A stretch of DNA of 64,000 nt from Muriicola sp. Z0-33 (GTDB lineage Bacteria; Bacteroidota; Bacteroidia; Flavobacteriales; Flavobacteriaceae), in NCBI RefSeq assembly GCF_026126425.1, contig NZ_JAFMPW010000003.1, positions 186,001 through 250,000 on the forward strand, written 5' to 3'. The stretch's first letter is position 1. Every line of letters starts with the position of its first letter. Shown piece by piece: positions 1 to 64,000 of this stretch. The position numbers were made by a program, and so were the translations under genes. The notes under the pieces were generated by a model. That model made no database searches, had not been told where the DNA came from, and was given only the letters and a program-made list of their open reading frames with translations.

Positions 1-1
1 A

Positions 2-172
2 TTTCTAGCAGCATTTAAAATGTACCCGGCTATTTATAGTATACTGTTACTTTTTGGGTTTTTATCTCTGGATTTCCTCTTCAAAATTAAATATGCCAAC
101 AAAATCATTATTTTCCTGATGATCTCGTCGGTGGGACTTATACTAATCAATTTTATATTGAAATTTTTCTAA
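2..172 (+). CDS. C-terminal end of an unidentified membrane protein (partial)
   Basis: The reading frame is open from the window edge to a TAA stop and gives 56 residues. They form two strongly hydrophobic stretches (about residues 8-28 and 34-54) separated by a short basic loop (FKIKYANK), so this is the end of an integral inner-membrane protein. The start and most of the protein lie outside the window. I do not recognise the family. Its stop is 14 bases before the first CCC-motif membrane gene, so it may be co-transcribed with the small membrane proteins that follow. Confidence 0.5.
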   Translation, partial: FLAAFKMYPAIYSILLLFGFLSLDFLFKIKYANKIIIFLMISSVGLILINFILKFF

Positions 173-186
173 ATAAATAATTAACC

Positions 187-519
187 ATGGAACAACAAAA
201 ATTACCCAACGTTACTATAATAATTGTACTCTCTATACTAGGATTTGTCTGTTGTTGTATTGGCGGTATCCCGGCAATAATTCTAGGGGGAATTGCCTTA
301 TACCTGGCAAAAAATGCCGAGAATAAGTACAAGGAAAACCCTGAAGGCTACTCCAATTACAGTCAGTTAAAAACAGCTAAGATCATTGCAATAGTTGTAC
401 TTGTCATCGGTATTCTTTACCTGGCTCTATCCATTTATCAAATTCAGCAAGCAGGTGGATGGGAAGCGCATATGGAAAGAACGCGTGATATGATGGAACA
501 ATTTGGAATAGAAGAGTAA
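187..519 (+). CDS. CCC-motif small membrane protein
   Basis: A 110-residue protein with two hydrophobic helices (about 8-40 and 64-84). The first carries the run FVCCCIGG, the Cys triplet that names this Bacteroidota family; the second follows a Lys/Tyr-rich loop (YKENPEGYSNYSQLKTAK). No catalytic motif is visible and the family function is unknown. The ATG lies 14 bases after the stop of the partial upstream gene. A second CCC-motif gene and a DUF2752 gene follow closely, so the three probably form a transcription unit. Family assignment is from the motif and size. Confidence 0.8.
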   Translation: MEQQKLPNVTIIIVLSILGFVCCCIGGIPAIILGGIALYLAKNAENKYKENPEGYSNYSQLKTAKIIAIVVLVIGILYLALSIYQIQQAGGWEAHMERTRDMMEQFGIEE

Positions 520-547
520 GCTAATCACTAAAATAAAAATTAACCAA

Positions 548-835
548 ATGGAAAACCAAAACGTACCGACCAAACCCAACAATTATTTGGTCCTTGCCAT
601 AATTTGCACAGTTTGTTGCTGCCTGCCTGCGGGTATTGTGAGCATAATTTATGCCGCAAAAGTAAACGAGGCATATGCAAGGGGTGATTATGAAGTAGCA
701 TTAAAAGCCTCTAACAATGCCAAAATTTGGGCATTTGTAGGCATTGGCCTGGCCGCAATTGGCTATATAATTTACTTTGCCATTTTTGGCTTTGCAATGG
801 TTGGAGGATTATTGGAAGGTGGAAGTTCGTTTTAA
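548..835 (+). CDS. CCC-motif small membrane protein, second copy
   Basis: A 95-residue protein with the same layout as its upstream neighbour: a hydrophilic N-terminus, a helix containing ICTVCCCLPAGIVS, a short polar loop (NEAYARGDYEVALKASNNAK), and a second helix ending in a Gly-rich tail. The two are paralogs by topology and motif but well diverged, so any duplication is old. It starts 28 bases after the first copy ends. Function is unknown. Confidence 0.8.
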   Translation: MENQNVPTKPNNYLVLAIICTVCCCLPAGIVSIIYAAKVNEAYARGDYEVALKASNNAKIWAFVGIGLAAIGYIIYFAIFGFAMVGGLLEGGSSF

Positions 836-1232
836 AAAATCGGATCTGATATACATCGGTATAGGGGTAGTATTGCTCGCAATATTACCCCTATACTATC
901 TTTATAATCCCAATGTCCCCGGGAAATTTCCAACTTGTCCATTTTTTAATTTTACAGGATTGTATTGTACCGGATGCGGTAGCCAAAGAGCCTTGCATGC
1001 CTTACTTCATTTAGACATCCTAAGTGTCTTGAAAAGCAATTTGCTGTTTTTGCCGGCCTTAATTATACTGGGATATCATTTTATCACTAAGGTATTAGGG
1101 CGTCTTAACAACACAGATTATCACAGTTTTGTATATCATACAAAAACGCCCAGGGTGGTTTTTATAGTGGTGGTAGTTTTTACAGTACTGAGGAATATCC
1201 AAATCTATCCCTTCAATACGCTGGCACCTTAG
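819..1232 (+). CDS. DUF2752 domain membrane protein
   Basis: The frame encodes a small membrane protein with the DUF2752 hallmark: CPFFNFTGLYCTGCGSQRA, with paired Cys in a TGLYCPGCG-like motif, then a helix (LLHLDILSVLKSNLLFLPAL) and a C-terminal helix. The start is uncertain. The frame is open from a TTG at 777, but that overlaps the preceding gene by 59 bases; the GTG at 819 gives a normal short N-terminus (VEVRFKKSD) with a 17-base overlap, and I prefer it. The 3' end overlaps the convergent recQ by four bases. Function of the family is unknown. Confidence 0.75.
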   Translation: MEVRFKKSDLIYIGIGVVLLAILPLYYLYNPNVPGKFPTCPFFNFTGLYCTGCGSQRALHALLHLDILSVLKSNLLFLPALIILGYHFITKVLGRLNNTDYHSFVYHTKTPRVVFIVVVVFTVLRNIQIYPFNTLAP

Positions 1233-3430
1233 TTGGCGACTTCGCTCATAAACTTTAGACGGTATAGTCTTAATTCCTCATCCTCATAATCTCCATCAAA
1301 TTCTGTCAGGGCAGATTCTATGTCGTCAGATTCGGCCTCCAGGAAATACTCATGAATTTCCTCTTGCTGATCTTCATCCAATACCTCATCTATCCAATAG
1401 CCAATATTCAGTTTTGTGCCACTGAATACGATCTGTTCCATTTCCTTAACCAATTCACTTATTTCCAGACCTTTGGCCGAAGCTATATCATCTAAAGAAA
1501 GTTTTCTGTCCACATTTTGAATTATATAGAGCTTTAATGCAGAATTGGCACCTGTACTTTTTACCACCAGGTCATCAGGTCTGGTAATATCGTACTCCTC
1601 TGCATAGGCCGCTATAAATTCAATAAATGGCTTCCCGTATTTCCTGGCCTTGCCTTCCCCTACTCCATGTATATTCACAAGTTCTTCCATGGTTATGGGG
1701 TATTTCAGAGCCATATCGTCTAAAGATGGGTCCTGAAAAACAACAAATGGTGGTACATCCAGTTTCTGAGCTACTTTCCGTCTCAGATCTTTTAATTGTT
1801 TTAACAAGCGTTCGTCAGCAACGCCTCCTGCACTTTTTGCAGCGGTAATGATGGCATCATCGGTAGCGGCATTGTAAATATGGTCCTTGGTCATCATAAA
1901 GGATTCAGGGGCCTTTAAAAAAGCCTCTCCGGCATCGGTAAGATGTAATATCCCGTATTGCTCAATTTCTTTCTTTAACAACCCAGCCACCAATACCTGC
2001 CGGATAAGAGCCATCCAATATCTTTTATCCCGATCATCGCCAATACCAAAAAATGGTTTCTCATTAGTTTTATGGGAGGAGATCAGTGCATTGACCGTGC
2101 CTGTTAAAGCATTGACGATTTCCCTGGCTTTGAACTTCTCTTTTGTTCCCTGTACTACTTTGATCAATTTCACCACATTATCCCGGGCTTCTTCCTTTTC
2201 TTTCGGGTTCCTTACATTGTCATCCATATCGGCCCCGTCCCCATTCTGCTCATCAAAGGACTCTCCGAAATAATGAAGGATAAACTTTCTGCGACTTATA
2301 GAAGTTTCAGCGTAAGCCACAATCTCTTGCAGTAGTGCATTGCCAATTTCCTGTTCTGCTACAGGTTTGCCCGACATAAATTTTTCTAGTTTCTCAACAT
2401 CTTTATAGGAATAAAAGGCAAGGCAGTGTCCTTCCCCCCCATCTCGGCCGGCCCTTCCGGTTTCCTGATAATAGCTTTCTATACTTTTTGGTATATCGTG
2501 GTGAATTACATATCGGACGTCTGGCTTATCTATACCCATTCCAAAGGCAATGGTAGCCACAACTACATCCACTTCTTCCATTAAAAACATATCCTGGTAC
2601 CTGGATCTGGTTTTACCATCAAAGCCTGCATGATATGGCACAGCACTTATACCATTAACTTGTAAAACCTGGGCAAGTTCCTCTACCTTTTTTCGGCTGA
2701 GGCAATAAATAATTCCCGATTTACCACTATTCTTTTTGACGAATCGGATGATGTCTGCATCCACATTGGCGGTTTTAGGACGCACTTCATAAAAAAGGTT
2801 GGGCCTGTTAAAAGAAGCCTTAAATACCTTGGCATCCGAAATACCAAGATTCTTAATAATATCTTCCTGAACTTTGGGTGTAGCAGTAGCTGTAAATCCG
2901 GTAATCGGAATATTATCTCCTAATCTGTTGATGATACTCCGCAAATTCCTGTATTCCGGCCTAAAATCGTGCCCCCATTCAGATATACAATGCGCCTCAT
3001 CAACTGCAACAAATGACAGGGGTACAGATTGAAGGAAATTCACATATTCTTCCTTGGTCAGGGATTCCGGAGCAACATAGAGCAATTTGGTTACCCCATC
3101 AAGAATATCTTGTTTTACCTGCTTAACTTCTGTCTTTGTCAGAGATGAATTGAGCACATGAGCCACCCCGTGTTCTGAAGACACCCCTCTTAATGCGTCA
3201 ACCTGATTTTTCATCAAAGCAATTAAAGGCGAGACAACAATTGCCGTGCCTTCTGTAATTAATGCCGGTAATTGGTAGCAAAGCGATTTACCACCTCCGG
3301 TAGGCATTATTACAAAAGTGTTTTTTTGTTGAACTATGTTTTTTATTACGCTTTCCTGAAGGCCTTTGAATTTGGAAAAACCAAAGTACTTTTTTAGCGA
3401 TGTGTGAAGATCGATATCCTTAAAAACCAT
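1229..3430 (-). CDS. recQ: ATP-dependent DNA helicase RecQ, zinc-less form
   Basis: A 733-residue superfamily 2 3'-5' helicase for recombination and replication-fork repair. Walker A PTGGGKS is at about 43-49, DEAH at 144-147, and the motif VI box QETGRAGRD at about 322-330. An RQC region follows, then an HRDC-type helix-hairpin region (ELVNIHGVGEGKARKYG) and an acidic tail. The zinc subdomain is unusual: where E. coli RecQ has four Cys ligands, this protein has YAETSISRRK and NGDGADMDDN with no Cys (about 372-408). I recall the same loss in other flavobacterial RecQ proteins. The gene is convergent with the DUF2752 gene and divergent from kdsD. Confidence 0.95.
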   Translation of the reverse strand: MVFKDIDLHTSLKKYFGFSKFKGLQESVIKNIVQQKNTFVIMPTGGGKSLCYQLPALITEGTAIVVSPLIALMKNQVDALRGVSSEHGVAHVLNSSLTKTEVKQVKQDILDGVTKLLYVAPESLTKEEYVNFLQSVPLSFVAVDEAHCISEWGHDFRPEYRNLRSIINRLGDNIPITGFTATATPKVQEDIIKNLGISDAKVFKASFNRPNLFYEVRPKTANVDADIIRFVKKNSGKSGIIYCLSRKKVEELAQVLQVNGISAVPYHAGFDGKTRSRYQDMFLMEEVDVVVATIAFGMGIDKPDVRYVIHHDIPKSIESYYQETGRAGRDGGEGHCLAFYSYKDVEKLEKFMSGKPVAEQEIGNALLQEIVAYAETSISRRKFILHYFGESFDEQNGDGADMDDNVRNPKEKEEARDNVVKLIKVVQGTKEKFKAREIVNALTGTVNALISSHKTNEKPFFGIGDDRDKRYWMALIRQVLVAGLLKKEIEQYGILHLTDAGEAFLKAPESFMMTKDHIYNAATDDAIITAAKSAGGVADERLLKQLKDLRRKVAQKLDVPPFVVFQDPSLDDMALKYPITMEELVNIHGVGEGKARKYGKPFIEFIAAYAEEYDITRPDDLVVKSTGANSALKLYIIQNVDRKLSLDDIASAKGLEISELVKEMEQIVFSGTKLNIGYWIDEVLDEDQQEEIHEYFLEAESDDIESALTEFDGDYEDEELRLYRLKFMSEVAN

Positions 3431-3569
3431 TCCTTGTTATTTATGATCAGCCCCTTGGTTTTATTAATGCATCTTATTCATTTAAGATATGAAAATTTAA
3501 TCATTTGGTGGGTAGAGAAGACAATTAATTTTCTTTTACACTAAGAAACCGCTATAAAATAAGTTTGTG

Positions 3570-3577
3570 TAATTTTG
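3570..3577 (+). promoter_or_regulatory. Candidate -7 promoter element for kdsD-tatC
   Basis: TAATTTTG matches the Bacteroidota -7 consensus TAnnTTTG and lies in the 234-base gap between the divergent recQ and kdsD genes, about 88 bases before the kdsD start. No good TTG at the -33 position is present, so this is a partial match only. Confidence 0.35.
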
Positions 3578-3664
3578 TTTTCTTAAATATAATACATTCT
3601 TTTAGATGGTGCTGAAATTTTAGCACAAATTCTAGTCAAAGAATTCCATAATTTCTATTATAAA

Positions 3665-4630
3665 TTGAGCGATAGCAAAGCTATATTAGCCATAGCAAAA
3701 AAGACCATAACAACGGAAGGTGATGCCATTCATCATCTTGCCAGCCTTCTGGACCAACAGTTCGCTGATGCCGTTGATTGTATTCTTCAATCTGCCGGAA
3801 GAGTTATTATATCCGGGATTGGAAAAAGTGCAATTATTGCTTCTAAAATAGTTGCCACCCTTAACTCTACAGGAACTCCTGCAATTTTTATGCATGCTGC
3901 GGACGCCATCCATGGAGATCTGGGGACCATTCTAAAAGATGATGTGGTCATCTGCATATCCAAGAGTGGCAATACTCCTGAGATTAAAATGTTGGTTCCC
4001 CTCATTAAGCAGGGAAAAAACAAACTCATTGGAATGACGGGAAAGGCAGATTCTTATCTTGGAGAGCAAGCAGATTACGTGTTGAATACCTATGTTGCCA
4101 AAGAAGCCTGTCCTAATAATCTTGCCCCAACTACAAGTACCACCGCACAATTGGTCATTGGGGATGCCCTGGCCATATGTCTGCTGGAGCTACGGGGGTT
4201 TAGCAGCAAGGACTTTGCCAAATACCATCCCGGAGGTACCTTGGGCAAACGCCTATATCTCCGTGTTTCGGATATTGCAGCCGGCAATATGGTTCCTGAG
4301 GTGGATATAAATGCTGAAATCAAAAAAGTTATCGTTGAAATCTCCGAGAAAATGCTGGGGGTAACTGCTGTGATGGAGGGCAATAAAATAGTTGGAATAG
4401 TTACCGATGGAGATATAAGACGCATGCTTAATAAATATGACAATATTAACGGACTGAGAGCAAAAGATATAATGACTTCCGATCCAAAAACCATAGGTGC
4501 GGATGTCCTGGCGATTAAAGCTTTGGAAGTAATGCAGGATAAGGGTATTTCGCAGTTACTCGCTGTTGAGGACGATAAATATATTGGTGTTGTGCATCTG
4601 CACAATTTAATTAATGAGGGAATTTTGTAA
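3665..4630 (+). CDS. kdsD: Arabinose-5-phosphate isomerase (KpsF/GutQ family)
   Basis: Interconverts ribulose 5-phosphate and arabinose 5-phosphate, the first step of Kdo synthesis for lipopolysaccharide. The 321-residue protein has an N-terminal SIS sugar-isomerase domain (about 40-175; ISGIGKSAI, CISKSGNTPEI, FAKYHPGGTLGKRL) and two C-terminal CBS domains (about 205-321; GIVTDGDIRR). Length and order match KdsD. The start is a TTG; no in-frame ATG is nearby upstream. The stop overlaps the tatC ATG by one base, so the two are translationally coupled. An LPS precursor gene fits with lptB downstream. Confidence 0.93.
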   Translation: MSDSKAILAIAKKTITTEGDAIHHLASLLDQQFADAVDCILQSAGRVIISGIGKSAIIASKIVATLNSTGTPAIFMHAADAIHGDLGTILKDDVVICISKSGNTPEIKMLVPLIKQGKNKLIGMTGKADSYLGEQADYVLNTYVAKEACPNNLAPTTSTTAQLVIGDALAICLLELRGFSSKDFAKYHPGGTLGKRLYLRVSDIAAGNMVPEVDINAEIKKVIVEISEKMLGVTAVMEGNKIVGIVTDGDIRRMLNKYDNINGLRAKDIMTSDPKTIGADVLAIKALEVMQDKGISQLLAVEDDKYIGVVHLHNLINEGIL

Positions 4631-5469
4631 TGGCAAAAGTGAAGAAAGATCCCAATGAAATGCATTTTCTGGACCATCTGGAAGTACTCCGATGGCATTT
4701 GATCCGGTCTACGCTGGCGGTGGTTATTATTGGATGTGTGGCCTTCTTAATGAAAACTTTCATTTTTGATGTGGTGCTATTGGGCCCTACCCAAATGAGT
4801 TTCCCCACCTATCGGCTTTTTTGTAATATCGCTACTTCTTTTGGTATAGATTCTGCTTTTTGCGCAGACAAATTGCCTTTTACCATACAGAGCAGGTTAA
4901 TGTCCGGACAGTTTTCAGCGCACATCTGGACCTCAATCTGGGCAGGTTTTATAGTGGGTTTCCCATATGTGTTATACGAACTATGGAAATTTATAAGCCC
5001 GGGGCTTCATGAAAACGAAAGAAAGCATTCCAGAGGTTTTATCCTTATTGCTTCACTTTTATTTTTTATGGGGGTTTTATTTGGATATTATGTGGTAGCG
5101 CCATTGTCTATTAACTTTTTAGGAACTTATCAGGTAAGCGCATCTGTTCTTAATGAGTTTGATCTGGGCTCCTATATATCAACGGTAAGGGCCTCAGTGA
5201 TTGCCTGTGGTATTCTATTCGAATTACCTATACTCATCTACTTTTTAACTAAAGTAGGATTGGTTACCCCGGAAATCATGAAAAAATACAGAAAGATTGC
5301 CCTGGTAATTGTCCTTATACTATCTGCGGTAATTACGCCGCCTGATGTTGCCAGTCAGATCATTGTAGCCGTACCCGTACTGATTTTGTATCAGGTAAGT
5401 ATATATATCTCCAAGATGGTGATAAAAAGGCAGGAAAAAAGAGAAAAAAATAAAGTCAAAACCGGGTAA
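4630..5469 (+). CDS. tatC: Twin-arginine translocase subunit TatC
   Basis: The integral membrane receptor that recognises RR signal peptides and, with TatA, exports folded proteins. The 279-residue protein opens with the TatC signature FLDHLEVLRWHLIRS and has about six membrane helices, with FISPGLHENERKH in the first cytoplasmic loop region. The basic tail (KRQEKREKNKVK) is cytoplasmic. No tatA is adjacent, which is common in Bacteroidota. Likely clients in this window are the RR-signal proteins at 38648, 39989, 56836 and 62297. It follows kdsD with an overlapping TAATG. Confidence 0.95.
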   Translation: MAKVKKDPNEMHFLDHLEVLRWHLIRSTLAVVIIGCVAFLMKTFIFDVVLLGPTQMSFPTYRLFCNIATSFGIDSAFCADKLPFTIQSRLMSGQFSAHIWTSIWAGFIVGFPYVLYELWKFISPGLHENERKHSRGFILIASLLFFMGVLFGYYVVAPLSINFLGTYQVSASVLNEFDLGSYISTVRASVIACGILFELPILIYFLTKVGLVTPEIMKKYRKIALVIVLILSAVITPPDVASQIIVAVPVLILYQVSIYISKMVIKRQEKREKNKVKTG

Positions 5470-5477
5470 CTATAATG

Positions 5478-5500
5478 TTGCGTTAATTGTTTTAACGCAA
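5478..5500. other. 9-bp inverted repeat between tatC and lptB
   Basis: Arms TTGCGTTAA (5478-5486) and TTAACGCAA (5492-5500) are perfect complements around a five-base loop, TTGTT. The hairpin starts nine bases after the tatC stop and 33 bases before the lptB start. No T-run follows, so it is a poor intrinsic terminator; it may be a processing site, an attenuator or an operator. Confidence 0.5.
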
Positions 5501-5532
5501 TAGAATTATATCATTAGTTTTACCGCCAGATT

Positions 5533-6273
5533 ATGAAACTCAGAGCAGAAAATATCATGAAAGCTTACAGGGGCCGCCAGGTGGTAAAAGGTATCTCCCT
5601 TGAGGTTAACCAAGGCGAAATTGTTGGACTATTAGGTCCCAATGGTGCTGGCAAAACCACCTCTTTCTATATGATTGTGGGGCTCATTAAACCTAATGGT
5701 GGGGCTATCTATCTGGATGATATGGAAATTACCAAATTTCCTATGTACAAAAGAGCCCAGAATGGTATAGGGTATCTTGCCCAGGAAGCTTCGGTTTTCA
5801 GAAAACTCAGTGTGGAAAAAAATATTTTGAGTGTATTACAGCTTACTTCTCTGAGTAAAAAAGAACAACACCTGAGAATGGAATCGTTGATTGAAGAGTT
5901 TGGGCTGGGACATATCAGAAAGAACCGGGGCGACCTGCTCTCCGGGGGCGAAAGAAGGCGTACTGAAATTGCCAGAGCTCTGGCCACAGATCCTAAATTT
6001 ATTCTACTCGATGAACCTTTTGCAGGGGTAGATCCCGTAGCGGTAGAGGATATTCAGCGCATTGTCGCACAACTCAAAAATAAAAACATTGGCATTCTGA
6101 TTACAGACCATAATGTACAGGAAACCCTGGCGATTACAGAGCGGTCTTACCTGATGTTCGAAGGAGGTATATTAAAATCGGGGGTGCCGGAAATACTCGC
6201 CGAAGACGAGATGGTGCGAAAAGTATATCTTGGCCAGAACTTTGAATTGAGAAAGAAAAAGCTAGATTTATAA
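5533..6273 (+). CDS. lptB: LPS export ABC transporter ATPase LptB
   Basis: The cytoplasmic ATPase of the LptBFG complex that extracts lipopolysaccharide from the inner membrane. The 246-residue protein has Walker [10 protein letters not shown] (about 35-43), a Q-loop, signature [15 protein letters not shown], Walker [14 protein letters not shown] and the H-loop TDHNVQET. The [11 protein letters not shown] stretch after Walker B is typical of LptB rather than other ABC ATPases. Length is normal. It lies 63 bases downstream of tatC, separated by an inverted repeat, and is convergent with pssA. Confidence 0.95.
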
Positions 6274-6322
6274 TCAGCTACCGGAAATAACTTCTTCCTT
6301 TCACAGCACTTAATGTATTGCT

Positions 6323-7084
6323 TTATAGGGTCTTATCACTAGCCTTTGTGACTATTGAGCTGAGTACATAAAACACTATTATAGCTGGTACTGCCAGAAA
6401 TTTAAGGGTCAACAATAATGCCAGGCTGACAATAATAAAAATATAGCGAAGGGCATTGTCTTTAAAACTCCAGTTCTTGAATTTAAGGGCAAACAACTCA
6501 ATTTTCGAATTGAGCAGAAAACTGCTCAATAAAGTAAGGCCAACCAAAAACCAAGGATTAAGGATGATACTGTTCATATAATCGTTATGGTGGAAGAATA
6601 AAATTAAGGGCAGTGAAAGTATCAAAAGCGCATTTGCAGGTGTAGGTAGCCCAATAAAGGAAGTAGCCTGGTTCTCATCAATATTGAACTTCGCCAATCT
6701 GTAGCCCGAAGCCATAGTAATCAAAAATCCAAAAAATGGAAGAAGAGTAGGTATTTTAGCAGCAGACCAACGCATTGTCTCAGTAACACCAGAAGCCAAA
6801 CCCATGTTCCACCCGCCTGTTTGTGACATCCCGAGCAATTGAAACATTACAATCCCTGGGACCAGACCACTGGTAATCATATCAGCCAACGAATCTAATT
6901 GCACCCCTAAATCGCTATGGACGTTTAGTAACCGAGCCGCCAGCCCATCCAGAAAATCAAATATAATTCCTATAAAAACAAATAAGGCAGCCAGCTCCAA
7001 TTGGTTAAGAACCGCAAAAACGGTAGCTACACATCCGCTGAATACATTAAGCATTGTAATGGCGTTTGGGATATGTTGCTTCAT
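6323..7084 (-). CDS. pssA: CDP-diacylglycerol-serine O-phosphatidyltransferase
   Basis: Makes phosphatidylserine from CDP-diacylglycerol and serine, the precursor of phosphatidylethanolamine. The CDP-alcohol phosphotransferase signature DGx2ARx8Gx3Dx3D is matched exactly by DGLAARLLNVHSDLGVQLDSLAD. About seven hydrophobic helices follow the usual topology, and the protein starts MKQHIPNAITMLN, as expected for PssA. I chose the ATG at 7084; an in-frame ATG at 7111 would add nine residues. It converges on lptB, with about 50 bases between stops and no strong terminator. Confidence 0.9.
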   Translation of the reverse strand: MKQHIPNAITMLNVFSGCVATVFAVLNQLELAALFVFIGIIFDFLDGLAARLLNVHSDLGVQLDSLADMITSGLVPGIVMFQLLGMSQTGGWNMGLASGVTETMRWSAAKIPTLLPFFGFLITMASGYRLAKFNIDENQATSFIGLPTPANALLILSLPLILFFHHNDYMNSIILNPWFLVGLTLLSSFLLNSKIELFALKFKNWSFKDNALRYIFIIVSLALLLTLKFLAVPAIIVFYVLSSIVTKASDKTL

Positions 7085-7194
7085 TGGTGGTTGTTTTAGT
7101 AAAAATAACATAATTTTTATTCTATTCTCCCGGGTCCGGTTTTTATTCAGATATTTGCCGGGAAAGTCAAAACAGTATTACACCTCTTTTTAAA

Positions 7195-8385
7195 ATGCAA
7201 CTAAAAAATTGTATTCTCTTATTTTTCCTTTGGATTTCCACAGTTGCACTTGGACAACCAGATAAACTAAATTCAAATGCCCAGGTTAGCGTTATTACTT
7301 GCGGTCCGGGACAGGATTTATATGCTTCATTCGGACACAGCGCTTTTAGAATCCAGGATCCTGCACAGGGAATAGACCGGGTATACAACTATGGCACCTT
7401 TAATTTTAATGCTCCAAATTTCTATTACAACTTTGCAATAGGAAGACCAATATTCTCACTAAGTGTATCGAAATTCTCAGATTTTCTTTATTCCTATCAA
7501 TTGGAAAACCGCTGGGTTAAAGAACAGCTTCTAGTGCTTAATGATGAAGAGAAGAATGCCTTGTTTACATTCTTAGAGCGCAACAAACGACCTGAAAACA
7601 GGGATTACAAATACGATTACCTGTATGACAACTGCTCTACTAAAATACCCGATGTATTAAAGGAAGTACTTGGCCAGCAATTAATTTTTGAGGACGGAGA
7701 TCTGCTTACAAATAGTTCTTTCAGGGATCTGATTCGGGAAAATTTACAATCTAACTCCTGGTCTAGCTTTGGTATAGACCTGGCACTGGGAGCGGTTATC
7801 GACAGAAAAATTAAACGCCGTGAAGAGATGTTTATTCCCTTCAAGGTTCGCGATCAAATTGCGACGGCCCAACTCTCTAATAAACCTCTATTAAAGAGAG
7901 AAAGAACCATTTTGGAAGCGACCACCAAAAGAGGTGGATTTTATTTTACCACATCACCTTTATTTTGGTTTGCCCTCTTAATGGTATTTACTGTGGCCAT
8001 TAGTTATATTGATATAACCAATAAGGTCAGAAGCAGATTGCTAGACTTCTTCCTTTTCTTTATTACCGGAATTACGGGTCTGCTCATATTCTTCCTATGG
8101 TTTTTAACAGATCACAGTGCTACTGCTGTCAATTTAAATATACTATGGGCATTTCCCTTAAATCTAGTCGGTTGCTTTTACCTTGTTAAAAAGTGCAATC
8201 AACTGCCGCTGTGGTTCGACAAATTTCTTCTTGGGCTCATAATATTATTGGTGTTGGCCCTACTGCTTTGGATAATTGGCGTACAAAGCTTCTCGCCCAT
8301 AATTAGTATAATTATGACCACTTTAGCTATTAGGTACTTCTTTCTATACTACCATTTCAGAAAATTACAGCGCTCCTCCATATGA
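7195..8385 (+). CDS. Lnb-like DUF4105 membrane protein (possible lipoprotein N-acyltransferase)
   Basis: A 396-residue protein with a signal peptide (cleavage near ALG-QPD), a periplasmic DUF4105 domain (about 28-245) and about five C-terminal membrane helices (255-390). DUF4105 is a papain-like fold; the likely catalytic pair is His48 (ASFGHSAFRI) and Cys147 (LYDNCSTKIP). DUF4105 proteins include Lnb, reported in Bacteroides to N-acylate lipoproteins in place of Lnt. That activity is possible here and would suit the many lipoproteins in this window, but it is inference; the family has several paralogs. It overlaps the ABC-F gene by four bases (ATGA). Confidence 0.8.
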   Translation: MQLKNCILLFFLWISTVALGQPDKLNSNAQVSVITCGPGQDLYASFGHSAFRIQDPAQGIDRVYNYGTFNFNAPNFYYNFAIGRPIFSLSVSKFSDFLYSYQLENRWVKEQLLVLNDEEKNALFTFLERNKRPENRDYKYDYLYDNCSTKIPDVLKEVLGQQLIFEDGDLLTNSSFRDLIRENLQSNSWSSFGIDLALGAVIDRKIKRREEMFIPFKVRDQIATAQLSNKPLLKRERTILEATTKRGGFYFTTSPLFWFALLMVFTVAISYIDITNKVRSRLLDFFLFFITGITGLLIFFLWFLTDHSATAVNLNILWAFPLNLVGCFYLVKKCNQLPLWFDKFLLGLIILLVLALLLWIIGVQSFSPIISIIMTTLAIRYFFLYYHFRKLQRSSI

Positions 8386-10265
8386 ACCTGTTAACCGTAG
8401 AGCACATAGCGAAGTCTTATGGAGAATTGGTGCTGTTTTCAGACATTTCATTTGGAATAAACCAGGATCAGAAAATAGCACTTATCGCAAAAAACGGTAG
8501 CGGAAAAACCTCTATCCTTAATATCCTGTCTGGCAAAGACCAGCCAGATAAGGGTCAGGTGAATTCCAGAAAAGGAATAAGAATCTCAATTTTAGATCAG
8601 GAACCCCAGCTCAACCCTAACCTATCCGTTGAAGAAACCATTTTCACCTCAGATAATGAAGTTTTAAAAGTTATTGCCACTTATGAAAAGGCACTTCAAA
8701 ATCCCGAGGAAGAAGAAGCATATCAAAAAGCATTTGAAGACATGGAGCGCTACGGGGCCTGGGATTTTGAAACCCAATACAAGCAAATCCTTTTCAAACT
8801 CAAACTAGACGATCTTAAGGCCAGGGTTGCCACGCTATCAGGTGGACAAAAGAAAAGACTAGCTTTGGCTAACGCTTTAATAAACAGGCCCGATCTTCTT
8901 ATTCTGGATGAACCAACCAACCACCTCGATCTGGAAATGATAGAATGGTTAGAAGCGTATTTTAAAAAGGAAAATCTCACTTTGTTTATGGTAACCCATG
9001 ACCGGTTTTTTCTGGAGCGGGTATGCAACGAAATAATTGAATTGGATAATGGTCAACTCTATTCCTATAAAGGCAATTACTCCTATTACCTGGAAAAGAA
9101 AGAAGCCAGACTGGAACGGGAAGCAGTAGAGCAGCATAAATCTAAAATCCTTTTTAAAAAAGAGCTCGATTGGATGCGAAGACAACCAAAAGCCCGAACC
9201 ACTAAATCCAAGTCCAGAATAGACGATTTCCATCAAATTAAAGAAAGGGCACATCAGCGAAGAATTAGCCATGAAATTCAACTTGAATTAAACATGGAAC
9301 GCCTGGGAAGTAAGATCCTGGAAATGCACAAGGTGGTAAAATCTTACCCTGGCAAAACCATATTGGACAAATTTGACTACAGTTTTGTAAAAGGAGAAAG
9401 AGTTGGCATTATTGGAAAAAATGGTACGGGTAAAACCACCTTTTTAAATATATTGACAGGGGTTCAAAAACCAGATGGTGGAAAGGTGGTAATAGGAGAA
9501 ACAATTAAGTTTGGCTATTACAACCAGGCAGGCATTGTTATAAAAGAAGGACAAAAGGTGATTGAGGTCATAAGGGAATTTGGAGATTATATCCCCTTAA
9601 AAAAAGGCCGGCAAATCTCAGCACAGCAGTTGTTAGAAAGATTTCTTTTCGACAGAAAAAAACAATACGATTTTGTTGAAAAATTAAGTGGGGGTGAGCG
9701 CAAACGCCTTTATTTGTGCACAGTACTGATACAAAACCCTAATTTTCTTATCCTTGATGAACCTACTAACGATCTGGATATTGTTACCCTTAATGTCCTT
9801 GAAAGTTTTTTATTGGATTTCCCGGGCTGTTTAATTGTAGTGTCTCACGACCGCTATTTTATGGACAAGATTGTAGACCACCTATTGGTGTTTAGAGGCG
9901 AAGGTGTTATAGAGGATTTCCCTGGCAATTATTCGGATTACAGAGCATACGAAGACAGTGCGGAAATAGCCAAAAGGACAGAGCGACAGAAGGAGGTAAA
10001 AACCGATTTAAATAAGGGGAAATGGAGAGACAACTCCGGATCAAAAAAACTTTCTTATGCCGAACAAAAAGAATACGGTAAACTCGAAAAGAGTATTGAA
10101 AAATTAGAGGAAAAGAAGAAAATACTGGAGGGACGGTTTTCGGATGATGCACTAGATGGAGTGGAAATAGACGCACTTTCTATTGAACTCAGAGAACTGA
10201 CAGATGAAATTTCTGCCAAGACGGATAGGTGGTTTGAACTCTCCGCAATCATCGAAGGGGAATAA
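8382..10265 (+). CDS. ABC-F family ATPase (Uup-like)
   Basis: A soluble ATPase with two ABC domains in one chain and no membrane segments, of the type that acts on ribosomes. In the 627-residue protein, the first domain has Walker A AKNGSGKTS (about 36-44), LSGGQKKR and LILDEPTNHLDLE; the second has GKNGTGKTT (about 346-354), LSGGERKR and LILDEPTNDLDI. A linker of charged helices and a C-terminal coiled coil (about 555-620) point to the Uup subgroup. Translation is coupled to the upstream DUF4105 gene. Whether it gives antibiotic protection or helps translation cannot be told from sequence. Confidence 0.9.
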   Translation: MNLLTVEHIAKSYGELVLFSDISFGINQDQKIALIAKNGSGKTSILNILSGKDQPDKGQVNSRKGIRISILDQEPQLNPNLSVEETIFTSDNEVLKVIATYEKALQNPEEEEAYQKAFEDMERYGAWDFETQYKQILFKLKLDDLKARVATLSGGQKKRLALANALINRPDLLILDEPTNHLDLEMIEWLEAYFKKENLTLFMVTHDRFFLERVCNEIIELDNGQLYSYKGNYSYYLEKKEARLEREAVEQHKSKILFKKELDWMRRQPKARTTKSKSRIDDFHQIKERAHQRRISHEIQLELNMERLGSKILEMHKVVKSYPGKTILDKFDYSFVKGERVGIIGKNGTGKTTFLNILTGVQKPDGGKVVIGETIKFGYYNQAGIVIKEGQKVIEVIREFGDYIPLKKGRQISAQQLLERFLFDRKKQYDFVEKLSGGERKRLYLCTVLIQNPNFLILDEPTNDLDIVTLNVLESFLLDFPGCLIVVSHDRYFMDKIVDHLLVFRGEGVIEDFPGNYSDYRAYEDSAEIAKRTERQKEVKTDLNKGKWRDNSGSKKLSYAEQKEYGKLEKSIEKLEEKKKILEGRFSDDALDGVEIDALSIELRELTDEISAKTDRWFELSAIIEGE

Positions 10266-10280
10266 TACAATGCTTATAAG

Positions 10281-10769
10281 ATGTTCTTTCGTCTAGCTTC
10301 AAAACTCAGGTTTTTATGGTGCTCCACTAATCAGCATGGGGTGCATTCTCCTTTTGTATTTAACTACCTTACACAAGGTATATATAAGAAACCAGCTGCA
10401 AAAAAGGAACATGAGGTCCTCTTAAAAAGCATTTCTTACTTTAACGTAAATACTTGTTATTTAGGAACAGAGCAGGCAAGCAAACTAGTCAGGGACCTAT
10501 ATCCCGATTTACGTCATGAAAATCCACCCTATGACCTTATTTATTTGAACATACAGCAGTGGCAGGAGTTTTATCAGCGCAATGCAGATAAAATTCATAA
10601 CAATACCGCCATTATATTATATGGTATTTATCACAACCGGGAAACAAAAATAAAATGGGAAACATGGAGTGCGCAACCCCAATTTAATGTAAGTATAGAC
10701 ATGTTTCATTGCGGGGTCTTGTTCATAAGGGAAGAACAAAGGAAGCAACATTTTAAGGTTCGGATATAA
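10281..10769 (+). CDS. Shortened class I methyltransferase-like protein
   Basis: A 162-residue protein whose two ends resemble a Bacteroidota family of class I SAM-dependent methyltransferases: the N-terminal STNQHGVHSPFVFNYL box and the C-terminal pattern W..W..QPQFNVSIDMFHCGVLFIREEQRKQHF. That family is usually about 230-270 residues. Here the middle is short (NTCYLGTEQASKLVRDLYPD) and no Gly-rich SAM-binding loop is visible, so the cofactor-binding core seems to be lost in frame. It may be a decayed enzyme or a retained non-catalytic protein. It starts 15 bases after the ABC-F gene. Family memory is the main support. Confidence 0.65.
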   Translation: MFFRLASKLRFLWCSTNQHGVHSPFVFNYLTQGIYKKPAAKKEHEVLLKSISYFNVNTCYLGTEQASKLVRDLYPDLRHENPPYDLIYLNIQQWQEFYQRNADKIHNNTAIILYGIYHNRETKIKWETWSAQPQFNVSIDMFHCGVLFIREEQRKQHFKVRI

Positions 10770-10801
10770 AAACTTAAATTTAATATCACAATCTGATAAA
10801 A

Positions 10802-10948
10802 ATGGATTACACCATCTATTACATATTGGGTGGCCTGGCCATAATTTATGTGCTCTTCTCCATGAAAAACCGGAGAAACGCCAAACGTCGAAAATCAAGA
10901 GGTTTTATGGAAGGTTACGAGCGTAAAGACAAGAAAGAAGATGATTAG
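10802..10948 (+). CDS. Small single-pass membrane protein (48 aa)
   Basis: An ATG-to-TAG frame encodes one membrane helix (about 3-20) followed by a very basic segment (KNRRNAKRRKSR) and a charged tail ending KKEDD. It lies 32 bases after the methyltransferase-like gene and 63 bases before the adenosyltransferase gene. The helix-plus-basic-tail design, with the basic part presumably cytoplasmic, and its fit into the gap support a real gene. Similar small proteins occur near cobalamin adenosyltransferase genes in flavobacteria as far as I recall. Function unknown. Confidence 0.6.
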   Translation: MDYTIYYILGGLAIIYVLFSMKNRRNAKRRKSRGFMEGYERKDKKEDD

Positions 10949-11011
10949 TGATTGATTTTAAATTTACAATTCACCTTTTTACCAGATCAGCTATTCACTA
11001 AATCACTTTAA

Positions 11012-11587
11012 ATGAAGATTTATACCAAAACAGGCGATTCAGGCACCACTTCACTATTTGGAGGTACCAGGGTACCAAAGCACCATATTAGAATAGAAAG
11101 TTATGGTACCATAGACGAACTTAATTCCTGGTTAGGGCTCTTAAAGGATCAGAAGATCAATGCAAATTCCAAAAAGATTTTGGAACAAACTCAGAAAAAT
11201 CTCTTCACACTTGGAGCTATTCTTGCCACAGCACCTGAAAAAGCAGTATTAAAAAGTGGAAAAGAACGGCTAAACATACCCAGACTCAATATTTCAGATA
11301 TTGAATTGTTAGAAACAGAAATGGATGCAATGAATGAAGAATTGCCTCCTATGACGCATTTTGTACTACCTGGTGGACACCAGGCCGTGTCATACTGTCA
11401 TATTGCCAGAACAGTCTGTCGGAGGGCAGAACGGATGATTTCCTTACTCCATTTTAATGAACCTGTAGATCCAAGTGTTATGTCTTATGTAAACAGGCTT
11501 TCTGACTACTTATTTGTGTTATCAAGGAAATTATCTGCGGAATTAGGTGCTGAGGAACAGAAGTGGATTCCGGACAAAAAGGACTAA
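11012..11587 (+). CDS. Cob(I)alamin adenosyltransferase, PduO type
   Basis: Transfers adenosyl from ATP to cob(I)alamin to make adenosylcobalamin. The 191-residue protein shows the N-terminal ATP-binding stretch KIYTKTGDSGTTSLFGG and YGTIDELNSWLGLL, followed by RTVCRRAERM and YVNRLSDYLFVLSRKL, which mark the PduO/ATR five-helix-bundle family. Length is typical. The meaB gene at 46136 belongs to the same cofactor-mutase pathway, so both likely serve methylmalonyl-CoA mutase encoded elsewhere. Confidence 0.93.
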   Translation: MKIYTKTGDSGTTSLFGGTRVPKHHIRIESYGTIDELNSWLGLLKDQKINANSKKILEQTQKNLFTLGAILATAPEKAVLKSGKERLNIPRLNISDIELLETEMDAMNEELPPMTHFVLPGGHQAVSYCHIARTVCRRAERMISLLHFNEPVDPSVMSYVNRLSDYLFVLSRKLSAELGAEEQKWIPDKKD

Positions 11588-11665
11588 TAAATCACTTAAT
11601 TCTTCGTTATCAATTTATTAAATCCGTTTTTTTTGATGAAAAAAGTGAAATAAACATGATTTTTC

Positions 11666-11695
11666 TTGAAAATCTGGGTTTAAAAATTATTTTTG
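11666..11695 (+). promoter_or_regulatory. Bacteroidota-type promoter for the DUF2795 gene
   Basis: TTG at 11666-11668 and TATTTTTG at 11688-11695 match the -33 (TTG) and -7 (TAnnTTTG) elements with a 19-base spacer. A start near 11700 would leave a leader of about 20 bases before the ATG at 11723. This is among the best promoter matches in the window. Confidence 0.6.
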
Positions 11696-11722
11696 CAAAA
11701 AATTTAAATTCAAATTATTACA

Positions 11723-11947
11723 ATGTATTGGACATTAGAATTGGCATCCTATTTAAGTGATGCCCCCTGGCCAGCAACTAAAGACGAACTAATAGATTAC
11801 GCTATCAGAACAGGCGCTCCGTTAGAAGTGGTGGAAAACCTGCAATCTATGGAGGAAGAAGGTGGTGAAATTTATGAATCAATAGAGGAAATATGGCCAG
11901 ATTATCCTACTGAAGAAGATTACCTCTGGAACGAGGATGAATATTAA
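11723..11947 (+). CDS. DUF2795 small acidic protein
   Basis: A 74-residue soluble protein with an N-terminal WTLELASYLSDAPWPATKDELIDYA box and a very acidic C-terminus (PTEEDYLWNEDEY). This matches the DUF2795 family found across Bacteroidota, where it is short and highly conserved but of unknown function. It appears to be a stand-alone gene: its own promoter lies just upstream and a good terminator follows 18 bases after the stop. Confidence 0.85.
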   Translation: MYWTLELASYLSDAPWPATKDELIDYAIRTGAPLEVVENLQSMEEEGGEIYESIEEIWPDYPTEEDYLWNEDEY

Positions 11948-11965
11948 TAATCATAACTTATTTAT

Positions 11966-11994
11966 AAAAAAGTCTCTTTGGAGGCTTTTTTTTT
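11966..11994 (+). terminator. Intrinsic terminator after the DUF2795 gene
   Basis: The arms AAAAGTCTC and GAGGCTTTT pair over nine positions with one T-G wobble around a TTTG loop, followed by a T-run. It ends the DUF2795 transcript before the secA leader. Confidence 0.8.
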
Positions 11995-12037
11995 GAACTT
12001 ATTTTTAATTTTTCTTTTACCTGGGGCAGGTTCTCTG

Positions 12038-12045
12038 TAATTTTG
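12038..12045 (+). promoter_or_regulatory. Candidate -7 element for secA
   Basis: TAATTTTG matches TAnnTTTG and sits between the upstream terminator and secA. A start near 12050 would give a leader of about 140 bases. No clear TTG is seen at -33, so support is partial. Confidence 0.4.
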
Positions 12046-12193
12046 GCAGCACAGAAAGGAAATTAGCCCAAAAATGCAATCTGGAATACCTTTTGCTTTA
12101 TAACGGGCATTGCACTAACCGGCATCACAAAAAATATTTCGGGAAACTACACATCAATACCATTGAATTTTCCTGAAAAACAACATACATATT

Positions 12194-15100
12194 ATGAGTT
12201 TATTAAATTCGGTCATAAAGGCATTTGTCGGAGACAAATCAAAAAAAGATGTAAAGGAACTTCAGCCTTTAGTAGACCAGATAAAATCCTTTGAAGGGAA
12301 TTTGGAAGCTTTAAGTCATGATGAGCTGCGCCAAAAGACCATTGATTTTAAAGCCAAAATTGCCGAGGACTGCGAAGATCTGAATAAACAAATTCAGGAA
12401 TTACAGGAAGAGGTACAACAATCCACAGATATAGATCAGAATGAGGAGATTTATGCCAGTATAGACAAGCTGCAGGATGAGGTTTACGAGATTACGGAAA
12501 AGACATTAAACAATATACTGCCAGAGGCTTTTGCTGTGGTTAAAGAAACTGCCAAACGCTTTGTTAACAACGAAACGATAACTGTTACAGCTTCGGAAAA
12601 TGATCGGCTGCTTTCAGGTTCTAAGGATTATGTGAATCTGCAGGGAGATAATGCTATATGGCAAAATTCATGGGATGCTGCAGGGAAACCAATTACCTGG
12701 GATATGGTACATTATGATGTACAGCTCATTGGAGGTATTGCACTGCATCAGGGAAAAATTGCAGAAATGCAGACCGGGGAAGGTAAGACCCTGGTAGCCA
12801 CACTACCTATGTATTTGAATGCGCTGGCTGGCAAAGGGGCGCATTTGGTGACGGTAAACGACTATCTGGCCAAACGGGATAGTGCGTGGATGGCACCGAT
12901 ATTTGAATTCCATGGGATGACGGTAGACTGTATAGACAAACATCAGCCCAATTCTGAAGGAAGAAGAGCGGCCTATAATGCGGATATTACCTATGGAACC
13001 AATAACGAATTTGGTTTCGATTACCTCAGGGATAATATGGCGCATACTCCTGGTGATCTTGTTCAGCGCCCTCATCATTATGCCATTGTAGATGAGGTAG
13101 ATTCTGTTCTGGTTGACGATGCCAGAACCCCTTTAATAATTTCAGGTCCTGTTCCTGAGGGCGACAGACACGAATTCAATGAACTAAAACCAAAAGTAGG
13201 TGAGATAGTTCAGAAGCAAAGGCAATTTCTGACCGGAGTATTGGCAGAAGCCAAAAAGTTAATTGCTGAAGGAGATACCAAAGAAGGTGGTTTTTTATTA
13301 CTAAGGGTACACCGTGGCCTTCCGAAGAACAAAGCACTTATTAAATTCTTAAGTGAGGAAGGCATTAAACAACTCTTGCAAAAGACAGAGAACTTCTATA
13401 TGCAGGACAATAATAGAGAAATGCCTAAGGTAGATGCTGATTTATTGTTTGTAATAGATGAAAAGAATAACCAGATAGAACTTACAGATAAGGGCATAGA
13501 TCACCTTTCAGGGGATGGCGAGAAAGACTTCTTTGTTATGCCCGATATAGGAGGGGAAATTGCAAAAATTGAAAATCAGAACCTCGATATTGAAAAGGAA
13601 GCAGAACTCAAGGAAGATCTATTTAAGGATTTCACTATAAAAAGTGAACGGGTCCATACCATGAGCCAGCTATTAAAAGCATATACCCTTTTTGAAAAAG
13701 ATGTAGAATATGTTGTAATGGATAATAAGGTCATGATCGTTGATGAACAAACTGGTCGGATCATGGACGGAAGGCGCTATTCTGATGGATTGCACCAGGC
13801 CATTGAAGCAAAGGAAAATGTGAAGATTGAAGCACTTACCCAGACCTTTGCGACGGTAACCCTTCAAAATTATTTCAGAATGTATAAAAAACTTGCCGGG
13901 ATGACAGGTACTGCTGTTACCGAAGCAGGTGAATTCTGGGAAATATACAAGTTGGATGTTATGGAAATTCCAACCAACCGTCCTATTGCCAGAGATGACC
14001 GGAACGATTTGATATATAAAACCAAAAGAGAAAAATACAACGCCATCATAGACGAGGTAACTAAGTTGTCTGCTTCAGGAAGACCAGTTCTGATTGGAAC
14101 TACTTCAGTGGAAATCTCGGAGTTATTATCGCGTATGTTGACCATTAGAAAAGTTCCTCATAATGTGCTGAATGCGAAATTACATAAGAAAGAGGCAGAT
14201 ATTGTAGCCGAAGCAGGTAATGCAGGAATAGTTACCATTGCCACCAATATGGCAGGTCGAGGTACAGATATTAAATTATCTAATGAGGTAAAAGATGCTG
14301 GCGGATTGGCCATTGTAGGTACAGAGCGCCATGATTCCAGAAGGGTAGACCGGCAGTTACGAGGTAGGTCTGGTAGGCAGGGAGACCCAGGAAGCTCGCA
14401 ATTCTATGTCTCTTTGGAAGATAACCTGATGCGCTTATTTGGTTCGGATAGGGTAGCTAAAATGATGGACCGCATGGGCTTGGAAGAAGGTGAGGTTATT
14501 CAGCATTCCATGATGACAAAATCTATAGAGCGAGCTCAGAAAAAAGTAGAAGAGAACAACTTTGGGATTAGAAAACGACTCCTGGAATACGACGATGTAA
14601 TGAATGCCCAAAGAGAAGTAGTCTATAAAAGAAGAAGGCACGCATTACAGGGAGAACGACTCAAAGTGGACATCGCCAACATGGTATATGATACCTGTGA
14701 GGTAATAGCCGATACTAATAAAGCCGCTAGCGATTATAAGAATTTTGAGTTTGAACTGATCAAATATTTCTCTATTACTTCTCCGGTTTCAGAAGAGGAT
14801 TTTGGAAAATTAAGCTTCCAGGAAATTGCAAATATTATCTACAAGGAGGCTTATAAGCATTATGAAGACAAAATGCAGCGTAGTGCTGAAACTGCTTTCC
14901 CGGTGATTAAGAAAGTATATGAGGACAGTGCAAATAAATTTGAACGTATTGTAGTACCCTTTACCGATGGCATAAAATCGCTTAACGTTGTCACCAATTT
15001 AAAAGATGCCTATGACAGTGATGGGAAGCAATTGGTTACAGATTTTGAGAAAAATATCACCCTGGCCATAATAGATGATGCCTGGAAAACGCATCTTAGA

Positions 15101-15556
15101 AAAATGGACGAGTTAAAGCAATCTGTTCAATTGGCGGTTCATGAGCAAAAAGATCCACTGCTAATTTACAAGTTTGAGGCCTTTGAACTCTTTAAAAGCA
15201 TGATAGACAGTGTTAATAAAGATGTGGTTTCCTTCTTGTTTAAAGGAGAATTGCCTTCGGCCAATACCAATGAAATACAAGAAGCAAGAAACGTCAGAAG
15301 ACCAAAAGAGAAATTACAGACTACTAAAGAAGAAATCCCAAATAGTGATGAACTGGCTGCACAAAACAGAGCTGCGGGTCAGACACAGGGGGGCAGGCCA
15401 CAGGTAACGGAAACCATAGTTCGTGAAAGACCCAAAATTGGCAGGAACGACAGGGTGACTATAAAGAATGTTATGTCTGGCGAAAGTAAAACTGTTAAAT
15501 ACAAACAGGCAGAGCCCCTTATAGATAAGGGAGAGTGGGTGTTAATTGAAGATTAG
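12194..15556 (+). CDS. secA: Protein translocase ATPase SecA (long Bacteroidota form)
   Basis: The motor ATPase that drives preproteins through SecYEG. At 1120 residues it is longer than E. coli SecA (901), as in other Bacteroidota, because of insertions, one of them in the first nucleotide-binding fold (about 340-480). Visible motifs are MQTGEGKTLVA (Walker A), DEVDSVLVDDARTPLIISG (DEAD-like box), MTGTAVTE, and ATNMAGRGTDIKL with RQLRGRSGRQGDPG in the second fold. The C-terminus has no Cys zinc motif and ends KGEWVLIED. It is monocistronic, with a long leader and a strong terminator. Confidence 0.97.
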   Translation: MSLLNSVIKAFVGDKSKKDVKELQPLVDQIKSFEGNLEALSHDELRQKTIDFKAKIAEDCEDLNKQIQELQEEVQQSTDIDQNEEIYASIDKLQDEVYEITEKTLNNILPEAFAVVKETAKRFVNNETITVTASENDRLLSGSKDYVNLQGDNAIWQNSWDAAGKPITWDMVHYDVQLIGGIALHQGKIAEMQTGEGKTLVATLPMYLNALAGKGAHLVTVNDYLAKRDSAWMAPIFEFHGMTVDCIDKHQPNSEGRRAAYNADITYGTNNEFGFDYLRDNMAHTPGDLVQRPHHYAIVDEVDSVLVDDARTPLIISGPVPEGDRHEFNELKPKVGEIVQKQRQFLTGVLAEAKKLIAEGDTKEGGFLLLRVHRGLPKNKALIKFLSEEGIKQLLQKTENFYMQDNNREMPKVDADLLFVIDEKNNQIELTDKGIDHLSGDGEKDFFVMPDIGGEIAKIENQNLDIEKEAELKEDLFKDFTIKSERVHTMSQLLKAYTLFEKDVEYVVMDNKVMIVDEQTGRIMDGRRYSDGLHQAIEAKENVKIEALTQTFATVTLQNYFRMYKKLAGMTGTAVTEAGEFWEIYKLDVMEIPTNRPIARDDRNDLIYKTKREKYNAIIDEVTKLSASGRPVLIGTTSVEISELLSRMLTIRKVPHNVLNAKLHKKEADIVAEAGNAGIVTIATNMAGRGTDIKLSNEVKDAGGLAIVGTERHDSRRVDRQLRGRSGRQGDPGSSQFYVSLEDNLMRLFGSDRVAKMMDRMGLEEGEVIQHSMMTKSIERAQKKVEENNFGIRKRLLEYDDVMNAQREVVYKRRRHALQGERLKVDIANMVYDTCEVIADTNKAASDYKNFEFELIKYFSITSPVSEEDFGKLSFQEIANIIYKEAYKHYEDKMQRSAETAFPVIKKVYEDSANKFERIVVPFTDGIKSLNVVTNLKDAYDSDGKQLVTDFEKNITLAIIDDAWKTHLRKMDELKQSVQLAVHEQKDPLLIYKFEAFELFKSMIDSVNKDVVSFLFKGELPSANTNEIQEARNVRRPKEKLQTTKEEIPNSDELAAQNRAAGQTQGGRPQVTETIVRERPKIGRNDRVTIKNVMSGESKTVKYKQAEPLIDKGEWVLIED

Positions 15557-15873
15557 TATCATACAGGTTTTATATTTATAAGGCGATCCAATCGGATCGC
15601 CTTTTTTGTTTCCTCCTACCCCAATTTAAATTAGATGCTTCAAAACCATGTATGGAATAAGCAACTGGATTTACATCCAGCCTTAAAAATATTAATATCC
15701 AGATCATTAAGGCCTGATTGTTATATTGTCTAACCGGCCAAGGATAATAAGCTGCAGTGCTTGATAAAACCATAAAACATAAGTAGCTTTACATTATAGA
15801 TTTACAGTCGTATTTAAAATTTACATTGTTCTTTAGCCGTAGGTCATAGCCTTACCAATTAAAAAAGTGCGTC
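15557..15873. other. 317-base intergenic region, mostly without features
   Basis: This gap holds the secA terminator at its left end and a small hairpin (CTGGAT at 15665-15670, loop TTAC, ATCCAG at 15675-15680). I see no convincing promoter for the sensor kinase and no supported gene. A minus-strand frame exists, but its start region has no signal and it runs into the terminator. Confidence 0.5.
15581..15607 (+). terminator. Intrinsic terminator of secA
   Basis: A perfect 9-bp stem, AGGCGATCC with GGATCGCCT, has a four-base loop AATC and a T-run. It begins 25 bases after the secA stop. Confidence 0.92.
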
Positions 15874-17091
15874 ATGAAAAATACATTTCCGGATCAGAAC
15901 AGCTATAAAGACAAAACAAGATTAACTCTGAAGGTAAGTTATTTTGCATCCTTCTTTTCTCTTTTCCTGGGTTTTATTTGTCTCTTCTACCTCAATATAA
16001 AAGAGGTAGTTCCTCATATATTTTTCGCTTTTGGTAGTATTAATTTTCTGAATTCTGTGCTCTATCGCAGTCATAAGAACCTTACTATTACATATAATAT
16101 CATATCCATACTGGGATTGTCCGCTGCAATTGGAATTACCATGTTTACAGGGGGTATCAACAGTCCGTTCATATTTGTACTGGCCATTGTTGTCTTCGCC
16201 GGTTATGTGACAACACGCAGATATGGTCAGATTTATTTTTATATCAGTATACTAATTGTAGTGCTTATTTACCTTCAGGGAATTACTTCCAATGCTATAT
16301 CACAAAATGTAGTCCCCGAACAGTCGCAGGACCTGTTTAGTTTTTTAAGTGTAATTTTTTCGGTATACCTGCTAGGAGGGGTATTGGGGAAAAACCTCCT
16401 TAAAGCACATCAAAACCTCTATAAATCCAAGATGGAAGTGGAACAGCAAATTGCTGAAAAAGAAACCCTGCTTAAAGAAGTTCATCACAGAGTTAAGAAT
16501 AATCTTCAAACCGTTTCCAGCCTCCTGAGCTTACAATCCAGGAGTATCGAAGATGAAAAAATGAAAAATTTAATCAAAAGCAGTCAGAACAGGGTTATCT
16601 CAATGGCGATGGTTCATGAAATGCTTTATATGCGAGATGATCTTTCGAAAATTGAATTTAAATCCTATGTTCAGGAATTAGGTGAATACCTCGTACGTTC
16701 GGTCAAAGGGGCCAATAACAACATAAAGTTAGACCTTAATATCCCGGATATTCAACTAGGGATAGATACCGCAATTCCCCTGGGGCTCCTTATTAACGAG
16801 ACGGTGACCAACGCTCTTAAGTACGGAATCAAGGGAGACGATAAAGGTGAAATTCATATTGCCCTTAAACAGGATAAGGAAAATGCTTTTGAACTGGAAA
16901 TTGGGGACGACGGTACGGGCTTCCCGGATGCAGTGAATTATAAAAGCACCAAGTCTCTTGGGTTAAAACTGATCCATAACCTCACAAGGCAACTCAAGGG
17001 TACAATCGAAAAAGACGATTCAAAAAAAGGCACCAATTATGTCGTGAAATTTAAGGAAGTAAGCGAACAGCAGTTCGATTCAGTAGCATAA
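15874..17091 (+). CDS. Sensor histidine kinase, HisKA_2 type
   Basis: A 405-residue membrane kinase. The N-terminal half (about 20-175) has about six hydrophobic helices with little periplasmic sequence, so it may sense a membrane-related or cytosolic cue. A short coiled coil follows, then the HisKA_2 phosphoacceptor box EVHHRVKNNLQTVSSLLSLQ (His204/205). The ATPase domain has NETVTNALKYG, GDDGTGFPD and LGLKLIHNL. No response regulator or partner lies next to it, so it is an orphan. It sits upstream of a secreted peptidase gene, but no functional link is shown. Confidence 0.9.
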   Translation: MKNTFPDQNSYKDKTRLTLKVSYFASFFSLFLGFICLFYLNIKEVVPHIFFAFGSINFLNSVLYRSHKNLTITYNIISILGLSAAIGITMFTGGINSPFIFVLAIVVFAGYVTTRRYGQIYFYISILIVVLIYLQGITSNAISQNVVPEQSQDLFSFLSVIFSVYLLGGVLGKNLLKAHQNLYKSKMEVEQQIAEKETLLKEVHHRVKNNLQTVSSLLSLQSRSIEDEKMKNLIKSSQNRVISMAMVHEMLYMRDDLSKIEFKSYVQELGEYLVRSVKGANNNIKLDLNIPDIQLGIDTAIPLGLLINETVTNALKYGIKGDDKGEIHIALKQDKENAFELEIGDDGTGFPDAVNYKSTKSLGLKLIHNLTRQLKGTIEKDDSKKGTNYVVKFKEVSEQQFDSVA

Positions 17092-17192
17092 TTAAATATT
17101 TTCAGACACTGCTTGCTTCCCCTGGTCTGATCTTGCCACTGTTACTCATTTTATAATTATATTTAAGCAGACTAATTCCTTAAATACTAACA

Positions 17193-19709
17193 ATGCAGAA
17201 AAGATTATTAGTGATGCTGCTCCTATGCAGTGCTATAGGCTATGGCCAGGATTACTTCCTTAAAAAATTCCATCCCTTTAATCAAAACATTCCGTCTCCC
17301 CAACAATACCTGGGTTATGGAATAGGAGAACATCATACAAGGCACGATTTAATAGTTGGTTACCTGGCAAAACTTGCGGAGCTTTCAGACAGGGCCGAGT
17401 TATTGCATTATGGGAACACACATGAAGGAAGAAAGCTGGTAATGCTCATGATCACCAGCAAGGAAAACAAAGACAATCTTGAAACCATAAAACAGCAACA
17501 CCTTGCATTTGTAGATCCGGAAAAAAATGTCACTAATTTCGAGGACGTTCCAATTTTTATAAACCTTGCTTATAACGTCCATGGTAATGAGCCCTCGAGT
17601 TCTGAAGCAGCATTACTTGCTGCCTACACATTTGCCGCTTCCAATAGTGCTGAGATCCAAAAATATCTCAAAAATGCTGTGATTTTTATAGATCCTACAA
17701 TAAATCCGGATGGAAGAGACCGGCATACACAATGGGCAAATATGTATCAGGGTAAACCAATGGTGGCAGATCCTCAGGATGCGGAACATAACGAGTATTG
17801 GCCGGGGGGGCGTACCAATCACTATTGGTTCGATCTCAACCGCGATTGGTTATTGGGCATAAACCCGGAGAGTCAGGGGAAACTTCGCTGGTACCATGAA
17901 TGGTACCCCAATGTTGTAACGGATTTTCACGAGATGGGATCACAAAGTTCCTATTTCTTTGAACCCATGAAAGCCAATGGTTCTCTGAACCCGATCATGC
18001 CTAAAGAAAATTATGTGGATCTTAATAATATTTTTGGAAACTATTTTGCCAGGGCACTAGACAGCATAGGTTCCTTCTATTTTAGTAAAGAAGTTTTTGA
18101 TGGCACCTATCCGGGCTACGGTTCCTCCTACCCCGATTTACAAGGGGGGTTAGGTTTGTTATTTGAGCAGGCCAGCTCTCGTGGACATAAACAAACTACA
18201 GCCTTTGGGGAGATCACTTTTCCATTTACTATCCGCAACCAATATACATCTAGTATTACCACTGTGAGGGCTGCAGTTGAGAATAAGGGCCATATGCGTA
18301 AATATCAACAAGATTTCTTTAAAAGCGCCTTAAGTAATGCTTCTAAAAGCAAGGTAAAGGCCTATAGGTTTGGTGATGCCCATGACCAGAACAGAACGAA
18401 AGCATTTATAGATAAACTTTTATTACACAAGATTGAAGTATATAAGGCGGGGGAGCATAGCTATACAGTACCTACCAGACAACCTCAGTATCGGATGGTG
18501 CAAACCATGTTTGAAACCTATACGAAATACAGAGACAGTGTTTATTACGATGCCTCTGCCTGGTCTGTTGCAAATTTCTATAATATGAAATACCGTCCGC
18601 TTAACTCAGCGGATCTGGGCGAAAGAATTACTTCTGGTGATGAGTTGATAAATATTGCAGCAGTTCAAAAATCGGATTATGCCTATCTTATAGATTGGGA
18701 CGATTATAACGCCCCGGCGGCACTTCATTTTTTACAATCCAATGGCCTGGTGGTATCCTCTGCCTTCAAACCGTTTACGGCAAAAACCAATACTGGTAAT
18801 GCAGCAATGAATTACGGTACTTTAATGGTTGCAGTGAGTCTGCAGAAACAAAGTGTTGATGAAGTATTTTCTTTGGTAAAACAAGCGCAGCAGAAATTTC
18901 AGCTACCGGTTTATTCTGTAGACACGGGCTATAATGCGGCAGGCGTGGACCTGGGAAGCAGGTATCTCAGCCCTTTGAAAAAACCTAAAGCTGTTATGTT
19001 GGTTGGTGACGGAGTAAGATCTTATGAAGCTGGTGAAGTATGGCATTTGCTAGACACCAGGGTACATATGCCCATAACCAAAATTCCACTTCGAAATTTT
19101 AATCGCGCAAAATTTGACAAGTACAATACTATGGTCATGGTTTCCGGAAGGTATTCGCTGACAGAGAAACAACAAACCAAAATAACGGATTGGGTCAAGA
19201 AAGGAAATACTTTAATTACCATAGGGACCGCCACCAAATGGGCAATTGATAAAAAACTGGTAAAAGAAAAGCTAACCAAGGTTGAAAAAGATTCAACTGA
19301 AGCTACAGATCATAAACCTTATGTTGATGCATCTGAAAATATTGGCAAAGAAAGTGTTGGCGGCATAATACTAAGGGCAGATATAGATATAACCCACCCA
19401 CTGGCTTTTGGATACCGAGATGCGTCTATCCCGGTTTACAAAAATAACACCGTATGGATTCAACCCACTAAAAATGCTTATGCCACCGTAGCCCGGTACT
19501 CCAAAAACCCACTAATAGACGGTTTTATAACCAAAAAGAATATGGAAGAAAATCTAAAACCTTCCGCTTCATTGATTGTAAGTAAATTGGGTAGTGGTAG
19601 AGTAATACTGTTTGCAGACAACCCAAATTTCCGCGGGTCCTGGTATGGCACCAACAGGCTATTTCTGAATGCTTTGTTTTTAGGAGATAAAATCAGGGTT
19701 CCTGAATAA
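17193..19709 (+). CDS. Secreted M14-family zinc carboxypeptidase
   Basis: An 838-residue exported metallopeptidase. A signal peptide (cleavage near AIGYGQ) precedes an M14 domain whose zinc ligands are HGNE (His130, Glu133) and a later His in VVTDFHEMGS (near 249); NPDGRDRHTQW and the Arg-rich DLNRDWL are also typical. The C-terminal half (about 400-838) has no zinc motif and ends with a region resembling a class I glutamine amidotransferase-like fold, as in other large Bacteroidota M14 proteins. Probable role: degradation of external peptides. The amidohydrolase gene follows by 44 bases and may be co-transcribed. Confidence 0.88.
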   Translation: MQKRLLVMLLLCSAIGYGQDYFLKKFHPFNQNIPSPQQYLGYGIGEHHTRHDLIVGYLAKLAELSDRAELLHYGNTHEGRKLVMLMITSKENKDNLETIKQQHLAFVDPEKNVTNFEDVPIFINLAYNVHGNEPSSSEAALLAAYTFAASNSAEIQKYLKNAVIFIDPTINPDGRDRHTQWANMYQGKPMVADPQDAEHNEYWPGGRTNHYWFDLNRDWLLGINPESQGKLRWYHEWYPNVVTDFHEMGSQSSYFFEPMKANGSLNPIMPKENYVDLNNIFGNYFARALDSIGSFYFSKEVFDGTYPGYGSSYPDLQGGLGLLFEQASSRGHKQTTAFGEITFPFTIRNQYTSSITTVRAAVENKGHMRKYQQDFFKSALSNASKSKVKAYRFGDAHDQNRTKAFIDKLLLHKIEVYKAGEHSYTVPTRQPQYRMVQTMFETYTKYRDSVYYDASAWSVANFYNMKYRPLNSADLGERITSGDELINIAAVQKSDYAYLIDWDDYNAPAALHFLQSNGLVVSSAFKPFTAKTNTGNAAMNYGTLMVAVSLQKQSVDEVFSLVKQAQQKFQLPVYSVDTGYNAAGVDLGSRYLSPLKKPKAVMLVGDGVRSYEAGEVWHLLDTRVHMPITKIPLRNFNRAKFDKYNTMVMVSGRYSLTEKQQTKITDWVKKGNTLITIGTATKWAIDKKLVKEKLTKVEKDSTEATDHKPYVDASENIGKESVGGIILRADIDITHPLAFGYRDASIPVYKNNTVWIQPTKNAYATVARYSKNPLIDGFITKKNMEENLKPSASLIVSKLGSGRVILFADNPNFRGSWYGTNRLFLNALFLGDKIRVPE

Positions 19710-19753
19710 CATATAACAGTAAGTAATAAGAGTTAAACCTTTAGTTTCAATTT

Positions 19754-21316
19754 ATGAAAAAACCAATACTATTATTGTTTCTTGCTTCATTCCTTTTTGG
19801 AAATATTTCCGCACAAACTGAAGGAGATGGTCCCTACCATCAACTCATCATCCGCGGTGTTACCCTCATCAACGGCAATGGTGCACCTCCACAAGGGCCT
19901 GTAGATATCGTAGTGGAAAACAACATTATTAAAAAAATTCAGGTGGTTGGGTACCCCGGTGTAAAAATAGACGAGTCTAAAAGACCCAAATTAAAAGCAG
20001 GTGGCAAGGAATTGGATTGCAGCGGAATGTATCTGTTACCCGGGTTTGTTGATATGCACGGGCACATAGGCGGAACGTCTCAGGGGGCCGAACCAGATTA
20101 TGTATTTAAGTTATGGATGGCCCACGGCATAACTACTGTCCGGGAACCTAGTGGCAGGGGTGTAGAATTTACCCTCGATTTAAAAAACCAAAGTGCCAGA
20201 AACGAAATTGTGGCACCCCGTATTTTTGCGTATACCGGATTTGGGCAAGGTGCCGATGCTACTATAAGTACTCCGGAAATGGCAAGAGCATGGGTACAAA
20301 ACAACGCCAAAAAAGGAGCAGACGGAATTAAGTTTTTTGGGGCTCCTCCGGAAATTATGACTGCTGCCCTGGAAGAAAACAAGAAACTAGGCAAACGTTC
20401 TGCCTGCCATCATGCCCAGCTCAATGTGGCACGATGGAATGTTTTGCACTCGGCAAGAGCCGGACTCACCTCAATGGAACATTGGTACGGTTTACCAGAA
20501 GCACTGTTTGAGGATAAAACTGTACAAAATTACCCCCTGAATTACAACTATAACAACGAGCAACACCGCTTTGAAGAAGCCGGTAAATTATGGAAACAAG
20601 CTGCAAAACCTTATTCCGATCACTGGAATGCAGTAATGAATGAGCTTATTGAGCTCGACTTTACCATAGACCCGACGCTGAACATTTATGAGGCCAGCAG
20701 AGATCTGCAAAGGGCAAGAAGAGCAGAATGGCACGAGGAGTATACCATGCCCTCTCTTTGGGATTTTTATCAACCCAGTAAAATTTCTCATGGCTCATAT
20801 TGGCATTATTGGGGTACGGAGCAGGAAGTAGCCTGGAAAGAAAACTACCAACTGTGGATGACCTTCATAAACGAATATAAAAATCGGGGCGGAAGAGTAA
20901 CTGCAGGTTCAGATTCAGGTTTTATTTTTCAATTGTATGGATTTGCCTATGTCCGGGAGTTAGAGTTGCTGAGAGAAGCCGGTTTTCACCCCTTAGAGAT
21001 TATTCGTTCGGCGACACTAAATGGGGCCGAAGCCCTGGGGATGGATGATAAAATAGGTACGGTAACTGTAGGTAAACTGGCAGATTTTGTTGTAGTAGCC
21101 CAAAATCCTTTAGAAAATCTAAAAGTACTCTATGGGACTGGAGCTATCAAACTGACAGCGGAAAATGAAGTAGTGCGTGTTGGAGGGGTAAAGTATACTA
21201 TCAAGGACGGGATAATTTATGATGCTAAAGAAATGCTGAAAGACGTCAGGGAGATGGTTGCGGCAGAAAAGAAGCGTTTAAATTATACCATCAGACAACC
21301 CGGCATAAAACAATGA
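19754..21316 (+). CDS. Secreted amidohydrolase-family protein
   Basis: A 520-residue protein with a signal peptide (cleavage near NISAQT) and an amidohydrolase TIM barrel. Metal-binding motifs are intact: HxH in FVDMHGHIGG (His102, His104), a later His in MEHWYG, and the Asp of TAGSDSGF. The C-terminal GTVTVGKLADFVVV is the usual end of the barrel in imidazolonepropionase and prolidase-like members. Substrate is unknown; location next to a secreted carboxypeptidase suggests dipeptide or cyclic-amide hydrolysis. The stop codon falls inside a run of degenerate heptamer repeats. Confidence 0.87.
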   Translation: MKKPILLLFLASFLFGNISAQTEGDGPYHQLIIRGVTLINGNGAPPQGPVDIVVENNIIKKIQVVGYPGVKIDESKRPKLKAGGKELDCSGMYLLPGFVDMHGHIGGTSQGAEPDYVFKLWMAHGITTVREPSGRGVEFTLDLKNQSARNEIVAPRIFAYTGFGQGADATISTPEMARAWVQNNAKKGADGIKFFGAPPEIMTAALEENKKLGKRSACHHAQLNVARWNVLHSARAGLTSMEHWYGLPEALFEDKTVQNYPLNYNYNNEQHRFEEAGKLWKQAAKPYSDHWNAVMNELIELDFTIDPTLNIYEASRDLQRARRAEWHEEYTMPSLWDFYQPSKISHGSYWHYWGTEQEVAWKENYQLWMTFINEYKNRGGRVTAGSDSGFIFQLYGFAYVRELELLREAGFHPLEIIRSATLNGAEALGMDDKIGTVTVGKLADFVVVAQNPLENLKVLYGTGAIKLTAENEVVRVGGVKYTIKDGIIYDAKEMLKDVREMVAAEKKRLNYTIRQPGIKQ

Positions 21317-21366
21317 ACAATTATCAATGAGCAATAAACAATTGATAAATGATAATTGCTAATAAA
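21311..21366. repeat. Degenerate heptanucleotide tandem repeat
   Basis: Eight consecutive 7-base units can be read from 21311: CAATGAA, CAATTAT, CAATGAG, CAATAAA, CAATTGA, TAAATGA, TAATTGC and TAATAAA. Most fit the consensus YAATNNN. The block begins at the last sense codon of the amidohydrolase gene, and its first unit supplies the TGA stop. It also contains complementary ends (CAATTATCA and TGATAATTG). Heptamer tandem repeats of this kind are known from some bacterial intergenic regions. Confidence 0.55.
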
Positions 21367-21402
21367 AAAAGCCTTCCTCACAAACGACTTAGCGAGGAAG
21401 GC
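21364..21402 (-). terminator. Intrinsic terminator for the minus-strand small genes
   Basis: GCCTTCCTC (21371-21379) pairs perfectly with GAGGAAGGC (21394-21402). The A-run on the left becomes a T-run when read on the minus strand, so the terminator serves leftward transcripts from 21.4-21.9 kb. Confidence 0.85.
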
Positions 21403-21434
21403 CGGGTAACTATAAATTACCGTGGTTGAGCTTA

Positions 21435-21557
21435 TTAATATTCCCGCTTTACGGGAACTTTGACGGGGCGTAAAATGCCCTTGGTTTTCGGAAATGTAAG
21501 CATATAGCTTAAAACTACTGTTGCCGAGATAATTAATGTAATTGTAATCATAGTCAT
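21435..21557 (-). CDS. Small membrane peptide gene (40 aa)
   Basis: An ATG-to-TAA frame of 40 codons encodes an N-terminal hydrophobic helix (ITITLIISATVVLSYML) and a basic Pro-containing tail (KTKGILRPVKVPVKREY). Three signals support it: a perfect TAnnTTTG -7 box (TACCTTTG) 18 bases before the ATG, the membrane-helix design, and a strong leftward terminator 32 bases after the stop. It would normally be missed by length cut-offs. I do not recognise a family. It could be a small inner-membrane protein. Confidence 0.5.
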   Translation of the reverse strand: MTMITITLIISATVVLSYMLTFPKTKGILRPVKVPVKREY

Positions 21558-21574
21558 TAGGTTTTATGACATCA

Positions 21575-21582
21575 CAAAGGTA
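21575..21582 (-). promoter_or_regulatory. -7 promoter element for the 40-aa gene
   Basis: Read on the minus strand this is TACCTTTG, a perfect TAnnTTTG. The transcript would start about 10 bases before the ATG at 21557. No strong -33 TTG is found at ideal spacing. Confidence 0.45.
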
Positions 21583-21605
21583 ATGTCGTGTTCATTGGTG
21601 GCCTA

Positions 21606-21863
21606 CTATGCCAATTTGGGGTTATTTTTTTTTGTATTGAAAGACAAGGCTTTCTTTACTCTATAATTTTTGAACCTGTATAGACGCGCAACAGTGTTTT
21701 CTTTTGCTGGCGCAATTTCGCTAGTAAAGACAGGAGCATTAATGCTACTATCCAAAACAATACCCATTTGAGAAACTTCAACTTTAACATCCGTAGTTGT
21801 ATTTTGTGCTATAGCGGCAGCTCCGAAAAGTAGCACAAGAATTAAGGTTATTATAGCTTTCAT
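21606..21863 (-). CDS. Small secreted basic protein, paralog of the one at 34727
   Basis: An 85-residue protein with a clear signal peptide (MKAIITLILVLLFGAAAIAQ) and a mature part ending RVKKALSFNTKKNNPKLA. The gene at 34727 encodes a close relative: the same signal sequence, a conserved MGIV element, then ARLY(K/R) and RVKKALSF.TK..N..KLA. The mature C-terminus is strongly basic and probably periplasmic or secreted. I recall similar short proteins in other flavobacteria, all of unknown function. No transporter or processing enzyme lies beside it. Confidence 0.75.
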   Translation of the reverse strand: MKAIITLILVLLFGAAAIAQNTTTDVKVEVSQMGIVLDSSINAPVFTSEIAPAKENTVARLYRFKNYRVKKALSFNTKKNNPKLA

Positions 21864-22068
21864 GTTCCTGGATTGGGTTACACTAATTTAACGGCCATAG
21901 CAGTTTCCTGGAGCTCCTAAATCGCTGAAAGACAGGTTTTTTAGATCATTGAACAAAACTTGGATGAAGTGTAAAAAAGCTTCGGTAAACGGATTAGAAT
22001 GCCGTTTCAACTTACCGTAAAATAATGCCTTTAATCGGGGGGAGCATTCGTGCTGGCTGCCCTGAAAC

Positions 22069-22105
22069 AAAAAAAGCGGCCTGTATTTTTGTACAGACCG
22101 CTTTT
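22069..22105 (-). terminator. Terminator of the gap gene
   Basis: AAAAGCGG (22072-22079) pairs with CCGCTTTT (22098-22105), with an inner CTGTA/TACAG stem and one mismatch between them. Read leftward, the A-run at 22068-22075 gives the T-run. It lies about 35 bases beyond the GAPDH stop. Confidence 0.8.
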
Positions 22106-22139
22106 ACTATTTGGAATTTGTAGAATTATGAGATCATCG

Positions 22140-23129
22140 CTAAAGTTCCAGAATTTGTCTGATCATTTGATTTGTAAACCCCCATTCATTATCATACCAG
22201 GTCATCACCTTTAAAAGGTCGCCATCAACCACCCTTGTCATCCCAAGATCAACGGTAGAAGCATACGCACTTTTAACAATGTCTGATGAAACAATAGGTG
22301 CTGTGGTAGTAGCCAAGATATTTTGATAACGTGCAGTACCAGCCTCTTCTACAAAAATAGCATTAATCTCCTCTGCTGTTACAGGTCTTTCTGTAACAAA
22401 GGTCATATCGGAAAGTGAACCAACGGGAATGGGAACGCGAATTGCAACCCCATCAAATTTGCCAGCATATTCTGGCAATGCCTTGGTGGTGGCTACGGCC
22501 GCCCCGGTAGTGGTCGGTACCATATTGGCCGCTCCTGCCCTTCCCATTCTAAAATTCTTCTTCGAAGGCCCGTCTACCATACTTTGTGATGCGGTATACG
22601 CATGAACTGTCGTCATTATGGCCTTTTTAATGCCAATTCTACGGCCCAGCACTTCTACAACCGGACTTATATTATTCGTTGTACAACTGGCACATGAAAA
22701 GATACTGGTATGTCCGTCTTCAGAATTCACTCCATGGACCACAGTAGGAGTGTCTGCACTTTTTGTTGGAGCTGAAATGACTACCGTTGCTGCTCCGGCA
22801 CGTATATGCTTTTCCGCATCTTCCCTGGCAGTAAAGAATCCAGTACTTTCAATCACCACTTCAATATCGTTTTGCTTCCAGGGTAATTGCTCCGGATCTC
22901 GCTCAGAAAAGTATTTAATTTTTTGCCCGTTTATAATTAAATGCTCCGCATCATGGGTAACCTCCTTTTCGTAGATCCCGTAGACCGAGTCGTACTGCAA
23001 CAGGTAGGCAATATTTTCTATGGATACGATATCGTTAACAGCCACCAATTCTAATTCCGGGGAGTCTGTAATGACTTTTAATGCCGCTCTCCCAATGCGA
23101 CCCATGCCATTTATTGCTATTTTTTTCAT
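22140..23129 (-). CDS. Type I glyceraldehyde-3-phosphate dehydrogenase, variant form
   Basis: Oxidises glyceraldehyde 3-phosphate to 1,3-bisphosphoglycerate with NAD(P). The 329-residue protein has the Rossmann start INGMGRIGR, a catalytic Cys149 in SCASCTTNN and His176 in TTVHAYT, and ends WYDNEWGFTNQM, as in GAPDH. It departs from the usual form: the normal SCTTNC motif is SCTTNN, so Cys153 is Asn, an extra Cys146 is present, and the phosphate loop reads KNFRMGRAGAANMVPTTTGAA. This looks like the second GAPDH lineage of flavobacteria, perhaps gluconeogenic or using NADP. It is followed by a terminator. Confidence 0.9.
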   Translation of the reverse strand: MKKIAINGMGRIGRAALKVITDSPELELVAVNDIVSIENIAYLLQYDSVYGIYEKEVTHDAEHLIINGQKIKYFSERDPEQLPWKQNDIEVVIESTGFFTAREDAEKHIRAGAATVVISAPTKSADTPTVVHGVNSEDGHTSIFSCASCTTNNISPVVEVLGRRIGIKKAIMTTVHAYTASQSMVDGPSKKNFRMGRAGAANMVPTTTGAAVATTKALPEYAGKFDGVAIRVPIPVGSLSDMTFVTERPVTAEEINAIFVEEAGTARYQNILATTTAPIVSSDIVKSAYASTVDLGMTRVVDGDLLKVMTWYDNEWGFTNQMIRQILEL

Positions 23130-23155
23130 TTGTACATTTTTAATGATTTTTTTGT

Positions 23156-24274
23156 CTACTGTATTAATTTATAAAAGTCTTCTTCAAATTTTTTATAGGT
23201 CGCTTCAAATCTATTGTTACTAAGTATTACCAAAAATTCATTGCTGTCAGGTAAATATAGCATCATGGTCTTATAACCAGACCAGCTACCATTATGATAA
23301 ACCCATCTGCCCTTTCCTGAACTGTTGTATATGGCCCAACCATAACCATACTTCGTGGAGATCTCATCGACAGACATCATAATTTCTTTACTTCCATCTT
23401 TAATAAGCAAATTATACTTTATAGCTTTTTTCCATTTTTCGAGATCGAGAATAGAGGAGTATATTCCTCTATCACCTACTACTCCATTCATCCAATGAAT
23501 ATGCTTATGATTCTTGTCATTTTCTATCTCTTGATATTTTCCAGTTTGCTGATTATATGTGTAACCCCGGGCAACATTCTGAAATAACTCCGTTTGGTCA
23601 AAATCATCAAAGACTCTTGAAGAACTCATTCCTGAGGGCTTAAATATGTTCTCCGTAATATAACTTTTATATGATTGTCCAGAGACATTCTCAATTATTG
23701 AAGCCAGAACTGCATAGCCCGTATTATTATATTCATATTTAGTACCTGGTTGAAACCTGAGATCTAATTTGAGTTTACCTAACAAGCTGATCACATCGCT
23801 ATTTGTCGCAACATTCTTTCTATTCCAGTGTTTCCTGTCATAGAGTATTTTCTGGTAATCAGGAAGCCCGGATTGGTGCCTAAGTAAATTTGCTATGGTG
23901 ATATTATAGTACGGGAAATTGCTAAGGATCTTGTCAACATAGGTATCATATCCTATAAGGTTCTTTTCAACCAATTGCACTATACCCAAAGCAGTAAACT
24001 GTTTTGAACAGGAAGCCAACTCAAATACCGTGGAGTTATCGAGTGGTTTTTGTGATGAAAAATTGCTATACCCATAATTCCCAGTATAAATAATGCTGTC
24101 ATTTTTAGAGTAAAGTATGTTTCCATTAAACCCTCTGGAAGCGTACTCTCTTACCAAACTATCAATACTTTCAGAATTTTGTCCATGACTCTTTAGTATT
24201 ATTAAAATTGCCATCAAAAGTATTCCGAGAGTCCGGTATTCTAGAATAAAGTGGTGTTTCTTAGTGCTGATCAT
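23156..24274 (-). CDS. Serine hydrolase, beta-lactamase (class C/PBP4*) family
   Basis: A 372-residue exported protein with an N-terminal hydrophobic segment (about 13-32, possibly a signal anchor; start uncertain). The active-site set of class C-type hydrolases is present: SxxK as Ser88-Cys-Ser-Lys91, YxN as Tyr182-Asn-Asn184, and HNG in VYHNGSWSGYKT (near 328). Substrate could be a peptidoglycan peptide, a D-amino ester or another amide; sequence does not tell. Its start overlaps the stop of the upstream flavin-fold gene by one base, so the two are co-translated. Confidence 0.87.
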   Translation of the reverse strand: MISTKKHHFILEYRTLGILLMAILIILKSHGQNSESIDSLVREYASRGFNGNILYSKNDSIIYTGNYGYSNFSSQKPLDNSTVFELASCSKQFTALGIVQLVEKNLIGYDTYVDKILSNFPYYNITIANLLRHQSGLPDYQKILYDRKHWNRKNVATNSDVISLLGKLKLDLRFQPGTKYEYNNTGYAVLASIIENVSGQSYKSYITENIFKPSGMSSSRVFDDFDQTELFQNVARGYTYNQQTGKYQEIENDKNHKHIHWMNGVVGDRGIYSSILDLEKWKKAIKYNLLIKDGSKEIMMSVDEISTKYGYGWAIYNSSGKGRWVYHNGSWSGYKTMMLYLPDSNEFLVILSNNRFEATYKKFEEDFYKLIQ

Positions 24275-24894
24275 TAGAACTTGATATTATTTGACTTAAG
24301 GATGGTTTCTAATTGGATAATTCTCTCCTTAGAAGCGGCCAAAATTGGCTCTAGTTGCTCTTTGGTAAAACGAGGTGCTATATGCTGGGGACAATTTACA
24401 TCCCATGCAGTGACTGTAAATACAATTGCTCTCTCTACCTTTGCCCTATAACCGGGATCTGAAAGAGACTCCAGCAGCTCTTCATCATCATCAACTACAA
24501 CTGCTGTGCCCCATATTTTTATCCTTGTTCTGTTAGGATAATCCATTAGAAAAAGAGTCGCCTTATTATTTTCACTCAGGTTACCGACAGAGATATATTG
24601 GCGGTTACCCCTAAAGTCTGCAAACGCTAATCTTTTTTCATCCAGGACTTTTAAAAATCCTTTAGGGCCTCCCCGGTGTTGTATATAAGGTTGGCCCTCA
24701 TTATTTGCCGTGCCCATATAAAAAGAATCTATTTTGGCAAGGAATTGCTGGAGGCCAGTATCTATTTGAGTTTGCCATCCCCCTCGTTCTTCCATGCTTG
24801 CATAGCTTTTCCGAGATCCTTGTTGCTGCTGAATTTTCTTTACCGCAGGGGTAAAAACCACATCACTGGGATAAAGAGATTGATTGTTTTCCAT
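24274..24894 (-). CDS. Pyridoxamine 5'-phosphate oxidase-family protein
   Basis: A 206-residue cytosolic protein with the FMN-binding split-barrel fold. Diagnostic stretches are FYMGTANNEGQPYIQHRGG, RLAFADFRGNRQYISVGNL and the following strands ATLFLMDYPNRTRIKIWGTA. It is a general flavin reductase or PNPOx-like protein, not the true PdxH, which has different substrate-binding residues. It is first in a two-gene unit with the serine hydrolase. Substrate unknown. Confidence 0.83.
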   Translation of the reverse strand: MENNQSLYPSDVVFTPAVKKIQQQQGSRKSYASMEERGGWQTQIDTGLQQFLAKIDSFYMGTANNEGQPYIQHRGGPKGFLKVLDEKRLAFADFRGNRQYISVGNLSENNKATLFLMDYPNRTRIKIWGTAVVVDDDEELLESLSDPGYRAKVERAIVFTVTAWDVNCPQHIAPRFTKEQLEPILAASKERIIQLETILKSNNIKF

Positions 24895-25064
24895 AATTAA
24901 ATTCTTCGGGCTTATTATTTTCTATAGGATGCTGACCGAGAATCCGGTAAAGGGTATCTGCCGATTAGCCTTGCCAGATAGAATGGAAAATACATCAGAT
25001 GATATCTTATGTTCGTCTTGTTTTTCATAATGAGCTGTTTTATGTCTGTTAATGATTACTTTAT

Positions 25065-25107
25065 TTATTCGGGTAAAAGAAGTTCTGATCTTCTTTTACC
25101 CGAATAA
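25065..25107. other. Perfect 18-bp inverted repeat after the 140-aa membrane protein gene
   Basis: An 18-base arm (25065-25082, beginning TTATTCGGG) pairs perfectly with 25090-25107 around a seven-base loop, TTCTGAT. The repeat begins eight bases after the stop of the minus-strand gene at 25115. Neither direction has a strong T-run. It may act as a terminator without a T-run or as a 3' stabiliser. Confidence 0.65.
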
Positions 25108-25114
25108 TTTGCTA

Positions 25115-25537
25115 CTATTTCAATGCAAATTTTAAATCGTACTGCACCAGAACAATCAGGGGCAGTGCATAGACCAGATGCCTTACCAATGTAATGAGCG
25201 GCATAACCGGGGAAGCATCAATACCGGCTACTCCAGCTCCCAACAGGGGTAACATAAAGAGCCAGACCAGGGCTATAGTTTCGGCTACTACAAAGAGTAA
25301 GGGCCTGAACCATTTTGGTCCCCATAAAGAAGGTGCGATACCGGCAAAAAGAACGGCCAGTAATACGCCATTTGTGTAGTGTCCGGCTACGCCGTAAGCC
25401 AATCCAAGCCCGGTTTTAGCTCCCAGGACTGTTGGAATATCCCACCAGGTTCCTAAAATAAGCAGGCCAGTGAGGTCAAATAAGACGGTTCCAATAAGTC
25501 CTGCCAAAATTGCATTTTTCCAGTTAATTGTTTCCAT
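25115..25537 (-). CDS. Small integral membrane protein, four helices
   Basis: A 140-residue protein with four hydrophobic helices (about 9-28, 52-72, 78-100, 110-132) and few charged residues. The N-terminus METINWKNAILAGLIGTVLFDLTG is typical of several small Bacteroidota membrane families that I cannot separate by eye. It belongs to the minus-strand TetR cluster, downstream of the alpha/beta hydrolase, and ends just before a perfect 18-bp hairpin. Function unknown. Confidence 0.7.
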   Translation of the reverse strand: METINWKNAILAGLIGTVLFDLTGLLILGTWWDIPTVLGAKTGLGLAYGVAGHYTNGVLLAVLFAGIAPSLWGPKWFRPLLFVVAETIALVWLFMLPLLGAGVAGIDASPVMPLITLVRHLVYALPLIVLVQYDLKFALK

Positions 25538-25548
25538 AATTCTCAGGT

Positions 25549-25668
25549 CTATGCAAATCTAATTTGCGTTAATACTGTATGTCTTCTGCTGCGTCTCCAA
25601 AAGCTGTGTCTGCTACCTCTGGTATCCCTCAGGTTTTCTTTACCGTTTTCAGTTACTTTTATTTTCAT
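25549..25668 (-). CDS. Possible very basic 39-aa peptide gene
   Basis: This ATG-to-TAG frame fills the 163-base gap between the alpha/beta hydrolase and the four-helix membrane protein on the same strand. The peptide is rich in Arg, His and Lys (RGSRHSFWRRSRRHTV) and has no helix or signal peptide. The ATG is 33 bases after the upstream stop. There is no independent support such as a promoter or a known family, so it may be chance. Confidence 0.25.
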   Translation of the reverse strand: MKIKVTENGKENLRDTRGSRHSFWRRSRRHTVLTQIRFA

Positions 25669-25700
25669 GATTTCTATTTTTAATTGTTCACTTATAATTA

Positions 25701-26690
25701 TTAATTGATATTATTCTTCTCTAAAAAGTTGAGGATGTAATCCGCTATTTCATCGCCTTTTTCCTCCAGGGCAAAATGTCCTGTATCCAGCATATGGAAT
25801 TCCAGATTCTTCAGATCTCTTTTGTAAGGATAAGCTCCATCCGCGGGGAAGATATAATCGTTCTTACCCCAGACGATCAATGCAGGTGGCTGATAGGTCC
25901 TGAAATAGTCTTGCCATTCCGGATACAAGGGCACATTGGTTCTGTAATCATAGAATAGTGCCAGTTGAATATCGTTGTTCTCTGTCCGGCTAAGGTGCAT
26001 GAGGTCTATATTCCAATTATCCGGGCTAATTCTTGTACTGTCTTTGGTGCCATGGGTATACTGCCATTTAAGACCAGCGGGGCTATGAAATCCTTCCAAT
26101 GCCTTGCCGTTTTCTACAGTATAGTCTCCCCAATATTTTTTGATAGGGATCCAAAAATCTTTTAGTCCTTCTGCATAGGCATTACCGTTCTGTATAATTA
26201 GTGCTTCTATGCTTTCCGGATTGGCCGCCGCAATCCTAAAGCCAACAGGTGCGCCGTAGTCCATTAAATAAATGCTGAACTTATCTACTTGCTTCACTTG
26301 CAGAAATCCTTCGATAATTTTGGCAAACTTTTCAAAACTGTACTCAAAGTCATTCATCGCCGGCTGATCACTACGTCCAAAACCGGGATAATCCGGAGCA
26401 AGCACATGGTAACGAACAGACAAGTCTGTTATTAAATTGCGAAACATATGGGAAGAAGTTGGGTAGCCGTGTAATAATAATATCGTCGGTCTGTTTACAT
26501 CTCCTGCTTCCCTGTAAAAAATGTTTATTCCGTCTACCTCAACTGTTTTGTGGAGGGTAGGTTGTGGTTTTTCTGTTTTTACTGAATCTTCCAAAATTAC
26601 TGTTGGTTCGGCAAAAGAAAAACTTCCAAAAATGATGACCGTTGCCAGGAAGGTCATACTTAATACTGATCTAATTGTTGTTGCTTTCAT
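25701..26690 (-). CDS. Exported alpha/beta hydrolase, haloalkane dehalogenase/epoxide hydrolase type
   Basis: A 329-residue protein with a signal peptide (about 1-27) and an alpha/beta-hydrolase fold. Motifs are HGYP (74-77; oxyanion-hole region), the nucleophile elbow LMDYGAPVG, where Asp144 replaces the usual Ser, and a catalytic His in DTGHFALEE. An Asp nucleophile with HGYP points to the haloalkane dehalogenase or epoxide hydrolase group rather than esterases. The coding sequence contains a full copy of the cluster's TetR operator at codons 88-92. It lies in the TetR cluster downstream of a DUF1348 gene. Confidence 0.87.
   Translation of the reverse strand: MKATTIRSVLSMTFLATVIIFGSFSFAEPTVILEDSVKTEKPQPTLHKTVEVDGINIFYREAGDVNRPTILLLHGYPTSSHMFRNLITDLSVRYHVLAPDYPGFGRSDQPAMNDFEYSFEKFAKIIEGFLQVKQVDKFSIYLMDYGAPVGFRIAAANPESIEALIIQNGNAYAEGLKDFWIPIKKYWGDYTVENGKALEGFHSPAGLKWQYTHGTKDSTRISPDNWNIDLMHLSRTENNDIQLALFYDYRTNVPLYPEWQDYFRTYQPPALIVWGKNDYIFPADGAYPYKRDLKNLEFHMLDTGHFALEEKGDEIADYILNFLEKNNIN
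26416..26429. promoter_or_regulatory. TetR-type operator inside the alpha/beta hydrolase coding region
   Basis: ACAGACAAGTCTGT, two perfect 6-base arms around AA, is identical to the operator at 27237 and one base different from the one before tetR at 27881. It lies inside the coding sequence, over Thr-Asp-Leu-Ser codons. A base A before and a base T after extend the arms to seven. Confidence 0.6.
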
Positions 26691-26796
26691 GATTTTAATT
26701 GTTTTAAAGGTTGTTAATTTTAAATGTGAAATGAAATGTGATTATTACTCTTTATTTTGTTCCCCGCTAGTGCTTCACCAAGGGTATTTTTAATTG

Positions 26797-27213
26797 TTAA
26801 AATTTTCTTTCCTCCGGACGTATCATTACATCATTGGCGCTCATATCTCTTACCCTCATTAGTCCATCGGCATCAAATTCCCAATGCTCATTGCCATGTG
26901 TGCGATACCACTTACCGCTCACTGCATGTTGCCATTCGTATTCGAAGCGGACAGAAATGCGGTTCTCAGTAAAGGCCCAGAGGTATTTCCTTAGTTTATA
27001 GTTTAGTTCTTTCTGCCATTTATCGGACAGAAATTCTACGATAGCCTCTCGACCACTAAAAAACAGTTCCCGGTTGCGCCATTGAGAGTCAACTGTATAT
27101 GCTTTCGACACTTGTTGAGGGTCTTTACTGTTCCAGGCATTTTCAGCCGCCTGCACCTTTGCGGCAGCTGTTTCGGCATTAAAAGGGGGTACTATGGTTT
27201 TTGAACTCTTCAT
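26797..27213 (-). CDS. DUF1348 (NTF2-like fold) protein
   Basis: A 138-residue soluble protein with the cone-like NTF2 pattern. The stretches [41 protein letters not shown] and [31 protein letters not shown] match DUF1348, a family of unknown activity. No signal peptide is present, so it is cytosolic. A TetR operator lies 24 bases before its ATG, so it is probably first in the regulated transcript, with the alpha/beta hydrolase next after a 106-base gap. Confidence 0.85.
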
Positions 27214-27236
27214 AATATAAATTATTTAATTAACAT

Positions 27237-27250
27237 ACAGACAAGTCTGT
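27237..27250. promoter_or_regulatory. TetR-type operator before the DUF1348 gene
   Basis: ACAGACAAGTCTGT, arms ACAGAC/GTCTGT around AA, is identical to the copy at 26416. It is 24 bases upstream of the DUF1348 start and between that gene and tetR, a normal repressor position. Confidence 0.8.
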
Positions 27251-27296
27251 TCATTTGTCGTAAATCTTTTCGTTTGCTTACTTTTCATGCTATCCC

Positions 27297-27851
27297 TTAA
27301 GCCAACAGTTTTTTACAGGCACTTTTAGCTTTTAGGATCGGCCAGCTCTCCTTGTTGATCTGGGAGAGGATAATAGCCCCTTCTAAAAGCACATGGATCT
27401 CATCTCCCAAATTGGCCGCCTCTTCGTCCGAATAGGCCTCAGAAAGTACTCCATGTATCCATTCTCTCACCAGGCTTTTATGCAAAATGGCCTGATCCTT
27501 AATTTTACTGTGGTCTTCTGGCAGATCAGTAACTATATTCTGCCATCCGCATCCACGAAAGTTAACTTCATTGAGCCAATGCTCAAGAAAATCAAAACTG
27601 CCAAGTATCTTGGATTTGGGATCGGTATGTTCGGCCACATAGGAAGCAAGATTCCCCATCCAAACTCCATGGCGTCTTTGCAGATAGGCTACTGCGATAT
27701 CCTCCTTAGACCTGAAATGTACATACATACTAGCCTTGGCAACATTGGCCTCCGCTATTATCTGGTTAATCCCTGTCTGGTTATAACCGTTATGATAGAA
27801 CAAGTCTGAAGCTGTTGCTATGATACGATCTTTAACTCCTGCTTTTTTCAT
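27297..27851 (-). CDS. TetR/AcrR-family transcriptional regulator
   Basis: A 184-residue repressor. The N-terminal helix-turn-helix (RIIATASDLFYHNGYNQTG, then INQIIAEANVAKASMYVHFR) is the TetR signature; the C-terminal half is a helical ligand-binding domain. The ATG at 27851 gives the usual short N-terminus; an upstream in-frame start at 27869 would add six residues. A palindromic operator (ACAGACAGGTCTGT) sits about 30 bases before it, and two nearly identical sites lie in the DUF1348-hydrolase region. It probably represses itself and the downstream genes until a small molecule binds. Ligand unknown. Confidence 0.9.
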   Translation of the reverse strand: MKKAGVKDRIIATASDLFYHNGYNQTGINQIIAEANVAKASMYVHFRSKEDIAVAYLQRRHGVWMGNLASYVAEHTDPKSKILGSFDFLEHWLNEVNFRGCGWQNIVTDLPEDHSKIKDQAILHKSLVREWIHGVLSEAYSDEEAANLGDEIHVLLEGAIILSQINKESWPILKAKSACKKLLA

Positions 27852-27880
27852 GATGCAAACATAAATCAAATTAATTATAA

Positions 27881-27894
27881 ACAGACAGGTCTGT
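27881..27894. promoter_or_regulatory. TetR operator upstream of the tetR gene
   Basis: ACAGACAGGTCTGT, arms ACAGAC/GTCTGT around AG, lies 30 bases upstream of the tetR start, consistent with autoregulation. Confidence 0.8.
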
Positions 27895-27934
27895 ATGTAT
27901 TTAACATAATTTTAACAATTTAGGCTCTTTTATC

Positions 27935-29020
27935 TTATTCATTGGCAACTGAAATTATACGCTCCTGAAACCTAAGATCGCTCTCAAGAATATCGTAAAA
28001 GCCAAGAAGGTACTCTTTGGCGGCACCATACTCTTTTCTACTCCTGAACAAGCGGCGGTGGCGGCGCACTTCTTCTAGTATCCGGTCTTTTTTTGCTATA
28101 AATTCCTGGCGCACCTGGTCTAACAGTTCTGGTGGTGCCTCTATTCCTTTGTACTTTCTTTCGATACTATTACTGATATCTAAACCAAGTTGTATTGTGT
28201 CTGCTACTACACTATACTGCGGGTTAACCAGACCACTCATGTCAAAATCATAAGGTACGGCTATCATATTTTTGCTGACAATCATTAATTTCTGATTGTG
28301 CTCATAGGTGTTGGAGTAGTCCGTATTGCCAATCATGAATTGAAAAAAGTTATTGCGGACTGCCGTCAGAGCATCCCGGGCAAGACCGTTGGGATGATCG
28401 TCTATAACCAGACCGTGATGTCTCTTCGCCACCTTTTTTATATCTTCTACCAGAATGCCCAGCAAATCATGCTCTATAATCTCGTCCCCATTAATCTCTG
28501 AGAACTTAATATCTACTAGTCGCGTTTTAAAATGAAAAGGTGTGACAATCTCATACATTTTGTACGCCAGATACTCCCTGAGCAGCTTATCATTCATGTA
28601 CCGATAATTTAAACACGGTAAAACCAGTTTTAATTTTTTGTTTCCCTCAAACAAAGTACCCTCGGCATCCGCTTTATCAATTCTCAGCTTTATAGGGGAG
28701 AAATAGCAATTATCAAGGCGGAATTTTCCACGTGCTCTCATACGGACATCCATTTTGCTCCATATATCATCTTTCCCGACATAAGAAATTGCCGTTTTTA
28801 AATATGTGCTGTCGTTTGTTTCTAGTCTTATCCTTTGATTGGAATAGCGAAGACGTAATGGCAATATTTCATTACTGTCAAAAAGACCGGATGTTTCCCG
28901 TGGAGTATTCCGTTTACTAACCCCCTGCCCGTTACAGAAGGGAATTGCTCCCATAAAGAAGAAGAAAAGAAGTATTGCTGCGACTTTCTTCTTTATTTCC
29001 AAAATGGAGTCAAACTTCAT
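27935..29020 (-). CDS. Secreted CotH-like protein of unknown function
   Basis: A 361-residue protein with a signal peptide (hydrophobic run about 12-30, cleavage near CNGQG). The sequence MDVRMRARGKFRL, then NFFQFMIGNTDYSN.YEHNQKL and VPYDFDMSGLVN, resembles the CotH kinase-like arrangement, in which a conserved N..D and a D.D pair bind metal and nucleotide. I see this as a related fold, not a proven kinase. Length and signal peptide place it in the cell envelope. Its promoter box lies so close to the ATG that the mRNA would be nearly leaderless. Family assignment is inference. Confidence 0.6.
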   Translation of the reverse strand: MKFDSILEIKKKVAAILLFFFFMGAIPFCNGQGVSKRNTPRETSGLFDSNEILPLRLRYSNQRIRLETNDSTYLKTAISYVGKDDIWSKMDVRMRARGKFRLDNCYFSPIKLRIDKADAEGTLFEGNKKLKLVLPCLNYRYMNDKLLREYLAYKMYEIVTPFHFKTRLVDIKFSEINGDEIIEHDLLGILVEDIKKVAKRHHGLVIDDHPNGLARDALTAVRNNFFQFMIGNTDYSNTYEHNQKLMIVSKNMIAVPYDFDMSGLVNPQYSVVADTIQLGLDISNSIERKYKGIEAPPELLDQVRQEFIAKKDRILEEVRRHRRLFRSRKEYGAAKEYLLGFYDILESDLRFQERIISVANE

Positions 29021-29024
29021 TGTG

Positions 29025-29055
29025 CAAAGTTAAGCCTTGGACATTTGGCATACAA
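29025..29055 (-). promoter_or_regulatory. Bacteroidota-type promoter abutting the start codon of the CotH-like gene
   Basis: On the minus strand, TTG (29053-29055), a 20-base spacer and TAACTTTG (29025-29032) form a full match. Only four bases separate the -7 box from the ATG at 29020, which predicts a leaderless or nearly leaderless transcript. Confidence 0.55.
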
Positions 29056-29260
29056 TATTGCTTAGATCAAAACTAATAAAATATTGATTATCAAATATTT
29101 GTATTGCACCTCTGTTCTTCTCTAACTATGGTACATGGGCTAGTAACTTTAAATCAGCTGTGATTCCTAAATGTTAAGGATTAATAAATCCAAATTGCTT
29201 ACTATAGAAATTTTAGTACATTGGAAAAGGTTAAAAACCTGATAGCTAAATTCAATTTAA

Positions 29261-30631
29261 ATGGTTTTACAAACTCGTTTGTTCCTGGCTTTATTCTGGG
29301 CCACTGCAATACTATGCGCCCAGACCCCAAAGCAGTCTTACCTGGATTGGACATCCCTGCCATTTTCCATAGAAGAATTGTCGAAAAGACGCCTTGCCCT
29401 GGTTAAAAATTTACAGGACCGGGGAATAACCGGATCGGTCCTTATTCCTTCACGTGATGGATTCTCTACCAATGAAACCTTTAGGCAGCTCGACGATTTC
29501 TACTATTTCACTGGCCTGGAGCTCCCAAACAGCATTTTGGTGTTGGATATCACCTCTAACTGGTGGGCGGTTTATGGACCGGAGGAAGATTTTAGATTTG
29601 AAAATAAAGCAAGACCCAATGATTTCCCTGGAAGAGCTCTGATTAATGATCCAGGTATTGAAACGGTATCTGGTCTCTCGCTTCGTGCCATTGAAGAATT
29701 CTCAGTATTAATGGATCAATACGCCTCGAACGGGACAACAGTAATTGTCAATGGCGGCAATACTAAAGAACTGGCATCTTGGCCACAAGACTATTTTAGT
29801 ACTCCTACTCCGATACAAATATTGCTGCGGTCATTAGAGGAAAAACATCCCGGACTAAGCTATAGAAATTGCTTTAGCGAAGTTGCAAGCATCAGAATGA
29901 TAAAATCGGAGGCAGAGATTGCGTTAATGCGCAAAAGTACGGCCATTAATATAGCGGGAATAAAAAAAGCTGCAAATGCCGTTAGGGCAGGTATTGATGA
30001 ACGTTACCTGGAAGGAGTTCTGGAAGGAAGTTACAAGAAAAATGGTGCACAGCGCCTGGCATTCGGTTCTATTATTAAATCCGGACCCAACTCACTTTGG
30101 CCCTGGCGTATATTGGCTACCCACTATAATAGGCGAAACAGAAACCTGGAAAATGGGGATCTTGTGATAATGGATGTAGGGTGCGAGTATAATAATTATG
30201 TTAGTGATGTGGGCAGAACTTTCCCTGTTTCTGGTAAATTTACTGAGATGCAAAGCGAATTATTGAACATGCAGGTTGAAATATCCGACGCCATAATAGC
30301 CTACATTAAACCAGGTGTTACATTTTCTGATCTCCGCAAATTGACAGATGAAATCATCCCTGAAGAAGCAAAACCATATATGCAGGCAAATTTATTCTTT
30401 GGTCACCACCTGGGACTATCCGTTGGTGATCCCAGTCTGGACGAAGCCACTTTGGAGGCAGGAATGATCTTCACCGTGGAACCTTGGTATTACAATCATG
30501 AAGATGAGATAGCGGTATTTACGGAAGATGTTGTTTTAGTTACCGAAGACGGTTGTGAGGTTCTGAGTAAGGACCTTCCAAGAACACCTGAAGACCTGGA
30601 AAGGTTAATGCATACCAATAATGACTATTAA
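29261..30631 (+). CDS. Secreted aminopeptidase P-like M24 metallopeptidase
   Basis: Removes N-terminal residues before proline. The 456-residue protein has a signal peptide (cleavage near ILCAQ), an N-terminal creatinase-type domain (about 35-190) and a pita-bread catalytic domain. The five metal ligands are visible as MDVG and SDVGRT (Asp near 305 and 316), GHHLG (His near 382), TVEPW (Glu near 407) and FTEDVV (Glu near 424). I chose the ATG at 29261, which begins a good signal peptide. It is convergent with the ybbP gene, with 14 bases between the stops. Confidence 0.9.
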   Translation: MVLQTRLFLALFWATAILCAQTPKQSYLDWTSLPFSIEELSKRRLALVKNLQDRGITGSVLIPSRDGFSTNETFRQLDDFYYFTGLELPNSILVLDITSNWWAVYGPEEDFRFENKARPNDFPGRALINDPGIETVSGLSLRAIEEFSVLMDQYASNGTTVIVNGGNTKELASWPQDYFSTPTPIQILLRSLEEKHPGLSYRNCFSEVASIRMIKSEAEIALMRKSTAINIAGIKKAANAVRAGIDERYLEGVLEGSYKKNGAQRLAFGSIIKSGPNSLWPWRILATHYNRRNRNLENGDLVIMDVGCEYNNYVSDVGRTFPVSGKFTEMQSELLNMQVEISDAIIAYIKPGVTFSDLRKLTDEIIPEEAKPYMQANLFFGHHLGLSVGDPSLDEATLEAGMIFTVEPWYYNHEDEIAVFTEDVVLVTEDGCEVLSKDLPRTPEDLERLMHTNNDY

Positions 30632-30645
30632 ACCCGGGTCTGCCG

Positions 30646-33195
30646 TTACCTGGCATCTTTGCGCAACACCTCCAGCGGAGGACTATTTAAGACGCTCCTG
30701 CTGTTTGTAATTCCAATAGCCAGAACTAGTAGGGTTATACCCGGTAACAATACAAGAAATGGCATCCAGGATGGATTAAATGTAGTTTCAAAAACAAAAA
30801 TTGCTAATAAAAAGGCACTAATTAGCGATAAAAGTATGCCAAATAGGCTTCCAAGCATACCCAGATACAGGTACTCCAGTGCTGTAATCTTAAGGATCTG
30901 TACATTTTTAGCACCCAGGGTCCGCAGTAACACACTTTCTTTTATCCGTCTATATTTACTGGTACGTACGGCTCCAATAAGCACTATTATCCCCGTTAAT
31001 ATGCTAAAAAATGCCATGAAGTTGATTACCCATGAAATCTTGTCAAGAATACCTTCTATCAACGCCAAAACCTGTCTCAGATCAATGACAGAAACATTTG
31101 GGAAGGCCTTGACCAACTCTCGTTGAATACTTGCAGATGCCTTCGCATCCTTGGTTTTGGTACTCAATACATGAAACTGAGGGGCATTTTCAAGAACGCC
31201 GGTGGGGAATACCATTGAAAAATTAAGCTGCATCCGTCCCCAGTCTACTGCCCGAATACTGCCAACCACCGTTTCCATCAGAACACCTTGTACATTAAAT
31301 GCAAGGGTGTCTCCTATTACCAAACCTGCGTCATATGCTATATTATCTGCAATTGAAATGGGTACTATACCTTCATCTGGCATTTCAGGCGTAAATTCTC
31401 CCGAGGTAAGCACTTCAGAAGCTATTAGGGAATCTCTATAAGTTACCCTGAATTCATGATTCAGGATCCACTGATTTATTGTGGACGTAGTATCTTCCCT
31501 GATTTCATTCACAGGCCGGCCTTTTATACTCTGAATACGCATGGTGACAATAGGGATATTGTCAATAAGAGGCAAACCTCTGGGCGTAATAGTGTTGATT
31601 ACTGCATCCCTTTGTCCCGTTTGCACATCAAGCAGAAGTAAATTGGGGCTTTCTACACTATTCTCCAATTTAGCCCTCGAAAGCAGTATATCTTTAGTAA
31701 AGTATAAGGTGCTAATTAAGAATGCCCCCACCCCAATGGCCAACATCAATGTCATGGTCTGGTTGTTGGGCCTGTAAAGGCTCAAAAGGCTTTGTCTGGT
31801 GGTAAAACCCCATGAGTGAGGGAAATATTTTTTAATTCCACGCATAAATAAAGTGGCTATTCCTGCAAGGATTCCAAAAGTTATAAGAATAACGATGACA
31901 AATGACAGCGCAAGCTGCCAACGTTCCAACAACCAAAATGCAAAAAGGAAAATAAAAAGCAATATGCTGCCAAAAACTAATAATTTAGCCTTTCTTGATC
32001 TTTTCACTGGCTTTTCCTGAATACGCAAAACCTCTAAAGGGCTCACAAACCAAGTAGTCATTAAAGGCAATAAAGCAAATAATACCGAGAGGAACAGTCC
32101 AAGTAATAACCCCATAATTACAGGTTTGGCACTGATGGTGATTTCTACATCAAACGGCAAAAAATCAGCGAGTATAGCCGGAAAAAGAAGTTGTAATACC
32201 AATCCGGCAATAGTTCCAATGAGACCGCCTAAAATACCCATCCCGGCAATCTGCAATAGATATATCATAAAACTTTGTTTCCGTGATGCTCCCAGGCATT
32301 TAAGTACAGCTACTGCTCTCAGCTTTTCTTTGATATATATATTGACAGAACTCGCTATTCCGACACATCCCAGTAACAAAGCAATAAAAGCAACAAGATT
32401 CAGGAATTTTCCAACGTTGCTATACCTGCGTCCCAGGCGTTGACTTGTAGAAGTATGCGTATCAAGATCGGCGCCTTCGGCATCCAGTATGGGATCCAGG
32501 TCTTTGTCGAAAAGATCAAGATCTAACTCTGCTGATGCTTTAAAGTAATAATTGTATTCCTGCCTGCTTCCAATTTGCAACAATTCTGTTGCCTCCACAT
32601 AGCGGTAAGGTATTATTACTACTGGTGCTACGGAACTTGTCAGGGCCGTACTACCAGGAGCAGAATTTAGAATTCCCACTATGGGAAAGGTGAGTTGTCC
32701 AATCTTGATGCTATCCCCTACTTTTAATCCAAATTGTATCATTATGGTGGCATCTGCAAGGGCGCCAGAGTTTTCCTGATACTCAGATGCAGCAGCTACG
32801 GGGGTAGTTTCCAGCTCACCATAAATTGGGAAATTACCTTCAATTCCCCTGATCTGAGATAGTTTTGTCCCGCTTTTTCCGGGAAAGCTCGTCATTGAAA
32901 CAAAACTCACTTCCCTGCCCAATGGGCCCAGGGAGTCTATTATTGTCTGTACCTTTTCGTTAGGTAAATGATTACTGTCTATGATATAATCCGCTCCCAT
33001 TAGCGCTTTGGACTGCAGCACAATGTTATTCTGAAGATTATCACTAAAAGACTGTATTGAAACTAAAGCAGCAATTCCGAGGATAATAGAGGCCATAAAA
33101 AGCAGCAGCCTGCTGCCACTGGCTTTGCCGTCACGCCAGGCCATCTTTAGAAGCCATTTAATCCCTGCATTGGATTTTTCAGGAAGGTTGTTCAT
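30646..33195 (-). CDS. FtsX-family ABC transporter permease (YbbP-like)
   Basis: An 849-residue inner-membrane permease with two FtsX-type regions. N-terminal helix (about 28-48), periplasmic domain (about 50-260), then helices near 265-285, 315-340, 355-375, 405-425 and further pairs up to the C-terminus, where an FtsX core repeats (RTLGAKNVQILKITALEYLYLG). The pair of large periplasmic domains resembles E. coli YbbP and other non-transporting mechanotransmission permeases. Its stop-start junction with the ATPase overlaps by one base, and a TesA-like esterase gene is divergent, so this is the ybbAP-tesA arrangement. Substrate unproven. Confidence 0.87.
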   Translation of the reverse strand: MNNLPEKSNAGIKWLLKMAWRDGKASGSRLLLFMASIILGIAALVSIQSFSDNLQNNIVLQSKALMGADYIIDSNHLPNEKVQTIIDSLGPLGREVSFVSMTSFPGKSGTKLSQIRGIEGNFPIYGELETTPVAAASEYQENSGALADATIMIQFGLKVGDSIKIGQLTFPIVGILNSAPGSTALTSSVAPVVIIPYRYVEATELLQIGSRQEYNYYFKASAELDLDLFDKDLDPILDAEGADLDTHTSTSQRLGRRYSNVGKFLNLVAFIALLLGCVGIASSVNIYIKEKLRAVAVLKCLGASRKQSFMIYLLQIAGMGILGGLIGTIAGLVLQLLFPAILADFLPFDVEITISAKPVIMGLLLGLFLSVLFALLPLMTTWFVSPLEVLRIQEKPVKRSRKAKLLVFGSILLFIFLFAFWLLERWQLALSFVIVILITFGILAGIATLFMRGIKKYFPHSWGFTTRQSLLSLYRPNNQTMTLMLAIGVGAFLISTLYFTKDILLSRAKLENSVESPNLLLLDVQTGQRDAVINTITPRGLPLIDNIPIVTMRIQSIKGRPVNEIREDTTSTINQWILNHEFRVTYRDSLIASEVLTSGEFTPEMPDEGIVPISIADNIAYDAGLVIGDTLAFNVQGVLMETVVGSIRAVDWGRMQLNFSMVFPTGVLENAPQFHVLSTKTKDAKASASIQRELVKAFPNVSVIDLRQVLALIEGILDKISWVINFMAFFSILTGIIVLIGAVRTSKYRRIKESVLLRTLGAKNVQILKITALEYLYLGMLGSLFGILLSLISAFLLAIFVFETTFNPSWMPFLVLLPGITLLVLAIGITNSRSVLNSPPLEVLRKDAR

Positions 33196-33881
33196 TATAC
33201 CACAGCGCTTTGGTTCTCTATTATTCTACCCCCTTTAAGTCTTAGAATGTGCTGGGTTCGTTTGGCCAGATCAAGATCATGAGTTACAATAACCAGAGTG
33301 GTACCTGCCTCTTTATTAAGTTCAAAAAGCAACTCTACCACCTTCTCCCCTGTCTCTTCATCAAGATTTCCCGTGGGCTCATCTGCAAAAAGGATGGAAG
33401 GATTATTGATAAATGCCCTGGCCAGTGCTACCCGTTGTTGTTCTCCACCTGATAATTGGGAAGGATAGTGATGTTGACGATCTGCCAAACCCACTTTTTC
33501 TAAAAGAGACAAAGCAGATGTTCTGGCATTCTTTACGCCCTGTAATTCTAAGGGAACACTTACATTCTCCAGAGCCGTCAGGGTAGATAACAATTGAAAA
33601 TCCTGAAAAATAAATCCCACTTCCTTATTCCTCAGCAAAGCGCGCTCATCCTCATTAAGCGCAGACAATTCCCTACCACAAAGTGTGACCGTGCCTGAAT
33701 CTGACTGATCCAGACCTGCACATAAGCCCAATAGAGTGGTTTTACCACTACCAGACGGGCCAACAATGGCAAATGTATCACCCTTATCAATATCGAAGGA
33801 AATATCTTCGAGTACGGTAATGGACTTGGAACCGCTGCTATATGTTTTCTTTAGCTGATGAACGTTTAATATATTTGCCAT
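33195..33881 (-). CDS. ABC transporter ATPase (YbbA-like)
   Basis: A 228-residue ATPase of the LolD/MacB/YbbA group that pairs with FtsX-type permeases. Walker A is GPSGSGKTT (about 39-47), signature LSGGEQQRVALARA, Walker B ILFADEPTGNLD, and the H-loop VTHDLDLAKRT. It is translationally coupled to the permease, which overlaps by one base, and its gene is divergent from the esterase, separated by fewer than 80 bases. Together they probably act at the inner membrane on a lipid or envelope substrate. Confidence 0.92.
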   Translation of the reverse strand: MANILNVHQLKKTYSSGSKSITVLEDISFDIDKGDTFAIVGPSGSGKTTLLGLCAGLDQSDSGTVTLCGRELSALNEDERALLRNKEVGFIFQDFQLLSTLTALENVSVPLELQGVKNARTSALSLLEKVGLADRQHHYPSQLSGGEQQRVALARAFINNPSILFADEPTGNLDEETGEKVVELLFELNKEAGTTLVIVTHDLDLAKRTQHILRLKGGRIIENQSAVV

Positions 33882-33955
33882 AAGACTCTTTTGATCACTT
33901 TTTTTTAGAAAGTCAGCAAAATAATGAAATGAAATTGATTTTTAGCCCCTCAGTA

Positions 33956-34645
33956 ATGCACAACATCTTAAAGTTTAGTTATTTTTTGATTCTATCTCTT
34001 TTTATCTCTTGCGGTGAAAACTCATCAAAAAAAGAAGAAAAATCTACAACGGAAGCTGAATCTACCGTTAGTGACGTGGTTCCCGAAGGTAAATCTAAGG
34101 TGATATTGTTCTTTGGAGACAGCCTTACAGCAGGTTACGGCCTGGAACCGGAAGAAGCTTTTCCAGCATTGATTCAGGCACAAATAGATTCACTGGAGTT
34201 AGACTATACCGTCGTTAACGCCGGGCTGAGTGGGGAAACCACTTCAGGTGGAAGAAACCGGCTGAGTTGGGTTCTAAATCAGAAGACAGATGTTTTTGTC
34301 CTGGAACTTGGGGCTAATGACGGTTTAAGAGGAATTCCCCTGGCTGAAACCAGAAATAATCTTGAAACTATTGTAAATGCGGTTAGAGAAAGAAATCCGG
34401 AAACTGAAATTATAATTGCCGGAATGCAAATTCCGCCTAACATGGGAAAGGAATACACTACTGAATTCAGGAGTATTTTCCCCGAACTTGCTAAAGAGCA
34501 GGATTTACATCTGATACCGTTCTTGTTAGATGGTGTTGCAGGGAATCCTAACCTGAATCAACAAGATGGCATTCACCCAACCGTAGAAGGACATAAAATT
34601 GTCGCGGCCAATGTATGGGAAATACTCGAAGATGTAATAGATTAA
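33956..34645 (+). CDS. GDSL/SGNH lipoprotein esterase (TesA-like arylesterase)
   Basis: Hydrolyses acyl esters or thioesters in the periplasm or at the outer membrane. The four SGNH blocks are present: FFGDSLTAGYG (Ser near 56), NAGLSGETT, LELGANDGLRG and DGIHPTVEG (Asp/His). An N-terminal lipobox (LFISC) gives a lipoprotein. The start was chosen at 33956, which leaves an 18-residue signal peptide; an upstream in-frame start at 33929 adds nine residues. It is divergent from the ybbA-ybbP operon, as tesA is in E. coli, which supports a shared role in acyl-lipid handling. Confidence 0.88.
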   Translation: MHNILKFSYFLILSLFISCGENSSKKEEKSTTEAESTVSDVVPEGKSKVILFFGDSLTAGYGLEPEEAFPALIQAQIDSLELDYTVVNAGLSGETTSGGRNRLSWVLNQKTDVFVLELGANDGLRGIPLAETRNNLETIVNAVRERNPETEIIIAGMQIPPNMGKEYTTEFRSIFPELAKEQDLHLIPFLLDGVAGNPNLNQQDGIHPTVEGHKIVAANVWEILEDVID

Positions 34646-34726
34646 TGCTTTTAGAGTGTGAGCCGTTTTAGAAAGCAGTTACACTAGCACCTATAAATAG
34701 AACTGCTATTAGTATACCTGAAGGGC

Positions 34727-34960
34727 TTAAGCCAATTTAGCTTTGTTTCTTTTAGTAGTAAAAGAAAGCGCTTTCTTTACTCTAGAGTTACTTCTCTTAT
34801 AAAGACGAGCAACTTCAGTAGTAGTTTCTTTAACTTCTTCATTTGTATCAGTTACAATTCCCATTTCTATAGTAGCAATCTTAGTAACTACTTTAGCATC
34901 CTGAGCCTGAGCTGCGAATCCGATAAAAAGAATAAAAATTAAAGTTATAATGGCTTTCAT
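34727..34960 (-). CDS. Small secreted basic protein, paralog of the one at 21606
   Basis: A 77-residue protein with a signal peptide (MKAIITLIFILFIGFAAQAQ) and a mature part ending RVKKALSFTTKRNKAKLA. It shares the signal and C-terminal motif with the gene at 21606 but has a shorter middle region. The ATG at 34960 follows a GTG in frame at 34963; I prefer the ATG. A perfect 24-base palindrome lies just upstream of the start. Function unknown. Confidence 0.75.
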   Translation of the reverse strand: MKAIITLIFILFIGFAAQAQDAKVVTKIATIEMGIVTDTNEEVKETTTEVARLYKRSNSRVKKALSFTTKRNKAKLA

Positions 34961-34967
34961 CACTTGT

Positions 34968-34991
34968 GCGTTTTATATATATATAAAACGC
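34968..34991. other. Perfect 24-base palindrome upstream of a small secreted protein gene
   Basis: The left arm GCGTTTTATATA (34968-34979) is followed immediately by its exact complement TATATAAAACGC (34980-34991), with no loop bases. It is eight bases upstream of the ATG at 34960. A 12-bp no-loop palindrome is more like a dimeric protein-binding site than a terminator. AT-rich composition raises the chance of random occurrence but not to this length. Confidence 0.6.
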
Positions 34992-35148
34992 CATGTGGTG
35001 TATCCTGACCGGTTCCATTTCGTCGAAAAACCCTTATTTTTCGGTATCTGACAACTTATCGGATAAAGTGCAAAATTTTCCCGATGAGTGTAACCTACCC
35101 CTAAAACACTTAACCGATTCTTATGTGTAGTTTATCGATATAAAGGAC

Positions 35149-35829
35149 TTATAATTTCAGTAGTAAATTGGGGTCAGGGCAATTATTTTTATAATAATCC
35201 AGTTCCTTTGCACTACAAACACCAGGATAGTCCCCATTGTATTCACCAATATCACATATTAACTGAAAGTGTAAATGAGGGGCATAATTGACATTAATTT
35301 CAGTTTTTCCGAGTATTCCAAGCACTTCTCCTGCTTCAAAAGGCTTTCCTGGGTAAAGATCTTGAATAGAAGAAATAGAGAGATGTCCATAAAGTGTATA
35401 AAATCTTCGATGAAATGCAATATGCTCCAAAACAATAGTAGGGCCGTAATCTCCTTTCGCACTGTTATTGCCAAAGCTATGTACCTGACCTCTTAGCGGA
35501 CTATGAACTTTGGTTCCGGCCTTTGCCCAAAAGTCTGTCCCCAAATGGATATTCCTGGGAGCCTGGTCCTGCATTCGGAAACTGTCATAGGTCTTGTATA
35601 AACTGCGCTGCTCCAAATAACCACCATAGGCTACTTTAGCAGATCTTTTTTTTAATATTTTATCAATATAAAGCTGGCAAATATCTGGCTGCGAGATATC
35701 TAGGCCCTCAACTTCCACATTGAAAACCGAAAGATCTATAGGGGTATACTCCGATAAGGGAATGCTATTATCCAATATGCGGATGCTGGAATTACTAATA
35801 GAATAAATTACCTTTTCAACCTTGGTCAT
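35149..35829 (-). CDS. LytM-type M23 metallopeptidase
   Basis: A 226-residue protein with a C-terminal M23 domain. Zinc ligands are in IHLGTDFWAKAGT (His-x3-Asp) and PHLHFQLI (HxH, last His), with TLYGHLS between them, the full LytM pattern. The protein begins directly with polar sequence and has no signal peptide, unusual for a peptidoglycan endopeptidase, so it may be cytosolic or exported another way. The N-terminal 80 residues have no recognised domain. It is followed on the opposite strand by the malectin lipoproteins, with no operon partner. Confidence 0.85.
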   Translation of the reverse strand: MTKVEKVIYSISNSSIRILDNSIPLSEYTPIDLSVFNVEVEGLDISQPDICQLYIDKILKKRSAKVAYGGYLEQRSLYKTYDSFRMQDQAPRNIHLGTDFWAKAGTKVHSPLRGQVHSFGNNSAKGDYGPTIVLEHIAFHRRFYTLYGHLSISSIQDLYPGKPFEAGEVLGILGKTEINVNYAPHLHFQLICDIGEYNGDYPGVCSAKELDYYKNNCPDPNLLLKL

Positions 35830-36103
35830 GTGATAAAACTACAGGAATTCTTTGACGATTTTGTTAAAAACAAATTCCTTATACCTCTCATTTTCATTGG
35901 ATTTCATATAATTTCGTTACAAGAAAAGGATAGAATATGTTTTGATCTACTCTGAAATACATAACCATAATGGCATTTTAACCTTCAAAACCCAAATCAT
36001 TTCATCGAATATTTAGAAATATTATTGGTTGAAGACTGCTATTTGGATAAATTCACCATAAAAATTGGAGTAAATCCTTACACTAACTAATATCATACAC
36101 ATT

Positions 36104-36796
<693 letters not shown>

Positions 36797-36829
36797 CATT
36801 CTGCTTAGTCAACACCATAGCAAAAATAT

Positions 36830-36863
36830 CCCCGTCCGCGCAGTCCGCAGATGGGGTTTTTTT
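36830..36863 (+). terminator. Intrinsic terminator after the first malectin gene
   Basis: CCCCGTC pairs with GATGGGG (one G-T wobble), with an inner GCG/CGC stem, followed by a seven-base T-run. It separates the two malectin genes into different transcripts. Confidence 0.8.
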
Positions 36864-36982
36864 ATCATTTATATTACTAAATACCTACTACCAGACTACT
36901 TGCCCTAAAGTGGAAGATTTGCTTTTTTAGTATATTTGAAAAGCCTTAGAGGCTTAATCCCCAAAGATTAAAAGAACACCCT

Positions 36983-37672
36983 ATGAAAACCCCATTCATC
37001 TGCACAGTATATGTGCGTATAGTAAGCATAATTTTATTGATCGGTATCAGCAGTTGTTCAGATACTAACCTTGAACCCATAGGCGGTATGCCTATGGATG
37101 AAGAACCAATGGAGAATACCGAAGAAGCTGAAACCGAAGAAACAGAGGAAACCACGGGTATCAGTGAAAACCCTATTTTAAGATTAAACTGTGGCGGCGA
37201 TGAAATAGGCTATGGAGATACTGTTTTTACAGAAGATAATTTTTTTGGCGGGGATACCATGGATTTTGAAAATGCGGCCGTAACGGAAGTCCTAAACACT
37301 GAAATGGACGGTATATATATTAAACAACGTACAGCCATTGATGAATTGGGTGGCTTTACCTATTCCATTCCAATTACCAATGGCACTTATATAGTTAAGC
37401 TTCATTTCGCAGAAATTTTCTATGGTGCACCTACAGGAGGAATAGGAACGGGGAATGCCAGAGTTTTTGATGTTGAAGTTGAAGGGGCAGTTTTGCTCGA
37501 TGATTTAGACATCTTTATTGAGGCCGGCGCCCTAACTGCTCTAATTAAAGAATTTGAAGTAACCATCGAAGATGAGGAACTCATCATCAGTACAAGTGCC
37601 AGTGTAGGTCGCCCGGCGCTTGCTGCCATAGAAGTACTTGGCGATGGGCAAATTATAAATTCAGGGGGGTAG
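36983..37672 (+). CDS. Malectin-domain lipoprotein, second copy
   Basis: A 229-residue paralog of the upstream protein: lipobox SSC (near Cys-26), an acidic Glu/Thr-rich linker (about 40-60; TEEAETEETEE) without the Pro-Glu repeat, and a malectin domain with ILRLNCGGDEI, YSIPITNGTYIVKLHFAEIFYGAP and IEVLGDGQI. The two domains align along their full length, so they come from a duplication but have diverged. Likely binds a di- or oligosaccharide on the cell surface. Gap of 186 bases with a terminator between the copies. Confidence 0.85.
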   Translation: MKTPFICTVYVRIVSIILLIGISSCSDTNLEPIGGMPMDEEPMENTEEAETEETEETTGISENPILRLNCGGDEIGYGDTVFTEDNFFGGDTMDFENAAVTEVLNTEMDGIYIKQRTAIDELGGFTYSIPITNGTYIVKLHFAEIFYGAPTGGIGTGNARVFDVEVEGAVLLDDLDIFIEAGALTALIKEFEVTIEDEELIISTSASVGRPALAAIEVLGDGQIINSGG

Positions 37673-37735
37673 TATACACCCACTTCGTATCTTAGAAGTA
37701 AGATTAGTAAGGAAATGCTCCTATTTACAACTAAA

Positions 37736-38422
37736 ATGAAAAAATTGCTAAATATGAAATTGACTTTTATAATTATGGCACTAGTACTATCAGGTGCCTG
37801 CCAATCGGGAACAAAAACAGATAAAACCAAGCCAGTTGTGGTGGCCGAAGCCGTTAAACCTGCTACACAGGATTTACAGCAATATGAGAGAGCATATTTT
37901 GCCAGCGGCTGTTTTTGGTGCGTAGAGGCTATTTATGAAAGCGTTAAAGGCGTAAAAGAGGTAATATCAGGCTACTCAGGAGGAACTGAAGAAAACCCAA
38001 CCTATGAGCAGGTAGCTTATGGAAAAACAACCCATGCCGAGGCAGTTGAAGTCTATTACGATCCAAAAGTAATCTCATTTTTTCAATTGGTACAAGTGTT
38101 TTATGGGTCACATGACCCGACCAGTTTTAACCGCCAGGGGCCAGATAGAGGTGCACAATACCGATCTATCGCCTTTTACCAAAATGAAGAAGAGAAGAAA
38201 ATTATTGAAAGTTATAAATCGGCCCTTGAAGATAGCAAGGTCTATGACAGACCCATTGTTACGGAGGTTACTGAGTTCAAGACATTTTATAAAGCAGAGG
38301 ACTACCATCAGGATTATGAACGAAAAAACCCTAACAATTCATACATCAGAAATGTATCTATTCCGAGGTTAAACAGATTTAAGAGTAACTTCCAGGAATT
38401 CCTGAAAGAGGCATCTCATTAA
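37736..38422 (+). CDS. msrA: Peptide-methionine (S)-S-oxide reductase, lipoprotein form
   Basis: Reduces methionine-S-sulfoxide in proteins. The catalytic motif ASGCFWCVEAIYE and the later YSGGTEENPTYEQV, HDPTSFNRQGPDRG and YHQDYERKNP are MsrA signatures. The protein begins with a signal peptide ending in the lipobox LSGAC, so the enzyme is lipid-anchored, probably in the periplasm or on the surface, unlike most cytosolic MsrA. I chose the ATG at 37736; 37715 and 37754 are also in frame. A terminator follows. Confidence 0.93.
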   Translation: MKKLLNMKLTFIIMALVLSGACQSGTKTDKTKPVVVAEAVKPATQDLQQYERAYFASGCFWCVEAIYESVKGVKEVISGYSGGTEENPTYEQVAYGKTTHAEAVEVYYDPKVISFFQLVQVFYGSHDPTSFNRQGPDRGAQYRSIAFYQNEEEKKIIESYKSALEDSKVYDRPIVTEVTEFKTFYKAEDYHQDYERKNPNNSYIRNVSIPRLNRFKSNFQEFLKEASH

Positions 38423-38446
38423 AAGGGTTTTTGAACTATAAAACAG

Positions 38447-38473
38447 AAGCGACTTTTTAAGGTCGCTTTTTTT
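38447..38473 (+). terminator. Intrinsic terminator of msrA
   Basis: AAGCGAC pairs with GTCGCTT across an eight-base loop and runs into seven T bases, 25 bases after the msrA stop. Confidence 0.85.
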
Positions 38474-38647
38474 ATATCTCGGTTTTACCTTTTATCTTTA
38501 GAAACACAGCCATAGGTATAATAATTACCTCGTTTTTGGTAAAAAATTAGTAATATTTAATAGGTCGTACTTAGGAAGAATATCATAATATTAGCAAGAC
38601 AAAAGTTTCCTAAACTAATGTGCCTGAACAAATAACCCATCCATACC

Positions 38648-39976
38648 ATGAATAATAGACGAGTATTTATAAAAAAAACAGCAATAGGTGGCGCGGCAAT
38701 TAGTCTGGGTGGTCTTGTACTTCCAAGTAAGAGTTACGCCCAGGTTTTAGGTGCTAATGATAAAATTAATACTGCAGTAATTGGGGTAAGAAGCAGGGCA
38801 AAAGCCCATGTAAAAGCCATACACAATGATAAAAATGCCAGAATTCTGTATAACTGTGATGTTGACGACAACATAATAGAGGAGCACAATACCTGGTGTG
38901 AGGACAACATTGGCTATATTCCTAAAGTAGAAAAGGATTTTAGAAAAATTCTGGAGGACAAAGATGTGGATGCCGTATTTATTGCTACTCCAGAGCATTG
39001 GCATGCCCCTATGGCAATCATGGCCCTGCAGGCCGGGAAACATGTATATGTTGAAAAGCCTTGCAGTCATAACCCGCATGAAAACGATTTGCTGGTAGCT
39101 GCTCAAAAGAAATACGGCAAGAAAGTTCAAATGGGGAATCAACAGCGATCGGCTAAGTCCTCCATCCTCGCAATAAAGGAGATCAGAGAGGGTATCATTG
39201 GAGATGTTTATAAGGGAGAAGCCTACTATTCTAACAACAGAGGCTCTATTGGAAAAGGGAATGTAATTGATGTTCCCTCTACCCTGGATTGGGAACTTTG
39301 GCAGGGACCTGCACCAAGGGAAGATTACAGAGATAATATTCATCCATATAATTGGCACTGGTTTCGGAATTGGGGAACCGGGGAGGTTCACAACAACGGG
39401 ACACATGAAATTGATATTTGCAGATGGGCACTGGGGGTTGATCTTCCAGAGTCTGTAAGCTCATTTGGAGGCAAACATACCTTTAATGACGATTGGGAAT
39501 TTGTAGACAACCAACAGGTAACTTATAGTTTTAAGGACAATAAATTTATTACCTGGACTGGCCATAGCCGGGGTATTATGAAACCGGAACGTCCTGGTAG
39601 AGGCGCCACAATTTACGGAAGCAAAGGAGCTATCACTTTAAGTAGAAATGCATATAAACTCTACGCCCTTGACGGATCGCTGATTAAGGAAGTGAAAGAA
39701 GCGGCTCAAAGTGCCACTACCAATACCAGAGGGGAAGGTAGTCTTGATATTGATCATGTTGGGAACTTTTTTGCTGCAATAAGGGAAGATGTTACACAAC
39801 ATGCACCTATTGCAGATGCCGCTATCAGTACCATGATATGCCACCTGGGAAATATGGCCCAGGATGCAGGAGAAACATTAATGGTAGACCCCTTGACAGG
39901 AAAAATATTGAACAACGATAAAATTATGGCCCACTGGAAAAGAGAATATGCAGATGGATGGGAACCAAAACTATAG
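38648..39976 (+). CDS. Tat-exported Gfo/Idh/MocA-family oxidoreductase
   Basis: A 442-residue NAD(P)-dependent oxidoreductase or related enzyme of sugar derivatives. A twin-arginine signal (NNRRVFIKKTAIGG) means folded export through TatC. The Rossmann domain has GVRSRAKAH where GxGxxG is expected, so the second Gly is replaced. The conserved EKPCSHNPHEN loop and a long C-terminal domain (HNNGTHEIDICRWALG) fit the family. The next gene is a second Tat member with a 12-base gap, and a CBM9-like gene follows, so the three likely form a sugar-processing unit. Confidence 0.88.
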   Translation: MNNRRVFIKKTAIGGAAISLGGLVLPSKSYAQVLGANDKINTAVIGVRSRAKAHVKAIHNDKNARILYNCDVDDNIIEEHNTWCEDNIGYIPKVEKDFRKILEDKDVDAVFIATPEHWHAPMAIMALQAGKHVYVEKPCSHNPHENDLLVAAQKKYGKKVQMGNQQRSAKSSILAIKEIREGIIGDVYKGEAYYSNNRGSIGKGNVIDVPSTLDWELWQGPAPREDYRDNIHPYNWHWFRNWGTGEVHNNGTHEIDICRWALGVDLPESVSSFGGKHTFNDDWEFVDNQQVTYSFKDNKFITWTGHSRGIMKPERPGRGATIYGSKGAITLSRNAYKLYALDGSLIKEVKEAAQSATTNTRGEGSLDIDHVGNFFAAIREDVTQHAPIADAAISTMICHLGNMAQDAGETLMVDPLTGKILNNDKIMAHWKREYADGWEPKL

Positions 39977-39988
39977 TTTAGATTAAAG

Positions 39989-41176
39989 ATGGATAGGAGA
40001 GACTTTATAATTAAAGGCGGTTTGGCATCGGCTGCATTGGGAAGTTCGGCTTCCTTATTAGGTATGCCTGGCAGCACAACTTTAAATGACACTATTAATA
40101 TCGGAATTATTGGTACGGGAAATCGCGGTGGTGGTCTTATACCAAAGATCAATGATATTGAGGGGCTGAATGTAGCAGCTTGCTGTGATCTTATTCCATT
40201 CAGACTAAGAGATGCCATTACCAAAACCTCAGGGAAGGCAAAAAAATATGAGGATTATAGAAAATTATTAGAGGATAAGGATATTGATGCAGTCTTAATT
40301 GCCACTCCTTTCAGTACCCACTCTGCCATTGCATCTGATGCTATAGACGCAGAAAAACATGTTTACTGCGAGAAAACCATGGCCATGGGGTATTCCGGAA
40401 TACAAAACCTGGTAGATAAGGTTAGAAATTCTGACAAGATATTTCAAACCGGCCACCAATATCACAGTTCCAGATTGTACAGACATGCTGTAGCACTTAT
40501 CAGGGAAGGGAAAATTGGCAGGATAACTTCGTTCGATTGCAGTTGGAACCGAAATGGAAACTGGAGACGTCCGGTTCCAAGTCCGGATTTGGAAAGAGCC
40601 ATTAACTGGAGAATGTACCGTGAGTACTCCGGAGGTTTAGTAGCGGAGTTATGCTCACATCAAATAGATGTGGTGAACTGGATTTTAAATGAGGTCCCGG
40701 AAAAAGTCGTAGGTAGTGGAGGCATAGACTATTGGAAAGATGGTAGAGAAACTTACGACAATGTTCATCTGATCTACACCTATCCTTCCGGAATCAAAGC
40801 CAATTACACCAGTCTGACTAGCAACGCCATGGATGGTTATCAAACAAAAATCATGGGAGATAAAGGCACCATCGTACTGAGCTTTGCTGAGGCGTGGTTT
40901 TATCCCGAAGGAAAATATAAAAAAGAGATGGGCAATGTTGACGGTGTGGCAGGCGCAACCGTAAAATGGGAAGAAGGAAAAGGTATTCCGCTCAAGTTGG
41001 CCCATACCGATCCAAGTACCCAGGCTTTAGAAGATTTTAAAAACAATATTTTGAACAATACCATCCCGGAATCTAATATCACAAGCGGGTCTAAAGCCGC
41101 GGCTTGTGTACAGATGGGATTGGATGCCATGCACCAGGATAAGGTGGTGCGTTGGAATGAGGATTTAAATATTTAA
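39989..41176 (+). CDS. Tat-exported Gfo/Idh/MocA-family oxidoreductase, second member
   Basis: A 395-residue relative of the previous gene. Twin-arginine signal (MDRRDFIIKGGLASAALG), a complete Rossmann motif (IGIIGTGNRGGG), CEKTMAMG where EKP is usual, and C-terminal family blocks (GGLVAELCSHQIDVVNWIL). It starts 12 bases after its neighbour, so the pair is probably co-transcribed. Substrate cannot be told; glycoside or inositol-related sugars are typical. Confidence 0.88.
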   Translation: MDRRDFIIKGGLASAALGSSASLLGMPGSTTLNDTINIGIIGTGNRGGGLIPKINDIEGLNVAACCDLIPFRLRDAITKTSGKAKKYEDYRKLLEDKDIDAVLIATPFSTHSAIASDAIDAEKHVYCEKTMAMGYSGIQNLVDKVRNSDKIFQTGHQYHSSRLYRHAVALIREGKIGRITSFDCSWNRNGNWRRPVPSPDLERAINWRMYREYSGGLVAELCSHQIDVVNWILNEVPEKVVGSGGIDYWKDGRETYDNVHLIYTYPSGIKANYTSLTSNAMDGYQTKIMGDKGTIVLSFAEAWFYPEGKYKKEMGNVDGVAGATVKWEEGKGIPLKLAHTDPSTQALEDFKNNILNNTIPESNITSGSKAAACVQMGLDAMHQDKVVRWNEDLNI

Positions 41177-41205
41177 AATACATAGGAACCCCAAAACTAT
41201 GAACT

Positions 41206-41940
41206 ATGAAACGTGCAATAGCATTATGCTTTGTTATGGCCTTATTTTCGTGCCATAAATCGATTAAAAAAGAAGACCATCATATCATTGAGGTACTTAA
41301 AACAGACCATCCTCCTACACTTGATGGCAAAATCACTGAAAATTCCTGGAATAAGGCCACCTGGCACCCACTAGACCAGAATTGGATAGGTAACTCCTAT
41401 ACTTTCGAGGATTTTAATGGCAGGTACAAATTATGTTGGGACAAAGAAGCATTATATCTTCTGGTAGAAGTTACCGATGATATGCTCTATGACGGTCATA
41501 AGGATCCTTTTAAATTCTGGTGGGATGATGATTGTGTTGAAGTTTTTCTGGATGAGGATAACTCCGGAGGGTTGCATCAGTACAGCCACAATGCTTTTGC
41601 TTATCATATAGCACTGGATGGCAATGTAGTGGATCTGGCGCCCGATAGAGAACCAAGGCTTTTCAATGATCATGCAACTTCTGTTCGGGTGACTGAAGGG
41701 AACAAGAGCATCTGGGAAATAGCTTTAAAATTATATCCTGATACTTTTTTGGACAACGCTAGTAATGTACCGGTAAAACTGTCGGAAGATAAAAAAATTG
41801 GTTTTGCCCTGGCTTATTGTGATAATGACGGCAGCAAGGAAAGAGAGAACTTTATTGGGTCTGTATTTGTTCCCGGGGAGGATAAAAATCAGGGATGGAT
41901 CAATGCAGATATTTTTGGGACTTTAATATTAAAGGAGTAA
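41206..41940 (+). CDS. CBM9-like carbohydrate-binding lipoprotein
   Basis: A 244-residue lipoprotein with a signal peptide and lipobox (ALFSC). The mature part begins with the CBM9/DOMON-like pattern PPTLDGKITENSWNKA.W, followed by WDKEALYLLVEVTDDML and KFWWDDDCVEVFLDEDNSGG, with conserved Trp and Asp residues of the sugar-binding beta sandwich. It follows the two Tat oxidoreductases by 29 bases and is convergent with the sigma-factor operon. Likely binds a xylan- or glucan-type oligosaccharide outside the cell. Confidence 0.82.
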   Translation: MKRAIALCFVMALFSCHKSIKKEDHHIIEVLKTDHPPTLDGKITENSWNKATWHPLDQNWIGNSYTFEDFNGRYKLCWDKEALYLLVEVTDDMLYDGHKDPFKFWWDDDCVEVFLDEDNSGGLHQYSHNAFAYHIALDGNVVDLAPDREPRLFNDHATSVRVTEGNKSIWEIALKLYPDTFLDNASNVPVKLSEDKKIGFALAYCDNDGSKERENFIGSVFVPGEDKNQGWINADIFGTLILKE

Positions 41941-43449
41941 TTATTTTTCCAAAACAACATCGCTGTAAACAGAATTAATTGTAATTGACCCCTCGGCATT
42001 TTTGTTCAAATGATAACTTTTTTGAGTGGTTTTGCCACGTTCGGTAGATTTATCCCAAACCAAATAGGTAGGGCTACTCAATTTAGATGAAGTACCATTT
42101 ACGTAAATTTTATATGGTGTAGTGGGTAAATCACAATTTAATTCCCCATGCTGCATTGATATGTCCAGATCTTTAAAATTTTTGGCCAAGCCATTAATGC
42201 GTAAAGCTCCAAGATTATTTTTTATACTGGCACTATTAATAAGACGCTCAATGGTAACTTCAGAAGAGTTAGCACTCAGATTGAGGAATTTAACATCTTT
42301 CAGGGCAATTTTATCTGAATAATTGGTGTTAAGACTTCCATTTCCCCAGGTCTGTACACTCACAGGAGAATAAGAAGCTACAATATTGGTCCTTTCTCCA
42401 TCAATATTGGTGGCCTGCAACCTTGCGTAAGACAAGGTTGCTTTCAAATTAGTTGTATTTTCGGCCAGTTTAACTTCTCCATGCCGCACATTCATTTTTA
42501 ATTTGGCAGATTTTGGCATTTTTATCTTTATTGTTTTCTTCACCTTATACTTCTTCTTCCCTCCCTGAGAATAGTTAAAGAAAAAACTGGAACGACTATC
42601 AAGACTATCTTTATCGATGAAAAGAAATCGGGTAGAATCTACTGCTTTTCTCGCTAAGCGAATGGCCTTTTCTCGCTGCCTCATTGCCTCAGCCCGCTCC
42701 TTTTGAACTTCTTCCCTTACCAATTGCCTTTCTTTCAGCTGTTCTTTCCGCTCATCAAGCTGCAATTGCCGCTCTTTTAAACGTTCCTTCTGCAGTTCTT
42801 GTCTTTCTTGCTGACGCTCTTTCCAGGCTTCTGTTCTCTCGGCAATTCTGTCTGCCCATTCGGCCATGCGCTCTTTGTATTCGTCGTCAAAATTTTCGTC
42901 AAACTCTTTTTTCCATTTCTTCATATACTTCTCCCCTTCTTTTTGATACTTTTCGTAATCAAAATTCTGTACTTCAAAGGGGGGCATTGGTGGCATATCC
43001 ATAATTTCCGGGAAATCTGGCAGGTCAGGAATTTCGAGGTCCAGGAACAAGGTTTCTAACTCCGGAAATTCCGGGATTTCAATAATAAAATCGTTTACCT
43101 GAATATTGTTAAACCCGTTTGCGAAAGAAAATATGCTTTCCGCCTGAGTACTAATCTCAATGGTTTTACTGTTTCCAAGAATTTTAATCCCACCATTCTT
43201 AAAATAATCTTCGGCTTCTTCTTTGCTGGCACCTTCTAACTCAATTTCAGCCTCTATGACCACTTCATTCTTATCCCAAGTTTCGAATTCTATATCCGCA
43301 TAACTTGTATTGATATCGATAACCGCATCTTTATCTACTTTAAAGGATTCTTTAAACGTTTTAGATTCCTTCTGCCCGTATGCCGTTATCGCCATAAGGC
43401 AAAAAAGGGCACCGCTTACTTTAAACACTATTTGCTGTAACTTGTTCAT
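41941..43449 (-). CDS. DUF4097-like envelope protein with a long charged helix
   Basis: A 502-residue protein with a signal peptide (cleavage near AYGQK). Beta-rich segments (about 25-135 and 300-502) look like the DUF4097 putative-adhesin fold. Between them, about 165-275 is a highly charged, almost uninterrupted predicted helix rich in Lys, Glu, Gln and Arg (MAEWADRIAERTEAWKERQQ, then RQELQKERLKERQ) that should form a coiled coil. It is the last gene of an operon with a sigma factor and a candidate anti-sigma gene, and overlaps the latter by 29 bases. Probably the output or sensor partner of the system; function unknown. Confidence 0.7.
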   Translation of the reverse strand: MNKLQQIVFKVSGALFCLMAITAYGQKESKTFKESFKVDKDAVIDINTSYADIEFETWDKNEVVIEAEIELEGASKEEAEDYFKNGGIKILGNSKTIEISTQAESIFSFANGFNNIQVNDFIIEIPEFPELETLFLDLEIPDLPDFPEIMDMPPMPPFEVQNFDYEKYQKEGEKYMKKWKKEFDENFDDEYKERMAEWADRIAERTEAWKERQQERQELQKERLKERQLQLDERKEQLKERQLVREEVQKERAEAMRQREKAIRLARKAVDSTRFLFIDKDSLDSRSSFFFNYSQGGKKKYKVKKTIKIKMPKSAKLKMNVRHGEVKLAENTTNLKATLSYARLQATNIDGERTNIVASYSPVSVQTWGNGSLNTNYSDKIALKDVKFLNLSANSSEVTIERLINSASIKNNLGALRINGLAKNFKDLDISMQHGELNCDLPTTPYKIYVNGTSSKLSSPTYLVWDKSTERGKTTQKSYHLNKNAEGSITINSVYSDVVLEK

Positions 43450-44005
43450 TTTTTGATGATTTTAATTCGTTTAATCTGTTTTTTAATTTCTGCAACATTT
43501 GTAATCTCAACTGTAAATTTTTGATCAATGCATTGATCGTCTGATCATTAGGTCCTATTTCGTTCAATTCTTTATTAAGTCTTTTATACTCTGCATTTAA
43601 TTCTGCAAGACGCTCCATAAATTGGTCTACCAGGTCTTTATTAGCATCTGAAATTTCTAATTGTGAAAGTTCAAGATTGATGTTTGCCACATAATAATTC
43701 TCTACCACTTTTAAATCTGGTGAAAGATCTCCAAGAGAAATCCCCTCTTGCTGCTCTGGCCCATTGTCTTTATCAACCACGGTAGTTTTAATTTCTTCTC
43801 CGTTGCCAAGCTGGCGATAGGTAAAAAACCCTATACTCACTACGATTACCACGGAGGCTGCAATCCTCAGAAAAGTTGAAGAAAAACGTCGCTTCTTCGG
43901 AAATGAGCTGTTTAGCAACTCCTCGAACCGTTTCTCATGGCCCTCTTTCATCATGTACTGCTTCTCCTTGTCCTTTTTAAATAACTCTCTAAGATCCTGT
44001 GCCAT
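43421..44005 (-). CDS. Putative anti-sigma factor, single-pass membrane protein
   Basis: A 194-residue protein with a cytoplasmic N-terminus (about 1-43; charged, including EKRFEELLNSSFPKKRRF), one membrane helix (about 46-62; RIAASVVIVVSIGFFTY), and an extracytoplasmic coiled segment (about 85-190). The order and its overlap with the sigma gene (17 bases) suggest an anti-sigma role, but the usual HxxxCxxC zinc motif is absent and no known family is recognised. Assignment rests on position and topology. Confidence 0.6.
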   Translation of the reverse strand: MAQDLRELFKKDKEKQYMMKEGHEKRFEELLNSSFPKKRRFSSTFLRIAASVVIVVSIGFFTYRQLGNGEEIKTTVVDKDNGPEQQEGISLGDLSPDLKVVENYYVANINLELSQLEISDANKDLVDQFMERLAELNAEYKRLNKELNEIGPNDQTINALIKNLQLRLQMLQKLKNRLNELKSSKNEQVTANSV

Positions 44006-44546
44006 AACTTTTACTTTTAAGTAATTCTTTCAATTGTGCTTTCCCACGGAGTAATCTTGTTCTACAAGTAGTCTGCTCTAACTTCAATATTTCAGATATC
44101 TCACTGTGATCATATCCTTCAACCAGAAATAACTGAACAACAAAGCGATACTTATCGGGTAATTCCTCCATTGCCTTTTTAACCACTTCTACAGATATGC
44201 TCTCCTCCACCTGCCAATCGTCATCTTCAACAATATGAAGGGTGCTTTCCTGAAGTTCCAGATACTTTTCCTTTTTAGATTTTATATGATCCAGACTTTT
44301 ATTAATAACTATTCTTTTCAACCAGGCGCCAAATGTAACTTCTCCCTTGAACTGTTCAATCTTTTGAAACGCTTTGATAAATGATTCCTGCAATACATCT
44401 TCAGCATCATCCTCGTTTTTCAAGAATCGCATTGCTACACAATACATACCATCGCAGTATTGCTTATACAGTTTTAATTGCGCTCTGCGATCATTCGCTT
44501 TGCAGCGTTCAATTAGATCAATCTGAAACATCTGGCCAGTTTCCAA
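43989..44546 (-). CDS. Sigma-70 family (ECF) RNA polymerase sigma factor
   Basis: A 185-residue extracytoplasmic-function sigma factor. Region 2 (DAEDVLQESFIKAFQKIEQF, then FGAWLKRIVINKSLDHIKSK) and region 4 (YDHSEISEILKLEQTTCRTR) are clear; region 3 is missing, as expected. It overlaps the next gene by 17 bases and so sits in a sigma/anti-sigma/effector operon that probably controls its own expression. Starts at 44546 or, less likely, the ATG at 44528. Confidence 0.9.
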   Translation of the reverse strand: METGQMFQIDLIERCKANDRRAQLKLYKQYCDGMYCVAMRFLKNEDDAEDVLQESFIKAFQKIEQFKGEVTFGAWLKRIVINKSLDHIKSKKEKYLELQESTLHIVEDDDWQVEESISVEVVKKAMEELPDKYRFVVQLFLVEGYDHSEISEILKLEQTTCRTRLLRGKAQLKELLKSKSYGTGS

Positions 44547-44639
44547 GTTGGGTTTCTGTTGTTGTTATCTATAAAGACGATAGAAGAATTTCCGTGTTGC
44601 AAAAAATTGTAATTTTAAGAGAATTTTAAATGTATCCCC

Positions 44640-45548
44640 TTGAAACAAGTTACAATTAAAAATGATTGTATCTCACTGACAGTCCTTGATTACGGTGCAA
44701 TCATCCAAAAAATTGAACTTCGAAATAAGCATAATGATCTTATCAATGTAGTTGCAGGATTTGAGGATCCGAACGACTATTTATCTGACCGTATTTTTTT
44801 AGGAGCATGTGTTGGCCGTTATGCCGGTAGAATTTCTAATGGGGGGTTTAGAATAAATGGGAAGGAATATATTTTGGATTCCAAAGATGGAGTTCATTTA
44901 CATGGAGGTAAAAATGGTTTTGGAAAAAAATATTGGACAATCAATTCAGTAGACCATAGTACCCAACCTTCAGTTAAACTTAGCTATAAGAGCAGGGCAA
45001 TGGAAGAAGGTTACCCCGGTGAACTAAAAGTTAAGGTTACCTATAAGCTAGTAGGCCATTCCCTGCATATAACCCATCAGGCCGTCACCGATGAAACCAC
45101 CATCATTAACCTAACCAACCACTCCTATTTTCATTTAGACGATTTAAAAAACATCAATCACTACAGACTACAACTAAATAGCCAGAAGACCCTCGAAACA
45201 TTAAATAATCAGCTACCCACCGGGAATATCATCGCAACTAAAGATTCACAATTCGATTTCCGAAAAGAAAAGGCAATTGACTCCCAGGCATTAGATACTA
45301 CTTTCATTCTTGACAACAACCAGGATGTAGCAGCAAGCGTATATTCCCCGGTATCCGGGATATTGATGAAATTACGCACCAATCAGCCATCTGTAGTTGT
45401 TTACAGACCCCCTGGATTTGCCGCCCTGTGTTTGGAAACACAAAATTTTCCAGATGCTCCCAATCACAAACACTTCCCTTCCGCTTTACTTCGAAGTGGA
45501 GAAACCTATATCAACACCTCTATCTTTGAATTTGATTTAGTAATTTAG
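44640..45548 (+). CDS. galM: Aldose 1-epimerase (galactose mutarotase)
   Basis: Interconverts alpha and beta anomers of aldoses. The 302-residue protein shows CVGRYAGRISNGGFRING, GVHLHGGKNGFGKKYW, NLTNHSYFHL (catalytic His) and LCLETQNFPDAPNH (catalytic Glu). Size and order match GalM, so the protein is cytosolic. The start is a TTG at 44640; the ATG at 44630 is in another frame. It is divergent from the sigma-factor operon and 24 bases before the DUF2911 gene. Confidence 0.92.
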   Translation: MKQVTIKNDCISLTVLDYGAIIQKIELRNKHNDLINVVAGFEDPNDYLSDRIFLGACVGRYAGRISNGGFRINGKEYILDSKDGVHLHGGKNGFGKKYWTINSVDHSTQPSVKLSYKSRAMEEGYPGELKVKVTYKLVGHSLHITHQAVTDETTIINLTNHSYFHLDDLKNINHYRLQLNSQKTLETLNNQLPTGNIIATKDSQFDFRKEKAIDSQALDTTFILDNNQDVAASVYSPVSGILMKLRTNQPSVVVYRPPGFAALCLETQNFPDAPNHKHFPSALLRSGETYINTSIFEFDLVI

Positions 45549-45572
45549 AGTAACTTAAAAAACCTTTGTAAA

Positions 45573-46133
45573 ATGAAGAAATGGAAATGGGTAATATCTA
45601 TTGTTGCCGTTTTAATATTGTTATTGGTATTTGTCGGAATGCCGTATATGCGCGAACAAACCAAAAAACACAGCCCCCAGAAAACCGCAACTTTTAAAGA
45701 AATGGGTATGGACCTGGCTGTTTCCTATAGTAGTCCGTTTAAGAAAGGGCGAGTTATTTTCGGAGAACTGGTCCCTTATGATGTGGTCTGGCGAACAGGA
45801 GCCAATGAACCCACTACCTTTACTACCGCTACCCCCATAAAAATCATCGACAAGGATCTGTCTCCCGGAACTTATTCAATATGGACCAAGCCCGGCAAAG
45901 ATTCATGGACCGTAATGTTTAATGAGGAGGTTCCAGACTGGGGAGTTACCATTAGTAGTGGAGGAAGAGATACCACCAGAGATCCATCCAAGGATGTGCT
46001 TGAAGTAGCTGTCCCGGTCACTAACTTATCTGCTCCGGCCGAGAATTTTACAATTGATTTTGAAACTACTGATAAGACGTATTTGACACTCTTTTGGGAC
46101 ACCACTAAGGTAATGATACCAATTAGCAACTAA
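45573..46133 (+). CDS. DUF2911 protein with N-terminal membrane helix
   Basis: A 186-residue protein. An N-terminal helix (about 5-24) is likely a signal anchor, and the rest is a beta-rich DUF2911 domain (about 40-185) with KGRVIFGELVPYDVVWRTGA and GTYSIWTKPGKDSWTVMFN as hallmarks. Family function unknown. It follows galM by 24 bases and ends two bases before meaB, so it may be co-transcribed with both. Confidence 0.82.
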   Translation: MKKWKWVISIVAVLILLLVFVGMPYMREQTKKHSPQKTATFKEMGMDLAVSYSSPFKKGRVIFGELVPYDVVWRTGANEPTTFTTATPIKIIDKDLSPGTYSIWTKPGKDSWTVMFNEEVPDWGVTISSGGRDTTRDPSKDVLEVAVPVTNLSAPAENFTIDFETTDKTYLTLFWDTTKVMIPISN

Positions 46134-46135
46134 AT

Positions 46136-47167
46136 TTGAGTACATCCAAAAATATAGACCCCGGTAGTGCTTCCAAGATAAAAACCCACCGGAAGAAGGT
46201 TCCTGCTGTTTCCACTCTTATTGATGGGGTCTTGTCCGGTGACAAGATGTTACTAGCCAGGGCTTTGACATTGATAGAAAGCAATAAAAATGAAGATCGG
46301 GCAGATGCTATGCAAATTGTAGAACATTGCCTCGGGATAAATCCCAATAGTATCCGAATAGGTATAACCGGTGTTCCAGGGGTAGGCAAAAGTACCTTTA
46401 TTGAAGCATTTGGATCTGCAATCACCGCCCAGGGGAAAAAGGTTGCTGTTTTAACTGTAGATCCGACCAGCACAGTTAGTAAAGGGAGTATACTGGGAGA
46501 CAAAACAAGAATGGAAAATTTAGTTCGCGATCCCAATGCATTTATCAGACCATCTGCCTCCGGTGCATCCTTGGGAGGGGTAGCACGAAAAACCCGCGAA
46601 AGCATCCTCTTGTGTGAGGCGGCGGGTTATGATGTTATTCTGATCGAAACTGTTGGCGTGGGTCAGAGCGAAACAGTTGTTCATAGTATGGTTGATTTTT
46701 TCCTCCTCCTGAAACTGGCAGGTGCGGGAGATGAACTGCAGGGTATAAAAAGAGGCATTGTAGAGATGGCGGATGCAATTGTGATTAATAAAGCAGATGG
46801 GGCCAATAAAAAGCAGGCTTCGCTGGCAAAGGCCGAATTTCAGCGTGCACTTCATTTATACCCGCCTAAAAGCAGTGGCTGGATTCCAAAGGCCTTAAGC
46901 TGCTCTGCCATTAACAACGAAGGGATAATTGAGGTGTTACAAATGATCACAGATTTTATAGACAAGGCCAGAACCGATGGATATCTGGAAAGCCACAGGA
47001 GGGAACAGAATAAATATTGGTTTCTTCAAACGGTGGATAGTTTGCTGAAAATAGAATTTTATCGGCAGCCAGAAACAAAAGAAAAACTGGAAGTGCTCCT
47101 AAAAAAAGTGGAAAGCTCTGAAATATCACCCTTTAGAGCTGCAGAAGAACTACTCAAGACTTATTAA
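46136..47167 (+). CDS. meaB: Methylmalonyl-CoA mutase-associated GTPase MeaB
   Basis: A G3E-family GTPase that protects and reactivates methylmalonyl-CoA mutase and gates adenosylcobalamin loading. The 343-residue protein has the P-loop GITGVPGVGKST, VDPTSTVSKGSILGDKTRM, ETVGVGQSE (switch III region), NKADGANK and a C-terminal helical dimer arm. The start is a TTG at 46136, two bases after the DUF2911 stop. The PduO-type adenosyltransferase at 11012 makes the cofactor for the same mutase, which is not in this window. Confidence 0.94.
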   Translation: MSTSKNIDPGSASKIKTHRKKVPAVSTLIDGVLSGDKMLLARALTLIESNKNEDRADAMQIVEHCLGINPNSIRIGITGVPGVGKSTFIEAFGSAITAQGKKVAVLTVDPTSTVSKGSILGDKTRMENLVRDPNAFIRPSASGASLGGVARKTRESILLCEAAGYDVILIETVGVGQSETVVHSMVDFFLLLKLAGAGDELQGIKRGIVEMADAIVINKADGANKKQASLAKAEFQRALHLYPPKSSGWIPKALSCSAINNEGIIEVLQMITDFIDKARTDGYLESHRREQNKYWFLQTVDSLLKIEFYRQPETKEKLEVLLKKVESSEISPFRAAEELLKTY

Positions 47168-47221
47168 ATGTTATATAACCATCTCTGGTTCCGCTTCTGG
47201 ATCATTTTAAATTGAAAACCC

Positions 47222-47229
47222 TAAATTTG
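47222..47229 (+). promoter_or_regulatory. Candidate -7 element for the GT2 gene
   Basis: TAAATTTG matches TAnnTTTG and is 19 bases before the ATG at 47249, a usual distance. The -33 region has no clear TTG. Confidence 0.45.
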
Positions 47230-47248
47230 TCGCAATAAATCCACTTGA

Positions 47249-48208
47249 ATGGCTGCCATTACCAATGCTCTTTTATCTATTGTAGTTCCACTATATAATG
47301 AGGAGGAGAATGTAACCCTGCTTACACAAAAAATTCATGAAAGTTTATCAGGCTATAATTATCAGATCATTTATGTAGATGATTTTTCTAAAGATGGCAC
47401 CAGACACAAAGTATCCGGCTTAAATGACGAGCATGTTCATCTCATTGCACTTAAAAAAAATTACGGGCAAAGTCTGGCCTTGGCCGCAGGGATAGATTAT
47501 GCTGAAGGAGAATATATCATTACCATGGATGGGGATCTGCAAAATGATCCGTCAGACATTCCCAAAATGCTGGAATACGCAGTTAGCGGAGAATATGATG
47601 TGGTTACCGGAATACGACAAAAACGCAAGGATTCTTTAATAAAGAAAATCCCATCAAAAATTGCTAATTTTTTAGTTCGAAGGGTAACCAAACTCGATAT
47701 TAAAGACAACGGTTGTGCCTTAAAGGTATTCACCAAAGATATCGCTAAGGAACTCAACCTATATGGGGAAATGCACCGATTTATTACCTTATTGGCCCAT
47801 TTGGAAGGGGCACAAATAAAACAGGTCCCAGTAAATCACCACGCCCGGCATGCAGGTGTTTCTAAATACGGGCTGGAACGCGTTTTTAAAGTAGTTGCAG
47901 ATATGATGTTACTACTATTTATTCGCAAATACTTTCAACGACCTATACATCTCTTTGGAATACTTGGGGTTCTGCTTATTATTCTAGGGATACTGATAAA
48001 TATCTATCTTCTTATTATAAAAGTAGGAATGGGTGAAGACATTGGTACCAGGCCACTTCTGATGTTTGGCATGATGTTTATTCTGGCCGGGATACAATTA
48101 TTTACCATAGGTATTGTCATGGAGCTCTTAATCAGAACCTACTACGAATCTCAGAAGAAAAGACCCTATCGCATAAAAAACATTTCCATAGGTGGCAGAA
48201 CTGCGTAA
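47249..48208 (+). CDS. Polyprenyl-phosphate-type family 2 glycosyltransferase
   Basis: A 319-residue protein of the DPM synthase/ArnC/GtrB group. The catalytic domain has VVPLYNEEENV, YVDDFSKDGT, MDGDLQNDP (DxD) and KDNGCALKVF. Two C-terminal membrane helices follow (about 232-260 and 270-292). Such enzymes put a sugar on polyprenyl phosphate on the cytoplasmic side. The next genes encode a flippase-like protein and, convergently, a GT39-type enzyme that could use the lipid-linked sugar. It overlaps the next gene by 17 bases. Confidence 0.9.
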   Translation: MAAITNALLSIVVPLYNEEENVTLLTQKIHESLSGYNYQIIYVDDFSKDGTRHKVSGLNDEHVHLIALKKNYGQSLALAAGIDYAEGEYIITMDGDLQNDPSDIPKMLEYAVSGEYDVVTGIRQKRKDSLIKKIPSKIANFLVRRVTKLDIKDNGCALKVFTKDIAKELNLYGEMHRFITLLAHLEGAQIKQVPVNHHARHAGVSKYGLERVFKVVADMMLLLFIRKYFQRPIHLFGILGVLLIILGILINIYLLIIKVGMGEDIGTRPLLMFGMMFILAGIQLFTIGIVMELLIRTYYESQKKRPYRIKNISIGGRTA

Positions 48209-49067
48209 AAAAGGTATAACCGTACTTAAAATTGTGATTAGCGCAGTTTTAATCTATTTTATTTTTACCAAGATACAATTACAGCAGGTACTCGAAATCC
48301 TTAGACAGACTGACCCCTTTTATTTGTTACTCGCCGTCTTGTTCTTTGTGGTTTCCAAGATTATGGCAGCTTTTCGGCTAAATCTCTATTTCTATCAACT
48401 GCATGTTTTTCTAACTCATTTGAGCAATTTAAAACTGTACTTGTTGGGAATGTTCTACAACCTGTTCTTGCCTGGTGGGATTGGAGGAGATGCCTATAAG
48501 GGGTATGTTATTAAGCAAAAATTTGAGGTCAAAACTAAAAGGGTAGTCGCTGTATTGGTTTTAGACCGTCTTAGTGGTCTGCTATTACTTTTTATTTATA
48601 GTTGCTTGCTACTACTGTCGATGAATTTAGTTGCCCTGACATCCTATACCTATCTGATAATTATCCTTGTATTTATCAGCATCCTTGCTTTCCGGGTACT
48701 AAACACCAAACTTTTTAATTATGTTTTGCCTGTTTTCTGGAGATCGCTGGGGTACTCCGCAATTGTACAGGCAGCACAATTGCTTTGTCTGATATTTATC
48801 CTTAAAGCGTTACAGATCGAAATTCACTTAATTTCTTATATGTTCATCTTCCTGATTTCTTCTATAGTAGCAGTACTGCCATTAACAATTGGTGGTATTG
48901 GAAGCAGGGAAGTGGTATTCTTTTATGGAGCGTTATGGCTCGGATTAGACCAGAATACTTCGGTAAGTATAAGCATGGTTTTCTTTTTAATTACTGCGAT
49001 GGTTTCGCTCTTCGGAATAGTTTATCATTTTAAAAAGCCTGCACTTACATCACCAGGTGGTCAATAA
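48192..49067 (+). CDS. Lysylphosphatidylglycerol synthetase TM-like (flippase-like) membrane protein
   Basis: A 291-residue membrane protein with about eight helices and the family motif GIGGDAYKGYVIKQKF followed by VLVLDRLSGLL and PLTIGGIGSREVVFF. The family covers LPG synthetase transmembrane domains and AglD-like proteins often found beside polyprenyl-phosphate glycosyltransferases, where a lipid-sugar flippase role has been proposed. GTG start, overlapping the glycosyltransferase gene by 17 bases. It overlaps the convergent GT39 gene by seven bases at the stops. Confidence 0.85.
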   Translation: MAELRKKGITVLKIVISAVLIYFIFTKIQLQQVLEILRQTDPFYLLLAVLFFVVSKIMAAFRLNLYFYQLHVFLTHLSNLKLYLLGMFYNLFLPGGIGGDAYKGYVIKQKFEVKTKRVVAVLVLDRLSGLLLLFIYSCLLLLSMNLVALTSYTYLIIILVFISILAFRVLNTKLFNYVLPVFWRSLGYSAIVQAAQLLCLIFILKALQIEIHLISYMFIFLISSIVAVLPLTIGGIGSREVVFFYGALWLGLDQNTSVSISMVFFLITAMVSLFGIVYHFKKPALTSPGGQ

Positions 49068-50719
49068 ATATGCACCAGATGCATTTTATTGAGCACCTTA
49101 TTTCTCGACTTCGGATTTATGAATCTACCCTGTAATCTGGTAATCCGAAACTGATCAACAGTATGTTGCTTATCCCAATCGATACCAGAAGTTTTTAATG
49201 CATTCAGGTCTTTATCCGTAGCATAAATCCAGATATCCTTTAGTTGCTTTAGCTCATCTAGCGACCTAATTGCCACCGGTCTGCGATTGTAAAAATCCAA
49301 AGCCCAACTGTGCCTTGAATTTATTTTATAGATATTATTTATTGCTATACCCTCCTTAGATACTACTTTAGACATGGCCGATCCTCCCTGGTATTCCAGC
49401 AAAGATGGATAAAAATGAGAATTAAGTACTGCGTTAAGTAAAACCGAACTGAATACCGTTACGGTGATTATACGCAATACGTAATCTTCCTTTTTAAAGC
49501 AGTAATAAACAATTAAAAGCAATAATATGACTATCCAGATATAACTAATGGGCTTAGCCTCCTTAAAAACATAAAAGCAGATAAAAACGGAAGCGATAAA
49601 TACCAGACTCAAAATAAAATACTGTATCCCCAATAAGATTTTAAGGGTTTTTAATTTATTGGATTGATTTATTCGCACTAAATAAGATGATGTTAACAGG
49701 GCAAATAAGGGTATAACAATATTGAGATAATGCGGTAATTTAAATTGGGCAAAACTAATTATCAGGAAGATGAACCCTATTCCTCCCAGAGTCAGGAAAT
49801 CATATTTGGGGTTAAGAATAAATCGCTGCTTAAACAAAGTCCTTATGCCACTCCAGTAGCCCAAAATTGCAATAACTGTCCAGGGAAGAAAAACCCACAA
49901 AAATGTGTGAAAAAAGAAAAAATAATCACTGCTATTCTTTCCTATTCCTTCGCCACTTAAACGTTCAAAACTTTGTTCCCAAAAAATAAAACGAAAACCA
50001 CTTCTGTTTCCTTTACCACGAACAACTAACTCCGGATGCATGTCGAACTGAAGGTAATAGGCATACAACATCGGCGCTATGGTAACCGTAAAAGTCAAAA
50101 GCGCTACAAATACCTTCCAACTAATTAACACTTTCCATTTCCGTGTATAGGCGAGATGGCAAAGCAAGGGTAATCCTATGACCAGGAGGGCAATCTGGCC
50201 TTTGGTAGAAAATGCAATCCCGGCTCCAAATGCACCCAGTACGATATTTTTTAGCCTCCCATTTTCAATATAGCTGGCCAATTGCCAGATGGCAAAAACA
50301 GAAAAACCGGTCAGCACAGCATCGGTTCTTACATCAATAACAGAAAGCACTATGGTCTGGGCCGTCATAAAAATCAGCGCGGAGAGTTTCCCCACCTGCG
50401 TATTGTACAAAAGCTTTCCTAGGCCAAAGCAACTGTAAGCTCCGACAAATGTTGCGAGAATTCCCGGTATGCGATAGGCCCAGTCATATAATCCAAAAAT
50501 TTTAAAAGAAATGGCCGCCAGCCAGTAATGCATATGGGGTTTGTCCAGATAGGCTTCCGGACCCTTAAAAAGGCTGAAAAAATCATTTTCCTGGACCATT
50601 CTCATAGCCATTACCGCAAATTGGGCCGAATCATTTTCAAAAAGGGTAACAAACATTCCTGCCGCGTATACCAGGGTAATGAGGAGCAATAAAATCCAAT
50701 ATCTGGTATTAGAAATCAT
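49061..50719 (-). CDS. ArnT-like family 39 glycosyltransferase
   Basis: A 552-residue polytopic membrane glycosyltransferase with about 11 helices. The start contains the GT-C loop feature FENDSAQFAVMAMRMVQENDFF, then LDKPHMHYWLAAISFKIFG, as in ArnT/PMT enzymes that transfer a sugar from polyprenyl phosphate to lipid A or a protein. The C-terminal soluble part is small. Its ATG overlaps the PAP2 stop by four bases. Together with the GT2 and flippase-like genes it could modify lipopolysaccharide. Confidence 0.87.
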   Translation of the reverse strand: MISNTRYWILLLLITLVYAAGMFVTLFENDSAQFAVMAMRMVQENDFFSLFKGPEAYLDKPHMHYWLAAISFKIFGLYDWAYRIPGILATFVGAYSCFGLGKLLYNTQVGKLSALIFMTAQTIVLSVIDVRTDAVLTGFSVFAIWQLASYIENGRLKNIVLGAFGAGIAFSTKGQIALLVIGLPLLCHLAYTRKWKVLISWKVFVALLTFTVTIAPMLYAYYLQFDMHPELVVRGKGNRSGFRFIFWEQSFERLSGEGIGKNSSDYFFFFHTFLWVFLPWTVIAILGYWSGIRTLFKQRFILNPKYDFLTLGGIGFIFLIISFAQFKLPHYLNIVIPLFALLTSSYLVRINQSNKLKTLKILLGIQYFILSLVFIASVFICFYVFKEAKPISYIWIVILLLLIVYYCFKKEDYVLRIITVTVFSSVLLNAVLNSHFYPSLLEYQGGSAMSKVVSKEGIAINNIYKINSRHSWALDFYNRRPVAIRSLDELKQLKDIWIYATDKDLNALKTSGIDWDKQHTVDQFRITRLQGRFINPKSRNKVLNKMHLVHIY

Positions 50720-51285
50720 AGGTAATATTTGTGAATTGAAAACAGGTACAACTTAGCAAATAACCAACTAAATAAAATGCCCACCGCTGCGCCGGTAAGC
50801 ACATCCAGTGGAAAGTGCACCCCGATATATATTCTGCTATATGCAACAAATACAGCCCATATCATTAAAAAGGCTCCAAGGATCCTATACCTGGCTCCAA
50901 GTAAATAGGTGAAGAAAAATGCTACTGCAAAAGAATTAGCGGCATGGGCTGAAAAGTAACTGTATTTTCCACCACAGGAATTTTTTACTAATCGCATAAG
51001 CCCTTCCAGGTCCTGATCATAACATGGTCTGAGTCGCTTTACCCCATATTTAAAAAAGTTTGAAAGCTGATCTGTGCAGGTAATCAATAAGGCAACAAAG
51101 ACCAGCAAAAGCATAGTCTTTCTGAGGCCATAACTTCTATATGAAAAAAAAAGTAATACCAGGTAGATAGGATAACCGCTGGTCTGACTGGTAATTAACA
51201 TCCAGAACCCATCCCAACTTGTATTTCCAAGGTTATTGAGAAACAGAAAGAGCTCCTTATCCAGATGTATCAGATCTTCAACCAT
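50716..51285 (-). CDS. PAP2-family membrane phosphatase
   Basis: A 189-residue protein with about five helices and the three-part PAP2 site: KYGVKRLRP, YFSAHAANS (PSGH-like) and SRIYIGVHFPLD. It could dephosphorylate undecaprenyl pyrophosphate, lipid A or phosphatidic acid. It overlaps the GT39 gene by four bases and is one base from the small acidic gene, so it lies in a MATE-75aa-PAP2-GT39 unit on the minus strand. Confidence 0.9.
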   Translation of the reverse strand: MVEDLIHLDKELFLFLNNLGNTSWDGFWMLITSQTSGYPIYLVLLFFSYRSYGLRKTMLLLVFVALLITCTDQLSNFFKYGVKRLRPCYDQDLEGLMRLVKNSCGGKYSYFSAHAANSFAVAFFFTYLLGARYRILGAFLMIWAVFVAYSRIYIGVHFPLDVLTGAAVGILFSWLFAKLYLFSIHKYYL

Positions 51286-51286
51286 A

Positions 51287-51514
51287 TTAATCCTCGTATC
51301 GGCCCACTTCCCTGTCGTAGAAATTACTGGCTTCCAATATTAGCCTTTCTGCTTCCTGGGATAATTCTTTTTCGTCCTCTTTGGTAAAATCTTCCAGCCA
51401 TTCTACCTCATCATTTTCTAAATTGATAATAAACCTAGGGTACTCTGTATGCACAATGAAGATAGATGATGGGTGATCCGTATTGTCTGCAAGCAAAAAC
51501 TTAGGGAGGTCCAT
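51287..51514 (-). CDS. Small acidic protein of unknown function
   Basis: A 75-residue soluble protein with a hydrophobic N-terminal half (FLLADNTDHPSSIFIVHTEYPRFIIN) and a strongly acidic C-terminal helix (DFTKEDEKELSQEAERLILEA). No family is recognised, but close conservation of such short genes between a MATE and a PAP2 gene is plausible in this group. It starts 13 bases after the MATE stop and ends one base before PAP2, so it is co-transcribed. Confidence 0.75.
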   Translation of the reverse strand: MDLPKFLLADNTDHPSSIFIVHTEYPRFIINLENDEVEWLEDFTKEDEKELSQEAERLILEASNFYDREVGRYED

Positions 51515-51527
51515 ATTTTACTTTAAA

Positions 51528-52895
51528 TTAATTTAAGATCAATTTCTTGGTCAGATAGTTAAATCGAATATACAACATAATACCAGATGCCGTTAAACCA
51601 GAAAGAAGGCCTATCCAAATTCCGGTGCTTTTTAGTTCAGTGTGCAGGCCCAAATAAAAACTTATGGGAAAACCTATGAGCCAATAGGCTATAAAAGTGA
51701 TGAACGTAGGGATCTTCACATCTTGTAATCCTCTTAGAGCTCCTAAAATTACTACTTGCAAACCATCCGATATCTGGAAGAACGCAGCCACCAATAACAA
51801 TTGTGCTGCCATCGAAATTACTTCCAGGTTATCTGCCTGGTTGGTAAGGTCTCCAACATCTAGGTACAAGGTTGGAAACCAATGTCTGCAAATTAAAAAC
51901 AAAATCGCAAAAACTACTTCGAACAACAAAGTGAGAAAAAAAATAGATTGGGCAATTCTTCTTAACTCCTTAAAATTCTGCAGGCCCTTCTGATTTCCCA
52001 CGCGTATCATCGCGGCAACTCCCAGCCCCATCCCAAACATAAATGTCATACTACTAAGATTCAATGCAATTTGGTTGGCCGCCTGAGGATTCTTCCCCAA
52101 AACACCACTGAGCCAAATAGCTGCTGTAAAAATTGCCACTTCAAAAAACATTTGTAAAGCAGAAGGGAAACCCAGATCAATTATTTTCTTCATCACTCTC
52201 TTCTCTATCTTCTTAAAATTGAAACCGCTCACAAAAGCTCTGAATTTTTCCTTATTCCTAAGTAGGACCCATAAGAAAACAAGCATAATTATCCGGGAGG
52301 CCAGGGTGCCTATTGCTGCCCCTATAATTCCCAATTTCGGAAATCCGAACGTACCAAAGATCAACAAGTAATTTAGCACAATATTTACCACATTAGCCAG
52401 AACCGTAGCATACATAGGGTATTTGGTTTGCGAAAGTCCCTCAGAAAACTGCTTAAATGCCTGAAAGATTATAAGAGGTATTAATGAAAAGGCTACAATA
52501 TCCAAATAAGGTATTGCCAGTGTAACCACCTCCGGTGGTTGATCCATGAGGTACATTAAAGGTTTAGATAGGAGAACCAGTCCAAAAAGTGATATCCCCA
52601 GAAAAGTACAAAGCACCAGACCATGCTTCAGCGCACTCTTGGCATTAGCGCTATTACCGGCTCCGTCTGCTTCGGCTACCAACGGGGTTATGGCTGTAGA
52701 GAATCCTATCCCGAGAGACATGGCAATAAAGACAAAACTGTTCCCTAAAGATACAGCAGCAAGTTCGGCAGTACCCAGCTGCCCCACCATGATATTATCC
52801 GCAAACTGCACAAAAGAATGACCCAGCATTCCCGTTATAACAGGAACAGCCAGGGCGATGTTATACCTAAACTCTTTTGTGTATTTCTGGAACAA
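51528..52895 (-). CDS. MATE-family efflux transporter
   Basis: A 455-residue transporter with 12 membrane helices in two similar halves. Helix 1 has PVITGMLGHSFVQFADNIMVGQLGTAELAA, the hallmark of MATE proteins of the NorM/DinF group, and the second half repeats the pattern. It would export cationic drugs or metabolites using Na+ or H+. The start is a TTG at 52895; no in-frame ATG upstream is free of a stop. A TATCTTTG box lies about 25 bases before it. Confidence 0.9.
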   Translation of the reverse strand: MFQKYTKEFRYNIALAVPVITGMLGHSFVQFADNIMVGQLGTAELAAVSLGNSFVFIAMSLGIGFSTAITPLVAEADGAGNSANAKSALKHGLVLCTFLGISLFGLVLLSKPLMYLMDQPPEVVTLAIPYLDIVAFSLIPLIIFQAFKQFSEGLSQTKYPMYATVLANVVNIVLNYLLIFGTFGFPKLGIIGAAIGTLASRIIMLVFLWVLLRNKEKFRAFVSGFNFKKIEKRVMKKIIDLGFPSALQMFFEVAIFTAAIWLSGVLGKNPQAANQIALNLSSMTFMFGMGLGVAAMIRVGNQKGLQNFKELRRIAQSIFFLTLLFEVVFAILFLICRHWFPTLYLDVGDLTNQADNLEVISMAAQLLLVAAFFQISDGLQVVILGALRGLQDVKIPTFITFIAYWLIGFPISFYLGLHTELKSTGIWIGLLSGLTASGIMLYIRFNYLTKKLILN

Positions 52896-52919
52896 GTTTG
52901 ATTCGTTTTTTTAAAGTGG

Positions 52920-52927
52920 CAAAGATA
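52920..52927 (-). promoter_or_regulatory. Candidate -7 element for the MATE transcript
   Basis: On the minus strand this reads TATCTTTG, a match to TAnnTTTG. It lies about 25 bases before the TTG start at 52895. No good -33 element. Confidence 0.4.
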
Positions 52928-52995
52928 AGGGCTTCATTTTGCTGATGATACTTTATGCATATTAAATTGTATATCATATGCACCCTTTTTACTAT

Positions 52996-53769
52996 TTACT
53001 GAAATTTAGCTTCCTCCCAATACACGTCCATTTCCTCTAGTGTCATTTCTTTAAGCTGTTTCCCTGCAGATTTCGCCCTCGATTCGAGATACTTAAACCG
53101 TTGAATGAATTTTTTATTGGTTCTTTCCAGGGCATTCTCCGGATTAATGTTTAGAAATCTGGCGTAATTCACCATGGAAAAAAGTACATCTCCAAATTCA
53201 GCTTCAATTTTATCCTCGTTGCCATCATTAACTTCGGTCTGTAGTTCCTGCAATTCTTCCTGCACCTTTTCCCAAACCTGTTCTGGCTGTTCCCAATCAA
53301 AACCCACCCCGGCAACCTTATCCTGAATCCTATTTGCCTTAACTAGTGATGGCAGGCTAATTGGGACCCCTTCTAACACACTTTTCTTTCCCTCCTTCAG
53401 TTTAATATTCTCCCAGTTTTGCTTTACTTCTTCTTCACTGTCCACTTTAATATCCCCATAAATATGCGGATGCCTGTTGATTAGTTTTTCACTGATTTCC
53501 CTGGCCACATCTGCAATATCGAATTCCCTGGTCTCTGAAGCTATTTTCGCATAGAAAATAATATGCAAGAGCAAATCTCCCAATTCCTTTTTTACTTCAT
53601 CCAGGTTATTGTCTAATATGGCATCACCAAGTTCATAGGTTTCCTCAATGGTAAGATGCCTAAGACTTTGCATGGTCTGTTTTTTGTCCCAAGGACATTG
53701 GTCCCTAAGCTCATCCATTATAGTTAGTAATCTGTCTAATGCGGTTAATTGTTCCTGCCTGGAATTCAT
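52996..53769 (-). CDS. mazG: Nucleoside triphosphate pyrophosphohydrolase MazG
   Basis: Hydrolyses NTPs and dNTPs to monophosphate and pyrophosphate, cleaning the nucleotide pool. The 257-residue protein has two MazG domains; the first has TIEETYELGDAI and KKELGDLLLH (EExxE and ExxD metal sites), the second EAEFGDVLFSMVNYARF. The start at the ATG 53769 is preferred because a TTG at 53787 overlaps the promoter boxes. It is divergent from the TolB-like gene. Confidence 0.94.
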   Translation of the reverse strand: MNSRQEQLTALDRLLTIMDELRDQCPWDKKQTMQSLRHLTIEETYELGDAILDNNLDEVKKELGDLLLHIIFYAKIASETREFDIADVAREISEKLINRHPHIYGDIKVDSEEEVKQNWENIKLKEGKKSVLEGVPISLPSLVKANRIQDKVAGVGFDWEQPEQVWEKVQEELQELQTEVNDGNEDKIEAEFGDVLFSMVNYARFLNINPENALERTNKKFIQRFKYLESRAKSAGKQLKEMTLEEMDVYWEEAKFQ

Positions 53770-53784
53770 AAAAAACAGTTTTGT

Positions 53785-53800
53785 CAAATGTACAAATCTA
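53785..53800 (-). promoter_or_regulatory. Two adjacent -7 elements upstream of mazG
   Basis: Read on the minus strand, TAGATTTG (53793-53800) is followed directly by TACATTTG (53785-53792), two perfect TAnnTTTG boxes side by side. Transcripts would start about 10 bases before the ATG at 53769. No clear -33 TTG is in position. Confidence 0.5.
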
Positions 53801-53874
53801 CCCAGAGAGATGCTGTTGTAAATTTTAGTATTTTTAGGGGATGTCCTATCATATAATAAAAGAATTATTTATCC

Positions 53875-54825
53875 ATGAATGTAAAGATGCCATATGGCCC
53901 GGGGGGTATACTTTTATTCCTAATTTGTTGTTGTTTTTCACAAGTGATTAGATCTCAGGAAATTACAAAAGACATGGTTTCCAGTAGCCTGGAAAGGATC
54001 AATATAGTATCGTTAGAACGCGAAGTGCTATATAAGACAGAAGCGCATATAGAGGCCCCTAACTGGACCCCGGATGGTAAAACCCTGGTATATAATAGTG
54101 ACGGACTCTTATACCGCATTTCCGCAGAAGGAGGAAGCCCTTCTCTAATAAACACTGCTTTCGCCAAAAGAATCAACAATGATCATGGTATCTCACCGGA
54201 CGGTACCCAAATGGTAATAAGCGATCAGACAGAAAACGGCAAATCTCTGATTTACGGACTACCCATTGAAGGTGGAGAGCCCAGGAGAATAACGCCATTA
54301 GGACCTTCCTATTGGCACGGTTGGTCACCCGATGGCGAAACATTGGCTTATTGCGCCGAACGCAATGGGAACTATGATATTTATACCATTCCATACGCAG
54401 GAGGCGATGAAACCAGATTGACAACAGCCGCAGGACTCGATGATGGCCCTGACTACTCCCCCGACGGGAAATATATCTATTTCAATTCTGAAAGATCAGG
54501 GACCATGCAAATATGGCGAATGAAAACAGATGGGAGCCAGCAAGTACAGCTCACCACAGATAAATATCACGATTGGTTTGCACATCCATCTCCCGATGGG
54601 AAATGGATCGTTTATGTTAGCTTTTACCCGGAAGTGCCCGCTAATAAGCACCCAGCAAATAAAGAAGTGATGCTTAGGATGATGGACCTGAAAACCAAAG
54701 AAGTCAGGGTAATGGCAAAATTATTCGGAGGACAAGGTACTATTAATGTCCCTTCCTGGTCCCCGGATAGTAAATACGTGGCATTTGTTAGTTACACTAT
54801 AAAAACAAGTAGAAATGAAAATTAA
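53875..54825 (+). CDS. Secreted TolB-like beta-propeller protein
   Basis: A 316-residue exported protein (signal peptide about 1-27) built of WD40-like PD40 repeats: [55 protein letters not shown] and [11 protein letters not shown], about six in all. Such propellers usually bind proteins or peptides in the periplasm; those with no catalytic domain, as here, may be non-enzymatic. First gene of a long same-strand series ending at the window edge, overlapping the next gene by 11 bases. Confidence 0.85.
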
Positions 54826-55834
54826 AAAGAAGTTACTCATTGCGTCTTACCTCCTGTTTATAGGTTGCCTATACGGTCAGGATTTATCCTTAAAAGCAAA
54901 TACATTCCTGAATTCCCTCCAGGACGACCTAAAATCTAAGGCGGTTTTTGAAATAGACGAAGAGGAGCGGTATAATTTTAATTATGTGCCCATTGTTAGA
55001 AAGGGACCGACTTTTCACGATTTCACGAAACCACAGAAGGCAGCGGCCCTGGAACTTCTGAAAGCCTCTCTTAGTGAGAACGGGTTTAATAAATCGAAGG
55101 AAATAATGGCCCTGGAGAATATTCTAATTCAAATTGAGAAGAATAAATTTCGCATGCCCGATGGATCTCCAATGCGCGACCCATTAAATTATCATTTCAG
55201 TATTTTTGGAAAGCCCGCTCCTGACCAATTTTGGGGATGGCGATTTGAAGGACATCACCTCTCTCTAAACTTTACTTCTGCCGAAGGTAAAATCATATCT
55301 GCTACCCCTAGTTTTATGGGTTCAAATCCCGGGGTTGTCATGGAAGGGGAGCATAAGGGAAAAGAGGTGCTGCGATCAGAGACCCAATTGGGGCTAGAGT
55401 TAATCAATGCTTTAAGTGAGTCGCAGTCCGAAAAAGCAATTTTTTCAAATACAGCCCCCCGGGAAATTATTACCGGGAACCAGAGAAAAGTAAAAGCCAT
55501 AGAACGCAAAGGCATTCCTTTTACGGAACTTAACGAAAAGCAAAAAGAGATGTTCTTACAATTATTAGAAGTTTACATCGGCAACTATGTTTTTGAGTTT
55601 TCCGAAACTTTCAGGGCTAAAATTGCCAATGCCGGCCATGATAATCTGTACTTCGCCTGGGCTGGCGATACCGTAAAAGGACGGCCCCATTATTACAGGA
55701 TACACGGACCTATGTTACTGATCGAATATGACAATATCCAAAATAACGCCAATCATGTGCATACCGTCGTAAGAGACCTGAATAATGATTTTGCAGAAGA
55801 TCTCTTGCGCCAGCATTACAATCAAAAACACTAA
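54815..55834 (+). CDS. Exported DUF3500 protein
   Basis: A 339-residue protein with a signal peptide (cleavage near CLYGQ) and a DUF3500 domain marked by [15 protein letters not shown] and the later [35 protein letters not shown]. The His-rich pattern suggests a metal site. Function unknown. Overlaps the TolB-like gene by 11 bases and is followed by the aldo/keto reductase nine bases later. Confidence 0.83.
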
Positions 55835-55843
55835 GTTGCAAAT

Positions 55844-56815
55844 ATGAAATACAGAAAGTTTGGAAGCACCGGATGGAGTGTAAGCGAAATAGGCTATGGT
55901 ATGTGGGGAATGGCCGGATGGAAAGCATCGGACGATGTGCAATCCTCTGATTCTCTTGACCTGGCTGTTGAACAGGGAGTGACTTTTTTTGATACTGCCT
56001 GGGGTTACGGGGAAGGTCATAGCGAAAAATTACTGGGACTTTTGGTAAAAAGGCATCCTGGCACTAAATTATATACTGCCAGTAAAATTCCTCCTAAGAA
56101 TTTTAAATGGCCCGCAAAACCAGAATATGGCCTGGAGGTGTCCTATCCGTATGAGCATGTTATGGCCTATACAGAGAAAACACTTAAAAATTTAGGTCTG
56201 GAACAAATAGACCTGATGCAATTTCATACCTGGGATGATGGCTGGGTGCACCAGGAAGAATGGCAAAGGGCAGTGGAAGATCTGAAAACTTCAGGTAAAA
56301 TAGCATCTATGGGTATAAGTGTTAATAGATGGGAACCAGAGAACGGTATGGAGGCCCTTAAAACAGGATGCCTGGATGCCGTGCAAGTCATTTACAATAT
56401 TTTTGATCAGGCCCCCGAAGATAAACTCTTTCCGCTCTGTGAGGAACTGAATATTGCGGTAATTGCCAGGGTCCCTTTTGATGAGGGAACATTAACTGGG
56501 AACATTACAAAGACCACTACTTTTCCGGAAGGGGATTGGCGCAATACCTATTTTGTTCCGGAGAACCTTATCCCTAGCGTTGAAAGAGCAGATCGGTTGA
56601 GGCCACTGATCCCTGAAGGATTAAGTATGGCCGAAATGGCATTGCGTTTTATTACTATGAACAAAACTGTAAGTACTATCATTCCCGGGATGAGGAAACA
56701 ACGAAACGTTCTGGCCAATACCGCAACCAGTGACGGTAAAGGATTACCGGCAGAACTGTATCGCGAATTAAAAAATCACCGTTGGGACAGAGTACCAACT
56801 TCATGGTCACAATAA
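55844..56815 (+). CDS. Aldo/keto reductase
   Basis: A 323-residue NADPH-dependent reductase with the (beta/alpha)8 fold and no signal peptide. Catalytic residues visible are Asp and Tyr in FFDTAWGYGEGHSEKLLG, Lys in YTASKIPP, and His in MQFHTWDDGW. Cofactor region SRx-like residues follow near the C-terminus (STIIPGMRKQRN). It would reduce an aldehyde or sugar carbonyl. It is cytosolic among otherwise largely exported neighbours. Confidence 0.9.
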   Translation: MKYRKFGSTGWSVSEIGYGMWGMAGWKASDDVQSSDSLDLAVEQGVTFFDTAWGYGEGHSEKLLGLLVKRHPGTKLYTASKIPPKNFKWPAKPEYGLEVSYPYEHVMAYTEKTLKNLGLEQIDLMQFHTWDDGWVHQEEWQRAVEDLKTSGKIASMGISVNRWEPENGMEALKTGCLDAVQVIYNIFDQAPEDKLFPLCEELNIAVIARVPFDEGTLTGNITKTTTFPEGDWRNTYFVPENLIPSVERADRLRPLIPEGLSMAEMALRFITMNKTVSTIIPGMRKQRNVLANTATSDGKGLPAELYRELKNHRWDRVPTSWSQ

Positions 56816-56835
56816 CCCGGTATCAAATTAAACAA

Positions 56836-57672
56836 ATGAGAACACGAAGAGACTTTTTAACTCAAACCGCCGCAATTGCATTAGGCACTACCCTACTGCC
56901 TTCCTATACCTTTAATTCTTCAAAGAAGATAGCGCTTGGGGTACAGTTGTATACTTTTAGAAATGAAATGCTAAAAGATGCCGTTGGCACCTTAAAACAA
57001 ATCGCATCAATAGGAATTAAAAAAATTGAAACCGCAGGAAGTAAAAAAGGGTATTACTACGGTCTTCAACCTAAAGAAATGCAAAATATCTGCAATGATT
57101 TAGGAATGCAATTACTCAGCGGTCATGTTAGACTCGATGAAAATTGGGAAAACACCATGGAGCAGGCTGTTAGCTCGGGGCAGGAATACCTGATATGCTC
57201 TTCAATGCCATCCAGGGGGCAAACCGTGGATAACTACAAAAAGGTAGCTGATGCCTTTAACAAGGCTGGGGAAGAATGCAAAAAGGTTGGTCTGAAATTT
57301 GGGTACCACAATCACGAATACGAATTTGAATCCGAGAATGGCAAGGTATTATTTGATGTCCTGATGAATAATACACAGGAAGATCTGGTGCATATGGAAT
57401 TGGACCTTGGTTGGGTTATAGTGGGTAGAAAAGACCCACTGGATTATTTTAATAAGTACCCTGGCCGTTTTCCACTTTGGCATTTAAAAGATATGGATAT
57501 GCATGAAAAACAAAGTACTGAGTTTGGCAAAGGAGGACTTGATATAACCACAATGATGGGCAATATGAAGGTCTCGGGGGTTCAACATATTTTTATTGAG
57601 CAGGAAGAATATGCCAGCGGGCCTTTAGAAAGCATGAAGCACAACATGGAATTCATGAAAAAGTTTCAATAA
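56836..57672 (+). CDS. Tat-exported sugar phosphate isomerase/epimerase family protein
   Basis: A 278-residue TIM barrel (AP endonuclease 2 / xylose isomerase-like) with the twin-arginine signal MRTRRDFLTQTAAIALGT. Metal-binding residues are in YHNHEYEFE, ELDLGWVIV and LKDMD, then FIEQEEY (Glu). I chose the ATG at 56836; an upstream in-frame ATG at 56782 lies inside the reductase gene and gives a poor signal. Exported epimerases of this type act on sugars or their lactones. Part of the same run of genes as the transporter that follows by 10 bases. Confidence 0.87.
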   Translation: MRTRRDFLTQTAAIALGTTLLPSYTFNSSKKIALGVQLYTFRNEMLKDAVGTLKQIASIGIKKIETAGSKKGYYYGLQPKEMQNICNDLGMQLLSGHVRLDENWENTMEQAVSSGQEYLICSSMPSRGQTVDNYKKVADAFNKAGEECKKVGLKFGYHNHEYEFESENGKVLFDVLMNNTQEDLVHMELDLGWVIVGRKDPLDYFNKYPGRFPLWHLKDMDMHEKQSTEFGKGGLDITTMMGNMKVSGVQHIFIEQEEYASGPLESMKHNMEFMKKFQ

Positions 57673-57682
57673 AAGATACTGA

Positions 57683-59041
57683 ATGTCTTCTGCAAAAGAT
57701 CCTTATTCCCTTCATCCGGAAAAAACCAAAAACCCTCCTGAGAGCTTCAGGGGCCGACTTAAATTTCTTGGGCCCAGTTTTATTTTATCGGCTTCTATTG
57801 TAGGTTCAGGAGAATTAATCGCAACCACTACCCTGGGGGCAAAAGCCGGTTTTATAACCTTTTGGGTAATAATTGTCAGCTGCATTGTTAAGGTAGCTGT
57901 TCAGCTAGAATTTGGCAAGCATACTATTCTTACCGGGGAAACAGCTATGCAGGCTTTTAACAAATTACCGGGGCCAAAATTTGGTAAAGCCAAATGGTCT
58001 GTCTGGATGGTACTGTTGGTAATGATTATTAAACTCTTGCAAGTTGGCGGTATTGTTGGTGGTGTAGCAATTATACTTAATATACTGGCACCGGGAATTA
58101 GCATCCCCTTTTATGCTTTTTTGATAGCAATTGTCGTAGCGCTAATGATTTTCAGGGGTTACTATCAATTTATAGAGAAAGTCTCACTAGGTATGATTGG
58201 GCTGTTTACCCTGTTCACCTTTGCTTCACTTTACTTCCTGGCCTATACCCCCTATCAAATCAGCTGGGACGATATCTGGAGCGGCTTACAATTTAGTCTC
58301 CCCAAGGAAGCAGTAGCTGTGGCCTTTGGAGCCTTTGGGATTACCGGTGTAGGAGGAGATGAAATTATCCATTATAATTACTGGTGCCTTGAAAAAGGGT
58401 ATGCAGCTTATTCAGGAAAAAATGATGGATCAAAGGCCTGGCAGAACAGGGCAAATGGATGGTTAAAAGTGATGAAACTCGATGCTATTATTGCCATGCT
58501 GGTTTATACCACGGTTACCGCCGCCTTTTATCTGCTTGGGGCTGCAATTCTGCATGCACAGGGAGATGTTCCCGAGGGCTACGATATGGTTGAGACTTTA
58601 TCAGCAATGTACACGGCATCGCTAGGCCCGCATGCCAAGACAGCATTTTTAATTGGAGCCTTTATCACATTATTTTCAACCTTGTTTGCTGCCCTGGCCG
58701 CATGGACCAGACAACTTTCTGATATTTTCGGGCAAGTAGGCTGGATAAATTTTAACGACTTTGCAGTACGCAAAAGAACCGTAGCCATTCTTGCCTGGGC
58801 AGTTCCATTGTTATGGGCATCACTTTTTATATATGTTAAACTGCCGGTGCTTATGGTAATTACCGGAGGCATCGTAGGATCGTTCCTCCTGTTTCTGGTG
58901 GTCTATGCGGTTTTACATTTTAGATACAAAAGATTGCATCCACTTTTCAAACCCGGGATTTTTTATGATATTATCTTGTGGATAAGCATTATAAGCATTA
59001 TTGCCGTAGGTGCATTGGGAATTTTAAAACTACTTGGCTAA
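57683..59041 (+). CDS. Nramp-related transporter lacking the metal-binding motifs
   Basis: A 452-residue transporter with about 11 helices and the overall Nramp pattern. The helix 1 site normally DPGN reads GSGE (residues 41-44, in SASIVGSGELIATT), and the helix 6 MPH site reads VGGDE. Both sites that bind divalent metal are therefore replaced. The family is known to contain members with altered specificity. The neighbours (TIM barrel, D-aminoacylase-like lipoprotein, molybdenum hydroxylase) suggest a non-metal organic substrate. Ten bases after the epimerase. Confidence 0.85.
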   Translation: MSSAKDPYSLHPEKTKNPPESFRGRLKFLGPSFILSASIVGSGELIATTTLGAKAGFITFWVIIVSCIVKVAVQLEFGKHTILTGETAMQAFNKLPGPKFGKAKWSVWMVLLVMIIKLLQVGGIVGGVAIILNILAPGISIPFYAFLIAIVVALMIFRGYYQFIEKVSLGMIGLFTLFTFASLYFLAYTPYQISWDDIWSGLQFSLPKEAVAVAFGAFGITGVGGDEIIHYNYWCLEKGYAAYSGKNDGSKAWQNRANGWLKVMKLDAIIAMLVYTTVTAAFYLLGAAILHAQGDVPEGYDMVETLSAMYTASLGPHAKTAFLIGAFITLFSTLFAALAAWTRQLSDIFGQVGWINFNDFAVRKRTVAILAWAVPLLWASLFIYVKLPVLMVITGGIVGSFLLFLVVYAVLHFRYKRLHPLFKPGIFYDIILWISIISIIAVGALGILKLLG

Positions 59042-59061
59042 AGAAATACCAAAACTTCATT

Positions 59062-60711
59062 ATGAAAACAAAATCGTTTCTAAGTACGCTATTGTTAATC
59101 GCAGTCCTTTCGGGCTGTTCCGAATCTCAGAACTATGATCTCCTTATTAAAAATGGAAACATAGTTGATGGTTCTGGAAATCCGTCCTACATAGGGTCTG
59201 TTGGGATTAATGCTGATACCATTGCTGCAGTAGGTGACTTACAAAATGCAAAAGGGAAATTGGAAATAGATGCAGCCGGACTTACAGTTGCACCCGGGTT
59301 TATTAATATGTTGAGTTGGGCCAATGTCTCTCTGATAGAAGATGGAAGATCACAGGGGGATATAAGGCAGGGGGTTACCCTTGAGGTAATGGGCGAAGGC
59401 CGGTCTATGGGACCGCTTAATGAGTCGATGAAACAGGGTATGACAAAAGGGCAACAAAACATAAAATATGATGTTAGCTGGTCTACTCTGGGAGAATATT
59501 TACAATTCCTTGAAGACAAAGGGGTATCTACAAATATCACCTCCTTTGTAGGTAATGGCACCTTAAGGGAATACGTGATGGGCTATGACACCCGTGAGCC
59601 TACAGAAGAAGAATTAGACAAAATGAAGGCACTTACCCAAGAGGCGATGGAAGAAGGGGCTGTAGGCTTATCAACATCATTGATCTACGTACCCAGTGGC
59701 CATGCCAGGACAGATGAAATAATTGAACTTGCAAAAGTTGCCTCGGAAAACGGTGGCATGTATGTATCTCATATAAGAGATGAAGAAGAAAAGCTACTGG
59801 AAGCCGTGCAGGAATTGATAGAAATTGCTGAAGAAGCAGATATCAGGTCCGAGATATACCATTTTAAGGCTTCGGGTACAGCCAATTGGCATTTACTAGA
59901 TCAGGCCATTAAATTGGTAGAAAATGCAAGGGAATACGGGTTAGACATTACTACTGATATGTATATGTATAATGCAAGTTCTACCGGACTAAACGTACTA
60001 CTTCCGGAATGGGCCAAAGCAGGGGGGCATAGTAAAACAATAGATTTCATGGAGCAACCGGTGAAACGAAAGCAAATGATAGAAGAAATAAAGTTTCATG
60101 TTCCACCCGAAAAAATTCTGCTCGTTGGTTTTAAGAATAAAGATATGAGGAAATATATCGGAAAAACACTGGCTGAAGTTGCCGGGGAAAGAAACCAACC
60201 CGCAGATAAGACCGTGGTAGATCTTATTTATGAGGATGATAGTAGAATTCAGGTAGTCTACTTTTCCATGTCTGAAGAAAACATAAAAAAGAAGCTTGCC
60301 CTTCCTTATATGGCCATTTGTTCAGATGCTGGCTCGTATACCAATGAAGGCGTATTTTTAGAACAAAGTACCCATCCACGTGCTTATGGTTCCTTTGCCA
60401 GATTGCTGGGTCATTTTGTAAGAGAAGAGCAAGTAATTTCATTAGAAGAAGCCATCTATAAGCTAACCCGCCTACCGGCAACCAACCTGAGATTAGACAA
60501 GCGCGGCTCCTTACAAACTGGATATTTTGCCGATGTGGTATTATTTGATGCCGACAAGATTACAGACAATGCCACCTTTGACGAACCTCATCAGTACGCC
60601 ACAGGCATGAGGCATGTATTCGTAAACGGCACACAAGTAATAAAAGAAGGAGATCATACAGGTGCCCTGCCCGGGAGATTCGTTAAAGGTCCGGGTTATA
60701 AAAAGAATTAA
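59062..60711 (+). CDS. D-aminoacylase-like amidohydrolase lipoprotein with altered metal site
   Basis: A 549-residue protein of the N-acyl-D-amino-acid deacylase group, made as a lipoprotein (lipobox VLSGC). Metal ligands differ from the usual form: HxH is Leu84-Ser-Trp86 in PGFINMLSWANVS, and the Cys of the GNCG loop is Glu112 in MGEGRSMGPL. Kept are the two His (YVSHIRDEE and EIYHFKASG) and the Asp in AICSDAGSY. The start is the ATG at 59062, which gives a good lipobox; an upstream in-frame start at 58978 lies in the transporter gene. Confidence 0.85.
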   Translation: MKTKSFLSTLLLIAVLSGCSESQNYDLLIKNGNIVDGSGNPSYIGSVGINADTIAAVGDLQNAKGKLEIDAAGLTVAPGFINMLSWANVSLIEDGRSQGDIRQGVTLEVMGEGRSMGPLNESMKQGMTKGQQNIKYDVSWSTLGEYLQFLEDKGVSTNITSFVGNGTLREYVMGYDTREPTEEELDKMKALTQEAMEEGAVGLSTSLIYVPSGHARTDEIIELAKVASENGGMYVSHIRDEEEKLLEAVQELIEIAEEADIRSEIYHFKASGTANWHLLDQAIKLVENAREYGLDITTDMYMYNASSTGLNVLLPEWAKAGGHSKTIDFMEQPVKRKQMIEEIKFHVPPEKILLVGFKNKDMRKYIGKTLAEVAGERNQPADKTVVDLIYEDDSRIQVVYFSMSEENIKKKLALPYMAICSDAGSYTNEGVFLEQSTHPRAYGSFARLLGHFVREEQVISLEEAIYKLTRLPATNLRLDKRGSLQTGYFADVVLFDADKITDNATFDEPHQYATGMRHVFVNGTQVIKEGDHTGALPGRFVKGPGYKKN

Positions 60712-60784
60712 TGATCAGGCCATATCAAGGTGCCAAAAACCACAGCTCAGGAAGATCCGGGCAATACTAAAATAATCGGGAATT

Positions 60785-61696
60785 ATGATAATTGAAGCTA
60801 AAAAGTTACTTATAAACACAATTTTTATTGTTCTATTTCCAATAACCCTGTCTTGTCAGAAGGCAGGTGAAAAACTTATTTACCAAGGGGCGGAACTTGA
60901 GGTGGCTGGTACAGATTATAAATTTACAGAGGGGCCGGCAGTAGATAGCGAAGGAAACGTATTTTTTACTGACCAACCCAATAACCGTATTCTAAAATGG
61001 TCTGCAATTGATGGTGCTATCAGCACTTTTATGGAACCAGCGGGCAGGGCGAACGGACTATTTTTTGATCATGACGGAAATCTGCTTGCTGCGGCAGATG
61101 AAAAATTTGAGTTGTGGCGAATTGATAAAGAAAAAAATGTTACCGTTCTTCTGGATGAATTTCAAGGTAAAAAATTCAATGGCCCGAATGACATATGGGT
61201 GGCTCCTGACGGGGGAATTTACTTTACTGATCCTTATTATCAAAGACCGTATTGGGAACGGCAGGAAAAAGAAATGGACCAGCAGCAGGTGTATTATGTC
61301 AGCCCGGATATGGGAGAAGTCTCTGTTGCTGCGAGTGGCTTTGTACAACCTAACGGAATAGTTGGCTCAGCCGATGGAAAAACACTTTACATTGCCGATA
61401 TAGGGGATAAAAAAACCTACGTCTATACCATCAATGAGGATCACAGTCTTAGCAACAAAAAGTTATTTTGCGAATTGGGATCCGATGGGATGACATTAGA
61501 CGACCAGGGTAATGTGTATCTTACCGGCAAGGGAGTGACCGTCTTCAATACTCAGGGAGTAAAGATTCTGCATATCCCGGTTCCACAGCCCTGGACGGCA
61601 AATGTGACCTTTGGTGGAAAAAATCAAAATATCCTTTTTATTACCGCAATGAATGCTGTTTACACACTGCAAATGAATGTGAAAGGTATTCGATAA
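60785..61696 (+). CDS. SMP-30/gluconolactonase-family lipoprotein
   Basis: A 303-residue lipoprotein (lipobox PITLSC) with an SMP-30 six-bladed propeller. Metal ligands are Glu in FTEGPAVDSEG, Asn in GPNDIWVAPDG and VQPNGIVGSADG, and Asp in YIADIGDKK. Such enzymes hydrolyse sugar lactones. It follows the D-aminoacylase-like gene by 73 bases, with the molybdenum hydroxylase subunits next. Confidence 0.88.
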   Translation: MIIEAKKLLINTIFIVLFPITLSCQKAGEKLIYQGAELEVAGTDYKFTEGPAVDSEGNVFFTDQPNNRILKWSAIDGAISTFMEPAGRANGLFFDHDGNLLAAADEKFELWRIDKEKNVTVLLDEFQGKKFNGPNDIWVAPDGGIYFTDPYYQRPYWERQEKEMDQQQVYYVSPDMGEVSVAASGFVQPNGIVGSADGKTLYIADIGDKKTYVYTINEDHSLSNKKLFCELGSDGMTLDDQGNVYLTGKGVTVFNTQGVKILHIPVPQPWTANVTFGGKNQNILFITAMNAVYTLQMNVKGIR

Positions 61697-61760
61697 TTTG
61701 TTCCTCTTTTTGGTATTAACGCAGTAATGGGGTAACTTAATAGCTCATATCATTATTACT

Positions 61761-62243
61761 ATGGCCTCTTTTACATTGAATGTCAACAATAGTGACCACA
61801 AAGTTGATGTGCCAGAAGGTACTGCACTGCTTTGGGTTATAAGGGAACACCTTGGACTAATGGGAACAAAATATGGATGTGGCATTGCACAATGCGGGGT
61901 ATGTACCATACATATTGATGGTAATCCTATGAGAGCCTGCGTCTTAGCTGTGGATAATTTTAGCCAGGGCCAAAAAATAGTAACTATAGAGGGCTTATCG
62001 GAAGATGGTACTCACCCGCTGCAAAAAGCGTGGATAGCCGCCCAGGCTCCACAATGTGGATATTGTCAGTCCGGGCAGATTATGCAGGCTGCGGCCCTGC
62101 TCGAAAAAAATCCCAGTCCGAGCACAGAAGAAATTAAATCTGAAATGAATGGAATTTTATGCCGATGCGGAACTTATCTACGTGTTATTAAGGCAGTGAA
62201 AATGGCAGCGGAAAGCAAATTAACCAATGTAAAAAGAAGTTAG
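61761..62243 (+). CDS. 2Fe-2S subunit of a molybdenum hydroxylase (IorA-like)
   Basis: A 160-residue protein with two 2Fe-2S clusters: a plant-type ferredoxin fold (CGIAQCGVCTIHIDG, then C in RACVLAV) and the helical domain (QCGYCQSGQI, CRCGTY). It is the small electron-transfer subunit that pairs with the large molybdopterin subunit encoded next, 53 bases downstream. The pair resembles isoquinoline 1-oxidoreductase and aldehyde dehydrogenase of this family; substrate cannot be deduced. Confidence 0.92.
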   Translation: MASFTLNVNNSDHKVDVPEGTALLWVIREHLGLMGTKYGCGIAQCGVCTIHIDGNPMRACVLAVDNFSQGQKIVTIEGLSEDGTHPLQKAWIAAQAPQCGYCQSGQIMQAAALLEKNPSPSTEEIKSEMNGILCRCGTYLRVIKAVKMAAESKLTNVKRS

Positions 62244-62296
62244 ATGAATCCCCTTGCCGGCATACGGGTCATCAAACAAATTTCAAAGGCACGAAA

Positions 62297-64000
62297 ATGA
62301 CGCAAACTTCTAAAACAATAAACAGAAGGCATTTCCTGAAATCCTCCGGAGGAGTTGCTTTTTTCATAGGCATATCGGGTATCTTACCTCAACTGATGTC
62401 TTGCAGTGATACAAAAGTATTAGCGAAGCAAATAGAAAAGCATAAACTTACTGCCTGGGTACAACTCACGAAAGATGGACAAATTATTATCTACAATCCG
62501 GCAGCGGAAATGGGTCAGGGATCAATGACTGCTTTGCCAGTTTTGTTTGCAGAGGAAATGGATGCAGACTGGTCTAAGGTAAATGTAGAGTTTTCGCCTC
62601 AGAACTCGGATGTGTACGGATCCCCGGGCTGGTCCCCTGGGAGCAAACTCATGTTTACAGTAGGGAGCAGGACAACCAACAGTTATTATCAACTAATGCG
62701 GAAGGCAGGCGCACAAGCGCGATATATTTTAGTGTATAGTGCCGCAAAGCACTGGGGGGTAAATATATCTGAACTGAGCACTGCCGAAAGTCTTGTGACA
62801 CACAATAAAACGAATAAGTCGATAAGTTACGCAGACCTTATTCCATTTTTGGAAATGCCGGCGAACCCTTCAGATTTGAGTGAGGTAAATTTAAAGGACC
62901 CTGCAGAGTTCAAACTAATTGGCAAAGAAATTCCAAGAACAGAAATTCCGTCCAAGGTAGATGGTACTGCACAATTTGCGATTGATCTGCAATTGCCAGG
63001 TATGGTTTATGGTGTATTGGAAAGGGGAAATTTACACGGCGCCAAACCTACCCTCATCAATGAAAAAGAAATATTGGAACAGGATGGGATTGTTAAAATA
63101 GTACCATTTGAATATGCTATTGGCATCATCGCCAATTCCCTGGAAAAGGCTTTACAGCTAAAAAAAATGTTGAAGATCGAGTGGAGTGATGCCCAGGCAA
63201 GTGGATTTAATTCTGATGAAGTTTTTACTGAGTATGAGAAAATAGCTGCCGGGGGTAATACAGAAAAAGCGATTGTTGAGAAAGGTAATATTAAAAAAGC
63301 TTTAGGTTCTGCGGCCAGAATTTATGAGGCAGATTACAAAAATGACTATGTATACCATGCCCAAATGGAACCCTTGAATGCGGTAATAAAAGTTGCGGAA
63401 GATAAAAATAGTGCTGAGGTTTGGGTAGGAAGTCAGCAAGGTCCCGACACTAAATTGGGAGTCCCTGATATTCTGGGCATTCCGCCCGAGAATGTTACTG
63501 TCCACTTACAGTATTTGGGCGGTGGCTTTGGGCGCAGAAGTATGAACGATTTTGTAGAGGAGTGCGCTTATCTGGCAAAAGAAATGGCACCTCAACCAGT
63601 AAAATTAATATGGACAAGAGAAGATGATCTCACTTATGGCGCCTACAGGCCGATGTCTCTTCAACGCTTACAAGTAGCTACAGATAAAAATGGTGAAATT
63701 ACCGGTTTTTCACATTGTGTTGTTGGTGATGGCGGGCATCTGGTAGCTGGTGGGGTAAGAAATGACTATTATGACATACCCAACCAATTTGCCGAATGGC
63801 GTAAAGCATCACATGGGATCCGTTTAAAGCATTGGCGTTCAGTAGGTCACGCGCCTAATAAATTTGCCATAGAATGTATGCTCGATGATATAGCCAAAAG
63901 TCAAAAACTAGATCCGGTAGCACTGAGAAGAAAATTAATGAAAAACTCCCCGAAAGCACTGGCAACCTTAGAGAAAGTAGTGGAAATTTCGGGCTGGGAA
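62297..64000 (+). CDS. Molybdopterin-binding large subunit of a molybdenum hydroxylase (IorB-like; 3' end cut by window)
   Basis: The frame is open from the ATG at 62297 to the window end, giving 568 residues. A Tat signal (NRRHFLKSSGG) begins the protein, so the enzyme is exported after cofactor insertion. The body matches xanthine dehydrogenase-family aldehyde oxidase subunits: NPAAEMGQGSM, GSPGWSPGSKL, a RTEIPSKVDG region, AQMEPLNAVI, and a molybdopterin site LGGGFGRRSMND. With the 2Fe-2S gene it makes the two-subunit isoquinoline 1-oxidoreductase type, which lacks an FAD subunit. The C-terminus is outside the window. Confidence 0.9.
   Translation, partial: MTQTSKTINRRHFLKSSGGVAFFIGISGILPQLMSCSDTKVLAKQIEKHKLTAWVQLTKDGQIIIYNPAAEMGQGSMTALPVLFAEEMDADWSKVNVEFSPQNSDVYGSPGWSPGSKLMFTVGSRTTNSYYQLMRKAGAQARYILVYSAAKHWGVNISELSTAESLVTHNKTNKSISYADLIPFLEMPANPSDLSEVNLKDPAEFKLIGKEIPRTEIPSKVDGTAQFAIDLQLPGMVYGVLERGNLHGAKPTLINEKEILEQDGIVKIVPFEYAIGIIANSLEKALQLKKMLKIEWSDAQASGFNSDEVFTEYEKIAAGGNTEKAIVEKGNIKKALGSAARIYEADYKNDYVYHAQMEPLNAVIKVAEDKNSAEVWVGSQQGPDTKLGVPDILGIPPENVTVHLQYLGGGFGRRSMNDFVEECAYLAKEMAPQPVKLIWTREDDLTYGAYRPMSLQRLQVATDKNGEITGFSHCVVGDGGHLVAGGVRNDYYDIPNQFAEWRKASHGIRLKHWRSVGHAPNKFAIECMLDDIAKSQKLDPVALRRKLMKNSPKALATLEKVVEISGWE

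Follow-up and report, generated by a model that had tools for sequence, protein, structure and literature searches.

The hydrolase gene of a small tetR-linked cluster in Muriicola sp. Z0-33 carries a 14-base palindrome (O3) within its codons, which with a probability of about nine in ten is a functional operator of the TetR-type repressor encoded in the same cluster, whatever its mode of action. Two further copies of the palindrome lie before tetR (O1) and between tetR and the DUF1348 gene (O2). As judged from the aligned genes, the constraint on O3 acts on the DNA and is tied to the linked tetR gene. At the same codons and in frame, the site was detected in 19 out of 21 tetR-linked hydrolase genes (16 exact, three with one mismatch), compared to one of seven orthologues without a tetR orthologue (L092, one mismatch; Fisher p = 0.0005, not corrected for the tree). 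The O3-bearing loci are spread over two family codes, with 14 genus codes represented.

The gene cluster and its three palindromes

The elements of the cluster within the window, i.e. the whole stretch of 64,000 nucleotides that was analyzed, are compiled in Table 1. In the 21 linked loci, tetR, the DUF1348 gene and the hydrolase gene (ABH) follow each other in this order on the same strand, with at most two genes inserted. The repressor belongs to the TetR/AcrR family by its N-terminal TetR_N helix-turn-helix domain, which scores above the cut-off. Its C-terminal domain is LmrA/YxaF-like (TetR_C_13_2, 24.1 bits) and lies under the Pfam cut-off of 27, by which membership in the LmrA/YxaF subfamily was judged; the YxaF structure 1sgm is among the PDB matches of the protein. 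For the hydrolase, the motif Met-Asp-Tyr-Gly (residues 143-146) would fit an Asp nucleophile, and a detoxification role of the cluster with a small-molecule inducer is conceivable.

Table 1. Genes, predicted operators and promoter-like elements of the cluster (positions in the window)
Feature	Position	Strand	Remarks
tetR, TetR/AcrR-type repressor, 184 aa	27297..27851	-	Pfam TetR_N 51.7 bits (cut-off 24)
DUF1348 (SnoaL/NTF2-like) gene	26797..27213	-	Pfam DUF1348 199.3 bits; PDB 2imj
ABH, alpha/beta-fold hydrolase gene, 329 aa	25701..26690	-	Pfam Abhydrolase_1 105.8 bits
Membrane protein gene, downstream in presumed operon	25115..25537	-	weak DUF2938, 24.8 bits (below cut-off 31.4)
PNPOx/PPOX-type flavoprotein gene, downstream	24274..24894	-	often nearby in relatives
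O1, predicted TetR operator in tetR promoter, ACAGACAGGTCTGT on plus strand	27881..27894	.	about -43 to -30 from predicted start
-7 box TATGTTTG of tetR promoter	27856..27863	-	predicted start = A of tetR ATG (leaderless)
O2, predicted operator between tetR and DUF1348 gene, ACAGACAAGTCTGT on plus strand	27237..27250	.	
O3, predicted codon-embedded operator, ABH codons 88-92	26416..26429	.	
AT-rich O3 flank, AATTTAATA on coding strand	26430..26438	-	14/19 genes including window; codon choice also kept
-7-like box TATGTTTC, one mismatch to TAnnTTTG	26441..26448	-	starts 19 nt before O3

The initial annotation had placed the palindrome at 26416, 27237 and 27881, and all three copies were recovered there as exact occurrences of ACAGACNNGTCTGT. 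They are the sole exact matches in the genome of 4,148,573 bases, in which a reversed, non-complemented control pattern was found once. Three exact copies inside 1.5 kb are far above chance, as the annotation had maintained. It was also right on the frame and position of the intragenic copy, where the codons ACA GAC TTG TCT GTT on the minus strand specify Thr-Asp-Leu-Ser-Val. On the other hand, it had described the first and third copies, in its listing those at tetR and in the hydrolase gene, as identical, while in fact the DUF1348 and hydrolase copies share one sequence and the tetR copy differs. If up to three mismatches are permitted, the window contains 24 matches compared to 14.1 expected, slightly over background. 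In 18 related genomes, one to three exact matches per genome were found and none of the reversed control in any of them. Two of these matches are strays falling within unrelated open frames; all others belong to a tetR locus or to the hydrolase gene linked to it.

Promoter boxes in the vicinity of the three sites were analyzed as well. In Flavobacterium psychrophilum, the -7 box is described at -12 to -5 (PMC9723704), from which the tetR start and the relative position of O1 given in Table 1 are predicted. Of 19 linked loci, 18 have an exact TAnnTTTG box downstream of O1, and in 17 the distance is 16-18 nt. On the coding strand, no exact box follows O2 (0/19 loci) or O3 (0/17). A wider set of 29 TetR loci revealed a similar picture, with an exact box after O1 in 23/26 and after O2 in 1/24. 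In the gap before ABH, none of 19 loci has an exact -7 box, and in the gap after it there are two out of 19, the window being one of them. Due to the lack of exact boxes before ABH and their small number after it, transcription of this gene probably depends on read-through. The restriction of the exact box to O1, with none before the hydrolase gene, would fit one main promoter and two operators in the transcribed stretch.

Conservation of O3 among relatives

A TetR search in 299 genomes of the family yielded relatives (E ≤ 0.001) in 203; the closest 18 outside the genome of the window are 55-68% identical. A hydrolase relative at E ≤ 1e-60 was found in 46 of 397 genomes of the family, and 395 genomes of the order searched at E ≤ 1e-115 gave five matches, two of them new. 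Two further new loci (L145 and L147) came from four small searches centred on other genera or families. Neighbourhoods were taken for every listed hydrolase match of at least 61% identity in the 397-genome search, for the new ones and for named contigs. Duplicates were counted once: L144 and L146 carry hydrolase genes already present as L034 and L038, and L049 and L035 are one contig, with the same length and features. The set then comprises 21 hydrolase genes linked to a tetR orthologue, including that of the window, and seven with none in the flanking sequence retrieved. Six tetR-linked loci that have no ABH-type hydrolase (L036, L040, L043, L048, L051 and L053) are omitted from the O3 denominator. 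The codon profile refers to an earlier subset of 18 linked loci, and the promoter-box, phasing and alignment work to subsets of 17-19.

A three-site TetR circuit including the codon-embedded copy had been suggested beforehand, with the proviso that orthologous loci should not retain the promoter sites and lose the intragenic one. The opposite of such a loss was found, as 19 of 21 linked loci keep O3 plus the outer sites, and the predicted circuit is thereby supported. O1 precedes tetR in all 19 linked loci examined (in L054 with one mismatch). Two linked hydrolase genes, L037 (Sinomicrobium weinanense) and L052, lack O3, which indicates that the site is dispensable. In L058, the recognition-helix segment of the repressor differs and there is no site. 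This segment also differs in L050, yet O1 and O2 are kept exactly, so that the link between helix and site is not strict. How often O3 arose was considered with gene trees. A tree with all columns needs two changes of the site label; without the O3 columns, four changes are needed in a poorly supported tree with an unresolved crown, for which reason a single gain of O3 is not claimed. An independent-pairs test found just one pair on supported branches.

The constraint on O3 is visible at the level of codons. In the 19 O3-bearing genes, which encode proteins with a pairwise identity of 0.68-0.94 (median 0.76), Thr88 is encoded by ACA and Asp89 by GAC without exception, and Ser91 by TCT in 18 genes. 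Among all codons for Thr, Asp and Ser in the gene, these three are kept best. In a profile of codon conservation, the windows starting at codons 85-88 are at the top of 173. On average, synonymous shuffling of the 21 genes (200 rounds) produced 0.09 exact sites (at most 1) compared to 16 observed, and 1.29 sites with up to one mismatch (at most 5) compared to 19 observed; these shuffles ignore relatedness, against which the within-gene codon ranks are the better guard. It is very improbable that the site has no function as DNA, i.e. that Thr-Asp-Leu-Ser-Val is required by the enzyme or that the sequence was inherited from a recent ancestor. Although all 19 O3-bearing proteins contain this peptide and the site label changes only a few times in the trees (two or four), it is the codons that are fixed and not the residues alone, as at fourfold residues shared elsewhere in the gene (codons 80-93 excluded) the third bases coincide in 0.37 of comparisons. 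Moreover, other residues occupy this position in six of the seven orthologues without a tetR orthologue, whose proteins are 62-70% identical to that of the window. An operator-like sequence of the cluster's repressor thus lies inside ABH and is conserved as DNA, by which O3 is classed as a predicted intragenic operator. Its location, its likeness to O1 and O2 and the co-occurrence with tetR suggest that TetR would be the ligand.

Four of the seven loci without a tetR orthologue (L092, L094, L096 and L097) have another TetR-type gene adjacent or near, with TetR_N above the cut-off. The proteins of L092, L096 and L097 share 43-49% identity with each other, and their match to the TetR of the window has an E value of 0.02 or weaker; for the protein of L094, blastp gave 1.4e-4. 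A TTACCRAACGTTYGGTAA-like palindrome is found before the TetR-type gene of these loci and again after it, and this two-site layout corresponds to that in the cluster of the window. Within the hydrolase genes of the four loci, a TTACCRAACGTTYGGTAA-like palindrome was searched for and is absent, the best matches having 6-7 mismatches, and exact O3 is absent as well. As these genes contain neither exact O3 nor the other palindrome, O3 goes with the TetR type of the window and not with TetR control of hydrolases in general. A like palindrome occurs near the hydrolase start in L098 and L099, deviating from the 18-letter consensus at 1 and at 3-4 positions, and there is no TTACCRAACGTTYGGTAA-like palindrome in L133. 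In L092, the other TetR is combined with a shortened DUF1348 frame and the mismatched O3, which resembles a relic.

The operator might have shaped the enzyme, if the need to keep a TetR site fixed Thr-Asp-Leu-Ser-Val in all 19 O3-bearing hydrolases; this is doubtful. The residues at the O3 position of L094 are Pro-Val-Leu-Ser-Gln. Hydrolases beside the other TetR type have no O3 or only a mismatched copy.

Possible modes of action

For the mode of action we infer that TetR binds all three sites, that the cluster is read as one transcript and that O3 serves as a roadblock. One TetR-type repressor would then control the co-directional genes tetR-DUF1348-hydrolase-(membrane protein)-(flavoprotein) via three operators. 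On O1, which lies across the tetR promoter at its -33 region, TetR would block initiation. O2 in the gap between tetR and the DUF1348 gene and O3 in the hydrolase gene would lie within the transcribed stretch, and TetR bound there would halt RNA polymerase molecules that escaped O1 or came from upstream. The enzyme genes would thereby be shut more tightly than tetR itself, and a ligand would remove TetR and lift the repression. That O3 stops RNA polymerase within the operon is the mode we tentatively favor, at a little short of even odds. The initial annotation had named a roadblock, looping or an internal promoter as possibilities; the first is preferred here, the last proved to be a serious rival, and looping found little backing in the phasing or the variable spacing of the sites.

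The roadblock gives no account of the codon choice, which is constrained over some 20 nt upstream of O3 while the constraint ends soon downstream of it, nor of the TATGTTTC box, which is present 19 nt before O3 within one mismatch in 18 of the 19 O3-bearing genes. Both would be explained by a weak internal promoter in the hydrolase gene using this box, with a start approximately 7 nt before O3 and repression by TetR on O3, and serving the downstream membrane-protein and flavoprotein genes. We regard this arrangement as rather unlikely, though it has several observations on its side. The box is the sole coding-strand 8-mer in gap-free columns with at most one mismatch to TAnnTTTG in 17/17 genes. 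The upstream codons for His81 (CAT in 17/18), Phe83 (TTT in 19/19) and Asn85 (AAT in 18/18) each take the top rank among codons of their kind in the gene, as does that for Leu86. L037, which has no operator and a GC3 of 0.56, still possesses the box; this equally fits shared ancestry, however. The TetR-family repressor QacR is described as covering positions -6 to +21 of the promoter it controls (PMC9210681). On the other hand, the last base of the -7 box is C and not G in the aligned genes, no -33 element was seen, and none of codons 63 to 78 exceeds a z of 3 for codon conservation. L147 has an exact O3 but, with CAC ATG, a broken box, and for this reason the internal promoter is ranked second, after the roadblock.

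The geometry at O2 is in part similar. At -26 to -16, -7-like boxes with at most one mismatch occur in 12 of 23 loci compared to 2.1 expected, and exact boxes in two loci compared to 0.1; the expectation was obtained by letter shuffling, which keeps letters and not dinucleotides. In eight loci of other types, one has a one-mismatch box at these positions, which is no excess. By these boxes, O2 may serve as the operator of a promoter. Should a promoter within the hydrolase gene be repressed by TetR as well, a promoter-operator module would be written into codons and retained over 14 genus codes, making it a bacterial dual-code element.

Looping, in which TetR on O1, O2 and O3 would interact and fold the DNA in a LacI-like manner, is improbable. 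Three near-equal sites at distances of 0.6-2.6 kb within one cluster would suit it, but O2 and O3 are anywhere between 711 and 1928 bp apart across 17 loci, and 10.5-bp phasing is not significant for any of the three site pairs (Rayleigh p approximately 0.75, 0.09 and 0.93), so that looping by helical phase was rejected. Moreover, TetR-family proteins mostly bind as one dimer per short operator (PMC9210681), so that bridging would need an extra interface.

The least probable reading, for which we see hardly any chance, is that the palindrome acts as an mRNA hairpin or controls a transcript of the other strand. The palindrome does fold as a hairpin; however, a 71-nt fold is no better than those of shuffled sequences (z -0.99), which led us to discard the RNA hairpin, and O1 is almost identical in sequence although it is placed before the predicted start. 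An antisense promoter could draw on a one-mismatch -7 box after O3 on the other strand in 7/17 loci. Against this stand a background of 0.28 one-mismatch boxes per stretch in these genes, the absence of exact boxes after O3 on that strand (0/17) and of any one-mismatch box kept in position in at least 8 of the 17 genes. As no conserved box adjoins O3, this candidate was dropped too.

Relation to known repressor systems

To our knowledge, intragenic repressor sites have mostly been discussed for single model genes. O3 can be followed at silent codon positions through 14 genus codes, and natural controls are at hand in the form of linked genes, linked genes without the site, and orthologues whose neighbouring TetR is of another type and has another palindrome. 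The site would be a tractable case, strongly predicted, of the same bases serving DNA regulation and protein coding, and synonymous-site conservation in repressor-linked operons could expose more such sites.

The lac operator O2 in lacZ is an auxiliary operator in the first structural gene, bound by the same repressor as the promoter operator. LacI is a tetramer and loops DNA. What lac O2 and O3 have in common is the position of an auxiliary operator within a gene; what separates them is the loose spacing in the cluster of the window and that no looping interface is known for it. He and Zalkin reportedly described in 1992 a PurR operator in purB of E. coli, a site within codons that acts as a transcription roadblock. 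Like O3, it is a repressor site in the coding sequence of the regulated gene, away from the promoter. PurR is, however, a LacI-type repressor acting on a biosynthesis gene, whereas the repressor of the window is of the TetR type, is encoded in the cluster itself and has two further predicted sites there. The AGACNNGTCT-like core of the palindrome presumably resembles the LmrA/YxaF-type operator of Bacillus subtilis. By their C-terminal domain these regulators belong to the same broad TetR branch, although the TetR of the window stays below the Pfam cut-off. We know of no codon-embedded operator for regulators of the LmrA/YxaF type.

A review names PurR, GalR, ArsR, CcpA and CodY as roadblocks (PMC10310618). 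Within the TetR family, RolR and AtsR of Corynebacterium glutamicum and RifQ of Amycolatopsis are described as roadblocks downstream of the start, with operators at +40 to +105 (RolR/AtsR) and between -61 and -35 relative to the coding start (RifQ) (PMC9210681, PMC5787919). As described there, these operators are located upstream of or between coding sequences, whereas O3 lies about 260 nt inside one and its silent positions are conserved. In Sulfolobus acidocaldarius, the TetR-family repressor FadRSa acts on a catabolic cluster, and ChIP revealed only four genomic binding regions for it, one of them, which is one of two with low enrichment, inside the coding sequence of Saci_1115 (PMC6449355). 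This TetR-family protein shares an in-gene region with the system of the window, but it is archaeal, and conservation at the codon level is not given in the passages on these regions. In the literature surveyed, a codon-embedded TetR-family roadblock conserved at silent sites was not found, which is weak evidence as subscription journals were thinly covered, and no paper turned up on DUF1348 with TetR or on TetR operators in Flavobacteria. Hence, TetR-family roadblocks downstream of the start are already known, and what apparently is new is a site of this kind embedded in codons and conserved at their silent positions.

Promoter of tetR and the element preceding O2

The tetR transcript of the window is predicted to be leaderless, since a -7 box (TAnnTTTG) placed at -12 to -5 puts the transcription start on the A of the ATG. 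For F. psychrophilum, 5.5% of the mRNAs examined are described as leaderless (PMC9723704). When 24 tetR promoters were aligned, their consensus revealed two TGTTAAA-like repeats, spaced by about 11 bp, immediately upstream of O1, the putative operator before tetR. In the related loci L025 and L028-L033, an AT-rich element resembling TAAAAAAATTTA lies about 13-25 nt upstream of O2, the putative operator following tetR. In tetR loci of this type, the next gene encodes a protein of roughly 248 aa, which in L139 is a short-chain dehydrogenase.

Gene content and further sequence elements

DUF1348 is separated from the hydrolase gene by insertions in L045 (8428-8982) and L039 (2408-3142). The inserted genes, among them ones for carboxymuconolactone-decarboxylase-type and isochorismatase-type proteins, hint that the cluster may have a catabolic or detoxifying role. 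The start of the membrane-protein gene is preceded, at 24 nt, by an exact -7 box, TAGATTTG. The two-mismatch palindrome in the M24 peptidase gene is probably due to chance.

Sequence features in the window
Feature	Position	Strand	Location
-7 box and predicted leaderless start	27849-27863	minus	tetR
TGTTAAA-like repeats	27895-27920		immediately upstream of O1
Palindrome ACAAACTCGTTTGT, two mismatches	29269-29282		just within 5' end of M24 peptidase gene
39-aa open frame	25549-25668	minus	between hydrolase and membrane-protein genes

A second TetR type

Hydrolase orthologues in L092, L094, L096 and L097 adjoin a second TetR type, only distantly similar to the TetR of the window. This type has its own palindrome, TTACCRAACGTTYGGTAA, and palindromes of the same kind are also present in L098 and L099. 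The TTACCRAACGTTYGGTAA palindrome occurs once 5' and once 3' of the regulator gene, the same layout as found with tetR of the window.
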